Source of the DNA: a virus | Length of the DNA: 38,326 nucleotides | Reading direction: 5' to 3' (one strand) | Virus record (IMG/VR): IMGVR_UViG_3300020471_000696 | Coordinates: 1 to 38,326 of that record | In this document: one piece after another, positions 1 through 38,326 of the stretch | How positions within the stretch are numbered: the stretch's first letter is position 1 | How the letters are laid out: every line of letters begins with the position of its first letter | The notes under the pieces: generated by a model | Told to the model about the DNA's origin: nothing | Databases searched by the model: none | The model's input: the letters and a program-made list of their open reading frames with translations, nothing else | Made by a program: the position numbers and the translations under genes

Positions 1-338
1 GTTATGTTCCAATTTAATTGAGATAACAAATAGGTTTCGTATTCGTCTAAATCTGATTGTGTAATGTTTTCATTATCAGTCCATTTAAACTCTAAAGTGC
101 AAGAGCCTTCAGTTAATATGTTTTGAAAAGCTCCATCTCTTACATAATCCCAAGACACAATATTAGGATTATCATTCAGTAAATCCATTTGTGATGGCTC
201 ATCCATACCATCGTATTCAAAACGATAATTAGACTGTCCTTGTTTAGTATCTTGTGTAAAACAAAATTCTAAATTATCATCATACAAAACTCCTGTATGT
301 GACATTGTAGTTAAAAACCTTTTACTAGTATCGGTCAT
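1..338 (-). CDS. Tail/head-associated protein of unknown function, N-terminal part (cut by the window start)
   Basis: Only the first 112 or so codons are present; the gene runs off the left edge. It starts with ATG at 338-336, overlapping the end of the upstream 97-aa gene by 4 bases (ATGA), which implies translational coupling. It is a second allele of the full-length 240-aa gene at 37332-38054. The two differ at about ten residues, clustered in the first 60, for example MDEPSQMDLL here against MQEPEQINLL there, while the region after that is almost unchanged. I recognise no domain. Its position between the fibres and the head-tail adaptor genes suggests a virion or assembly role, which is inference. 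Confidence 0.8.
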   Translation of the reverse strand, partial: MTDTSKRFLTTMSHTGVLYDDNLEFCFTQDTKQGQSNYRFEYDGMDEPSQMDLLNDNPNIVSWDYVRDGAFQNILTEGSCTLEFKWTDNENITQSDLDEYETYLLSQLNWNI

Positions 339-610
339 ATTATTATCGGCTTTCTTACTGGTGGTTTTATATTTGGAGCATCCATCTCTACAATTTTCTT
401 TTGCATAAAATCATATGCGTGTGTTGTTAAACTAAACCCACACTCCATTACCCACTTTCTTACAGTATCAACTTCAGCCTTAAAAATAAGTTGGTCTAAA
501 ACATTTGCAGCTACATTTGATTGAATAACATATGTATAAGTTTTTAATGTTGGAATAGATGGCTTCATAGTCATCATTCTTTTTGTTTCATCAATGTCGT
601 TGAAAGTTTG
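1..610. repeat. Left copy of 610-base near-identical terminal direct repeat
   Basis: Bases 1-610 align without gaps to 37717-38326 at a constant offset of 37716. I count about 34 mismatches by eye. Mismatches are denser in 1-334 (about 26) than in 335-610 (8, with one amino-acid change). It covers the 5' part of one gene and most of the next. It most likely marks closure of a circular or circularly permuted genome assembled from two close relatives; a true tandem duplication is the alternative. Confidence 0.93.
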
Positions 611-628
611 TTCGTAATCTAAATTCAT
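335..628 (-). CDS. Conserved small protein of the tail gene cluster, unknown function (97 aa)
   Basis: The 97-residue protein begins MNLDYEQTFNDIDETKR and ends in a proline- and isoleucine-rich tail (KPPVRKPIII). No signal peptide or membrane helix is visible. It starts 2 bases after the fibre gene at 631-1248 and overlaps the next gene by 4 bases, so it is in the same transcription unit as the tail genes. A second allele at 38051-38326 carries eight base changes over the shared part but only one amino-acid change (Ala to Pro), so it is under strong purifying selection and is a genuine gene. I do not recognise its family. Confidence 0.8.
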   Translation of the reverse strand: MNLDYEQTFNDIDETKRMMTMKPSIPTLKTYTYVIQSNVAANVLDQLIFKAEVDTVRKWVMECGFSLTTHAYDFMQKKIVEMDAPNIKPPVRKPIII

Positions 629-630
629 AA

Positions 631-1248
631 TTAATAAACCTGAATAGTTCTTTGTACATTAAAAGTAGCACCCAATGGCTGTAATGATGCTTGGCTTATA
701 TTCACTCTTTGTCCGACAAAATTAAATGTAGGATTTAGATTGTAGAATTGTGATGCTGGTAATAACATATTCCCTGGGTTACCTGTACCATCTGAAAAGG
801 TTGTTCTCCAATAATGACCTTGTAAATAATCTGTTCTACTCATTCCACCACCACCTGCCGAACTTGAGCCATTAAAATCCATAGTTACACCTACTGACAT
901 AAATGTTGAGACAGAAACTTGATGAAACACACAAGTTTGCCCTTGGTCTAATGTTATTTGATTATCAGCAGCAGAGCCTAATGTTCCTGCTCCAATACCC
1001 ATACTATATGTACTAAAAGAAGGATTAGCAAATTTTATACCACTATTAGCACCAGTTATGATTAATTGTGTTTCAGCAGTAAATGAAGATGCTCCATACC
1101 ATTCAGCAAAATTCATACTTGCACCAGAGCCTTTACCAATTAAGCCTCTTATATCACTATCATTAATTGAGCAGGAAGTGCCAGAACTGCCTCCTGCTTC
1201 GATATGGATAGCATTTAGACTCAACGTGCCTGACGAGGGGAGGGTCAT
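631..1248 (-). CDS. Short tail fibre / receptor-binding-type protein (205 aa)
   Basis: The N-terminus MTLPSSGTLSLNAIHIEAGG, followed by a Gly/Ser-rich stretch and the FAEWYGAS segment near residue 50, matches a recurring N-terminal module of marine phage tail-fibre proteins that I know from cyanophage and pelagiphage annotations. The remainder is rich in Gly, Ser, Thr and Asn with a Gly-rich loop near residue 135, as expected of a beta-structured adhesin. It follows the large S74-type fibre by 8 bases and may be its tip, partner or alternative receptor binder. The exact role is inferred from composition and position. Confidence 0.7.
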   Translation of the reverse strand: MTLPSSGTLSLNAIHIEAGGSSGTSCSINDSDIRGLIGKGSGASMNFAEWYGASSFTAETQLIITGANSGIKFANPSFSTYSMGIGAGTLGSAADNQITLDQGQTCVFHQVSVSTFMSVGVTMDFNGSSSAGGGGMSRTDYLQGHYWRTTFSDGTGNPGNMLLPASQFYNLNPTFNFVGQRVNISQASLQPLGATFNVQRTIQVY

Positions 1249-1256
1249 AAAAATTT

Positions 1257-3524
1257 TTAACCTTTCTTTAATTCTTCTATTTCAGACTTTAATTCTTTGA
1301 TTGCCTCAATAAGTAAACCAACAGTATTTTGATATTTCATTGTGTGTAAATCTTCTAAACCCTCAGGGTTAATATCTGATTTAGTATTTTCTATAGTTAC
1401 TAACTCAGGTACGATTTCTTTTACCTCTTGTGCAATAACACCAATCTCTCTGGCTTTAGTTTCTTTCCGTGTGTACTCAATACCTCTAAGTTTAGAAACT
1501 TTATCAAGTGCATTGTCTATTGTCTTAACATCTTCTTTTAAACGGAGGTCGGAGTAGGCAGAAACATTGGCGTTAAAGACTCCATTGCCCGAACTATCAA
1601 CAGTAAATACATTAGAACCTGATGCGTTTCTAGCAATCCAACTTGTGGTAAATTGATGATACATACTAGCCGAGTGATGTTCTATTTTACCTGCTAATTC
1701 TCCAGACCAGTTAGAGCCATTTGCAATTTCTAATCTTTTGTCATCTTCAACTCTAAATCCACCAGATGTAGTTGATGCCATATTAGTACCATTATAATAA
1801 AAGTGATTTGCTCCACCATCTATAAAAGCCGCAAGTGTATTAGACCTATCAGCTTTGGTAATTGTAACTTGACTACCTGATAGTTGTAGGTGTCCTGTAC
1901 CTGCATCTTGTACTACTGAATGGTTGCCATCGTGATAGATTTCTAAATCGTTTCCTGTTCCAAACCTTGCTTTAACATTATCGTTGAAGTCAACGCCTGT
2001 TGCTCCACCTATTGCAGATGGTATAGTTGGCGTACCTGATAAGTCTGAATATGCACCAGATGTTGCAACTGTTGCTAAAGTTGGTGAACCAGATAAGTCA
2101 GAATATAATCCACTGGTTGCAACTGTTGCTAAGTTGCCAACTGTTGTGTTTAATGAGGCAACATCAACGCCATCAACTGTACCAGAAACAACTATATTAC
2201 CTGTGATGTCAACTCCAGTTGCACTTGTTTCAAAAACTTTTGTGTTATTTTCAAACAACTCTACACTACCGCCATCTTCAGCGTTAATCATTGTTTTGTT
2301 GTTTGCACCATTTTTAACTACAAAATCTGATGCTCTAATTTCTAAATCACCTGCTCCACCCTCTGCAAAAATTGTTTTATTAGATGATGAGTCATGACTG
2401 ATTGAAAAATCCCCACTACCACTAGCACCGCCAAATGAAAGCAATACATCATCATTAAGGTGCAACTCACCAGTAAATGTACCACCTGACTGTAGCACTG
2501 ATGGTATAGTAGCTGAACCGCCTAAAGCAACGGATTGACCATTAATTGTGATTGTATTAGTTGGGATAGTAGTTGTGATTGCAAAATCACCAGATGAATC
2601 CATGTTTGCAGTACCAGTAACCGCACCAGATAAAGTTACAGTGCTAGTTTGGTTATCAAAACTATCAGTGCCATCATGAACAAGTATTTGACCTGCTGAT
2701 GGTGACGATATATTTGAGTCACTTGCCTCTGCAATAGTATCAATGCCTGATATTTGTGCATCAACATAAGTCTTAATTGCCTTACTTGACGCTAATTCAT
2801 TGTCAGTTGCACTGACTGATGTTATGTCAGTATCAACAATATTGGATATTGCAGTGTATGGAACATTTGTAATCGTGTTACCTGCTCCATCAATAGATTT
2901 ATTTGTGAGAGTGTTTGTACTAGATGATGTCAGATAATTGCTATCGTTAGTAAATTGAGAGATATTACCTGATTTATTTGTGAGGGTGTCTGTAGATGAT
3001 GCAGTAATATAGCCTGCATCATTAGTCCATTGTGATATTGCTCCACCTTTGTTTGTAAAGGTTGCGTTATCACTTGCATAGTTAGTTAATTCTGTTTGAA
3101 CATAAGCAGTAGTTGCAAGTCGTGTACTGTTGTTATCAGCAGTTTGCGTGGGTGCAGTTGGGTTGCCAGTTAATGCAGGGCTTGCCAGTGGTGCTTTTGA
3201 ATTAAATTGAGTTTGTATGTCTGATGTCGTTCCTGCTAAAAATCCCATTTCAGCAGTAGTTACACCGCCTGCTAAACTAAAAATTAAATGTCCGTTAGGG
3301 TCATCATATACTGGTGTTATTCCTGCATGAGAAGAATGACCAGTAAACATCGCACCAACAGTATCTTGAATTCCTTCGGTATTGACTCCAAAAAATGTTG
3401 CTAGTTCACCAATACCTGCTTTTTTAGTCTGCGTTGCTGATGTATCTGATATAACAATTTCATCATCATTGGCTATTTGTGCCGATGTCATTGATGTTAA
3501 TTCACTAATTTTCTTATCAGTCAT
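1257..3524 (-). CDS. Tail fibre/spike with C-terminal S74 intramolecular chaperone (755 aa)
   Basis: The last 100 residues form a Peptidase_S74 (chaperone of endosialidase) domain. It opens with AYSDLRLKEDV, where the serine at about 658 is the expected self-cleavage residue, and ends in a coiled-coil-like helix rich in Lys and Glu. S74 domains trimerise the fibre and then cut themselves off. The N-terminal half has repeated TLTNKSGNISQFTND-like units (about residues 155-215), and the middle is repetitive Gly/Ser/Thr beta-structure typical of a receptor-binding shaft. It is in the late operon just downstream of head genes. This is the most likely host-range determinant. The start is the ATG one base from the stop of the preceding 43-aa gene. 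Confidence 0.9.
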   Translation of the reverse strand: MTDKKISELTSMTSAQIANDDEIVISDTSATQTKKAGIGELATFFGVNTEGIQDTVGAMFTGHSSHAGITPVYDDPNGHLIFSLAGGVTTAEMGFLAGTTSDIQTQFNSKAPLASPALTGNPTAPTQTADNNSTRLATTAYVQTELTNYASDNATFTNKGGAISQWTNDAGYITASSTDTLTNKSGNISQFTNDSNYLTSSSTNTLTNKSIDGAGNTITNVPYTAISNIVDTDITSVSATDNELASSKAIKTYVDAQISGIDTIAEASDSNISSPSAGQILVHDGTDSFDNQTSTVTLSGAVTGTANMDSSGDFAITTTIPTNTITINGQSVALGGSATIPSVLQSGGTFTGELHLNDDVLLSFGGASGSGDFSISHDSSSNKTIFAEGGAGDLEIRASDFVVKNGANNKTMINAEDGGSVELFENNTKVFETSATGVDITGNIVVSGTVDGVDVASLNTTVGNLATVATSGLYSDLSGSPTLATVATSGAYSDLSGTPTIPSAIGGATGVDFNDNVKARFGTGNDLEIYHDGNHSVVQDAGTGHLQLSGSQVTITKADRSNTLAAFIDGGANHFYYNGTNMASTTSGGFRVEDDKRLEIANGSNWSGELAGKIEHHSASMYHQFTTSWIARNASGSNVFTVDSSGNGVFNANVSAYSDLRLKEDVKTIDNALDKVSKLRGIEYTRKETKAREIGVIAQEVKEIVPELVTIENTKSDINPEGLEDLHTMKYQNTVGLLIEAIKELKSEIEELKKG

Positions 3525-3656
3525 TTATAATCCCTTGTTTAATCTTTTGTGTTTATTCATTGATGATGTTTTTAATCTTGTTTTGTTTGGGTTGCCAATA
3601 GATGTACGCTTTTGAATACGCTCATGAGGCGTAAAACTTTTAATTCTTTTTGCCAT
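3525..3656 (-). CDS. Small basic protein, unknown function (43 aa)
   Basis: This is a short gene between the 72-aa gene and the fibre. The product begins MAKRIKSFTPHERIQKRTSI and ends KRLNKGL; it is very rich in Lys and Arg and has no hydrophobic stretch. Its ATG shares a base with the stop of the preceding gene (TAATG), and its own stop directly precedes the fibre ATG, so it is translationally coupled on both sides. A nucleic-acid- or capsid-binding role would fit the charge but is not shown. Without it this stretch would be an unexplained gap in an otherwise gapless operon. Confidence 0.65.
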   Translation of the reverse strand: MAKRIKSFTPHERIQKRTSIGNPNKTRLKTSSMNKHKRLNKGL

Positions 3657-3874
3657 TAACCACTAATAGGTTCTTCAGTGTTTATTGATACAGTCCTTGC
3701 CTCTGCAAGTTTAAGGTTATCGCCATCATTGCCACCACCAGTAAGTAATAGAAAAAAATCGCCACCACTACCATCATCATACTTGATACCAAAACCAGAT
3801 ATGTCTGTTCGTCTATCCCTGTATCTTTTGGGTGAGCGTATGTTTTTTCTTTGTGTTAATCTTCCGCCTAACAT
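3656..3874 (-). CDS. Small protein downstream of the decoration-like genes, unknown function (72 aa)
   Basis: The 72-residue protein has a basic N-terminus (RLTQRKNIRSPKRYRDRR) followed by a Gly/Asp-rich middle (DDGSGGDFFLLLTGGGNDGD) and a polar C-terminus. It shares single-base junctions with its neighbours on both sides. The basic head and glycine-rich body would fit a minor virion protein. I do not recognise the family; an antisense ORF here is a shadow. Confidence 0.65.
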   Translation of the reverse strand: MLGGRLTQRKNIRSPKRYRDRRTDISGFGIKYDDGSGGDFFLLLTGGGNDGDNLKLAEARTVSINTEEPISG

Positions 3875-4167
3875 TATCTTATTGCGTCAGCTATATGTAA
3901 GTTGCCTGTTGACCCACTTAACGACTTAACTGCTATTTTAGAGCCTACTGGAATTACTAAATACTCAATCGTAAATGCAGGTAAGACTGCACTAGAGTTT
4001 ACCGCAGTTGGATTAAGTCCTATTTCGATTAGACAATCGCAAGTTGGAATGACTCTGTAGTGATTAAGTGAGTTTGTTAGTTGGGGTGATTGTGCAGATG
4101 ATGCACCGATTGCTACAGTTTGATTGTTTGCTAAACCAAATGCAGTAGGATAACCATATTTTGCCAT
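3874..4167 (-). CDS. Decoration-like head protein, paralog 2 (97 aa)
   Basis: This short, mostly beta-predicted protein shares a pattern with the upstream 89-aa product: SAQS near the start, an I-IG-NPTA motif in the middle (IGLNPTAV, residues about 49-56), then a hydrophobic PAFTIEYL strand and a GSKIAV strand. The neighbour has IGANPTAT, PAKTEFFL and TEKVAV at matching spacing. Two tandem short beta-proteins immediately after the major capsid gene are typical of capsid decoration or head-fibre proteins. The duplication is visible; the decoration role is inferred from position. It starts on the last base of the preceding stop. Confidence 0.65.
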   Translation of the reverse strand: MAKYGYPTAFGLANNQTVAIGASSAQSPQLTNSLNHYRVIPTCDCLIEIGLNPTAVNSSAVLPAFTIEYLVIPVGSKIAVKSLSGSTGNLHIADAIR

Positions 4168-4436
4168 TAGAATGTTACTCCAGTTATGAAAGCCAAGCCA
4201 CTACCTGTTGTTGTTCTGACCGCAACTTTCTCTGTAGGTTTAACACCTAAAAAAAACTCAGTCTTAGCAGGTATGAAAGCATCGTTTGTTGTTGCAGTAG
4301 GGTTAGCACCTATTACAAAATGACTATCAACTGTTGTTACCAGTCTGATTGTAAAGATACCATCGTCTATTGCAGATGATTGTGCTGATGTTGCTGATGT
4401 TGTTACTTTTTCAGTAGATATATCTCTGTAGTTCAT
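4167..4436 (-). CDS. Decoration-like head protein, paralog 1 (89 aa)
   Basis: This is the first gene after the major capsid gene, preceded by the strong stem-loop at 4451-4476 and the Shine-Dalgarno GAGAGGAA. It begins MNYRDISTEKVTTSATSAQS and carries the IGANPTAT and KVAVRTTTGSG segments, which line up with the next gene's IGLNPTAV and KIAVKSLSGST. The composition is beta-rich with no cysteine. It is probably a minor or decoration capsid protein. Its own stem-loop plus ribosome-binding site suggests that its translation or mRNA stability is set separately from the capsid gene. Confidence 0.65.
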   Translation of the reverse strand: MNYRDISTEKVTTSATSAQSSAIDDGIFTIRLVTTVDSHFVIGANPTATTNDAFIPAKTEFFLGVKPTEKVAVRTTTGSGLAFITGVTF

Positions 4437-4450
4437 AAATTCCTCTCAGT

Positions 4451-4476
4451 GCATAGGGTGGTTACCCACCCTATGC
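4451..4476 (-). promoter_or_regulatory. Intercistronic GTAA-tetraloop stem-loop upstream of the decoration genes
   Basis: A perfect 11-bp inverted repeat (GCATAGGGTGG / CCACCCTATGC) encloses four bases that read GTAA on the transcribed (minus) strand, a GNRA-type tetraloop. It lies between the major capsid stop and the Shine-Dalgarno GAGAGGAA of the next gene. There is no T-run after it, so a classical terminator is unlikely. It shares its GGGTGG-GTAA-CCACCC core with the stem-loops at 17736, 22745 and 23097. Likely roles are an mRNA stabiliser or an RNase processing site. Confidence 0.85.
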
Positions 4477-4490
4477 TAGTTAGATTACGA

Positions 4491-5450
4491 TTATGATAAA
4501 TCGTATATTCCACCATTACCTGCCTCGTTCTTGGCACATAATGACCACTCAGTAGTTAGTAAATACTGTCTGTTATCGCCAGTCTTTGCTAATTCCTCTA
4601 CTTTGTATGGTCTTAGTTCTGCCATTTCCCAAAGGCTATGGTCTATAACAAGTGCATCTCTTGCTCTCATGTGTCTTGCGGGTACCACGTTATAAGAGGC
4701 GAAATCGCCAATATAAACGTCGACGGCACCTACAATCGTTTTGTCAGGAGTCTGTACTTGCTTAGTAGCACCACCAGTAAATGATGTTGAGATAACTTGC
4801 TTGTTAGCTGAACCAACATAAATTGTGTCAGCATTACCGCCATTATCCCATACTGATTTACTTACTGCTTTAAGCAATGTTTCAGTCAACGCTCTTAGGT
4901 TTCCTGCTGATGCGTCTGTTCTCGCATTAGCACCCTCAAGAGCAGTTGGGTCAGCACCGCCTGTACCTGCACTGGTATTAGTACCTAACCAACAGTTAAT
5001 ACCTGCTGATTGTCTTGCAGTTGAGGCGTTACCTGCATTTTTAGCACCATTTTGAAAAATAGATGTTTCAATATCGTTTTTCAAAACTTTTGCGTTTTTT
5101 GCTAAAAGATATGCACTCATAGTTGCTAGACCTGCTGAGTCTACTGCATCTTGAGTACCAGTAACCGCAAATGATTTTGCACTGATTTGTGTGTTGTTGT
5201 TTAGTCTTGTTACATCTGACTGAGAGGTTGCAGAATATACCTCACCCTCAAGCTGAGCATTGTTTGCTACAGGTGATGCGAGTGAGTCCTTTAACCACTC
5301 AACCTTTGTAGAAGATGTAGAGACTTTTTTGATACTTGACATAAAAGGAGTCTCAAAAGGTGAGATGTTAGAAATAACATCGCCTAGATTTTCCTTAGTT
5401 GTTTTGCCTGAAGTATCAAATGATGTTTTACTGTTTGATAATAAAGCCAT
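4491..5450 (-). CDS. Major capsid protein, SU10/DUF5309 type (319 aa)
   Basis: The 319-residue protein starts MALLSNSKTSFDTSGKTTKE and then has the family-typical LGDVISNISPFETPFMSSI (residues about 22-40), followed by a K-rich E-loop region with WLKDSL. This N-terminal block is characteristic of HK97-fold major capsid proteins of the SU10 (DUF5309) group. Length and position (scaffold upstream, decoration-like genes downstream) fit. It would form the icosahedral shell. An AAAGGTAAAGAACG ribosome-binding region precedes the ATG. No other candidate capsid gene exists in the window. Confidence 0.9.
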   Translation of the reverse strand: MALLSNSKTSFDTSGKTTKENLGDVISNISPFETPFMSSIKKVSTSSTKVEWLKDSLASPVANNAQLEGEVYSATSQSDVTRLNNNTQISAKSFAVTGTQDAVDSAGLATMSAYLLAKNAKVLKNDIETSIFQNGAKNAGNASTARQSAGINCWLGTNTSAGTGGADPTALEGANARTDASAGNLRALTETLLKAVSKSVWDNGGNADTIYVGSANKQVISTSFTGGATKQVQTPDKTIVGAVDVYIGDFASYNVVPARHMRARDALVIDHSLWEMAELRPYKVEELAKTGDNRQYLLTTEWSLCAKNEAGNGGIYDLS

Positions 5451-5481
5451 CGTTCTTTACCTTTCTAAAGTTAAGTTATTT

Positions 5482-6510
5482 TTAGTTTTCAAAAATAGAC
5501 TTTAGAATGTCAGTTGCATCTTCAGTTTTGCCAGATTTTTTTAGCCTTGCCATCTTATCGTCTGCAATTCGCTTTTGTTTAGCCTCTTTGCTTTGAACAA
5601 CACCGCCTTTTACAACTTTAGGTGCATTTTGTACCTTTTGTTGCACTAGACTACGCTTGCCTTTTAACTCGTTGAATTTCACCGCCATATCTACAATTTT
5701 AAATACTTTGTGATTGGTGATGCCTTTCATTTCTTCCTCAGAAAAACCTTGTTGTGTCAAAAATGACCTCATCTTACCCCTAACTTGCTTTGCAGTGTCA
5801 GGGTTACGCATCTCAGGCATTTCAAGTAAAAGTTTTTGGTTTTCACTTGCAATGTATTTTTGCAATTCCTGATTGCGTGCCTCAGTCAGTTTCTGTTGCT
5901 CTTGAACCAACGCTTGTTTCTTTTGATTAAGAAAAAATAATTGTCTTTGAGCCTCAGTTGGGTCGGTTTCCATTAACTGAGCGATGTTTTGTTCTTCTAA
6001 ACCGAGTTGTTGATTGGCAAGATTGATAGCTTGATTAGCCATATCCATTCGTTGATTTATTTCCTGATTTTTTTTATCAGTTTCATCTCTGAATGACTGA
6101 CGCTCTATAGATAAACTTTCAGTCTTTCGCCTATAATCTGAATCTCGCTGATACCCTGCAACTAACTCATCTTGATTGACCTCATACTCTACGCCATCTA
6201 CCTTGACCTTAAAGGTTGGTATAGGTTGAGCATCTTGGGTTTCTTCGATTGCTTGTTGTTCAATATCTGTTTCTTCCTGTTCAGCATGAGATTCAAGGTC
6301 AGCGTCAGTTACAACATCGTCAACAAAAGCATCTGGTTGTTCTTCGACTTGACCAGTTGCGTTCTCAGATGTTTCACTTTCGCTTACCTGCTTAACAGGT
6401 TTTACGCTACTCTCGCTTGTTGTTGGCAATGCGGTAATATCTTCACCCTCACCTAACAACCCCACTATTGCATCAGTAGCTTGCGTGGTACTTAGACTTT
6501 CCTCACTCAT
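5482..6510 (-). CDS. Capsid scaffolding protein (342 aa)
   Basis: It lies between portal and major capsid genes. The N-terminal 110 residues are strongly acidic and Glu/Gln/Thr-rich; residues about 145-250 form a long Gln/Glu/Lys-rich helix (predicted coiled coil) and the C-terminus is basic (KQKRIADDKMARLKKSGK). That acidic-helical-basic layout is typical of phage scaffolds, which fold the procapsid and then leave. I choose the second ATG (MSEESLSTTQ, at 6510) because AAAGGA sits at correct spacing before it; the first ATG, 15 bases upstream, overlaps that ribosome-binding site. Confidence 0.82.
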   Translation of the reverse strand: MSEESLSTTQATDAIVGLLGEGEDITALPTTSESSVKPVKQVSESETSENATGQVEEQPDAFVDDVVTDADLESHAEQEETDIEQQAIEETQDAQPIPTFKVKVDGVEYEVNQDELVAGYQRDSDYRRKTESLSIERQSFRDETDKKNQEINQRMDMANQAINLANQQLGLEEQNIAQLMETDPTEAQRQLFFLNQKKQALVQEQQKLTEARNQELQKYIASENQKLLLEMPEMRNPDTAKQVRGKMRSFLTQQGFSEEEMKGITNHKVFKIVDMAVKFNELKGKRSLVQQKVQNAPKVVKGGVVQSKEAKQKRIADDKMARLKKSGKTEDATDILKSIFEN

Positions 6511-6532
6511 GAGTTGTCCTTTCATATTCAGC

Positions 6533-6548
6533 TTTGCATAATTGCAAA
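6533..6548 (-). promoter_or_regulatory. Small stem-loop upstream of the scaffold ribosome-binding site
   Basis: The inverted repeat TTTGCA-TAAT-TGCAAA (6-bp stem, 4-base loop) lies in the 79-base gap between the 89-aa gene and the scaffold start, 12-15 bases before AAAGGA. It is weaker than the GTAA family and could be chance in AT-rich DNA, but its position just ahead of a ribosome-binding site matches those elements. Confidence 0.4.
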
Positions 6549-6589
6549 ACCGATTCTAGAGTTCCATATCTGGTTGACCCTAAGAATAC

Positions 6590-6859
6590 TTAAAACTTTT
6601 TAATATCTTTTAATGTTTGTTTAGCCAGTTTTCCTGTCGTTACATATTCCTCAAGATGTTTCTCAAACTGATTAACAGTGTGATATAACTCATAACACTT
6701 ACGTCTTGCGTCATCGTCTTGCAATTTTGTGTTAATCATTTCGTTTAAATAGATTTTTTTTAAATCATCAAACGCTTTTTTTAGTCTTTCGTTTTGTAAC
6801 AGGATTTCTATATCCTGACCAACCTGCATCTCTTGATGCAGTTTATCTTCATCGTGCAT
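6590..6859 (-). CDS. Small charged alpha-helical protein after the portal gene, unknown function (89 aa)
   Basis: The 89-residue protein is rich in Lys, Glu, Asp and Leu (MHDEDKLHQEMQVGQDIEIL) and looks mostly helical, with one cysteine and no membrane segment. It starts 3 bases after the portal stop. In comparable phages a small helical protein often sits between portal and scaffold; no specific role is known to me. A scaffold or portal accessory is possible but only by position. Confidence 0.7.
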   Translation of the reverse strand: MHDEDKLHQEMQVGQDIEILLQNERLKKAFDDLKKIYLNEMINTKLQDDDARRKCYELYHTVNQFEKHLEEYVTTGKLAKQTLKDIKKF

Positions 6860-6862
6860 AAA

Positions 6863-9091
6863 TTACTTAGGTAAATTAAATCGTGCTTGCGGTATTGTTT
6901 TAGGTAGTTCTGTATTAACTTGTTGTTGAGGTTGTACCTCAGGTGCGTCAATACTAAATGATTTCATCATTTCTCGCATTTCTTCTACCGCTAATTTAGT
7001 TCTTGATTTTATTTCCTCTTGGTTAATATCTTTGTTGCTTTGTATTTCCATGCTTGTTATGTCAGACTCAAACTTTAATAATGCTTTTTGAAAATCTAAC
7101 ATCATTTTATCTCTTTGGAATTTAAGGTCAGCTTGCTTACGCTGATTTTCACCTTGTATTTGTGCAAGACTGACTTTCTCAAACTCAGTTGGTGGTTTAG
7201 GTTGAGGTTGAGGTAATTCTTGCGTTGATGGGTCAAGGAAAAATTGTTCTGCATCTTGCATACCTGCGGTTTCAACCATGCGTTGTAGTGTTGTAAATAT
7301 CTTATCAAGATTAACTAAAGGATATTCTGGGTTGCCTTGTAGTCTTAGTGCCTGTATTTGACGCTCTAATATATTATTTAAGAAAAGCATCTTTCTATCT
7401 TCACTGCCACTGCCTAAACCTGATGTAATTGTTATGTTGCATCTATCACGCCACTCATAAGGTTTGTATGCAATAAATTTATTAGTAACCATCACAACAT
7501 CGTCTTTGTCTTGATGTTTTACAACCACCTCAAATATTTTTTTACCTAAATCTTTAATACCAGTATTTGCAAATGTTCTTGCAAAAAACTCAATACGAGA
7601 TTGTGCTGAGTTCATAACTTGATTAAGACCAGTAGATGTTTGCGAGTTAAGTGCATCTGCATTTAACCCCATTGATGTTTTAGATACACCTGTTCTTTGC
7701 TCTTTCAGTTCATCGTAATATTTTAAAATAGGAAATGCGATGTCATTGATTGGTTGAGCAGGTAGTGACGATACCGCCTCTTGCGGTGAACCTTTTACTC
7801 TTACAATCATGTTAGGTCTGTTTGTTAAAATATCAGATATGTTTGTCAGACTATCGTTTACAATTAATCTGTTGTTTGAAAGTCCATAAATGTTATCGTT
7901 AATAGACCGCATGATGAATGATTTTACAGTTTGTACATCTTCAACCATCTCAGCTATTGACCTACCATAAAATCTATGAGGCATAATGATTGGTGTTAAA
8001 CTAACAAAAGGCATTGTATCGTATGGCTCATCATCAAGCATGATTGCACCATTGTTGCCTGCAACTGTTACCTTGCGTAATTCTGCTTTACCTTTACCCT
8101 CATAATCACACTTGACATAACACTCATAAATTTCGACCTCTTGAGTTGCGTAATCTAAATTATTTTTTTGACTGTTTCTGTCAGTATCATCGTGCCTTGC
8201 CTCTTCCTCGCTATTGTATTCTGACTCGTATGCACTTGGTATGGTTTCTACTATATCTTTATCAAAACCTAATTCTAATAATTCACCTCTGGTTTTTCTG
8301 CATCGTTGAGCAACAAAGTTTGCAGTGTTTATACTTTTTGCTCTGCTCTCAATTAAAAATTCCTCTGGTGGTATGCCATCTATTCTGACCTGACCATTTT
8401 TAATAGTGCGATGCACAACGATGTCATGTTTTTTTGGAGCAGGTACACTTTGCATCATACCATTATCAATCATCATGCCATCAGGTGTTTGCATCGGTGG
8501 CGTTGGTATTTCCATCATACCATCTGCATCAACCTCAATACCCTCAGGTATCATGTCTGTATCTATTGTTTCTGTATGTTCGATAACCTCAACATCGTCA
8601 TCTGCAACTAACTCAGTAAACTGTTCATCATCAAGGCTTTCGTATTCCTCACGCTCTACCTTGTCTGATTTTTCCCAATATATTTTTAAAAAACCATTTT
8701 TTTCAATGAGTGCATCTTTAATCATGTTGTGTAGCAATACCCAACCCTCATTCTTTTTATAGAAAATATGATTGATGTAATCTGATGCTTGTTTTGCGAC
8801 CTCTATATCCTCTGCACCTACTGGCTCTGCTCTGAACAACTGATTGCTTGCAGTAAATATTTTCATCAGTTGTGCCATAAGGCTCTCAACTGCATCAGCA
8901 GTATCGCTTGATATAACCTGACTACGACCCTCAATCTCGTTACCCATTTCTGAGCCAAGATAATATTCTACTGCTCTTTCACGCTCTTGCGATAATGTAC
9001 CACCATAATAACTTTCACTGGTGGTAATATGATTACCGATTAAATTTTTCAATTCATCTTCGGTAATTTTTGTATTTTTTCTTCTTGCCAT
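6863..9091 (-). CDS. Portal protein, P22-like podovirus type (742 aa)
   Basis: The large 742-residue protein has the order expected of long podoviral portals. The N-terminus (YYGGTLSQERERAVEYYLG, GRSQVISSDTADAVESLMAQ) is followed by a wing region with an acidic insertion (about residues 155-180) and a Met/Pro-rich loop. A conserved central part follows (GIPPEEFLIE, FYGRSIAEMVEDVQ, FIMRSINDNIYG), then the clip/stem (GSGSEDRKMLFLN), and finally a long Gln-rich, coiled-coil-like C-terminal barrel (about 640-742). It forms the dodecameric ring through which DNA enters and leaves. It lies directly downstream of the large terminase gene with a 3-base gap. Confidence 0.92.
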   Translation of the reverse strand: MARRKNTKITEDELKNLIGNHITTSESYYGGTLSQERERAVEYYLGSEMGNEIEGRSQVISSDTADAVESLMAQLMKIFTASNQLFRAEPVGAEDIEVAKQASDYINHIFYKKNEGWVLLHNMIKDALIEKNGFLKIYWEKSDKVEREEYESLDDEQFTELVADDDVEVIEHTETIDTDMIPEGIEVDADGMMEIPTPPMQTPDGMMIDNGMMQSVPAPKKHDIVVHRTIKNGQVRIDGIPPEEFLIESRAKSINTANFVAQRCRKTRGELLELGFDKDIVETIPSAYESEYNSEEEARHDDTDRNSQKNNLDYATQEVEIYECYVKCDYEGKGKAELRKVTVAGNNGAIMLDDEPYDTMPFVSLTPIIMPHRFYGRSIAEMVEDVQTVKSFIMRSINDNIYGLSNNRLIVNDSLTNISDILTNRPNMIVRVKGSPQEAVSSLPAQPINDIAFPILKYYDELKEQRTGVSKTSMGLNADALNSQTSTGLNQVMNSAQSRIEFFARTFANTGIKDLGKKIFEVVVKHQDKDDVVMVTNKFIAYKPYEWRDRCNITITSGLGSGSEDRKMLFLNNILERQIQALRLQGNPEYPLVNLDKIFTTLQRMVETAGMQDAEQFFLDPSTQELPQPQPKPPTEFEKVSLAQIQGENQRKQADLKFQRDKMMLDFQKALLKFESDITSMEIQSNKDINQEEIKSRTKLAVEEMREMMKSFSIDAPEVQPQQQVNTELPKTIPQARFNLPK

Positions 9092-9094
9092 AAA

Positions 9095-10396
9095 TTAAAC
9101 TATTCCTGCTGAGTTATATTCTAAAGGTTGTGACCAGTCGCTTGTACGCATATTGCCTACCGCTAAACCAGTTCTAAGTGCATCAGCACAATGACTATGC
9201 TCATTATGCAAGGGTCTATCCCTGAAAATATTGTGCCTGCTATCGTAAACTTTGGTATAACCTTTTAAATGGTTAATACCTAAGGCACACATTCTCTCAT
9301 CAAACCAAAAATTATCGAATTGATGTCTTACTTGAGCGATGCCATCTTGTATCGGTATTTTAGGTGCTATATCAATGTTATTGATGCCTAACTCGCTTAG
9401 TATCTGAAACCTTGATACACCTAAACTTAAATCTCTCACTTTGATGTCATGAGGCATAACAACTCTTGTTATGTTGTATTGTTTCTTATGTAGTAAGTCA
9501 GCTAGATATTGTAAACCCTCACCGCTATATTCTTCATACTCTAAAAACCTGTATTCATGTCTGTTGCGTTGAACATACCATAAACTTGTCATGTCATTAA
9601 TGCCGATGTCTGCATAAACCTCAGTCTCTAGGTCAACATCTTCATCAATTTGTCCAATGCGACCCTCATCGTATGCTTTCTGCACATACGCTCCATAATA
9701 TGAGCCACTAATGTTTGCACTAAACGAAACCTCAAACTCTTGCTCGTATGAGTCCAGACCCATAATCTTTTTAGCTTGCTCTAACTCATCGTCTGGTACA
9801 ACTTTTGTTTCACTGACTGGTAAAAGTAAACCTTGCCACTCTTTACCGCTTTCTTCGCTTATTGCGTGCTGATAAACTTTATAAAAATAATTCTGTAGCT
9901 TTGGTGTACCAATGAAAACGCATCTGGTCTTTTCACCATTTAATTCATTTCTATCAACTAATGCAGGTCTAATAATCTGGTTAAATAATTCCTCATTAAC
10001 CATTTGTGTTTCATCAATGCAACAAAAGTCAATGGCACGCCCTCTTAGACGCTCACCACCATCATTTGCACCGACCAACTGCATACGACTACCATTTGAA
10101 AACTCACAACTGAGTTCAGTCTTGTTAAAAACTACATCAGGTATGTTTTTTGTCATAGTTTGCCAATAATCAAAATGGATTGCTTTGCCCATGCTGATTG
10201 TTGGAGTCACAATATATCCACGCCAGTTCGGTTTCTTGGTTTTCAATGCCTCTCGTATCATGTGCATTGTAAGAGCCAAACTCTTACCAAATCGCCTATG
10301 ACACACCGCTACAACGAAACGATGTTTGTCTATTAAATCGTGTAAGACTTTTTGATAAGGTCTAGGCTTATAGGGTATAATAATTTCTTTTGCCAT
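9095..10396 (-). CDS. terL: Terminase large subunit (433 aa)
   Basis: This is the packaging ATPase and nuclease. Walker A is VCHRRFGKS (residues 31-39, the Arg-rich terminase form) and Walker B with the catalytic Glu is IDFCCIDE (122-129). The RNase H-type nuclease domain supplies candidate metal-binding acidic residues at D263 (YADIG), D317 (PHDIK) and D405 (HCADALR). At 433 residues it is compact but has both domains. It works with the small subunit encoded at 12230-12631 and docks on the portal encoded immediately downstream. An intact motif set suggests a functional enzyme. Confidence 0.95.
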   Translation of the reverse strand: MAKEIIIPYKPRPYQKVLHDLIDKHRFVVAVCHRRFGKSLALTMHMIREALKTKKPNWRGYIVTPTISMGKAIHFDYWQTMTKNIPDVVFNKTELSCEFSNGSRMQLVGANDGGERLRGRAIDFCCIDETQMVNEELFNQIIRPALVDRNELNGEKTRCVFIGTPKLQNYFYKVYQHAISEESGKEWQGLLLPVSETKVVPDDELEQAKKIMGLDSYEQEFEVSFSANISGSYYGAYVQKAYDEGRIGQIDEDVDLETEVYADIGINDMTSLWYVQRNRHEYRFLEYEEYSGEGLQYLADLLHKKQYNITRVVMPHDIKVRDLSLGVSRFQILSELGINNIDIAPKIPIQDGIAQVRHQFDNFWFDERMCALGINHLKGYTKVYDSRHNIFRDRPLHNEHSHCADALRTGLAVGNMRTSDWSQPLEYNSAGIV

Positions 10397-10397
10397 G

Positions 10398-10649
10398 TTA
10401 CCATGCTTTACAACTCCAATACCTAGCGGATAGTTTACTCAAACCCCCCTTATCGCACCCATGCCTTGCACGAAAACTTTTACGCCTTGATGGAATATTT
10501 TTTTTAATTTTCATATTGGCATCGCCAAATCGTATCATTTTGACTTTGCCATTCTCTCTTGCGAGTACAACAGACTTTTTACCGCCCTTTTTAGAGCGTT
10601 TAGGTTTATTATATCCGCTAAATCGCTCACCTCTATAGGTGATAGACAT
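10398..10649 (-). CDS. Conserved small basic protein with YWSCKAW C-terminus (83 aa)
   Basis: The basic 83-residue protein contains IRFGDANMKIKKNIPSRR, then KSFRARHGCDK and the C-terminal ARYWSCKAW. This combination is, from memory, a conserved domain (I believe DUF6321) found in phage and other viral sequences and often encoded near the terminase. Two cysteines and a histidine (RHGC, WSC) could bind metal. It starts 2 bases after the 62-aa gene and ends 1 base before the terminase ATG. Function is unknown; a virion or packaging accessory is plausible from context. Confidence 0.75.
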   Translation of the reverse strand: MSITYRGERFSGYNKPKRSKKGGKKSVVLARENGKVKMIRFGDANMKIKKNIPSRRKSFRARHGCDKGGLSKLSARYWSCKAW

Positions 10650-10651
10650 TG

Positions 10652-10840
10652 CTATCTTCTACGAAAAGGGTTATAGCCACTATTCATTAACTGCATAGCC
10701 TCTCTTTCAGTAAATTGACCGCCTAGAGTGTTTTTAAGATTTTTTTTTACAAGTTTTCTTAACATTTCTCTTTCAGTCATTTGCCCACCAAACATTAATT
10801 GTTGCAAGTGTGCTAGTTCTCTTTCAGTGAATTGGCTCAT
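10652..10840 (-). CDS. Triple-QxTERE-repeat small protein (62 aa)
   Basis: The protein is built from three copies of one motif: SQFTERE (residues 2-8), GGQMTERE (18-25) and LGGQFTERE (39-47), each followed by a short helix, ending in YNPFRRR. The last unit, TLGGQFTERE to YNP, recurs in the 421-residue internal virion protein encoded at 30550-31815 (residues about 261-281). Its ATG overlaps the stop of the preceding 26-aa peptide gene (ATGA). The shared motif suggests that the two proteins bind the same partner during assembly or ejection; this is inference. I know no characterised family. Confidence 0.75.
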   Translation of the reverse strand: MSQFTERELAHLQQLMFGGQMTEREMLRKLVKKNLKNTLGGQFTEREAMQLMNSGYNPFRRR

Positions 10841-10917
10841 TTTTTCTTACCTTTTTTCTTACCTTTTTTCTTATCTTTTCTTTTACTGCCTTTAGCAGTT
10901 TTTTTCATTCCTCGCAT
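10837..10917 (-). CDS. Polylysine-type micro-protein (26 aa)
   Basis: A 26-codon ORF encodes MRGMKKTAKGSKRKDKKKGK followed by KKGKKK. It starts with ATG at 10917, 8 bases after AAAGG; a second ATG three codons on overlaps the previous gene's stop. Its TGA overlaps the ATG of the next gene. More than half of the residues are Lys or Arg. The DNA contains a short tandem repeat (AAAGGTAAG units), so slippage could vary its length. It could be a DNA-condensing peptide, but coupling and a ribosome-binding site are the only evidence that it is made. Confidence 0.5.
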   Translation of the reverse strand: MRGMKKTAKGSKRKDKKKGKKKGKKK

Positions 10918-11444
10918 TTTTTTAACCTTTCATAAGTTTTTCGTTTTAAGACTGTTGCCTCGTAATAATCTTTTGACCAGTGTTTGTAAAAACCCTGCTT
11001 TTTAAGAATATCACTAGCACTTTCAAGTTTTTCGTATGATTGTATTAAAATCATAAGAAACTCATTATCTGACTGCCAGTCAGTATTTTCTAAAAAATCT
11101 ACACTCTCAATATCGGTATGAGGGTGAGATGCCATTAAATAAACATCTTTGGGTACAAAGACATGATTGAGGGCATGAACATAATCATCAACCTCATCTG
11201 ATGTAACCTCTAAGTCAGGGCAAGCAATAATACAAATATCCTTGCCATTTTTATGAAACCTATTGCACTCTACAATTATGTTCCTTATTAAATCCTCGCC
11301 ATCGTCAACCACCAAAATTTTAATTTTATCGTTTTTTCTGGCGGTTTTTGCATAAGGGCAAACTGGTTTATTGCCAAGCAAAGGGTTAGGGTGTTCAAGA
11401 AAGTCCTTTGACCAAGACAGAATATCCTGCTCAATAGTTCGCAT
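10905..11444 (-). CDS. Conserved phage protein with CPYAKTAR motif, unknown function (179 aa)
   Basis: The 179-residue soluble protein has an N-terminal helix (MRTIEQDILSWSKDFL) followed by VCPYAKTAR near residue 28 and a KILVVDDGEDLIRN strand-turn. This resembles the WxxxxxxxxxxCPFAK start of DUF1415-like proteins, but I cannot confirm the link. A hydrophobic core strand (DICIIACPDLEV) and a basic C-terminus follow. It lies between two very basic small genes in the packaging cluster. Function is unknown. Confidence 0.7.
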   Translation of the reverse strand: MRTIEQDILSWSKDFLEHPNPLLGNKPVCPYAKTARKNDKIKILVVDDGEDLIRNIIVECNRFHKNGKDICIIACPDLEVTSDEVDDYVHALNHVFVPKDVYLMASHPHTDIESVDFLENTDWQSDNEFLMILIQSYEKLESASDILKKQGFYKHWSKDYYEATVLKRKTYERLKKCEE

Positions 11445-11603
11445 CTACTTAGTCTTTTTTCTTTTACGCTTTGCCTTGTTTTTTTTACTGTTTGGAAACC
11501 CTTTTTGCATATCTTTGTATGCTTTAGCTGAAATTGTGCTTTTTTTCTTTGGTCTTGATATACCTTTGCGTTTCCTACGATTAATATTTTCGTATAGGCT
11601 CAT
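11445..11603 (-). CDS. Small basic terminase-region protein (52 aa)
   Basis: The 52-residue product starts MSLYENINRRKRKGISRPKK, continues KSTISAKAYKDMQKGFPNS and ends in a run of Lys/Arg. The pattern of an N-terminal LYxNIxxRK, a central STISxKAYxxM and a basic tail is one I recall from many marine phages close to the terminase genes. AGAGG precedes the ATG at good spacing and the stop abuts the next gene's ATG. Function is unknown; the charge suggests contact with DNA or the capsid. Confidence 0.72.
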   Translation of the reverse strand: MSLYENINRRKRKGISRPKKKSTISAKAYKDMQKGFPNSKKNKAKRKRKKTK

Positions 11604-11617
11604 ATTTTACCTCTTTT

Positions 11618-11830
11618 TTAGTGAATTGTTTTAGATTTATTTTGTACTGTTATTTTGTCAGACAAACTTTTACGAAATAAAATCAATTTTTTATTTCTAA
11701 TGGTATTATCGAGCAGGTCAGCAAATTCCTGACGCTCAATATCAGATACAAACCCCCCTACTGACAGGATTACTAGGTCAGCATCATCATCGACTAGTAT
11801 ATTGAATAGATAATCATTGCGTGAAAACAT
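11618..11830 (-). CDS. Small protein at the head of the packaging operon, unknown function (70 aa)
   Basis: I take the internal ATG (MFSRNDYLFNILVDDDADLV) as the start because GAGAGG lies 8 bases before it; an ORF start 33 bases further upstream would translate through a strong palindrome and this ribosome-binding site. The acidic N-terminus is followed by a basic C-terminus (NKKLILFRKSLSDKITVQNK). It is the first gene downstream of the 400-base intergenic control region. No family recognised. Confidence 0.65.
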   Translation of the reverse strand: MFSRNDYLFNILVDDDADLVILSVGGFVSDIERQEFADLLDNTIRNKKLILFRKSLSDKITVQNKSKTIH

Positions 11831-12229
11831 ATAAGAACCTCTCTTTGTGTGTGTGACTGACAACCATTGTCAGTGTCTAGCAGTCAGAAAAAAAATATGG
11901 GGCGGTCATCTGCCAAAACCCACCTTAGAATGATTCTAAAGTAGAAAATGGCTCTAAACTGCCATAAAATATGTATAAAAATTATACATAAATAAATAAA
12001 TAAATTAAAAGACCTACTCTAAATCTTTTATGCCTTGTAATAGAGCCAAAAACTGTACCGCTTTGTCAAATTTGACTCAATGTTTGTACCAAATCTTGTA
12101 AAAAATGGCGGAAAACTGCCAAATATTGTAAAGTGTTGCAAAAATATCACATTTTCTTACGAGGAGTCTGGTCTATTTTTGTTTGCGTCAGCGTAGGTTT
12201 GCAAGTTAAGTAGTTGATATTATTGATTA
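11831..12229. promoter_or_regulatory. 400-base non-coding region between small and large terminase clusters, with palindromes and iteron-like repeats
   Basis: No convincing gene is present on either strand. The region holds a perfect palindrome at 11856-11874 (ACTGACAA-cca-TTGTCAGT), another at 11925-11939 (TTAGAAT-G-ATTCTAA), a 20-base element present twice at 11945-11964 and 12102-12121 (17 of 20 matches, each with an ATGGC/GCCA inverted repeat), a 14-base direct repeat spaced exactly 30 bases (12089-12102 and 12119-12132, 13 of 14 matches), and an AAAT microsatellite near 11987-12004. It lies directly downstream of the small terminase gene. A packaging (pac/cos) site, a replication origin or a late control region are all possible. 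Confidence 0.6.
11945..12121. repeat. Duplicated 20-base element with internal inverted repeat
   Basis: Copies at 11945-11964 and 12102-12121 share AAAATGGC, then three variable bases (TCT or GGA), then AAACTGCCA. Both contain ATGGC and GCCA as inverted arms with an 8-base spacer, so each is a candidate site for a dimeric DNA-binding protein. The start-to-start distance is 157 bases, about 15 helical turns. Confidence 0.75.
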
Positions 12230-12239
12230 CTACTCTTGC
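12201..12239. terminator. Stem-loop overlapping the end of the small terminase gene
   Basis: Inverted arms GCAAG...CTTGC and AGTAGT...ACTACT enclose a 14-base AT-rich loop; the right arm contains the terS stop. There is no T-run on either side, so it may be a weak terminator or an mRNA 3' stabiliser. Confidence 0.35.
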
Positions 12240-12631
12240 CATTTAAATACAACAGGCTCATCTTTACTACCAGAAACCTGTAATTGTGTGCTTGTACCAA
12301 AGCGTTTCGGTTGTAATTTACCTAAGTTCCACTGTATTTGCTGTTGTTTTAGCTTAACAGCGTTCACTCTTGCAATGCTTACACCTTTTGGGTCTAATGC
12401 ATCTTTGGTCAATTTGTTTAATTCCTCGTCTAATTCTGCAAGTTGTAAGTCGCATGATGCAACCTTTGCCTGATGATACCTGTTCATCAAGTCAGCATCT
12501 TTAGCCAGATAGTTACACCAAGTCTGAAATGTAATTGGTGGGTCAATCAACCTGATTGCCTCTTTAATTGTCTTGCTCTCAAGTATATGCTGAATGATGA
12601 TGTCTATATTCTTTTTGGTAAGTTTAGCCAT
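12230..12631 (-). CDS. terS: Terminase small subunit (133 aa)
   Basis: The N-terminal helix-turn-helix-like region (IIIQHILESKTIKEAIRLID, then TFQTWCNYL, about residues 10-42) precedes a central helix with YHQAKVASCDLQLAELDEEL. The C-terminal part, VSIARVNAVKLKQQQIQWNL followed by GKLQPKRFG, closely follows the pattern of phage small terminases (R-x-x-x-x-K-WxxxKLxPKxYG). It recognises the packaging start site and loads the large subunit. It is unusually far from terL (six small genes lie between). Its ATG shares a base with the stop of the 39-aa membrane-protein gene. Confidence 0.82.
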   Translation of the reverse strand: MAKLTKKNIDIIIQHILESKTIKEAIRLIDPPITFQTWCNYLAKDADLMNRYHQAKVASCDLQLAELDEELNKLTKDALDPKGVSIARVNAVKLKQQQIQWNLGKLQPKRFGTSTQLQVSGSKDEPVVFKWQE

Positions 12632-12750
12632 TAAGTGACAATAAATATTACAATCACTAATACAACTATACCAATGATGGCTTGATATTTCCTATCAAGT
12701 TCACTGTATTTAGCCCAAATATCGCTTGCGATTCGTTTAATTTTATCCAT
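12631..12750 (-). CDS. Small single-span membrane protein (39 aa)
   Basis: The product starts MDKIKRIASDIWAKYSELDR, then KYQ, and ends in one transmembrane segment (AIIGIVVLVIVIFIVT). The TAATG junction couples it to the small terminase gene. It has no recognisable family; small membrane proteins of this form act as holin-like or inhibitory peptides in some phages, but nothing here shows that. Confidence 0.6.
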   Translation of the reverse strand: MDKIKRIASDIWAKYSELDRKYQAIIGIVVLVIVIFIVT

Positions 12751-12778
12751 AATTTATTGAAATATTTAATGAAAAGCA

Positions 12779-12797
12779 CGATAGACACAATCTATCG
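12779..12797 (-). terminator. Possible terminator-like hairpin upstream of the 39-aa gene
   Basis: A 7-bp stem CGATAGA/TCTATCG with a 5-base loop is followed on the minus strand by TGCTTTT. The T-run is short, so termination would be partial at best. A minus-strand TTGACA (about 12835-12840) lies ahead of it without a well-spaced -10, so a promoter here is uncertain. Confidence 0.35.
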
Positions 12798-12857
12798 CTA
12801 ATTATAACTAGATATTGACCATTTTGGCTTGTGTTGTCAATATATAGTTGTATTCAG

Positions 12858-13277
12858 CTATTTTAACGATGAGATATATTTATCAATACCACCTTGATTA
12901 TTGATATTGTTTTGCAGGTCAACCAAGATACCAAGATATTTCATGCGTATTGCCTCATGGCTCATACCATAAAGTTTTGCTAATTTCCTATAAGAGTTAC
13001 CCTGATGCCTGATATACACTAACTTTCTATCATCTAAGGGTAAGGTCAAGCCAAGTTGCGTAGCACGCCAGTATTGGTCATAATCTTTGCTCAGTAACAC
13101 TGTTCTAGGTTGTTCCTTGTTCTTCCACTGTTTCTTATTGACCTTATCGCTAAATTCTTCAGGGTATTCCCATTTCATCATCTGCATTTTTAACTTAGGT
13201 GGTTTGACTGAGGGTAAATGCTTATCTATGTACCAAAAATCATCGAATAATTGGATTAAATCGACCAGTTTAATCAT
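12858..13277 (-). CDS. DUF6362-like protein with sigma-type helix-turn-helix (139 aa)
   Basis: The N-terminus carries a Trp/Pro-rich stretch (FDDFWYIDKHLPSVKPPKLK). The C-terminal half has LPLDDRKLVYIRHQGNSYRK followed by LAKLYGMSHEAIRMKY, a helix-turn-helix of the sigma region 4 type. The layout resembles phage DUF6362 proteins as I remember them. Binding to DNA is likely; acting as a late-gene regulator or origin protein is inference. It overlaps the upstream 80-aa gene by 8 bases. Confidence 0.65.
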   Translation of the reverse strand: MIKLVDLIQLFDDFWYIDKHLPSVKPPKLKMQMMKWEYPEEFSDKVNKKQWKNKEQPRTVLLSKDYDQYWRATQLGLTLPLDDRKLVYIRHQGNSYRKLAKLYGMSHEAIRMKYLGILVDLQNNINNQGGIDKYISSLK

Positions 13278-13512
13278 TCAGGTACTTATCAATCTCTTGT
13301 TGTTGTTTTGTTGGTTCTATGTGCGTATTTGCACGATTAAGGGCATTTAAGTACTTTTGGTTTCTCTTATTCCTGTTTATCGCATCTATGTAGTGTGGTT
13401 TTTTGTACTTACTCACTCTGTTAATTAATTCGTCTATACCATCTACTGAAAACCTTTTCTTTGGTATTGTAAGTTCACTTAAATCAAATTCTTTCAGTTC
13501 ACTCGCTTTCAT
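13270..13512 (-). CDS. Small charged protein, unknown function (80 aa)
   Basis: The 80-residue hydrophilic protein is rich in Lys, Asn, Glu and Asp (MKASELKEFDLSELTIPKKR), with a helical C-terminus (EPTKQQQEIDKYLND). AAAAAGGA lies at suitable spacing before the ATG. It is sandwiched between two helix-turn-helix genes and overlaps the next one. By position it might be a replication accessory (a helicase-loader-like small protein), but no motif supports this. Confidence 0.65.
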   Translation of the reverse strand: MKASELKEFDLSELTIPKKRFSVDGIDELINRVSKYKKPHYIDAINRNKRNQKYLNALNRANTHIEPTKQQQEIDKYLND

Positions 13513-13561
13513 AATATTTATTTCCTTTTTAGTATTAATATAAGTTTAAGTATTAATAGGT

Positions 13562-13596
13562 GGACTCATACGCCCTGAGGGTAGGCGTATATGTCC
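13562..13596 (-). promoter_or_regulatory. Imperfect stem-loop in the gap after the initiator-like gene
   Basis: Arms GGAC + ATACGCC pair with GGCGTAT + GTCC across a 2x2 internal loop and a 9-base apical loop that itself contains part of CCC...GGG. It is GC-rich against an AT-rich background and lies in the 92-base gap ahead of the 80-aa gene. No T-run follows. It may control translation or processing of the downstream mRNA. Confidence 0.55.
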
Positions 13597-13604
13597 GCAC
13601 CCCT

Positions 13605-14012
13605 CTAATCATTATTCACAACCATTTTAAGGTATTTACGCTTAAAGTTATCGCTCTCAATATGTTTCTTACTCTGTTTAATGGTGTTCTGTTTCTTATT
13701 CAGTGCATCAATCATCTCTTTATCTAAGAAATATTTGTTGCTTACGCCCTTTTTCTTTTGTACCTGCACCCATTGCAACAATCCCATCATCTTCAATTCA
13801 TGTAATAATCGCCTGACTTGTCTCGTACTGATTTTCAGCTTGTCAGATAAATACTTTTGGCTTGGGTGTATTCCATCTTTGTTAAACTGATAGAACCCCA
13901 ATAAAGTGACATAAAGCCATTTAGCCTGAGGTGAGCAATCCCATTTGTGAATCTCAGTGATTGCAACCTTAGTAAATCGTTTCTTAGGATTTAATATATC
14001 ATCGTGGCTCAT
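13605..14012 (-). CDS. Helix-turn-helix protein, candidate replication initiator (135 aa)
   Basis: Residues about 20-95 form a winged-helix region: CSPQAKWLYVTLLGFYQFNK, then HPSQKYLSDKLKISTRQVRR and LLHELKMMGLLQWV. This is the HTH_36/lambda O N-terminal pattern of origin-binding phage replication proteins and some plasmid initiators. The C-terminus is basic. With no phage polymerase, helicase or primase in the window, it is the best candidate for recruiting host replication proteins. A transcriptional regulator is the alternative. Its ATG overlaps the stop of the 52-aa gene. Confidence 0.65.
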   Translation of the reverse strand: MSHDDILNPKKRFTKVAITEIHKWDCSPQAKWLYVTLLGFYQFNKDGIHPSQKYLSDKLKISTRQVRRLLHELKMMGLLQWVQVQKKKGVSNKYFLDKEMIDALNKKQNTIKQSKKHIESDNFKRKYLKMVVNND

Positions 14013-14167
14013 CGCTTATCCAATCCATGAAAGAACCATAAATCACTAATTTGTGTCCTCATTATCTCGTACTCGTCATGCCACCAATTCTGGTCAACAA
14101 TCTTTTCATTTTGGTAAAAGATAGCGATTTGCAGGCAAATTATGATAGTTAGTAAAAATTTATTCAT
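14009..14167 (-). CDS. Small N-terminally anchored protein (52 aa)
   Basis: It is joined by ATGA overlaps to the genes on both sides. The product has an N-terminal hydrophobic helix (FLLTIIICLQIAIFY, residues about 4-18) and a polar, Trp-rich remainder (VDQNWWHDEYEIMRT) predicted to lie outside the membrane core. No family is recognised. The double overlap supports that it is translated. Confidence 0.6.
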   Translation of the reverse strand: MNKFLLTIIICLQIAIFYQNEKIVDQNWWHDEYEIMRTQISDLWFFHGLDKR

Positions 14168-14985
14168 ACACCGCACATTCCCTCACATTCATTTTCAAAG
14201 AGATTGATTTGTGCATCTTTACTTTCAAAATCTATTTCATCAATCGGCTTACATTCTCTATGTAAATATATTTTATCATCAGGCTTTTTTGTTGCAGTTC
14301 TAATTGCCTTATCTAACTTAATAACATTTTCCCATTCTTCTTTATCTTGTTTAATCTCTAACCATTCCTCATTGCTATGAAAAGGGCAAAAAGTGCATGC
14401 ACTACGAGGTGGTTTAGGATAATTATTTTCTTTTAACCAATTTAAACAATCTTGCCTGCTCATTTTTAAATCTATTAAAGGATATTCATTAGTTATGTAT
14501 TTTACTGGGTTTGTTTTCATTCGAGTTGCCTCATCTTTACTAATACCCATAATCATTGTGACCTGAGTATTTTTCTTAACTCTCTCGTATTTTTTTAAAC
14601 CTAATAATTTTCTTACTGTTTTGTTAATGACTCTAATTTTATAATCATTTGTGCATTGTCTGCGTAATAAACCTTTTTTTCCTGTTTCATGATTTTTTGT
14701 AAAAACAGGAATAGTAACAAAACGATACTTTGTGTTTATTGCATTGATTGTATCTTCATACAGATTACCTTTGCTTTCATGCAAAATTGGAAATGAAACT
14801 TGGTTTTGTAACCAAGTAAGCCATTCCATAACTTTTTTTGGCTCACTTTTTGTATCAGCAAATATACAGTGTGTTGGTTTTTTTATTATGCCACGCTCCA
14901 TCATTAAAGCTACAGTGCTACTCTGTACCCCTGCACCAAGACTTAGTATTCTTAAATTATTTGTTTCACTCAAGTTCAACCTCAA
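14164..14985 (-). CDS. PAPS reductase-like PP-loop protein (273 aa)
   Basis: The N-terminal PP-loop ILSLGAGVQSSTVALMM (residues about 13-29) binds ATP in adenine-nucleotide alpha-hydrolases; CIFADTKSEP follows. Cysteine motifs RRQCTNDYKI, SACTFCPFHSNEEW, LHREC and the C-terminal CEGMCGV match the phage family annotated as phosphoadenosine phosphosulfate reductase. It is distantly related to DndC of DNA phosphorothioation, and the cysteines may hold an iron-sulfur cluster. The true substrate is not established. It overlaps the methyltransferase gene by 20 bases, so a joint role in DNA modification is plausible but inferred. Confidence 0.82.
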   Translation of the reverse strand: MRLNLSETNNLRILSLGAGVQSSTVALMMERGIIKKPTHCIFADTKSEPKKVMEWLTWLQNQVSFPILHESKGNLYEDTINAINTKYRFVTIPVFTKNHETGKKGLLRRQCTNDYKIRVINKTVRKLLGLKKYERVKKNTQVTMIMGISKDEATRMKTNPVKYITNEYPLIDLKMSRQDCLNWLKENNYPKPPRSACTFCPFHSNEEWLEIKQDKEEWENVIKLDKAIRTATKKPDDKIYLHRECKPIDEIDFESKDAQINLFENECEGMCGV

Positions 14986-15598
14986 TCTCTAATTCTTCAT
15001 CATTAAATTTAGTTTTCTCATTACCCCAATAATCCCACCCATCATCAGGGCTATGTCTTGCAAAGAGTTCAATGCGAGGTACATCACCCATTAACTCAAC
15101 TATCCTGTCTTTTATCTCGTCAGGTTTGCGTGAGTGTTCTCGTCTGGGTGATATAATAAGTTGTTCAACATTCATGCTCACTCGTTTAGGTTTACCTCTA
15201 GTAAATAACAGAATTTGCTCGCAATTAGAGCGTGTATAATAGCCCATGCCCTTAAAATATCCTGATGTTTTTCTGTTTTGTTTAACCCATGTAAAGGCAA
15301 CCGTTTTGTACTGGAAACCCCAAGTATGAGCCAAATTGATTGCATCTATTAGCATCGGATTTGATACCCATAGAAACAATATGCAATCTTTATCAGCAAT
15401 CTGTTCAACAGGTAGTGTTGCAAGTTCGTCAACATTACTGGTTTCATAATGCTTGTCTGCACTCCGCCCTTTACCCTTTTCACTGTATGTTTTAAATCGC
15501 CAATTTGGGTCTGCATAAATTACTTTGTATTTTTTGTTTGGCAATGGTGCGTAATCAAAAGTCTCATTACCGCTTAAAATATCGTACACTTTTCCCAT
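14966..15598 (-). CDS. MT-A70 family DNA N6-adenine methyltransferase with DPNW motif (210 aa)
   Basis: KYKVIYADPNWRFKTY (residues 24-39) is the catalytic motif region. The usual DPPW reads DPNW at 30-33. CILFLWVSNPMLIDAINLAH and later FTRGKPKR, SPRREHSRKPDEI and RIELFARH are the other typical MT-A70 segments, in the usual order. It would methylate adenine in DNA using S-adenosylmethionine, probably to shield phage DNA from host nucleases. Its ATG shares a base with the stop of the PD-(D/E)XK nuclease gene. The Asn substitution is conservative in position but unusual; activity should not be taken for granted. Confidence 0.87.
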   Translation of the reverse strand: MGKVYDILSGNETFDYAPLPNKKYKVIYADPNWRFKTYSEKGKGRSADKHYETSNVDELATLPVEQIADKDCILFLWVSNPMLIDAINLAHTWGFQYKTVAFTWVKQNRKTSGYFKGMGYYTRSNCEQILLFTRGKPKRVSMNVEQLIISPRREHSRKPDEIKDRIVELMGDVPRIELFARHSPDDGWDYWGNEKTKFNDEELEIEVELE

Positions 15599-16053
15599 TA
15601 ATTTAGTTTCATTAGTGTTGGTAATGTCCTTACACTATAACGCTCAATGGTACTTATAGGCACAATGCAACCAGTCATTTCCCTATCATAATCGCCATTA
15701 TTCACGCTATGCGTGGTTGGTGTAATCTTTTCAATAAGCAAACACTCAACCAATTTCATCAAGGGTAAGCAATAAAGTTTAACGCCTGTATCAATATAAA
15801 AATAATCCGCCTTACTTTTTAGCAATCCACTTGCATACCCATTATCTTGTAATTCAATAAATATGTTGCCTGTCTCATTTGCTTTCTTATCGTACTTACA
15901 TTCGATTTTTGTATCTCGTTCAGCTATAAGAATATCGTAGTCACTAAATTTATTGTTTATGCGAGTTGCAGTTGGGTAAGTCTTTTGCAAGAAAGTAACT
16001 AACCTTTCCTCAAACTCTGCACCCATCTCATAATCTTTTGCAAACTCATTCAT
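15598..16053 (-). CDS. PD-(D/E)XK nuclease family protein (151 aa)
   Basis: The nuclease core is visible: E13/E15 in MGAEFEERL, an acidic residue in FSDYDIL (D40), then the ECK pair in DTKIECKYD (E51, K53), followed by TGNIFIELQDNGYASGLLKS. This arrangement matches small phage nucleases of the PD-(D/E)XK fold (Holliday-resolvase-like or VRR-type). It could cut branched or host DNA. It is translationally coupled to the MT-A70 gene and overlaps the HExxH gene by 4 bases. Pairing with a methyltransferase is suggestive of a restriction-like unit, but a recombination role is equally possible. Confidence 0.78.
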   Translation of the reverse strand: MNEFAKDYEMGAEFEERLVTFLQKTYPTATRINNKFSDYDILIAERDTKIECKYDKKANETGNIFIELQDNGYASGLLKSKADYFYIDTGVKLYCLPLMKLVECLLIEKITPTTHSVNNGDYDREMTGCIVPISTIERYSVRTLPTLMKLN

Positions 16054-16445
16054 TTAATTGATGCGATTAGTTTTCTAAGTTTAGGGTTGTCTTTAAATAT
16101 CTGGTAAAAGACTATTGCAAGTTCATGAGGGTTATCTAAAAAAAAACTATAAATCCCAACCTCAGTTTGAAAAACGACTCTTTCCTCGTCCTTGTCCTCT
16201 GCTAGAACATTGCCCTCTGCCGTTAGGCAGGCATCTCGATATATTTTATGTAGGCTTTCATGCAGTAAAGTTGCACCTGATTGTTCAGGTGTCAGGTCAT
16301 CTTGTATAGTTATGGTTTCGTTTTTATGACAATACTCACCATAAGACTCAAGCATGGCATCAGTACGAAACTGAGGCTTTACATATTTAACTTGAACCTT
16401 GCTCGTTGCACCGATTTTTACAGTTCTATCTTTTTTTAAATTCAT
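16050..16445 (-). CDS. HExxH metallopeptidase-like protein, ImmA-type candidate (131 aa)
   Basis: LLHESLHKIYR (residues 60-70) supplies the zinc motif H62-E63-x-x-H66, with Glu residues at 87-88 as possible third ligand. TITIQDDLTPEQSGATLLHE is the strand-helix lead-in typical of small phage and ImmA/IrrE-like peptidases. It overlaps the upstream XRE regulator gene by 20 bases. In ICEBs1 and related elements, ImmA cleaves the adjacent repressor ImmR, so this pair may form the lysogeny switch. No substrate is visible. Confidence 0.68.
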   Translation of the reverse strand: MNLKKDRTVKIGATSKVQVKYVKPQFRTDAMLESYGEYCHKNETITIQDDLTPEQSGATLLHESLHKIYRDACLTAEGNVLAEDKDEERVVFQTEVGIYSFFLDNPHELAIVFYQIFKDNPKLRKLIASIK

Positions 16446-16620
16446 TTAGTAGCGTTTCAATCCTTGTTAAATATTCTTTTTTAGGTGTTCTCATGCCAAG
16501 AACCCAACGCCTAATCGTCTGGCGTGGGTTTTGACCTGTTACACCTAACTTGTCCGCTATATTTTGATAAGTTAGTTTGTTATCAGCTTTATAAGCCTTT
16601 AATGAATCATTAATATTCAT
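16426..16620 (-). CDS. Small XRE-like helix-turn-helix regulator (64 aa)
   Basis: I start at the ATG at 16620 (MNINDSLKAYKADNKLTYQN); a TTG 36 bases upstream is possible. The body is one helix-turn-helix: LTYQNIADKLGVTGQN then PRQTIRRWVLGMRTPKKEYL, the Cro/C1 pattern with the recognition helix around NPRQTIRRW. It lacks a separate dimerisation domain, so it resembles Cro or a short repressor. A linked metallopeptidase-like gene suggests it may be inactivated by cleavage or binding. Operator candidates are the repeated TGTAGCCAA elements near 18.14 and 22.33 kb, which is inference. Confidence 0.75.
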   Translation of the reverse strand: MNINDSLKAYKADNKLTYQNIADKLGVTGQNPRQTIRRWVLGMRTPKKEYLTRIETLLNEFKKR

Positions 16621-16674
16621 ATAAAAACAAGTAGCCGATTTAATCAGTGTAGTCAATAATCGGTGTTATATAAA

Positions 16675-17181
16675 TTATAGACCTCGTTGCCCTGCTTGTC
16701 TAAACCCACCTTTTCTCTCAGTATAATCTACATTCCTAGTGGTAAAACCAAATGGAATCATTACACCTTTAGGAAAACAAAACAACCAATACTGGTTTGC
16801 AGTGTCCATAAGTCTACTTTCAGCAGGATAAATTTGCATTGCCTCTATGTCCTCACCAACTAATTCATTTTTAATTTGTTGGAAATCTCGCCAATCATTA
16901 CAAATGTCTTTATCAATTCTTTTAATAGATAGATAAGTACATTTGCCTTTAATCTCATCAGCAAGAACCATATCGTCAGCATCTTTACCTCTATAAACAT
17001 CAACTATATATGTATCATTTTGGTATTTATCACCTTTAAGAGATTTTTTGTATAAATACTTAGCCTCTGCATGGGTGATAATTGTACCAAATTCTTTACA
17101 CATTTTTTTAAACATATTGATGCGTTTCTTAACTGGTAAATCTATAAAATTATCATTTGGCAATTTTTTAAACTTTTGCAT
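16675..17181 (-). CDS. Conserved phage protein, DUF7694-like (168 aa)
   Basis: I choose the ATG at 17181 (MQKFKKLPNDNF) because AGAGG lies at the right spacing; an ORF extension upstream overlaps the previous gene. The C-terminal half reads YLSIKRIDKDICNDWRDFQQ then IKNELVGEDIEAMQIYPAES and RLMDTANQYWLF. This matches a conserved phage domain I recall as DUF7694, with invariant DWR, IK, YPAESR and TANQY. Function is unknown. It belongs to the leftward early operon. Confidence 0.72.
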   Translation of the reverse strand: MQKFKKLPNDNFIDLPVKKRINMFKKMCKEFGTIITHAEAKYLYKKSLKGDKYQNDTYIVDVYRGKDADDMVLADEIKGKCTYLSIKRIDKDICNDWRDFQQIKNELVGEDIEAMQIYPAESRLMDTANQYWLFCFPKGVMIPFGFTTRNVDYTERKGGFRQAGQRGL

Positions 17182-17365
17182 GATAACCTCTTTTCGATTC
17201 CATGTAATTAATCCATTCACTGACTTTGTTACATTGTTTATAAGCATCTATTGTTTCTTTATCTGTCTCAGGTGCAAATTCATTATCAATTAATTCAGAT
17301 AAATCACTAGCACGCTGATTTATACCATAAGCAATTTGCTTAAGCATTTTTTTAGTTAGTCTCAT
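17168..17365 (-). CDS. Small helical early protein, unknown function (65 aa)
   Basis: The 65-residue, mostly helical, charged protein (MRLTKKMLKQIAYGINQRAS) has one cysteine and no recognised motif. It follows the 118-aa gene by one base and its 3' end contains the ribosome-binding site of the next gene (14-base overlap). Probably an early host-takeover or regulatory protein by position. Confidence 0.62.
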   Translation of the reverse strand: MRLTKKMLKQIAYGINQRASDLSELIDNEFAPETDKETIDAYKQCNKVSEWINYMESKRGYHAKV

Positions 17366-17366
17366 A

Positions 17367-17723
17367 TTATTTCACCTTTCTTAAGTGTCTTTGAGTTGTG
17401 CAGACTTGCCATTTGCTAAATGAGTGACCAGTGTTTTCATTAATCACCTTACTAGCAACTTTACCTACATCAGAGTAAACAGTCTGCTCTTTAAAATTTT
17501 CTCTAATGTATTTTATCAATGCACCTTTAGTCATTTTACTATCTTTAGTTATGACCTCAGATAACATTTCTAAAACTCGTTCTTTAGTTTGTTCTCTGTT
17601 AAGACCACCTTTTCTAAGTCTTGCAAAGCCTTCCCATAAATCATGTTTTTTACAATAAGCTAATTGTTTTTCGTCATAAAGAATGTTGCCATCTTTATCT
17701 CTTATCCAAATATCGTTTTCCAT
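17367..17723 (-). CDS. Early protein of unknown function (118 aa)
   Basis: The 118-residue protein begins MENDIWIRDKDGNILYDEKQ, with a helical basic middle (LRKGGLNREQTKERVLEMLS) and a C-terminal region GKVASKVINENTGHSFSKWQ. It is translated from GAGAGGAAATAA-ATG directly after the GTAA stem-loop at 17736-17755. I do not recognise a family. The second gene of the leftward early operon. Confidence 0.65.
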   Translation of the reverse strand: MENDIWIRDKDGNILYDEKQLAYCKKHDLWEGFARLRKGGLNREQTKERVLEMLSEVITKDSKMTKGALIKYIRENFKEQTVYSDVGKVASKVINENTGHSFSKWQVCTTQRHLRKVK

Positions 17724-17735
17724 TTATTTCCTCTC

Positions 17736-17755
17736 TGGGTGGCTTACGCCACCCA
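17736..17755 (-). promoter_or_regulatory. GTAA-tetraloop stem-loop ahead of the 118-aa gene
   Basis: An 8-bp stem TGGGTGGC/GCCACCCA with a GTAA loop on the transcribed strand, followed 2-8 bases later by GAGAGGAA and ATG. It is one of four elements with the same core; here and at 4451 the downstream GAGAGGAA is the same too. Confidence 0.88.
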
Positions 17756-17764
17756 TTTGTTTTT

Positions 17765-18085
17765 TTATCTTAAATATGCAGGGCTATATAAGTTGCCCTC
17801 ATTTACTGCATAGCCATCTAACAAATTACCTCTTGCGTGTTTTGCAGGTCTGTTCCATGCCTCAGCTTTAAGGACATTTCCATCAACATCTACAAAACCC
17901 CATGCACTTTGTTGAGCAACACCTTTCATAATAATTTTGATATACTTTCTACCTACTTTGTAGATGTACTCAGTTTTGTTATTTACATGAATAGGATTGT
18001 CAGTGTCCCATTTTTTAGCGTGTAACTCTGTCAACTGATTTGTTAGAGCCTCAACCTTTGTGATTATTGTGTTATTTGTTTTCAT
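17765..18085 (-). CDS. Conserved phage early protein (106 aa)
   Basis: This is the first gene of the leftward operon. The C-terminal half carries AWGFVDVDGNVLKAEAWNRP followed by AKHARGNLLDG, a conserved signature (FVD-x-G-x-x-x-KA-x-x-W-x-x-PAK-x-ARGN) that I know from many unrelated phages, without established function. The middle (YIYKVGRKYIKIIMKGVAQQ) is basic and beta-like. AAAGGA precedes the ATG. The promoter at 18128-18155 probably drives it. Confidence 0.78.
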   Translation of the reverse strand: MKTNNTIITKVEALTNQLTELHAKKWDTDNPIHVNNKTEYIYKVGRKYIKIIMKGVAQQSAWGFVDVDGNVLKAEAWNRPAKHARGNLLDGYAVNEGNLYSPAYLR

Positions 18086-18127
18086 TTTTTTGTTTCCTTT
18101 CTTTTTTTGTTTTTTCTTTATGTCTTT

Positions 18128-18155
18128 ATTATAAAGATGTAGCCAAATAACTCAA
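18128..18155 (-). promoter_or_regulatory. Leftward sigma70-like promoter
   Basis: On the minus strand TTGAGT (18155-18150) is followed after 16 bases by a consensus TATAAT (18133-18128). Start of transcription would fall near 18120, 35 bases before the first leftward gene. The spacer contains the 15-base element at 18138-18152 that is shared with the 22.3-kb promoter. Confidence 0.7.
18138..18152. promoter_or_regulatory. Candidate operator, copy 1 (TGTAGCCAAATAACT)
   Basis: Exact 15-base match to 22324-22338. It lies between the -10 and -35 of the leftward promoter and reaches into the -35 box, where a bound repressor would block RNA polymerase. A shorter copy (TGTAGCCAA) is at 22347-22355. 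Confidence 0.65.
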
Positions 18156-18207
18156 GTCTTTTATGCACTAAAAACGCTAGGTATAGCCTCAAAAATTAAC
18201 TTTTTTT

Positions 18208-18236
18208 TTGTCATAATGTCAGATTATTAATATTTT
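18208..18236 (+). promoter_or_regulatory. Rightward sigma70-like promoter
   Basis: TTGTCA (18208-18213), a 17-base spacer and TATTTT (18231-18236) fit a moderate sigma70 promoter for the rightward recombination operon; a start near 18243 leaves a leader of about 20 bases. A second TTGTCA at 18247 is an alternative. The 177 bases between 18086 and 18262 hold only these control elements. Confidence 0.5.
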
Positions 18237-18262
18237 TGATGATTTGTTGTCATTTTTGACTA

Positions 18263-18514
18263 ATGTTAATGTTAATGACGAATCAACTAAATGAAATAAT
18301 TAAATTTTCCTTTATGAAAGTTAGAGGTTGGTTTGTTGTTAATTTGCTTACAAACAAACGACTCCTTTCTTTTGGTTTACCAAGACCTAGACTCCTGCGA
18401 GGTTTGTTTGGATTCATATTACTCGCAGGAGTCGTAAAGAGATATTTCACTTTGTTTGGGTGGCTTGTCATCTTTGCTTTAATAATTTTAATAACAACAT
18501 TAATAATTTTATGA
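18263..18514 (+). CDS. Putative small membrane protein at the head of the rightward operon (83 aa)
   Basis: The N-terminus has several in-frame Met codons (MLMLMTNQLNE), so the start is uncertain. Two hydrophobic stretches lie in the second half (LLRGLFGFILLAGVV and YFTLFGWLVIFALIILITTL). Its stop overlaps the ATG of the next small membrane gene (ATGA), which in turn couples to the exonuclease gene; that chain is the main evidence that it is real. No ribosome-binding site is obvious. Part of it is the strong inverted repeat at 18390-18433, so the RNA structure rather than the peptide could be what is conserved. Confidence 0.45.
   Translation: MLMLMTNQLNEIIKFSFMKVRGWFVVNLLTNKRLLSFGLPRPRLLRGLFGFILLAGVVKRYFTLFGWLVIFALIILITTLIIL
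18351..18433 (+). promoter_or_regulatory. Inverted repeat and possible H-type pseudoknot
   Basis: A perfect 12-bp repeat, GACTCCTGCGAG (18390-18401) with CTCGCAGGAGTC (18422-18433), has a 20-base loop. Inside the loop GTTTGTTTG (18402-18410) is complementary to CAAACAAAC (18351-18359). The two stems interleave as in an H-type pseudoknot with directly abutting helices. CGACTCC at 18359-18365 offers a third competing arm. No T-run follows, so this is not a simple terminator. It could be a translational control element or, as DNA, a recombination or binding site. Confidence 0.6.
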
Positions 18515-18648
18515 ATAAATTTTCTTGGCTTGAAATTATAGAAATCATGATAAAAATGTTTTTCTGTATTGCTATTCTACCTGCTAGTTATTTCTTTCTG
18601 ATTATGTTGATTGAAATACAAAATGTCATGGTAGGGTCAATCGTCTAG
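18511..18648 (+). CDS. Small single-span membrane protein (45 aa)
   Basis: The product MNKFSWLEIIEIMIKM is followed by one transmembrane helix (FFCIAILPASYFFLIMLIEI) and a short tail. I use the ATG at 18511, which overlaps the previous stop as ATGA, rather than an in-frame ATG further upstream. Its TAG shares a base with the GTG start of the exonuclease gene. Function unknown. Confidence 0.5.
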   Translation: MNKFSWLEIIEIMIKMFFCIAILPASYFFLIMLIEIQNVMVGSIV

Positions 18649-19646
18649 TGCAATTAAGAGAGCAAAACAAAAAGTTTGTTGAGTTAAAGTCAAAGATTAC
18701 GACTACCAGAGACTCAGAGCAAAAAGCAATCATTGATAGTTTTAATAAGCAAAATAATTTTGTTACTGGTGAGGAATGGTTGAAACATGGCATCGAATGG
18801 CAATCAAACTCAAGTGCATCATTACCAAACTTTTTATATGGCTTTCAATATTTATTATATCCTGAGTTAAAGAAATATCTTATGCACTCAGCTAATGTAA
18901 AAATGGGTCAGTGGATTGGTGAATTTTTAGGTCATGTTTATGAGGGCAAACTGAACATTGATGATGCCTATAATTTTATTGAAGATATGGCAAAACATTA
19001 TGAGCCAAATAAGTTTGCAAATGCTGATAACGAAAAGATGGAAAAGTTTTTAACTTTAGTAAAGCCATATCTCACTGAGTTGATGTATCAAGTTCAGCAA
19101 GTTGCAGGAAACAATAAAGTAGAATTTGAAAAAAAAATTGTTTTATATCTTAAAGGATTAAATGTACCGATTACTGGTTGGCTTGATGTAGCGATATTAG
19201 ATAAAAACGATAAGTTGATAAACTGGATAGAAATAAAAACTAAATACCCTATGCCTGATGGGTATTACAAAAAGAATACTGCTGACAATAAAATAGGTGA
19301 TAGGAAATGGAAAAACCCAAGTCCTGTCACTGAACCTCACCAATATTATGAAACTCAAATGGCAATTTATACTCAGGCAACAGGTATGTTAGGTCATCAA
19401 ATAATCTGTACTCCCAATGCAACAACTCTTTTAAGACCTGAGGAACATGAGAAATTACAAAAGCCATATTTAGATAAAATATTAAAGCAGGTGTATCAAA
19501 AGCTAATGGTGAGGCAAAACTTATTAAAGCTATGCAATGACGCAACAACTTTTATGCGTTTGTCTGAGCCTGACTTTAATACATTTAAAATCAAAGACTG
19601 GAATCCAGAATACAAACAATTATTGAAAGGTGTATATGACTACTGA
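18648..19646 (+). CDS. RecB/Cas4-like PD-(D/E)XK exonuclease (332 aa)
   Basis: The nuclease core is clear. H96 lies in GEFLGHVYEG, D180 in GWLDVAIL, E195-I-K197 in NWIEIKTKY and Q237-x-x-x-Y241 in QMAIYTQ, giving the full H, D, ExK, QxxxY set of RecB-type nucleases. It starts with GTG at 18648 (TAGTG junction). The gene lies directly before the ERF annealing protein, so it probably resects double-strand ends to give single strands for annealing, as lambda Exo does for Beta. All catalytic residues are present. Confidence 0.85.
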   Translation: MQLREQNKKFVELKSKITTTRDSEQKAIIDSFNKQNNFVTGEEWLKHGIEWQSNSSASLPNFLYGFQYLLYPELKKYLMHSANVKMGQWIGEFLGHVYEGKLNIDDAYNFIEDMAKHYEPNKFANADNEKMEKFLTLVKPYLTELMYQVQQVAGNNKVEFEKKIVLYLKGLNVPITGWLDVAILDKNDKLINWIEIKTKYPMPDGYYKKNTADNKIGDRKWKNPSPVTEPHQYYETQMAIYTQATGMLGHQIICTPNATTLLRPEEHEKLQKPYLDKILKQVYQKLMVRQNLLKLCNDATTFMRLSEPDFNTFKIKDWNPEYKQLLKGVYDY

Positions 19647-20163
19647 GAAAAAACCAAAAACTAAGCCTGAACCTAAAATTGATAATTCAATGTTGCTGAA
19701 TTTTAAAATGCTACAGGCACAAAGAGAAATTGAGGCATCAAAAACAAAGGTCGCTAACTATCAGGCATTTGAGTACAACTATTTGCTACCTAAAATTTTA
19801 GAGGTTACAAACAAACTTAATCTTAGAATAAAGCCAACTTTTGACATGGCTATCAATGAGGGTAAGCCAGTAATAAGTTGTAAGGTTGATGTTATTAATC
19901 TCGATGTTTTAATCACTAAAAAAACCAGTGATGGTGAGCAAACATATTACGAAAGTGAAATACATGGCGTTTATACAGTTGTTGGTGATTTAAGTCGTAA
20001 TCCAAAGATTGAGTGCGGTCAGCTTTACACTTACGCATACAAAAACGCATTACTAAAAATATTCAATATTAATGAGGGTACAAGTGACCCTGATACTCAG
20101 GCTATTCAAAAAATACAAAAAGGTGGCTTGAACATTAATAATGATGCAATCCCTAACTTATAA
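19636..20163 (+). CDS. erf: ERF-family single-strand annealing protein (175 aa)
   Basis: ATG at 19636 is preceded by GAAAGG at 5 bases; a GTG two codons upstream lies inside that ribosome-binding site. Residues about 32-62 (NYQAFEYNYLLPKILEVTNK) and the later GQLYTYAYKNALLKIFNINE followed by GTSDPD match the ERF fold's start and its Y-x-Y-x-x-KYALL-x-x-x-f-x-I segment. ERF proteins pair complementary single strands during recombination and circularisation. It overlaps the exonuclease gene by 11 bases, forming a Red-like pair. Confidence 0.82.
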   Translation: MTTEKKPKTKPEPKIDNSMLLNFKMLQAQREIEASKTKVANYQAFEYNYLLPKILEVTNKLNLRIKPTFDMAINEGKPVISCKVDVINLDVLITKKTSDGEQTYYESEIHGVYTVVGDLSRNPKIECGQLYTYAYKNALLKIFNINEGTSDPDTQAIQKIQKGGLNINNDAIPNL

Positions 20164-20178
20164 CGAAAGGTAAAAATT

Positions 20179-20481
20179 ATGGCAGATTGGGATAACATAA
20201 CGCAAGGTCAAACATTTAAGTTTGGCAAGAATGAGCGTAAGGCACAAGCATTATCAGAGGGCAAGGATAACGCTGATAAGTACCCTGACTACACAACTAC
20301 TTTTAAGGGTGAACCTACCACTAATGTAAAAGTGCCTGCTGACTTATTGGAGCATATAAAAAACTCTGATGGTTGGTGTCAAATGTCTATTCGTATTAAC
20401 AGAGAGACTCAGGAAATAAGTCTTAATGTTAAGGGCAAGTATGAATCAAAAAAGAAAACTGAGGAAACACCGCCCTTTTAA
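20179..20481 (+). CDS. Small SSB-like protein with an SSB-type C-terminal tip (100 aa)
   Basis: The protein has a lysine-rich start (NITQGQTFKFGKNERKAQAL), a beta-rich middle (GWCQMSIRINRETQEISLNV) and ends in acidic EETPPF. Bacterial SSB ends in DDDIPF, the tip that recruits repair enzymes; the final acidic-Pro-Phe here is a close analogue. Following an exonuclease and an annealing protein, a single-strand-binding role is likely. The OB fold itself is not certain from sequence. GAAAGG precedes the ATG; the stop shares a base with the next ATG. Confidence 0.6.
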   Translation: MADWDNITQGQTFKFGKNERKAQALSEGKDNADKYPDYTTTFKGEPTTNVKVPADLLEHIKNSDGWCQMSIRINRETQEISLNVKGKYESKKKTEETPPF

Positions 20482-20768
20482 TGATTTACGCTACTGAAAT
20501 ATTACACAAGGCAGGAAACCTTATTACAGGTAGTCGTAAAGAAACGCATGGTGATTTTGTAGAAAATCATAAGAACATTGCGAGATTATGGTCAGCTTAC
20601 TTGGAAATCAAAATATCCCCTATTCAAGTGCTGACCATGATGGCGTTGCTTAAAATCGCCAGAACAAAGACAGGTAAGTATGACCCTGATAACAACATAG
20701 ATGCTATAGGCTATCTTGCGTTAGATGGTCAATTAAGAAGTAAATTAGAGCAAGAAAATGACGAGTGA
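20481..20768 (+). CDS. DUF6378-like protein (95 aa)
   Basis: The segment HGDFVENHKNIARLWSAYLE, then SPIQVLTMMALLKIARTKTG and DNNIDAIGYLALDGQL, follows the conserved pattern of a common phage family (I recall it as DUF6378): HGDxxxN, LW, MMALLKIAR, D-N-x-x-D-x-x-GY. Its all-helical layout resembles MazG-type folds, but no nucleotide-hydrolase motif can be claimed. It starts on the last base of the SSB-like gene's stop. Confidence 0.78.
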   Translation: MIYATEILHKAGNLITGSRKETHGDFVENHKNIARLWSAYLEIKISPIQVLTMMALLKIARTKTGKYDPDNNIDAIGYLALDGQLRSKLEQENDE

Positions 20769-21261
20769 AAAGAAAATATCCTACATAGATGTATCGAAAC
20801 AAGATGATTGGGCTAGTGTTAATCTATACCTTAATCATAAGTCTAATGGTCAGATGAGGAAAAATGCACACTTAATTAAAACTTATGTTGGTACTCAGGG
20901 TGGTGCTAAATACAAAGTTCATGCAGGCTTTGGTTGGTCAAAGTTAAATAAAAAGAAACAACCTGTAATTGATGAGGTGATGATAAAGGTAAGACCAGAG
21001 AACAGTATGGTCAGTGCGATGGTGAAAGAGAGCATGGTCAGTTTTAACTCAGCTATAAATGATAAGAATACTTTTGCTGACCAGTGCAATGAAATCAGTA
21101 AGGGTGGGTTTTTAGGTATTGTCTGCAATTATTTTTTAGAAAATATGGAAAAGATAGTCGATTACACAAGTGATTTTAGAATATCAACTGAGTTGCAGTT
21201 TGAACCGCAAAATAGATATGGGTCAGTCAATAAGGATTTAGAGAGATTGAATGATGCTTAG
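20758..21261 (+). CDS. Recombination-operon protein of unknown function (167 aa)
   Basis: The 167-residue soluble protein begins MTSEKKISYIDVSKQDDWAS, has KYKVHAGFGWSKLNKKKQPV in the middle, and a helical region rich in Met and Ser (NSMVSAMVKESMVSFNSAIN). It overlaps the DUF6378-like gene by 11 bases and the next gene by 11. I do not recognise it. It may take part in recombination or DNA handling, judged only by operon context. Confidence 0.68.
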   Translation: MTSEKKISYIDVSKQDDWASVNLYLNHKSNGQMRKNAHLIKTYVGTQGGAKYKVHAGFGWSKLNKKKQPVIDEVMIKVRPENSMVSAMVKESMVSFNSAINDKNTFADQCNEISKGGFLGIVCNYFLENMEKIVDYTSDFRISTELQFEPQNRYGSVNKDLERLNDA

Positions 21262-21646
21262 TAGATTACAAAAATTTATAAAATCATTATTTATCAAACA
21301 TGAGGTTATCAACCAACCTCAAGAAACTTACGAGGAAAGTGAGAAAAGATTAAATAAAAAGTACTGGCGTTTATATCCTCACTGGCGATTTATTACTGAC
21401 CTTTTTTTTGAAATGAAACAGTATGACTCTATTGATGTAAAAGAATTACACAAGGCATGGAAAGCAACTGGCGAAAAAGGTAAAAGACAAAGAGAGTTTA
21501 CATATAAAGGCAAAACATGGTTAAGAGTTGCAATTAAAACTTATAGTCGTAGTAAAAAATCATCAGCTTGGGAAGTTTATTTTGAATGTAAGGAAACAGG
21601 CGAGGAAATATATCAATCAATGTCACCTTACATGAGATATTATTGA
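21251..21646 (+). CDS. Unknown basic protein (131 aa)
   Basis: It begins MMLSRLQKFIKSLFIKHEVI (the second Met may be the start), with an amphipathic N-terminal helix, then aromatic segments (KYWRLYPHWRFITDLFFEMK) and a basic, beta-like C-terminus (GKTWLRVAIKTYSRSKKSSA). Highly basic and aromatic. No family is recognised. Confidence 0.65.
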   Translation: MMLSRLQKFIKSLFIKHEVINQPQETYEESEKRLNKKYWRLYPHWRFITDLFFEMKQYDSIDVKELHKAWKATGEKGKRQREFTYKGKTWLRVAIKTYSRSKKSSAWEVYFECKETGEEIYQSMSPYMRYY

Positions 21647-21652
21647 TGCCTA

Positions 21653-22030
21653 ATGACTGATGGTTGGCAAAAATTATTGAATCAAAGTGGATATGAATTA
21701 AATCTTGCAGATATTACCAGTTATAACAAGATGGTTAAGAAAAGAAAGATGGAAAAAGAAAAGAAAAAATACAAGTACAAAGGGTTTGCTTTTGATAGAG
21801 ATGGTTACGATAAATTTAATACTAAATTAAGTGAGTGTTTAAAATTAAGAAATACCCCAATTAAGAAAAAAGCAGATGAGGCAATGAAACTCATGCGTGA
21901 GGGTGGTCTTACTTTTAATATAAAGAAACAACACTTTTTTAATGAGTCTGACTTGCTCGTAGAGATGACTGATGTTTACCTTAAAATATTGCGTAAACAC
22001 GCTGATACAATGCCACCAAAGAGAAGATAA
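21653..22030 (+). CDS. Unknown lysine-rich protein (125 aa)
   Basis: The 125-residue protein has a long lysine-rich helical stretch (NKMVKKRKMEKEKKKYKYKG) followed by FAFDRDGYDKFNTKLSECLK and a basic C-terminus (TMPPKRR). It may bind nucleic acid. Its TAA overlaps the ATG of the zinc-finger gene. No family is recognised. Confidence 0.65.
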   Translation: MTDGWQKLLNQSGYELNLADITSYNKMVKKRKMEKEKKKYKYKGFAFDRDGYDKFNTKLSECLKLRNTPIKKKADEAMKLMREGGLTFNIKKQHFFNESDLLVEMTDVYLKILRKHADTMPPKRR

Positions 22031-22191
22031 TGCCATTTGTAGAGCAGGATAAAATATGTCAAAGATGCGGTGACTCTTTTCGTATTTACTCACCTCAACA
22101 ACTGCAAAAAAAATACTGCAATAATGCGATTTGTTCTGACAAGAATCGGTGGCTTGCATACCAAAGAAAACTACAAAAAAAGACCGCATAA
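22030..22191 (+). CDS. Small zinc-finger protein (53 aa)
   Basis: A 53-codon gene is joined to its upstream neighbour by TAATG. The product has ICQRCGDSF (Cys-x2-Cys) and KYCNNAICSDKNR (Cys-x4-Cys), a four-cysteine treble-clef or zinc-ribbon pattern of a type common in small phage DNA-binding or HNH-related proteins. No HNH catalytic residues are seen. It is the last gene before the 203-base gap with the 22.3-kb promoter. Confidence 0.75.
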   Translation: MPFVEQDKICQRCGDSFRIYSPQQLQKKYCNNAICSDKNRWLAYQRKLQKKTA

Positions 22192-22314
22192 AGCCTATTT
22201 TGACAGGGTGACAAATATTTTTTTTGAATCAATAAACTTTTAAAAAAAACCTACTATTTTAGCCATTTTTTTACCTAATTATCAAGCCAAACAAAAATAA
22301 AAGATTTGTGCCTA

Positions 22315-22343
22315 TTGACAATGTGTAGCCAAATAACTATATT
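22315..22343 (+). promoter_or_regulatory. Strong sigma70 promoter for the integrase operon
   Basis: A consensus TTGACA (22315-22320), a 17-base spacer and TATATT (22338-22343) lie upstream of four genes ending in the integrase. The spacer carries the 15-base element 22324-22338 and the start region carries its shorter copy at 22347-22355. The remaining sequence 22192-22314 is AT-rich and shows no gene. Confidence 0.8.
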
Positions 22344-22355
22344 AATTGTAGCCAA
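22324..22355. promoter_or_regulatory. Candidate operators, copies 2 and 3
   Basis: TGTAGCCAAATAACT at 22324-22338 is identical to 18138-18152; TGTAGCCAA recurs at 22347-22355, 23 bases on. One covers the promoter spacer and the first base of the -10, the other lies at the expected transcription start. Adjacent sites on one face of the DNA are typical of cooperative repressor binding. Confidence 0.6.
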
Positions 22356-22394
22356 TGACAATTAAGTGATTGGCATAACTGAAAGGTAAAAAAT

Positions 22395-22754
22395 ATGAAT
22401 AAAGCAGAAAAATTTTGGAATGATAACCAAAATATCGTTGAGAAAGGTGAGAGTATTTTTCGCAAGTTTCACGATGAATTTATAACACCAAAAGCAAGGC
22501 AAGCAATGAACAAAGATGCAGATGTTTGCATACATTGTGGCAAAACTCATGGCAACTTAAATGGTTCTGTTGAGGTTGATTTAGATGATAATAATAATTC
22601 ATCTTATCACAAAGATTTTACAGATAGTGTCACTGGTTACATGGCTATGGGTAAGCATTGCATGAAAAATTTAGGAATATGGAAAGATGCAAAAGCATAC
22701 ATAGACCTTAGAAAAAAATACGAACAATTAAAAAAAGATGAGGTGGTGGCGTAA
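22395..22754 (+). CDS. Phage protein with Cys/His metal-binding motif (119 aa)
   Basis: The helical N-terminus (MNKAEKFWNDNQNIVEKGES) leads to VCIHCGKTHG (Cys-x2-Cys-x4-His), an acidic loop (VEVDLDDNNNSS), then GYMAMGKHCMKNLG with another His-Cys, so a zinc site is likely. GAAAGG lies 8 bases before the ATG. It is the first gene after the 22.3-kb promoter. The stop codon sits in the loop of the stem-loop at 22745-22760. Function unknown. Confidence 0.72.
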   Translation: MNKAEKFWNDNQNIVEKGESIFRKFHDEFITPKARQAMNKDADVCIHCGKTHGNLNGSVEVDLDDNNNSSYHKDFTDSVTGYMAMGKHCMKNLGIWKDAKAYIDLRKKYEQLKKDEVVA

Positions 22755-22760
22755 GCCACC
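22745..22760 (+). promoter_or_regulatory. GTAA-tetraloop stem-loop overlapping a stop codon
   Basis: GGTGGC-GTAA-GCCACC: a 6-bp stem whose loop holds the TAA of the 119-aa gene, followed by AGGAAAGG and the ATG of the next gene. Terminating ribosomes would melt it, which could link translation of the two genes. Confidence 0.85.
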
Positions 22761-22781
22761 CCTCAGGAAAGGAAAAAAAAT

Positions 22782-23078
22782 ATGATTACTTTTGATTACG
22801 AATTTTACAAAAAGAAAAAGTCAGATGGTGAGGTTGTAGAGTACAAAGAACATAAATGTAATGAATTTGATACGTTTGCAGATGTTTTTGATTTTGTAAA
22901 AGTAAAACACTTTATGAAAGATAAATACGCAACTGGTGACTTTTATTATTCTGTTACTGTTACTAGCAGAAAATATCAATTTGATAAGAACAGTGGTTCA
23001 AAAAATTGGTTTCCTGATATTACAAAAGAACGAATTTACATAAATAATAATGAGATACAGGTGGCTAAATATGTTTAA
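22782..23078 (+). CDS. Early protein of unknown function (98 aa)
   Basis: The 98-residue protein has a charged N-terminus (MITFDYEFYKKKKSDGEVVE), an aromatic middle (DTFADVFDFVKVKHFMKDKY) and a beta-rich C-terminus (YYSVTVTSRKYQFDKN). AGGAAAGG lies at good spacing before the ATG, right behind a GTAA stem-loop. No family is recognised. Confidence 0.68.
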   Translation: MITFDYEFYKKKKSDGEVVEYKEHKCNEFDTFADVFDFVKVKHFMKDKYATGDFYYSVTVTSRKYQFDKNSGSKNWFPDITKERIYINNNEIQVAKYV

Positions 23079-23096
23079 TAAAAATATAAGATACAA

Positions 23097-23118
23097 AAGG
23101 GTGGCGTAAGCCACCCTT
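23097..23118 (+). promoter_or_regulatory. GTAA-tetraloop stem-loop ahead of the 83-aa gene
   Basis: AAGGGTGGC-GTAA-GCCACCCTT, a 9-bp stem in the 59-base gap between genes, followed by AAGAAAGGA and ATG. It shares its 16-base core with the elements at 17736 and 22745. Confidence 0.88.
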
Positions 23119-23137
23119 CAAGAAAGGATATATACAA

Positions 23138-23389
23138 ATGAGCAATGTAAAGATGATAAAAGACTTACAAAATTTCCATCAAGACATCATAAAAAAGCAA
23201 ACTGAAATGTCTAAAATGTTTGCCTCGTCTATGAAAAAGGCAATGTGTAACTATATGGGTAGGCAAGTTGAACAAGATATTTTTAACAAACTTACAGATG
23301 GTGAAACAATAACTATAGATAACTTACATAAATTAATAAATGTGAGCATTGATATGGTAATTAATAAAATTGATAATGAGGATTTATGA
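23138..23389 (+). CDS. Small helical protein coupled to the integrase gene (83 aa)
   Basis: The 83-residue, all-helical, Met- and Lys-rich protein (MSNVKMIKDLQNFHQDIIKK) has an acidic end (NKIDNEDL). Its stop overlaps the integrase ATG (ATGATGG). A gene in this position often encodes a recombination directionality factor (excisionase), but the sequence shows no helix-turn-helix, so that remains a guess. Confidence 0.68.
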   Translation: MSNVKMIKDLQNFHQDIIKKQTEMSKMFASSMKKAMCNYMGRQVEQDIFNKLTDGETITIDNLHKLINVSIDMVINKIDNEDL

Positions 23390-24684
23390 TGGATAACGAG
23401 GCAACAATAATAACTCAATATCAAAAACTTGGCGGTAAGATAGCAATACATAAAGATAAGTGGCACGCTGAACATAGGGATATTGAGGATAAGAGGGTAA
23501 GATTAAATCTTGCTACAAAAGAAAAGTTAGTAAAAAAGATTGGTGAGATAATTAATAATCATGTCAATGGCAATAAACAAATTAAAGAGGACATAAAAAA
23601 CACAAATGCTTTATCTGCATTAATTGATAGACAAGATTATTTTATGGAGCAAAGAGATAATGCAAAGTTAGAAAAGCATAAAAAAACATATACTAGGAAA
23701 ATGAATGATTGCAAAAGACTAGCCAAGTACATAAGAGAGCATGGCGGTTATCTTGGTACTAAGTATTTAAGACAATGGGATTGGCAAGACGCTCATTTGT
23801 TAGTTCAGGTTATTAATAAAGGCACTCGAAAAGCATCAGCAAATAGTCGTAAAAAATGTTTTTATGAAATGCAGGAATGTTTTAACAAAGGTTTAGTTGA
23901 TGGTTATATCGGTGGTACAACTAATTTACTGACTGAGTATAGAAAAGCCAACCCTGTTGATGAGTTTACATCTGACCCAAATAAAAGAAAAAACCAACTT
24001 AACCGATTGATGAGAGTATGGGATATTCAATTTATGAAAAAATATATTGAGTCAATTAATGACCCAATATTTAAAATGGCTAATAGGTTTGAGGCATATT
24101 CTGCATTGCGTGTCAGTGAGTTGTTTGCATTGAGAAAGTCAGATGTTGTAATTAAGAGCAATGAACCTAGTTATGTTATTGTCAGAGGTCAGCTTACAAA
24201 TACTGGTGATTGGATTGAGGAAAATAAAACATTAGCAGGTCATTATAGAACAGTTACTATTGGCACTGGTTTAGCAAAAGATTTACAAACATATATGCAA
24301 GATGTGTTAGATAATCCGCATTATAAAAAAGATGCACTGATTGGAAAAGATGCTGATGATAAGCCTGTATATGGTGGGGATTTATTATTTCCTCAGGTCA
24401 AGGATAATACAATGAAAGGATATGGATATAACACTCTAAATAAGAAATTTAAGAGGTATATGGTGGGTGAGTTTGCTATGCCAGAAAATTTGTTAGTTCA
24501 TTTTTTCAGACATTGGGTTACTACGATGTGGGCTAGGCATAAAATATATGATGTAAATGAGGCGTGTTATATGTTGGGTCATAATAGCATTAAGACCACG
24601 CAAAGCATATATACAACGATTATGTCTAATAGAAACTATGAGGGTATAGACAAGGATTTATTTTTAGAAAATTATTACTACTAA
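23386..24684 (+). CDS. int: Tyrosine site-specific recombinase (integrase, 432 aa)
   Basis: The C-terminal catalytic domain has R242 in SALRVSELFALR, the H372-x-x-R375 box in HFFRHWVTT, H399 in MLGHNS and the nucleophile Y409 in TQSIYTTIM. This is the full active-site series apart from the lysine, which I cannot place. The N-terminal 220 residues contain an arm-binding/core-binding-like helical region rich in Lys. It should catalyse integration of the phage genome into a host site, which makes the phage probably temperate. No tRNA fragment or obvious attP core was found nearby. The gene ends in a 4-base overlap with the convergent minus-strand gene. Confidence 0.92.
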   Translation: MMDNEATIITQYQKLGGKIAIHKDKWHAEHRDIEDKRVRLNLATKEKLVKKIGEIINNHVNGNKQIKEDIKNTNALSALIDRQDYFMEQRDNAKLEKHKKTYTRKMNDCKRLAKYIREHGGYLGTKYLRQWDWQDAHLLVQVINKGTRKASANSRKKCFYEMQECFNKGLVDGYIGGTTNLLTEYRKANPVDEFTSDPNKRKNQLNRLMRVWDIQFMKKYIESINDPIFKMANRFEAYSALRVSELFALRKSDVVIKSNEPSYVIVRGQLTNTGDWIEENKTLAGHYRTVTIGTGLAKDLQTYMQDVLDNPHYKKDALIGKDADDKPVYGGDLLFPQVKDNTMKGYGYNTLNKKFKRYMVGEFAMPENLLVHFFRHWVTTMWARHKIYDVNEACYMLGHNSIKTTQSIYTTIMSNRNYEGIDKDLFLENYYY

Positions 24685-24962
24685 AGATTATCTAATAAAT
24701 CGTCTAAAGGGTTATCTGGTAAACCAAGTTTCTTTTTTCTCTTAGACTCTTCATCAGCTTTCTCTTGCTTGCAAAGTATCTCAAAGCAATTTTTAGTTGG
24801 TGAGTGATGTATGAGTTTCTTAGTAATTTCTGGAAACCATGTCTCTCTTACAACAAAACCCTCTCGCCTTATGACATCTTTCTTGCATACAGGGCAAGTA
24901 GCAATGACATCACCGCCTTGATGTTTCTTGCTATATGGGTGGTACTTAGTCTTGCGAGTCAG
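24681..24962 (-). CDS. Cysteine-motif protein with non-ATG start (93 aa)
   Basis: An open frame of 94 codons runs from the end of the holin gene to a TAG that overlaps the integrase stop by 3 bases. No ATG, GTG or TTG is available; the most upstream start is CTG at 24962-24960, so start and translation are uncertain. The product carries TCPVCKKDVIRREGF, then WFPEITKKLIHHSPTKNC and LCKQ, a Cys-x2-Cys plus later Cys/His set that could bind zinc, and an Asp/Leu-rich end (NPLDDLLDNL). The coherent motif set argues for a real gene, perhaps initiated by coupling to the holin gene. Confidence 0.5.
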   Translation of the reverse strand: MTRKTKYHPYSKKHQGGDVIATCPVCKKDVIRREGFVVRETWFPEITKKLIHHSPTKNCFEILCKQEKADEESKRKKKLGLPDNPLDDLLDNL

Positions 24963-24963
24963 A

Positions 24964-25377
24964 CTATTTTTTACCTTTTATATTATTTAAGGTAGATAAT
25001 CCAAAACTGCCTGAGTAAACAATTAAAACTGCCCACCAAAACTCTGTAGGTGCATTACGCAAAATTTCCATACCCTTTTCCATGTATGGTTGAGTAAAAG
25101 GTAAAAACATGGCGATGAATATTGCAGTTACTTTAATAGTTAAAATCTCGTCTTTAATTGAGTGTTGTTGTTGTCTAACTTGTTCTATAGAAACATTTTG
25201 CTCTGCCTCTATCTCTTTCGCTCTAATTATCTTTTTCTTCTCAATGCTATGTTCTATGCCACCGACTATTTTGTCGCTTGCAATTTTCACTAAAGGATTA
25301 CTAATGAGTGGTTTAGCAATACCTAACAATGGTTTTGCTACACCTATGATTTTTGGTAATAACATTAATGGGTTCAT
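24964..25377 (-). CDS. Holin, GTA 3TM-like family (137 aa)
   Basis: The N-terminal hydrophobic, Pro-rich part (LLPKIIGVAKPLLGIAKPLI) is followed by a charged helix (EHSIEKKKIIRAKEIEAEQN), then HSIKDEILTIKVTAIFIAMF and a last membrane segment FWWAVLIVYSGSFGLST. The KDE before the second membrane helix, and the PTEFWW end, resemble the holin family of gene-transfer agents (GTA_holin_3TM). It should perforate the inner membrane to release the endolysin encoded two genes upstream. It lies last in the lysis cluster. Confidence 0.75.
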   Translation of the reverse strand: MNPLMLLPKIIGVAKPLLGIAKPLISNPLVKIASDKIVGGIEHSIEKKKIIRAKEIEAEQNVSIEQVRQQQHSIKDEILTIKVTAIFIAMFLPFTQPYMEKGMEILRNAPTEFWWAVLIVYSGSFGLSTLNNIKGKK

Positions 25378-25607
25378 ACCTCGTCACCTTTCAAAATTTG
25401 GCAAGTAAACTTTATGCCTTTTAAGTTTTCATCTGTTTGTTCAAAAATATGTATTAAATCGTGTGCTAAATTCATTCTTTGCTCGTCTAAAAATTCGTTG
25501 CAACTATCTTCGTTGTTGAATGTTACTTTTTGATAGTGGGATTCGTATGCAGGTATATCTGTAAAGGTTAGCAATACTGCAATTACCCATAAGTTTAATA
25601 ACTCCAT
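25374..25607 (-). CDS. Small secreted or membrane-anchored lysis-cluster protein (77 aa)
   Basis: The N-terminal hydrophobic segment (MELLNLWVIAVLLTFTDIPA) looks like a signal peptide or anchor, followed by a polar domain with two cysteines (SCNEFLDEQR and FTCQIL). Its position between endolysin and holin, with overlaps on both sides, would suit a spanin component, though no lipobox is present. It shares its layout with the 86-aa product at 34026-34286. Confidence 0.62.
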   Translation of the reverse strand: MELLNLWVIAVLLTFTDIPAYESHYQKVTFNNEDSCNEFLDEQRMNLAHDLIHIFEQTDENLKGIKFTCQILKGDEV

Positions 25608-26053
25608 ATTGTAGGTCTGTTAAATCCATCAGATGCATTACAAGTATCTAAATGTATAAAACGACCATTGCCTTTTTGTGCAACTCCGATACCTGTAAAG
25701 ATACCCATATCCATTGCAGTTTTAAGCAAGATAAAGGCTCTCTCTCTGTCTAACCCAATATCAATCGCTTTACCTGTTGCGTGACTACCTGCTTTACCAC
25801 CAAATGTAATTTTTTTCTTTTCGATTGGGTGGGTGTTTTCTAAATCGTTAGGGTCAGCGTGCCTGTAATAGCTTGTAACAGGAAAACCAAAACCGCATTT
25901 TTCTCTAAGACTAACTAAGGAGTCCATAAATCTCTCGTCATAGCCTAGTATATTGCTATGTTTGCATACCATTTCCTCAATAGTAAAATATGGATAATCC
26001 CACCTATCTACAAAAGAGATTGGGTCTTGTATCTGTATTAAATCTTCATTCAT
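25595..26053 (-). CDS. Endolysin, M15-type peptidase (152 aa)
   Basis: FTIEEMVCKHSNI and LVSLREKCGFGFPVTSYYRH match the start of Peptidase_M15_3 domains. The zinc ligands are expected at H91 and D98 in GSHATGKAIDIG, and H134 in RFIHLD. Such enzymes cut peptide bridges of peptidoglycan (LD-carboxypeptidase or endopeptidase). No signal peptide, so it depends on the holin. It is in the lysis cluster and its start overlaps the upstream nuclease gene's end. Confidence 0.88.
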   Translation of the reverse strand: MNEDLIQIQDPISFVDRWDYPYFTIEEMVCKHSNILGYDERFMDSLVSLREKCGFGFPVTSYYRHADPNDLENTHPIEKKKITFGGKAGSHATGKAIDIGLDRERAFILLKTAMDMGIFTGIGVAQKGNGRFIHLDTCNASDGFNRPTIWSY

Positions 26054-26381
26054 TATTTTTCCTTTTAGTTGTTTCTCTTACAGTGCCATCTTTCATGACA
26101 TAGATTAGTTCAATGCCTAATTTTTTTTGTTTTGCAGTAGCAACACGATGTATTAATCTCATACCGCCATTGCCTTGTTTGTTAGCACGATTAAACAACC
26201 ATCGTGTGCCACCAAACTTAATATCGTATTTTCTTACATCACCAGTTTTGGTGTTCAATGTCATAAAATCACAAAGACCAACACCCCTAAGGCATGGAAA
26301 AACTAAAATATCTTTTTTTGTTGCAAAATGAGCGAATACCATTTGCTCCGCCCATAGTCCTTTTTGGTGTATTGTTGTCAA
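26046..26381 (-). CDS. PD-(D/E)XK endonuclease-like protein with TTG start (111 aa)
   Basis: I choose TTG at 26381 because GAAAGG lies 9 bases before it; a longer TTG-started frame would include the ribosome-binding site. E12 in KGLWAEQMVF, D38 in GLCDFMTLN and D53-I-K55 in KYDIKFGG form the PD-(D/E)XK catalytic set, with a following RWLFNRANKQGNGGMRLIHR basic region. It may resolve branched DNA before packaging or degrade host DNA. It sits unusually in the lysis cluster, overlapping the endolysin gene by 8 bases. Confidence 0.68.
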   Translation of the reverse strand: MTTIHQKGLWAEQMVFAHFATKKDILVFPCLRGVGLCDFMTLNTKTGDVRKYDIKFGGTRWLFNRANKQGNGGMRLIHRVATAKQKKLGIELIYVMKDGTVRETTKRKNNE

Positions 26382-26492
26382 AATGACATACCTTTCAGTT
26401 TGTGAAAGCAAAAAAAATTATTATATAAGTGATTATGAAATCACCTCATCTAAGAATCTTTACTGTACTTGGTTGTTTTTATGCGTGCTTGG

Positions 26493-26732
26493 TTATTGCA
26501 TACCTAAATAGCTGAGTATGAAATTTTGAGCCTCATCTACAAACATAATTATAATCAAAACACCTATAGCCAAAGACCATTTCCAAAGTAAATTTGTGCT
26601 TTTTTCAATGTGAAATAAATGATTTGTTTTTAAATGGGTTATGTCCTTTTCCATGAGTTTCTGACTTGTCCTAAGTTCGTGAACATCATGCTCAATATGG
26701 TCTAATTTTTCTAATATTTTCTTTTGTGTCAT
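26493..26732 (-). CDS. Coiled-coil protein with C-terminal membrane span (79 aa)
   Basis: Residues 1-45 form a charged heptad-like helix (MTQKKILEKLDHIEHDVHEL), followed by one transmembrane span (WKWSLAIGVLIIIMFVDEAQ, about residues 50-68). It lies at the start of the lysis cluster right after the collar genes. It could be a holin, antiholin or spanin-like component; sequence alone does not decide. The 111-base gap downstream (26382-26492) contains a weak hairpin (26429-26444) and no gene. Confidence 0.62.
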   Translation of the reverse strand: MTQKKILEKLDHIEHDVHELRTSQKLMEKDITHLKTNHLFHIEKSTNLLWKWSLAIGVLIIIMFVDEAQNFILSYLGMQ

Positions 26733-27832
26733 GTTTTAATTATGTAGCTTAACGCAATGTATGGGTTGATAATTGATGCACTGTTGCCTGTAAATGTAGG
26801 CGTATTGATAGAGCCTGATGGTGTAACACTGTTACCACTAAATGAGCCAGATGCACCATGATTATGACCACCGCTACCACCAACAGATTGAGATGGTGAT
26901 TGGTTTGCTTGACTAGATACACCAAAAGATACATAGTCGTTGTTACCTGCACCACCATTAGAGTTTGTTGTTTTTGTCAATGCTCCATTAGCTGAAACTT
27001 GATTAGGAAAGCCATTACCGCTACTCAATGTAAAGTGAGAGTGACTCGGTATTTGTGATAGTGTTAATGTGTGATTGCTTACGCTAATTGATACAGAGCC
27101 AGATGGTGTAAATGAATTACCACTAAAAGTAAGTGCTGAGTTTGTACCTGATGGCGTTATGCTTGATGCTCCACCAGTACCACCTAAAGTATTGTATGTT
27201 GAACCTTTACCAATTACAAACTTGTCTGCTAGGTTAGGCAAGTAAAACTGAGTAGCGGTAGCAGTTCCATAAGTATTACCAAGAGCAGAAAACAAAGCAG
27301 GATAATCAACCTTATTTACTAAACTACCATCAGCTAATAAAAATCCATTAGGTAAGGCACTTTGAGTCCAAATAATTACGCCACCAACAGGTATATTAGT
27401 AGGTGCAGATGTGTTGATTGCCGATGTAATACCTAACATTGTCGATGTAATCGTACCTGAACCAATAGAACCTGAATCCCAACCAACAGTAATAGTGGTT
27501 GTTGGGCTTACATAAGCTGAACCTGTAATTGTTCCATATAAAGTTGTACCAGTGCCATCAATTAGTTTTATTCTTCTACCTGCATGATATTGAACAGTAA
27601 CATCAGCAGTTATAGATATTTGTGTACCACTGACTCTTGTAGGATTGACAGCAGTTTGACCATCACCAACCTCAATCCATTCTGCATTTAAATACCAGTC
27701 CTTTGTGTCTTTCATCATCTGACGCAACGAGTCATTAATCGCTGATGGTGGCATACCCTCAACTGCTGAACCAGTTGCTAATACAGTGCCATTGAGTGAT
27801 GCAGTTGTTCTATAATTTTTAATTCCAGTCAT
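26729..27832 (-). CDS. Tail collar-domain fibre protein, paralog 2 (367 aa)
   Basis: A phage tail collar domain is visible: GGVIIWTQSALPNGFLLADG (about residues 148-167), DYPALFSALGNTYGTATATQ, then FYLPNLADKFVIGKG. The N-terminus (SAVEGMPPSAINDSLRQMMK) matches that of its neighbour. The C-terminus is a Gly/Ser/Asn repeat region with SGNSFTPSGSVS-like units ending NPYIALSYIIKT. Such proteins are tail fibres or collar-attached adhesins. Adjacent to paralog 1 with a one-base gap. Confidence 0.85.
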   Translation of the reverse strand: MTGIKNYRTTASLNGTVLATGSAVEGMPPSAINDSLRQMMKDTKDWYLNAEWIEVGDGQTAVNPTRVSGTQISITADVTVQYHAGRRIKLIDGTGTTLYGTITGSAYVSPTTTITVGWDSGSIGSGTITSTMLGITSAINTSAPTNIPVGGVIIWTQSALPNGFLLADGSLVNKVDYPALFSALGNTYGTATATQFYLPNLADKFVIGKGSTYNTLGGTGGASSITPSGTNSALTFSGNSFTPSGSVSISVSNHTLTLSQIPSHSHFTLSSGNGFPNQVSANGALTKTTNSNGGAGNNDYVSFGVSSQANQSPSQSVGGSGGHNHGASGSFSGNSVTPSGSINTPTFTGNSASIINPYIALSYIIKT

Positions 27833-27833
27833 A

Positions 27834-28886
27834 TTAAAATTTAATTATGTAATTAAGAGAAATATATGGGTTTGTAACATCTACTGCTGAACCAGTGAAA
27901 GCAGATGAAACTGAACCTGTAGGCGTTAATGAATTACCACTAAATGAACCAGAACCAGAAAATCCATGTGAGTGTGTTTGACCAGAACCGCCAAGTGGTA
28001 TAATAGCAGTTTCATACGCACCACCTGCACCAGATGATGAACCTCTATCATCAGCACCTTGCTCAGTTTTAAACATTTTAGTAGTGCTTAAATTGACATT
28101 AGGTAACTGTGCCTGTGTAATTGCGTGACCTGCAACTGTTCCTGTCACTGATACAGAGCCAGATGGTGTAACTGAATTACCAGAAAAAGTTGATGCAATA
28201 CTACCTGTAGGCGTTTGTGAAAATGAGCCACCTGTTGACCCAAGAGCATAACTTGAAGATTTACCGATTGGAAATTTGCTTTGTAGGTTTGGCAAATAGA
28301 ATTGAGTTGCAGTTGCAGTACCATAGGTATTGCCAAGTATTGCAAATAAATCACCATAGGTTGTTTTAGATACTAGAGAGCCATCGCAAATTAAAAACCC
28401 TTGAGGTGCAGTTGCACCTGCATAACTCACAACTGTTGCAACTGGCATGGCACTCGGCATTGATGTGTTTTGACTGCTCACTATGCCAAATTTTACCTCA
28501 ACAGGATTACCTGAACCTAGTATTGAACCACCATCAAACTCAAGATTAACATTTGTATTAGGGCTTGAATAACTGCTTGATGTTACACGCCCATACAATG
28601 TGTTGCCCTGACCATCTTTAATTTTTACTCGTCTATTGACATGAAATTGAGTGACAACATTTGCAGGTATAGATAATGAATTGTTGCCTGTTCTTGTATA
28701 TGTAACAACTCCGTTACCGCTACCATATTCTATCCATTCACCCTCGTTATACCACTCTCTGACGCATTGCATTAAGGCTCTTATAGAGTCGTTAATTTGG
28801 CTAGGTGACATACCCTCTACCGCAGTGCCAGATGGTAGTCTGTTTCCGTTATCTGATGCAGTTGTGCTAAAAGCTGATACTGGCAT
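27834..28886 (-). CDS. Tail collar-domain fibre protein, paralog 1 (350 aa)
   Basis: It has the same order as its neighbour: SGTAVEGMSPSQINDSIRAL at the N-terminus, the collar signature APQGFLICDGSLVSKTTYGD plus FYLPNLQSKFPIGKS, then FSGNSVTPSGSVS-type repeats, and the end NPYISLNYIIKF. The two share blocks of near identity at the collar domain and differ in the distal repeats, as expected of duplicated receptor binders. They may form alternative or heteromeric fibres. Confidence 0.85.
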   Translation of the reverse strand: MPVSAFSTTASDNGNRLPSGTAVEGMSPSQINDSIRALMQCVREWYNEGEWIEYGSGNGVVTYTRTGNNSLSIPANVVTQFHVNRRVKIKDGQGNTLYGRVTSSSYSSPNTNVNLEFDGGSILGSGNPVEVKFGIVSSQNTSMPSAMPVATVVSYAGATAPQGFLICDGSLVSKTTYGDLFAILGNTYGTATATQFYLPNLQSKFPIGKSSSYALGSTGGSFSQTPTGSIASTFSGNSVTPSGSVSVTGTVAGHAITQAQLPNVNLSTTKMFKTEQGADDRGSSSGAGGAYETAIIPLGGSGQTHSHGFSGSGSFSGNSLTPTGSVSSAFTGSAVDVTNPYISLNYIIKF

Positions 28887-30550
28887 TATTGTTCACCCAT
28901 TAAAAGACCACGCAAATAATTTACGCTTGGATTGATAATGCTATCATCTATTAAACTTAAAGTTTGATTTGGTCTTTGACCATAAACTGCATCTAAAAAT
29001 GTTGTTGGCTCATTAGAAACTCTATCTGCAACCCCTGCTTGCCTACCTGCTTGTAAAGCTAGTGCATTATCTCTTAAACCTTGTAGCAAAGGGTCTAATC
29101 TTCTATCAACCGCACCTGCTCCATAAGCAATTCTTGAACCTATATTTGGTGAGCCACCTATTAATGACATTCCTGCTCTAACAGGTGCGTAAAACATTGC
29201 CTGCATACCTGCCGTACTTGGTAGTCCAGTGCTTAAATATGGTTTAGCGTTAAGACCTGCAACCTGCTCTAATATGTTGGTGTCACCTAAATCATCTAAT
29301 TTATTAAGAGAGTCCATTTTAGTTCCAAAAGCATTTGTGTTTATATTATCTCTCATTGCCTGATTTAACGCTCTTAGCATAGATGTGTAATTAGGGTCGC
29401 TTGGCTTGTAGTTAAATTCTCTACTTAACACCCTTTGTAAATCGTTAGCCTCTGCATAGGCGTTCATGACAGGAACATAATCAGGTGCTTGTTTTGCAAT
29501 AATATTATATATTTCGCCTGACATTATTTTAAAAGGATTTGCAACATCAGATGTGGTTTTCATTATTCCACTAGGCGTTGAATTAAAAATACTCCGTTTT
29601 AAAGCATCTAAACCCTCTAGTGTATGTTTTGATGGATTGTTTTCCCACTTAGCAACCATATCCATAACTCTCTCAACACTTTTCATGGCTTGGTCTGAAA
29701 AATCAGGATTATCTTCAATAATTTTAATTAATCTATTTGCTACATCTTTTGGGTTAATGTTAAATTCAGATAATTTTAAACTGGCTTTATTACCTTTAAA
29801 TGCATTTTTCATATCAGCATTTGCCTTTTTAAGTGCCTCTATTGCATTATCTACAATTTTTTGCGGTGATATTTTGCCTGACCTTGCATCAAAAAAATCT
29901 TGTTTCTTTTGTCTATTTTCAGGCGTGTTATCTAATTTACCAAGTTGATAACTTGTCGATAACATACCACTGGTATTACTTAATTTGTCTGCACCAATTC
30001 TTGCACCTGACTGCATAATACTTTTTATGTTTTGCCCTAATCGTATGGTTGCAATAATTGGGTCTGTAAAGTCTGCACCCTTTTGTGCAATTTTATTGAG
30101 TGTACCACCTTTAGTTGTCACTGATGCACCACCAGTAAAAAACATACTAATATCAGCTACAACACCTACTGGGTCTGTTTTAAAAGACTCTTTAACATTT
30201 TCTATACCGCCATATCTTTCTTTAAGATATTGACCAAAATTATTTGCAACCTCTCTTTTCCTTGCACCCTGCTCATCTTTACCTAGTACATTTCCTTTTG
30301 AATCATATAATAGAGCCTCGCCACCAACTAGATTTAAAATACCGCCTGTAACTAAGTCCTCTAAAGTGTCAGCAGTTCCAATAGGGTCAATAAATATTTG
30401 CACTGTATCTTTTAATAACTGCTTACCACTAGGAATTATGTTACTTGCAGTAGTACCAAGATATTCTAGTGTTGATTGAGCAACCCCTTTTTCAAAGGCA
30501 TCTTTTTTATCTATTTCTTGTAGGGATTTTAAAAATTCTTCATCAGTCAT
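28886..30550 (-). CDS. Large internal virion / ejection-type protein (554 aa)
   Basis: The 554-residue protein has a helical N-terminus (MTDEEFLKSLQEIDKKDAFE), hydrophobic Gly/Ala/Ile patches (TASNIIPSGKQLL, VTGGILNLVGGEALL, VVADISMFFTGGASVT) and later Ala-rich helices with Arg (SIFNSTPSGIMKTTSDVANP, RDNALALQAGRQAG). Amphipathic segments and lack of enzymatic motifs suit an ejection protein that leaves the capsid with the DNA. It follows the 421-aa protein by one shared base. Assignment rests on order and composition. Confidence 0.62.
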   Translation of the reverse strand: MTDEEFLKSLQEIDKKDAFEKGVAQSTLEYLGTTASNIIPSGKQLLKDTVQIFIDPIGTADTLEDLVTGGILNLVGGEALLYDSKGNVLGKDEQGARKREVANNFGQYLKERYGGIENVKESFKTDPVGVVADISMFFTGGASVTTKGGTLNKIAQKGADFTDPIIATIRLGQNIKSIMQSGARIGADKLSNTSGMLSTSYQLGKLDNTPENRQKKQDFFDARSGKISPQKIVDNAIEALKKANADMKNAFKGNKASLKLSEFNINPKDVANRLIKIIEDNPDFSDQAMKSVERVMDMVAKWENNPSKHTLEGLDALKRSIFNSTPSGIMKTTSDVANPFKIMSGEIYNIIAKQAPDYVPVMNAYAEANDLQRVLSREFNYKPSDPNYTSMLRALNQAMRDNINTNAFGTKMDSLNKLDDLGDTNILEQVAGLNAKPYLSTGLPSTAGMQAMFYAPVRAGMSLIGGSPNIGSRIAYGAGAVDRRLDPLLQGLRDNALALQAGRQAGVADRVSNEPTTFLDAVYGQRPNQTLSLIDDSIINPSVNYLRGLLMGEQ

Positions 30551-31815
30551 TAATTATTACCCCCTTTTTGTATTATTTTATTTATTGCACCTGAATTTTG
30601 CGTGATAAATTGTTTCTCTATGTCTTTAGCACCTTGATAGTATTCAAGCATTTCTTGCTCAGTCATGCCCTCATAATCCGTAACATCAAATAAATCTAAT
30701 ATCATAGCGTCACTAATTTTTGTTAAATCTGCCTCAGATAGTTTTAAACTACCATCAGGGTTTTCAATGTCAGATATTTGGTAGTCCATTGCCATAATAT
30801 CTTTTGTATAATCATAACCTTGCAATGTGTTTTTTGGTTTATAATCTTTATCGCCTATTACGCCAATTTCGCTATCGTAATATTCTTTTTTCTTCATGCG
30901 ATTTATTACTCTACCAACAGTGGCATCTCTTAATCTCTTTACTCTCTTGTAATTTATTTCTTCACTTAATAACGGATTATAAGCCGCCTCAATTAATTTT
31001 TGACCCTCTCTCTCGGTAAACTGACCGCCTAAAGTTTCTTTTAATGACTGCATTACAACCCCACGCAATGTATCATAAACATTTTGTGCATCAGGATTTG
31101 ATACTGCTCTTAATGCATCTGGCATCATTCCTATAACTGCACCAGTCATGTTTGTACCGCCATTTATGGCGTTTTCTAAATTTGTAAGTACAAAGTCATA
31201 AGCTGATAAGTTTGCTAATTCTTTTTGCACTTTTCCTCCGCCCATAAATTTTGCAAATTCAGATGCAAAAACTTCGTCCTCTTTTATTTGTGATTGTGAT
31301 AAAACGAATCCCTCAGGCATACCTTGTGTTGCTGACTTTTTCGCTAGTTCCTTTTCATAAATCAAGGTTGGGTCTAAGTCGTGAACCTTATAAAAAAAAT
31401 CTTTATATTCAGGATTATCTTTTGCCATTGCAAAATCTTTTTGGTCTGCTGTTTTTTCCATGTTTTTTAGAGTTGTATCTATAAAACCCTCAGGGTCTAA
31501 CATTGCTAATATTTGCTGATGTTCAGGCAACGATTCAAGAAATTGTTTTATTTTTGCTTTTTCTGTTTGTTGATTTGGCGATAATTGATTTGGTTGTATT
31601 TCCCTTGCCTCAGGCGGTGTGTTACCACCAAAGACTAACCTGCTAAACATATTTTGTTTAGGTTGCGGTGCAGGTTGTTGTGCAGGCGGTGTCATATTCA
31701 TAGGCAAATTAAAATTAGGCGTTGTCATATTGGATAATGGATTTTGAAATCCACCGATGCTCTGATTTTTTAAAGCAACATTTTGTGCGTAAATGTTATC
31801 ATCTAGTAAACTCAT
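30550..31815 (-). CDS. Internal virion protein with LGGQFTERE motif (421 aa)
   Basis: The Pro/Gln/Asn-rich N-terminus (about 1-85) precedes a charged helical body. Residues about 261-281 read TLGGQFTEREGQKLIEAAYN, a segment found, as I recall, in ejection-type proteins of marine podoviruses and repeated in the 62-aa protein at 10652-10840. The C-terminus is Asp/Glu/Met-rich. It belongs to the block of internal virion genes between the tail proteins and collar fibres. Role inferred. Confidence 0.66.
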   Translation of the reverse strand: MSLLDDNIYAQNVALKNQSIGGFQNPLSNMTTPNFNLPMNMTPPAQQPAPQPKQNMFSRLVFGGNTPPEAREIQPNQLSPNQQTEKAKIKQFLESLPEHQQILAMLDPEGFIDTTLKNMEKTADQKDFAMAKDNPEYKDFFYKVHDLDPTLIYEKELAKKSATQGMPEGFVLSQSQIKEDEVFASEFAKFMGGGKVQKELANLSAYDFVLTNLENAINGGTNMTGAVIGMMPDALRAVSNPDAQNVYDTLRGVVMQSLKETLGGQFTEREGQKLIEAAYNPLLSEEINYKRVKRLRDATVGRVINRMKKKEYYDSEIGVIGDKDYKPKNTLQGYDYTKDIMAMDYQISDIENPDGSLKLSEADLTKISDAMILDLFDVTDYEGMTEQEMLEYYQGAKDIEKQFITQNSGAINKIIQKGGNN

Positions 31816-32216
31816 TATAATAAGCCTTTCATATTAGGGTTAAATCTAATCAAATTTTCCAAAAATTTTGCATTTCTGTTGACTGGTTGCATAGGCGTAA
31901 ATCTACCAACACCTGCACCAGTTGGTTTGTAGAAATTTATTGCAGGATTAGTAGATACAGGACTCCTTGCTTGACCCTCACTAAAAATACCTCTTTGTGG
32001 AACATTTTGAACCTGATAAGTAGTTTTACCATAAGCATCAGTAATAGGCACTTCCATAGGCTTATAACCAGTTACTTTACCACCTTTAAAAATGTCATGT
32101 ATTGAAAATTTACCACCTGATGCATACTGACCAGTGTAATTGGGAATAGTGCTACTATCAGATGCATTATTTACTTTATTAAAAACAATGTCAGTTATTA
32201 TATCTAATTCATTCAT
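31815..32216 (-). CDS. Small virion-cluster protein, unknown function (133 aa)
   Basis: The 133-residue protein starts MNELDIITDIVFNKVNNASD, with a Gly/Lys/Tyr-rich, probably unstructured middle (GGKVTGYKPMEVPITDAYGK) and a basic end (NPNMKGLL). It shares a base with the following gene and follows the 328-aa protein by 10 bases. It may be a linker or minor ejection component; no family recognised. Confidence 0.66.
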   Translation of the reverse strand: MNELDIITDIVFNKVNNASDSSTIPNYTGQYASGGKFSIHDIFKGGKVTGYKPMEVPITDAYGKTTYQVQNVPQRGIFSEGQARSPVSTNPAINFYKPTGAGVGRFTPMQPVNRNAKFLENLIRFNPNMKGLL

Positions 32217-32226
32217 AATTTTTACC

Positions 32227-33213
32227 TTATCCTATTCCAAAGTTAAAGCCTGATGATTTGCCACTTGATGTACCGCTTGTAATTGTAGTTGGGAAACCAA
32301 AAGCAAAAGGGCTAATAAAGTTTGAATACATTGCAAGATTTTCATAAGGTGACTGAGAATCGTAAATAGACCTCATCATGTCTAATTCATTCATTCTATC
32401 TGCTCTCATGTTATCCATACCTGCAAAACCAAGTGCATTTGTAATTAGGTTATTTCTTACATCTGCTAAGTTAGTTAAGGCATCATCAGCACCTAGTAAG
32501 GCACTTGTTTGTGCATTATAAAGGTTGCCTGTTGTATCGCCTAAAAGTTCAGCTAGTCCTGCACCTGCATTAAATCTGTTAGTATCTAAATCTCTAAGAG
32601 CATCAAATTCTCTTTGTCTTTCATTTTCTGATGCTTGCACTAATAATGGTGCTACCTCTGCACCAACACCTCTACCAACTGCATCTGCATAAGATGCACC
32701 GCCACCATATCTACCCATGCCTGCAAACTCAGCACCAATTTGATTGCTAATTCTATCAGTTGTATTTCTTAAAACATTATCAAGATAAGTATTACTTGGC
32801 GTTGACATTTGATTAAAGAATGTGTCACCACCACCTTGAGCAAGGTTATCGTAATAAGATGAACCTGTTTGCCCTTGATTATACAAATTAGTCAGGTAAT
32901 CAGATGTAATACCTTGAGGTGTACCTGCAATAGCAGACGAGAAACGACTTTGTATGTCTGTTGCCATAGGATTGAAAGCATCTGCCATGCCTGCACCTTG
33001 AGCCTCAAGATTTAGCATATTTGCAGTAGGGTCAGAATATAAGTTATTATAATCGAAACCCCCTAAGAAAGCAGGTTGCCCTTGACTATATAGATTGCCT
33101 GCTTGATTAATTATTTCACCTATTGCACCCTCTGTTGGTGCGTAAGGTGTGACCTCATTTGTGCCTGATGTTTGCGATTTTTGTTTGTTTTTTCCAAAAC
33201 CTATACTAGCCAT
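32227..33213 (-). CDS. Probable internal virion / tail-core protein (328 aa)
   Basis: The Gly/Ala/Asn-rich protein begins MASIGFGKNKQKSQTSGTNE, with repeated Asn-x-Tyr-x-Gly segments (NLYSQGQPAFLGGFDYNNLY, NLYNQGQTGSSYYDN) and Ala/Arg helices in the middle (GAEVAPLLVQASENERQREF). Proteins with this build precede the larger ejection proteins in podoviruses and are virion components. The C-terminus is Ser/Gly-rich. The exact role is not resolved. Confidence 0.63.
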   Translation of the reverse strand: MASIGFGKNKQKSQTSGTNEVTPYAPTEGAIGEIINQAGNLYSQGQPAFLGGFDYNNLYSDPTANMLNLEAQGAGMADAFNPMATDIQSRFSSAIAGTPQGITSDYLTNLYNQGQTGSSYYDNLAQGGGDTFFNQMSTPSNTYLDNVLRNTTDRISNQIGAEFAGMGRYGGGASYADAVGRGVGAEVAPLLVQASENERQREFDALRDLDTNRFNAGAGLAELLGDTTGNLYNAQTSALLGADDALTNLADVRNNLITNALGFAGMDNMRADRMNELDMMRSIYDSQSPYENLAMYSNFISPFAFGFPTTITSGTSSGKSSGFNFGIG

Positions 33214-33657
33214 TTATTTCTCACCTCTCTTTAGTTCTTTTTCTAGTAATACATGAGTTTCTTTGTACCCATGAGATTTATAAATTTTAGTCCACCCTTT
33301 GCGTGCTAATGAATATCCTTTATCGCAACCATTTTGTATTGCGTATCGTTCAAGTGTTTTCATTACTTTAAATTGCCAGAGTTGACGCTCTTTGCCAGTC
33401 ATTATAATAACTGAACAAAACTTTGATAATGGTCTGGTCACTATTTCAGTGACAACAAAGCCATAATGTTCCTTTTTTTCTTTTTCCCAAATAAGCCATA
33501 ATTGGTAATCACCACTTAGCAATTCTTGCATCATGTGTTTTTCGTTATACCCATTCTTGGCTTTCGCTAGGATTTTTTGCATATCTCTAATTATCATAGG
33601 ATATACTGCTGATATTTTGTCCTGAGGAATAAGGACAATATCTATATTATTAACCAC
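33214..33657 (-). CDS. GNAT-like acetyltransferase-fold protein, T7 gp13-like (147 aa)
   Basis: The 147-residue protein shows GNAT-like elements: an initial acceptor-like helix (YPMIIRDMQKILAKAK), the strand WLIWEKEKKEHYGFVVTEIV, then GKERQLWQFKVMKTLERYAI and YSLARKGWTKIYKSHGYKET, the usual GNAT C-terminal helix-strand. Similar proteins lie in the virion-protein block of T7-like phages (gp13). The acetyl-CoA motif (Q/R-x-x-G-x-G/A) is not evident, so catalysis is doubtful. It overlaps the fibre-like gene by 16 bases. Confidence 0.6.
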   Translation of the reverse strand: MVNNIDIVLIPQDKISAVYPMIIRDMQKILAKAKNGYNEKHMMQELLSGDYQLWLIWEKEKKEHYGFVVTEIVTRPLSKFCSVIIMTGKERQLWQFKVMKTLERYAIQNGCDKGYSLARKGWTKIYKSHGYKETHVLLEKELKRGEK

Positions 33658-34025
33658 TTATTTGTACCATCGTATATTATTTGTACTGAACCAAAATCCG
33701 TAGTTATTGATGTGCTTGCAGAACCTTGAATAGTGTTTCCAGTGTTAGCTGATACAGTGATGTTGTTAGTGCTTGCATTACCGCTACTATCCTTAATTAT
33801 ATAATTTGTTCCAATAGGCGGTGATGGTGGCAATGTCAGCGTTACTGCATTTGCAACATTAACATCAATAAATAAATCATCTACTAATAGAGTAGCGGTG
33901 ACTGATGTTATTTTTCTATAATTTATATTTGCTCTATTAACTAAATCGTTAATCGCTTGTTGTACCTGCTTGTTAAAATACTCTTGGTTAGTGCCACTGG
34001 TACGCCTAACATACTCAATAGCCAT
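33642..34025 (-). CDS. Short beta-structured fibre-like protein (127 aa)
   Basis: After a helical start (TSGTNQEYFNKQVQQAINDL) comes a repetitive strand region: VANAVTLTLPPSPPIGTNYI, then IKDSSGNASTNNITVSANTG and NTIQGSASTSITTDFGSVQI. This LPPxxxxGxxYxIKDxxGxAxxNNITV pattern is a frequent module of phage fibre tips. It is probably a receptor-binding or tail-tip protein in the tail cluster. Confidence 0.7.
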   Translation of the reverse strand: MAIEYVRRTSGTNQEYFNKQVQQAINDLVNRANINYRKITSVTATLLVDDLFIDVNVANAVTLTLPPSPPIGTNYIIKDSSGNASTNNITVSANTGNTIQGSASTSITTDFGSVQIIYDGTNKWLII

Positions 34026-34286
34026 TTAATCAATAATCCTTTTAATTCTTACTCTGCAAGTATCAGGAGTCACGCAATCTGTATAAAGTTCAGCAGAAAC
34101 AGATTGACAACTAACCATTATTCCTTCTTTTTCGTCTATTCGTTTTTGAACCTTACGCTTTTCTTCTAAACACTTACTCAGCGATGTAACTCCCTGCTCG
34201 TCAAACATAGGTGTATGCTCCATTATTTTTCCATCAGCAGTTGTAATAAGCATAATTGCAAATACCATCTCAATCATAAATACCAT
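34026..34286 (-). CDS. Small secreted Cys-containing protein (86 aa or less)
   Basis: The N-terminal hydrophobic segment (MVFMIEMVFAIMLITTADGK) looks like a signal or anchor. The rest is a charged helix (SKCLEEKRKVQKRIDEKEGI) and four more cysteines (SCQSV, DCVTPDTCRV). The second in-frame ATG, three codons in, is better spaced from AGAGG, so the true start may be 34277. Its Cys-x3-E/D-x-R ... CQ layout resembles the 77-aa lysis-cluster protein. Function unknown. Confidence 0.62.
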   Translation of the reverse strand: MVFMIEMVFAIMLITTADGKIMEHTPMFDEQGVTSLSKCLEEKRKVQKRIDEKEGIMVSCQSVSAELYTDCVTPDTCRVRIKRIID

Positions 34287-34674
34287 TACCTCTTAACTTA
34301 TCTGTTAATTCTTCTAGGTCTAGGACTCTTTCTTCAATAAAGTCCACTTGTAATTGTGCTTTGCCAATTAAAGGCAACTGATTATCAACATTGCTTTGCA
34401 ATGCCTCTAACCTAGTTGCGGTAAATTCTAATAACAAAAAGGCTTCTTTTAGCTGACTGTCAATCTCTGTAACAGGAATTGTATCAATGTGTTCATTAAT
34501 TAATTCTATGTCATTTAAAATTAATGCTTGACTTGTCTCTAATGCAGTAATTTTGTTTGTTAGAGTATTAAAAGTAAACACTGCTGATGCAACCAATCCA
34601 ATTATACCTAAAAGGTTAAAAATTGGCATTGATATGCTACGATTACTACTTACCTCTATTGGTTTTTCTGACAT
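34270..34674 (-). CDS. Membrane-anchored coiled-coil protein (134 aa)
   Basis: One transmembrane segment (IFNLLGIIGLVASAVFTFNT, residues about 18-37) is followed by about 95 residues of heptad-like helix (LETSQALILNDIELINEHID, SNVDNQLPLIGKAQLQVDFI). No cysteine or lipobox. It could be a membrane-interacting tail or ejection component, or an i-spanin-like protein, but its gene lies within the tail cluster rather than the lysis cluster. Confidence 0.66.
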   Translation of the reverse strand: MSEKPIEVSSNRSISMPIFNLLGIIGLVASAVFTFNTLTNKITALETSQALILNDIELINEHIDTIPVTEIDSQLKEAFLLLEFTATRLEALQSNVDNQLPLIGKAQLQVDFIEERVLDLEELTDKLRGNGIYD

Positions 34675-36356
34675 TATTGAACCCCATCTAATGTAGCGTC
34701 TAGTTCAACTCCCATAGCATCTGTAAATGTTGCCTTGCTAGGCACTTTAATTGTTATTTTATGATACCGCCCACTTTGACGAAAAGTTGCTACACCATTA
34801 TCATTGCAAACAGTAAAGCCAGTTTGTTTAGTAATACCGCCTGCTCGTTCCCTGCTAACAACATTAATTGATGCAGGTTTATATGAGGAATATGTTACAT
34901 TGTTTATATTGTTTGATGACGCTACTACAAGTTGCAACAATGTATCACTTATAACATTTGCAACAGTAAATTTAAGTTGGTTAAACTGACTGCTATCATC
35001 TGTTACAATAATTACATCGCCAGTTTCAATCTCGCTAGTAAATGCAGTGCCAGTACCATTAACTGTATTGCTTGTTATGTTGATTCTACCTGTTTTAATA
35101 GTTGGTTGAACATCAATAACTGGTCTTATTTCGCTCAAAAAAGTTCTTTTACCATCAGAATATTCTTGCTCACCTATTGTAATTGTTGCCTCTAGTACAT
35201 CACCTGAAAATGTTGCAAATTTGTTTGTGCCATCAAATGCACTAAAGAATAATGTACCACCTTGATACACTCTTGAGTCAAAACTATCAGTGAACCCTGT
35301 GTCAATGTTTGTAGATATACTGTCTAATTGTTCAAGAGTTGTGCCTGTCGTAAAAGCAGAACCAACAAATTGTGTTGCAATATTGATTGTGCTGAACCTG
35401 TCTGCTGAATAGTTATACACTAATATTTTATCAGGATTACCATTACTAGAGTTAGTGCTAGGATATGACCAAAATATCAACTTGTTTAATGGGTCATGAC
35501 CGCTTGTAATTCTTAGTAAGTTTGCAGGGTCAACATCAGTATCAAAAAAATCATCTACCTTGTTTTCACCAATTAGTTGTGTGCTTTCACCATCTGTTTT
35601 TGCAAAACCATCTTGCGATAAAAAATATGTTGTGTTGCCAACTGTTATTAGTGAACCATGAGCGATGCAACCTCGTTCTTGCTCAATCGTTCTAATTTGA
35701 AATATTGATGAGCCACCAACAAAGTTTAATTGAAATATTTTTCTTAAACCAAATATAATACCAAACTCACCACCAACTAAACCAGTAATCTCAGCAGTAT
35801 CAAATAATGTTTCTAAATCAGCTTGGTCTTGCCCTACAGTCCAACTAGCGTGATTACCAATAGATGACCATTGTATTCTGTTTCTGTTAGTAGATTGCCA
35901 CCCTGTAACAACAAAGTTTCTTACAACCGCACTATGCCAAAAAGTAGGCGGTGAACCACCTAGTGCAGTCCATGCAGATGAATTGTCTAATTCCCATACC
36001 TGAGGTGCATCTGCACCATTGCTTGCAATGACATAGTTGCCAAATTGTGTAAATTGCCAATCATTGTCAGCAGGCGTATTAAAAGTTGTACCACCGCTAA
36101 CATCGGTAAAGGTATTAGACTGATACCTATAAAGTTTGGTGGCATCACCTGCAAAAGATGTGATGTTTCCTGACGATGACCTAAAAGATGCAAAACCTTG
36201 ACATCTTGCGGTCAATGCATTTGTGCTGACGCTTGCAATATTTCTTACAGGTCTATAACTTTTAAAAGCAGGAACAACATTGGTTGCATCAACTAAACCC
36301 TCGTTTCTGTATTCAGGTAAGTCTGGCAAAAAATCTAAAAACTGTTTATAAGCCAT
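34674..36356 (-). CDS. Tail hub / stabilisation protein, gp10-like (560 aa)
   Basis: The 560-residue, mostly beta-predicted protein opens with MAYKQFLDFLPDLPEYRNEG and contains repeated short blades of W/Y/F with turns (SSGNITSFAGDATKLYRYQS, WQFTQFGNYVIASNGADAPQ, FVVTGWQSTNRNRIQWSSIG). That pattern suits a beta-propeller-like podoviral tail-accessory protein such as P22 gp10 or its equivalents, which seals the neck. It follows the adaptor gene by 2 bases. Family identity is inferred from order and blade pattern. Confidence 0.68.
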   Translation of the reverse strand: MAYKQFLDFLPDLPEYRNEGLVDATNVVPAFKSYRPVRNIASVSTNALTARCQGFASFRSSSGNITSFAGDATKLYRYQSNTFTDVSGGTTFNTPADNDWQFTQFGNYVIASNGADAPQVWELDNSSAWTALGGSPPTFWHSAVVRNFVVTGWQSTNRNRIQWSSIGNHASWTVGQDQADLETLFDTAEITGLVGGEFGIIFGLRKIFQLNFVGGSSIFQIRTIEQERGCIAHGSLITVGNTTYFLSQDGFAKTDGESTQLIGENKVDDFFDTDVDPANLLRITSGHDPLNKLIFWSYPSTNSSNGNPDKILVYNYSADRFSTINIATQFVGSAFTTGTTLEQLDSISTNIDTGFTDSFDSRVYQGGTLFFSAFDGTNKFATFSGDVLEATITIGEQEYSDGKRTFLSEIRPVIDVQPTIKTGRINITSNTVNGTGTAFTSEIETGDVIIVTDDSSQFNQLKFTVANVISDTLLQLVVASSNNINNVTYSSYKPASINVVSRERAGGITKQTGFTVCNDNGVATFRQSGRYHKITIKVPSKATFTDAMGVELDATLDGVQ

Positions 36357-36358
36357 GA

Positions 36359-36997
36359 TTACTCAGTATTTGTAGTACCACGCATAATAAGTGGTACATC
36401 TTGATTGTATTTACTTGTATCGTTTAATGAAACTACACGCTCAACAGCGTTGTTGTAGAAATTTAACCACTCTTTAACAATGTTTGGGTCAATACCTCTT
36501 ATAAATGTGTTTGCAAAATACAATGCACCAAAAAGATAACAATCTGAATGATTATTCAATATATCATTTGTATCAGAATCACCTGACAGGGCATCAAATT
36601 TTTTATAGTAATACATTCTTACAGAGTATGTACCGCTTGGAATTGGGTAAAAGTGTATCTTGTCATTTAATATTGTGTAAGCAACTGGTTGACCTGTAAC
36701 ACTACTACCATACATATCAAATGCTTGGTTAGGTGTTACATATTGTAAACTTACTTTTGGTGATGAGTTTAAATATACTGCATTTGCACCTAAAAAGCCT
36801 GTTGGTAAAGCCTCTGTTTCTGCATCAGCGTCAAAATCAATAAAATTTACCATCTTATTATATCCTGCCGATACAAACTTTGCATTAAAGTCGTTTTCTG
36901 CAAGTGTAATAAAATCAGGAATATCATTAACTAAGTCGGTTCTGCCTAACCAGTTTGCTATACTTGTTTTTAAATTTGCGTAATTATTAAGTGCCAT
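36359..36997 (-). CDS. Head-tail adaptor protein (212 aa)
   Basis: The start MALNNYANLKTSIANWLGRT, then DLVNDIPDFITLAENDFNAK, matches the phage adaptor family of podoviruses (P22 gp4/T7 gp11-like). A middle strand region (YTILNDKIHFYPIPSGTYSV, RMYYYKKFDALS) and a helical end follow. It should sit below the portal and connect to the tail hub encoded next. Well placed and typical in length. Confidence 0.8.
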   Translation of the reverse strand: MALNNYANLKTSIANWLGRTDLVNDIPDFITLAENDFNAKFVSAGYNKMVNFIDFDADAETEALPTGFLGANAVYLNSSPKVSLQYVTPNQAFDMYGSSVTGQPVAYTILNDKIHFYPIPSGTYSVRMYYYKKFDALSGDSDTNDILNNHSDCYLFGALYFANTFIRGIDPNIVKEWLNFYNNAVERVVSLNDTSKYNQDVPLIMRGTTNTE

Positions 36998-37330
36998 TTA
37001 AAATGTTCCCTCGCTTGTCTTTAAATACGCCCACTCAGGCGAATTAAGTTTTTTTCTTAAATATTCTGTTTGTTCTAGTGGTGGTAGTTGTGTAAATAAA
37101 AAACCATCTTGAGCCAACCACTCATAGATTACAACTAAAGGTATAGATGCAACTTTGCGTACATCTTTAGATGCGTTGTAACCAGTAAAACTATTTCTTT
37201 CTTCTTTGTTTTTTTTTAGTATTGGCTCTACATCTTGAGTGTAGCTTGTTGTCCACTTTTGCTCTTGTTCATCAAATTTATGTTCAGTAGCAATTATACC
37301 ATCATTTGTTTTATCTATTGTTTTTGCCAT
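36998..37330 (-). CDS. Conserved small phage protein, unknown function (110 aa)
   Basis: The charged N-terminus (EHKFDEQEQKWTTSYTQDVE) leads to a conserved C-terminal half KVASIPLVVIYEWLAQDGFL followed by EYLRKKLNSPEWAYLKTSEG. The ending LNSPEWAYLKT is a motif I know from marine podoviruses just upstream of adaptor genes. Its function is unknown; its position between head and tail genes suggests a virion assembly role. Confidence 0.7.
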   Translation of the reverse strand: MAKTIDKTNDGIIATEHKFDEQEQKWTTSYTQDVEPILKKNKEERNSFTGYNASKDVRKVASIPLVVIYEWLAQDGFLFTQLPPLEQTEYLRKKLNSPEWAYLKTSEGTF

Positions 37331-37331
37331 T

Positions 37332-38054
37332 TTATTTATAATATTGCACTATTTTACAAGGTTCATTATTGTTGTTTGTAACATTAATAGACTCTGATGA
37401 CATATTTCTTACAGACCATTTTTCTAATACATTTTCATCAATAGAAACCTCTTTACAAAAAACCATATAACAGTTCGTACACTCTGGTCTGTCTAAGGAT
37501 TTTGTTGTTGTTGCAGGTATGTCTATGTTTCTAACATTCCACCCTGTCCAATCTTCCATCTTTCTTGAGCAACAAAGTATCTCGCTATTGTCACTATCGA
37601 GTGTCAACTTAATCTCTGGTGTCTTTAATAAATAAGCAACTGGAGCTTGTGACCATTCTGCAAAAGGTGCATCATAACTGTACGATGCAGTAAAAGTTTT
37701 ATTGTCTAAATTTTTTGTTATGTTCCAATTTAATTGTGATAACAAATAGGTTTCGTATTCATCTAAATCTGATTGCGTAATGTTTTCATTGTCAGTCCAC
37801 TTAAACTCTAGGGTGCAAGAGCCTTCAGTTAATATATTTTGGAACGCTCCATCTCTTACATAATCCCAAGAAACAATATTAGGATTATCGTTAAGCAAAT
37901 TTATTTGTTCTGGTTCTTGCATACCATCGTATTCAAAACGATAATTAGACTGTCCTTGTTTAGTATCTTTTGTGAAACAAAATTCTAAATTATCATCATA
38001 CAAAATTCCTGTATGTGACATTGTAGTTAAAAACCTTTTAGTATTATCGGTCAT
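37332..38054 (-). CDS. Cysteine-rich tail-cluster protein, unknown function (240 aa)
   Basis: This is the full-length allele of the gene cut at the window start. It begins MTDNTKRFLTTMSHTGILYD; the middle is beta-rich (NITKNLDNKTFTASYSYDAP) and the C-terminal half has several cysteines (SEILCCSRKMEDW, RPECTNCYMVFCKEV) that could bind metal or form bridges. ATGA overlap with the upstream gene. No family is recognised; context suggests a virion or assembly protein. Confidence 0.72.
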   Translation of the reverse strand: MTDNTKRFLTTMSHTGILYDDNLEFCFTKDTKQGQSNYRFEYDGMQEPEQINLLNDNPNIVSWDYVRDGAFQNILTEGSCTLEFKWTDNENITQSDLDEYETYLLSQLNWNITKNLDNKTFTASYSYDAPFAEWSQAPVAYLLKTPEIKLTLDSDNSEILCCSRKMEDWTGWNVRNIDIPATTTKSLDRPECTNCYMVFCKEVSIDENVLEKWSVRNMSSESINVTNNNNEPCKIVQYYK

Positions 38055-38326
38055 ATTATTATTGGCTTTCTAACTGGTGGTTTTATATTTGGAGCGTCCA
38101 TCTCTACAATTTTCTTTTGCATAAAATCATAGGCGTGTGTTGTTAAACTAAACCCACACTCCATTACCCACTTTCTTACAGTATCAACCTCAGCTTTAAA
38201 AATAAGTTGGTCTAAAACATTTGGAGCTACATTTGATTGAATAACATAGGTATAAGTTTTTAATGTTGGAATAGATGGCTTCATAGTCATCATTCTTTTT
38301 GTTTCATCAATGTCGTTGAAAGTTTG
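37717..38326. repeat. Right copy of 610-base near-identical terminal direct repeat
   Basis: Gapless counterpart of 1-610. Joining the copies closes a circle of about 37.7 kb in which the tail operon runs without interruption from the fibres to the adaptor genes. Confidence 0.93.
38051..38326 (-). CDS. Second allele of the 97-aa tail-cluster protein (cut by the window end)
   Basis: The reading frame is open to the right edge, where it matches codons 7-97 of the gene at 335-628, so the true start lies outside the window; the in-frame ATG at 38293 is internal. It has a single amino-acid difference from the left copy over the shared part (VAPNVLDQ against VAANVLDQ). It overlaps the 240-aa gene by 4 bases. 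Confidence 0.8.
   Translation of the reverse strand, partial: QTFNDIDETKRMMTMKPSIPTLKTYTYVIQSNVAPNVLDQLIFKAEVDTVRKWVMECGFSLTTHAYDFMQKKIVEMDAPNIKPPVRKPIII

Follow-up and report, generated by a model that had tools for sequence, protein, structure and literature searches.

The window analyzed here, a viral contig taken at its whole length of 38,326 nt (38.3 kb, 35% G+C), carries four short stem-loops with a GTAA loop next to Shine-Dalgarno (SD) sequences, which raises the question of whether they are copies of a single element and what such hairpins might do at gene junctions. The contig encodes an SU10-type portal and capsid, a tail-collar protein, a nuclease-ERF pair and a tyrosine integrase, and the closest named capsids, including those of Pelagibacter phage HTVC106P and Methylophilales phage Venkman, are less than 60% identical. 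All four stem-loops had been noticed in a preliminary description and are indeed present on the transcribed strand, two in each orientation, among the strongest hairpins of the 38 kb:

4451-4476, minus strand: post-capsid hairpin GCATAGGGTGG-GTAA-CCACCCTATGC, 11 bp with a GNRA loop, 4-5 nt before the SD GAGAGG
17736-17755, minus strand: junction hairpin TGGGTGGC-GTAA-GCCACCCA, 8 bp, 2 nt before the SD GAGAGGAA of gene 17367-17723
22740-22764 (core 22745-22760), plus strand: stop-in-loop hairpin GAGG[T]GGTGGC-GTAA-GCCACC-CCTC, with the SD AGGAAAGG directly behind
23097-23118, plus strand: junction hairpin AAGGGTGGC-GTAA-GCCACCCTT, 9 bp, 3 nt before the SD AGAAAGGA of gene 23138-23389

Folded alone, the regions reach -23.0 (4451, z = -4.88), -16.7 (17736, z = -6.08), -20.7 (22745, z = -5.60) and -17.6 kcal/mol (23097, z = -5.70), and none of the shuffled controls equals any of them. 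The pattern GGGTGGN6CCACCC, with up to two mismatches, occurs three times in the window against 0.12 expected. The common core described previously, GGGTGG-(C)-GTAA-(G)-CCACCC, holds overall, except that the 4451 copy lacks the loop-closing C-G pair and reads GGGTGG-GTAA-CCACCC. Likewise, the stem lengths of 11, 8 and 9 bp given for 4451, 17736 and 23097 are right, whereas the 6 bp given for 22745 fall short of a total of about 10 bp, as this hairpin extends beyond a bulged U (GAGG[U]GGUGGC-GUAA-GCCACC-CCUC). The SDs start 2-6 bases past the stems, inside the proposed range of about 2-15 bases; gene predictions and SD calls were made with simple scripts, and starts may be misplaced. Hairpins of -11 kcal/mol or stronger within 60 nt upstream were found at only five of the approximately 59 gene starts of the window, so the feature is selective. 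Searches of the window returned no Rfam covariance-model match above the gathering threshold and no tRNA genes, and six related loci gave a single chance Rfam match (E = 4). As reported, the sense strand of all four copies is free of a T-run (behind 4451, by inspection), and no sense-strand terminator-like site was detected at 17736, 22745 or 23097. The antisense strand of 17736 does have a T-run, but no gene is read in that direction.

The 4451 copy lies between the following genes:

4491-5450, minus strand: major capsid protein of the SU10 type (PF17236, E = 7.7e-81; phrog_1328), upstream of the hairpin
4167-4436, minus strand: 89-aa ORF with no family match, downstream of the hairpin

Behind the major capsid gene, 15 of 17 homologous phages have a hairpin that reaches -11 kcal/mol or better, while only about 6-8% of other genes reach -12 to -10 kcal/mol or better. 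The homolog of the 89-aa ORF in locus L210 likewise comes after a capsid gene and a hairpin. Thus, the preliminary description, which was to be abandoned if related phages had no stem-loops at these junctions, survives this comparison. Covariation analysis of 11 homologs, ranging from the window to PaP3 and phiM5, revealed double-sided changes in all seven pairs, with 100% of cells paired and a score of 1.018 versus 0.184 for shuffled alignments, the pairing being inflated because the hairpin taken for each homolog was the best in its stretch. The capsid-junction hairpins have GNRA or UUCG loops (GCAA in L121/L125) on many different stems, the stop codon stands just ahead of the stem and not in the loop, and some relatives, in the Manatee Spring phages, are terminators with T-runs. 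Since the stems at this junction are so diverse, the likeness of 4451 to the other three copies is at least partly convergent. Judging from the sequences, there are two kinds of hairpin, a post-capsid kind (4451) and a widespread kind found at the boundaries of exchangeable genes (the other three). The idea of one dispersed repeat behind all four copies, spread through the genome as previously proposed, was dropped after the capsid-junction comparison.

The main feature of the widespread kind had been overlooked: the GUAA loop usually contains the UAA stop of the gene upstream, as in the 22745 copy, whose loop UAA (22752-22754) terminates the following gene.

22395-22754, plus strand: 119-aa gene ending in KKDEVVA, with its final codons forming the 5′ arm and its TAA (22752-22754) in the loop; the 203-nt gap ahead of it holds a promoter-like site at 22315-22343

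In the three other copies (4451, 17736 and 23097) the upstream stop is located 20-30 bases ahead of the loop, and the loop UAA of 23097 also closes a 12-codon frame, MFNKNIRYKRVA (23071-23109), in a different frame. Of 48 hairpins in AT-rich viral contigs that have a GUAA or AUAA loop and an adjacent SD, 40, including 22745, hold the upstream stop in the loop (36/43 for GTAA and 4/5 for ATAA). This fraction overstates the effect, because many TAA triplets in front of an SD are stops in any case (13 of 23 GGCGTAAGCC matches without further pairing). By contrast, in all 16 hairpins with TTCG, GAAA or GCAA loops the stop is ahead of the stem. In the GUAA class, then, the loop usually holds the upstream UAA stop, and the last codons of the upstream gene are often GUG GCG (Val-Ala), which form the 5′ arm. 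To avoid the bias of pattern-based fetching, we used 12 loci collected by nuclease homology without reference to hairpins. There, 9 of 156 distinct genes, which represent only about six independent families, have their stop wholly within a hairpin loop, compared to a mean of 0.125 and a maximum of 2 per control offset. A phage-wide excess of stops in loops is not evident once the sites obtained with the fetch pattern are set aside. Some of these nine genes belong to convergent pairs, so that the arrangement is also found where no SD lies downstream (L430/L432); in L430/L431 a single loop contains both the TAA of one gene and the TAG of the gene opposing it, and the convergent-pair hairpin carries a T-run in L432-L434. 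Hence, SD adjacency, which the first reading treated as primary, is real, but the link to the stop codon is tighter and persists between convergent genes where no SD is present. No report of a stop codon placed in this way was found in the literature searched, most of it outside subscription journals.

A stop in the loop with an SD close behind fits a translational coupling or initiation element, in which the terminating ribosome would open the hairpin and reinitiation at the next gene, or SD binding, would depend on it. Junction structures of the T4 gene 25/26 type offer a parallel, and SD accessibility shifts with the state of the arms. However, almost every copy leaves the SD outside its stem, convergent genes that have no downstream SD are capped by the hairpin too (L430/L432), and the capsid and UUCG copies have their stop before the stem; we consider coupling rather doubtful.

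The hairpins bear marks of selection at the RNA level. On the SD strand of AT-rich viral contigs, hairpins with the GGTGGC core have GTAA loops 39 times and the complementary TTAC never, and TTCG 8 times versus none for CGAA. The exact 16-mer GGTGGCGTAAGCCACC occurs in viral contigs, and in the AT-rich ones most of the copies listed precede an SD and a start codon on the GTAA strand. A loop-blind scan (GGTGGCNNNNGCCACC followed by AGGA and ATG) retrieved mainly GTAA (19), TTCG (19), ATAA (6) and GAAA (4), all of them classic stable tetraloops. When only GGCGTAAGCC before an SD was fixed, stems of at least 6 bp were found in 37 of 86 matches, against approximately 4-5 expected if further pairs were random, as estimated from (6/16)^3, and the cores included GGTGGC, GGCGGC, GGAGGC and GGGGGC; the fold of this element of about 18 nt is therefore kept while its core sequence is free to change. 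The encoded protein ends in WGVA in L055 as well as in L429/L430, yet the Val codon has changed synonymously from GTG to GTT and the noncoding arm has been adjusted accordingly (GGGTGGC/GCCACCC versus GGGTTGC/GCAACCC). A second gene of the same family, in L157, has GGAGGC-ATAA-GCCTCC. In arm alignment A5 two rows (x and y) are misregistered or copies of the generic pattern, and its counts serve only as support. Together, the GTAA/TTCG strand asymmetry and the compensation indicate selection as RNA, and the proposal of a portable RNA-level module gains support from the strand-specific loops, the compensated arms and the retention of the hairpin as neighbors change.

Because the 5′ arm is translated, ten unrelated families of the lineage end in VA. 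Conceivably, it is the C-terminal peptide (EVA, GVA) that is conserved, for example as a degradation tag, with the hairpin as a by-product, and many upstream proteins do end in VA (21 of 409 lineage genes). Yet the noncoding arm compensates synonymous changes, hairpin-ended genes may end in GVD or EEA, and the capsid junction pairs without any such peptide, all of which makes this explanation extremely improbable.

Around the three copies of the widespread kind, neighboring genes are exchanged among relatives; the region includes the following genes:

17765-18085, minus strand: 106-aa DUF7717 gene (PF24835, E = 3e-10), which opens the leftward early operon and lies upstream of hairpin 17736
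17367-17723, minus strand: 118-aa gene (fam7), downstream of hairpin 17736; its L055 homolog has the same hairpin and a different upstream gene
18648-19646: putative nuclease gene, assigned by sequence inspection, with no Pfam or PHROG family matched
19630-20163: ERF gene, near the hairpin-bearing variable genes
22782-23078, plus strand: 98-aa gene, downstream of hairpin 22745; its L075/L425 homolog stands behind the same hairpin and another upstream gene
23138-23389, plus strand: 83-aa gene, downstream of hairpin 23097
23386-24684, plus strand: tyrosine integrase (PF00589, E = 9.9e-9; phrog_1), adjoining the hairpin-punctuated variable genes

Proteins flanking the hairpins fall into 43 upstream and 57 downstream clusters, and one upstream family precedes different downstream families, and vice versa. 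Comparison of syntenic L055, L425 and L426 showed that the genes between a conserved block and the integrase differ with hairpins standing between them, and so do the leftward operon start genes around theirs. Anti-restriction genes of the ArdC family end in the hairpin in four loci (L055, L102, L110 and L060). The preference for the first gene of an operon is modest (33/60 versus 630/2006). These observations could mean that AT-rich marine phages have a genome-wide punctuation system, in which accessory gene cassettes are regularly capped at their 3′ end by a stop-in-loop hairpin that doubles as an exchange joint, a reading we consider rather doubtful; if true, an anti-restriction or early regulator gene could be inserted into an operon together with its own RNA insulator.

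The joint might also operate on DNA alone, as a recombination or boundary sequence for accessory gene exchange similar to lambdoid boundary sequences or, loosely, integron attC. The same junction sequence does recur with different flanking genes (L032, L035, L074, L092, L097 and L099), breakpoints fall within the hairpin in L427, L431 and L150, and the ERF gene 19630-20163 and the integrase are nearby. Nevertheless, strand-specific GNRA/UUCG loops and compensated synonymous changes indicate RNA selection, and the stems (GGTGGC, GGTTGC, GGAGGC, GGCGGC) are too varied for a site-specific recombinase. We regard a DNA-level joint as quite improbable. An attC site is a hairpin with R′/R″ core boxes at the 3′ end of a cassette; in the present hairpins, which span 16-26 nt, no RYYYAAC/GTTRRRY boxes were seen by inspection.

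The explanation we prefer, giving it about an even chance, is that these are RNA punctuation hairpins at gene ends of polycistronic phage messages. Typically, the last upstream codons form the 5′ arm, the UAA is in a GUAA or AUAA tetraloop, the 3′ arm is noncoding and the SD follows 0-10 nt on; in the post-capsid copy the principle would be unchanged, except that the stop immediately precedes the stem. The hairpin would close once the last ribosome has gone, and from its position we infer effects on decay, termination and translation: the closed form may halt both 3′-to-5′ decay and the drift of post-termination ribosomes, so that the upstream gene would be expressed above, or independently of, the next one. 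By locking its own C-rich 3′ arm, the hairpin could leave the next SD free for fresh initiation. In folding calculations the mean unpaired probability of the SD was 0.66 for native sequences, 0.61 with the 5′ arm shuffled and 0.49 with the 3′ arm freed, a small and partly circular effect, as the stem is itself the sole reason for the C-richness of the 3′ arm. Addition of a U-run would turn the same element into a terminator, and the hairpin travels with exchangeable early and accessory genes. Counting against punctuation, the 5′-arm codons are kept and the 3′ arm is lost in L427/L431 (fam43) and L150 (fam99), so the hairpin is dispensable in places.

The kinship with terminators deserves separate consideration. 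Hairpins of the same kind with a T-run are found at operon ends in L432-L434, L436 and L114, and some post-capsid hairpins of Manatee Spring phages bear T-runs as well. The hairpins might accordingly all act as terminators of the intrinsic type, or as attenuators, built into the ends of genes; those inside operons would be weak or regulated and let some RNA polymerases pass. The likeness to intrinsic terminators is in the GC-rich stem, the stable loop and the U-run of some relatives; the window copies and most SD-adjacent copies have an SD in place of a downstream U-run, and the defining combination of GC-rich hairpin and U-run was found in L432-L434 and L436 and not in the window. This reading as terminators or attenuators seems unlikely. 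For RNase III, which at sites of the T7 type cuts a long stem, the 6-12 bp of the present hairpins are short. Taken together, the terminator kinship and the existence of known stabilizing stem-loops point, within the punctuation reading, to 3′-end protection or termination insulation. Measured examples of such stem-loops are the selective RNA processing and stabilization elements of the cip-cel operon (PMC10311766), which are likewise GC-rich, intergenic and within an operon and provide a model for the proposed role in stoichiometry; the abstract of that paper describes no stop codon in the loop, and the effects reported there were measured, whereas the present element is known from sequence.

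An operator recognized by an RNA-binding protein, encoded by either the phage or its host (cf. T4 gp43, MS2 coat protein, CsrA), through which downstream genes would be controlled jointly, could account for a GGUGG core and GUAA loop common to several junctions of one genome near the SD. Among relatives, however, the core varies and the loops alternate between GNRA and UUCG, and no candidate protein was identified, which leaves this option very improbable.

Among the closest known systems are the intercistronic CUUCGG hairpins found in T4 and further phages (Tuerk et al. 1988, cited in PMC8948821), one of which precedes the sigma gene of the phiEco32-like phage 7-11 (PMC8948821). They too are short hairpins of great stability with a tetraloop, most of them located between phage genes, and the loop-blind scan gave UUCG as often as GUAA at the same position; what differs is the GUAA/AUAA loop with its stop codon, repeated at junctions of exchangeable genes. 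Short stems closed on the RNA strand by UUCG or GNRA tetraloops, located mainly between genes although the 5′ arm is often coding, place the element by its sequence in the class of stable tetraloop intercistronic hairpins, of which the stop-in-loop form appears to be a new variant. Ribosome termination structures (RTS; Chemla et al. 2020, PMC7518266), proposed to be re-initiation insulators, share the link between stable mRNA structure and the stop codon, but in RTS the structure is immediately downstream of the stop, whereas 40 of 48 GTAA/ATAA copies of the pattern-fetched set contain the stop within the loop itself, and it precedes the stem only in the UUCG, GAAA, GCAA and capsid copies. Moreover, stop-proximal structure was reported to be depleted inside operons (PMC7518266), where most copies of the present element occur; this is the reverse of its placement and counts against punctuation. 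The SAS/ESAS of Cluster K mycobacteriophages (PMC3203893) are also short repeats that closely precede start codons, in phage genes that are non-structural and belong to different families. They consist of a 13-bp asymmetric sequence including the SD, with little support for an ESAS RNA hairpin, while pairing covaries here; the 13-bp GGGATAGGAGCCC was not found before the start codons concerned, where the window sequences differ.

A simple rule legible from sequence emerges for how compact phage genomes set the genes of one message apart: the stop codon doubles as the hairpin loop, with the next ribosome site immediately behind. If the punctuation function holds, it would explain how operons can take up variable genes, anti-restriction genes for instance, without upsetting their neighbors. 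The hairpin could then mark gene-exchange points in uncultured phages, serve as a compact part for building operons and provide a testable variant for the question of whether stop-linked mRNA structure insulates translation.

Among named phages, short searches yielded only weak partial matches to the same junctions; in pVp-JHP1101 the hairpin has a T-run, as a terminator, and in pEa_SNUABM_46 a hairpin stands before an SD. The 42 matches in host genomes are mostly a REP-like repeat of Planctomycetota and Verrucomicrobia in a different context. The same layout recurs in four alphaproteobacterial loci, from Hyphomonas and a related MAG, where the flanking genes both resemble ExbB/TolQ by inspection. 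Within the window, one more strong hairpin, the fifth at gene starts, has an unrelated sequence:

6528-6553, minus strand: 11-bp hairpin ahead of AAAGGA and the scaffold gene

It occupies the same position in L121/G003, with one loop base different.

Directly ahead of the Shine-Dalgarno (SD) sequence of the scaffold gene, the window has an 11-bp hairpin (6528-6553) which is unlike the GTAA type. This hairpin is retained in the related sequences L121/G003, and the scaffold-capsid pair is therefore flanked by hairpins. Elsewhere in the window, positions 14164-14985 hold a gene that matches phrog_424 (E = 7.9e-44) and resembles those for phosphoadenosine phosphosulfate reductase, carried here on a phage.

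The layout in which the stop codon of the upstream gene sits in the loop of a GTAA hairpin ahead of an SD is not restricted to phages, because strains of Hyphomonas, as well as an alphaproteobacterial MAG related to them, also have it between the genes of an ExbB/TolQ-like pair. In addition, a single hairpin loop holds both stop codons of a convergent gene pair at L430:2079-2098 and L432:5814. One member of the pair is a Cro/CI-type HTH protein (PF13443), and in L432-L434 the shared-loop hairpin is followed by a T-run.

Copies of the hairpin were also observed in other settings. In a second group of contigs, the exact 16-mer core lies at a gene end (..KVA*) and is followed by a further hairpin, CCCCGCAAGGGG, in place of the SD. 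Contigs of about 45% G+C carry a conserved copy, ATGGGGTGGCGTAAGCCACCCATAGTAACG, that does not adjoin an SD. Planctomycetota and Verrucomicrobia MAGs contain a dispersed REP-like repeat (GCCCGGAGGGCGACACAT...TTGCCGGTGGCGTAAGCCACCGGAA), the hairpin core of which is the 16-mer of the phage element; L288 has three copies within about 1.6 kb.

Loci carrying the hairpin variants
Stop-in-loop GTAA hairpin, alphaproteobacteria: L264, L267, L282, L298
16-mer followed by CCCCGCAAGGGG, among the matches listed: L017, L018, L024, L027, L038, L067, L081 and others
ATGGGGTGGCGTAAGCCACCCATAGTAACG, among the matches listed: L005, L034, L069, L083, L109, L116
REP-like repeat: L259, L260, L262, L263, L265, L266, L268, L269, L272-L275, L278, L280, L281, L286, L288, L290-L292, L294, L296, L300
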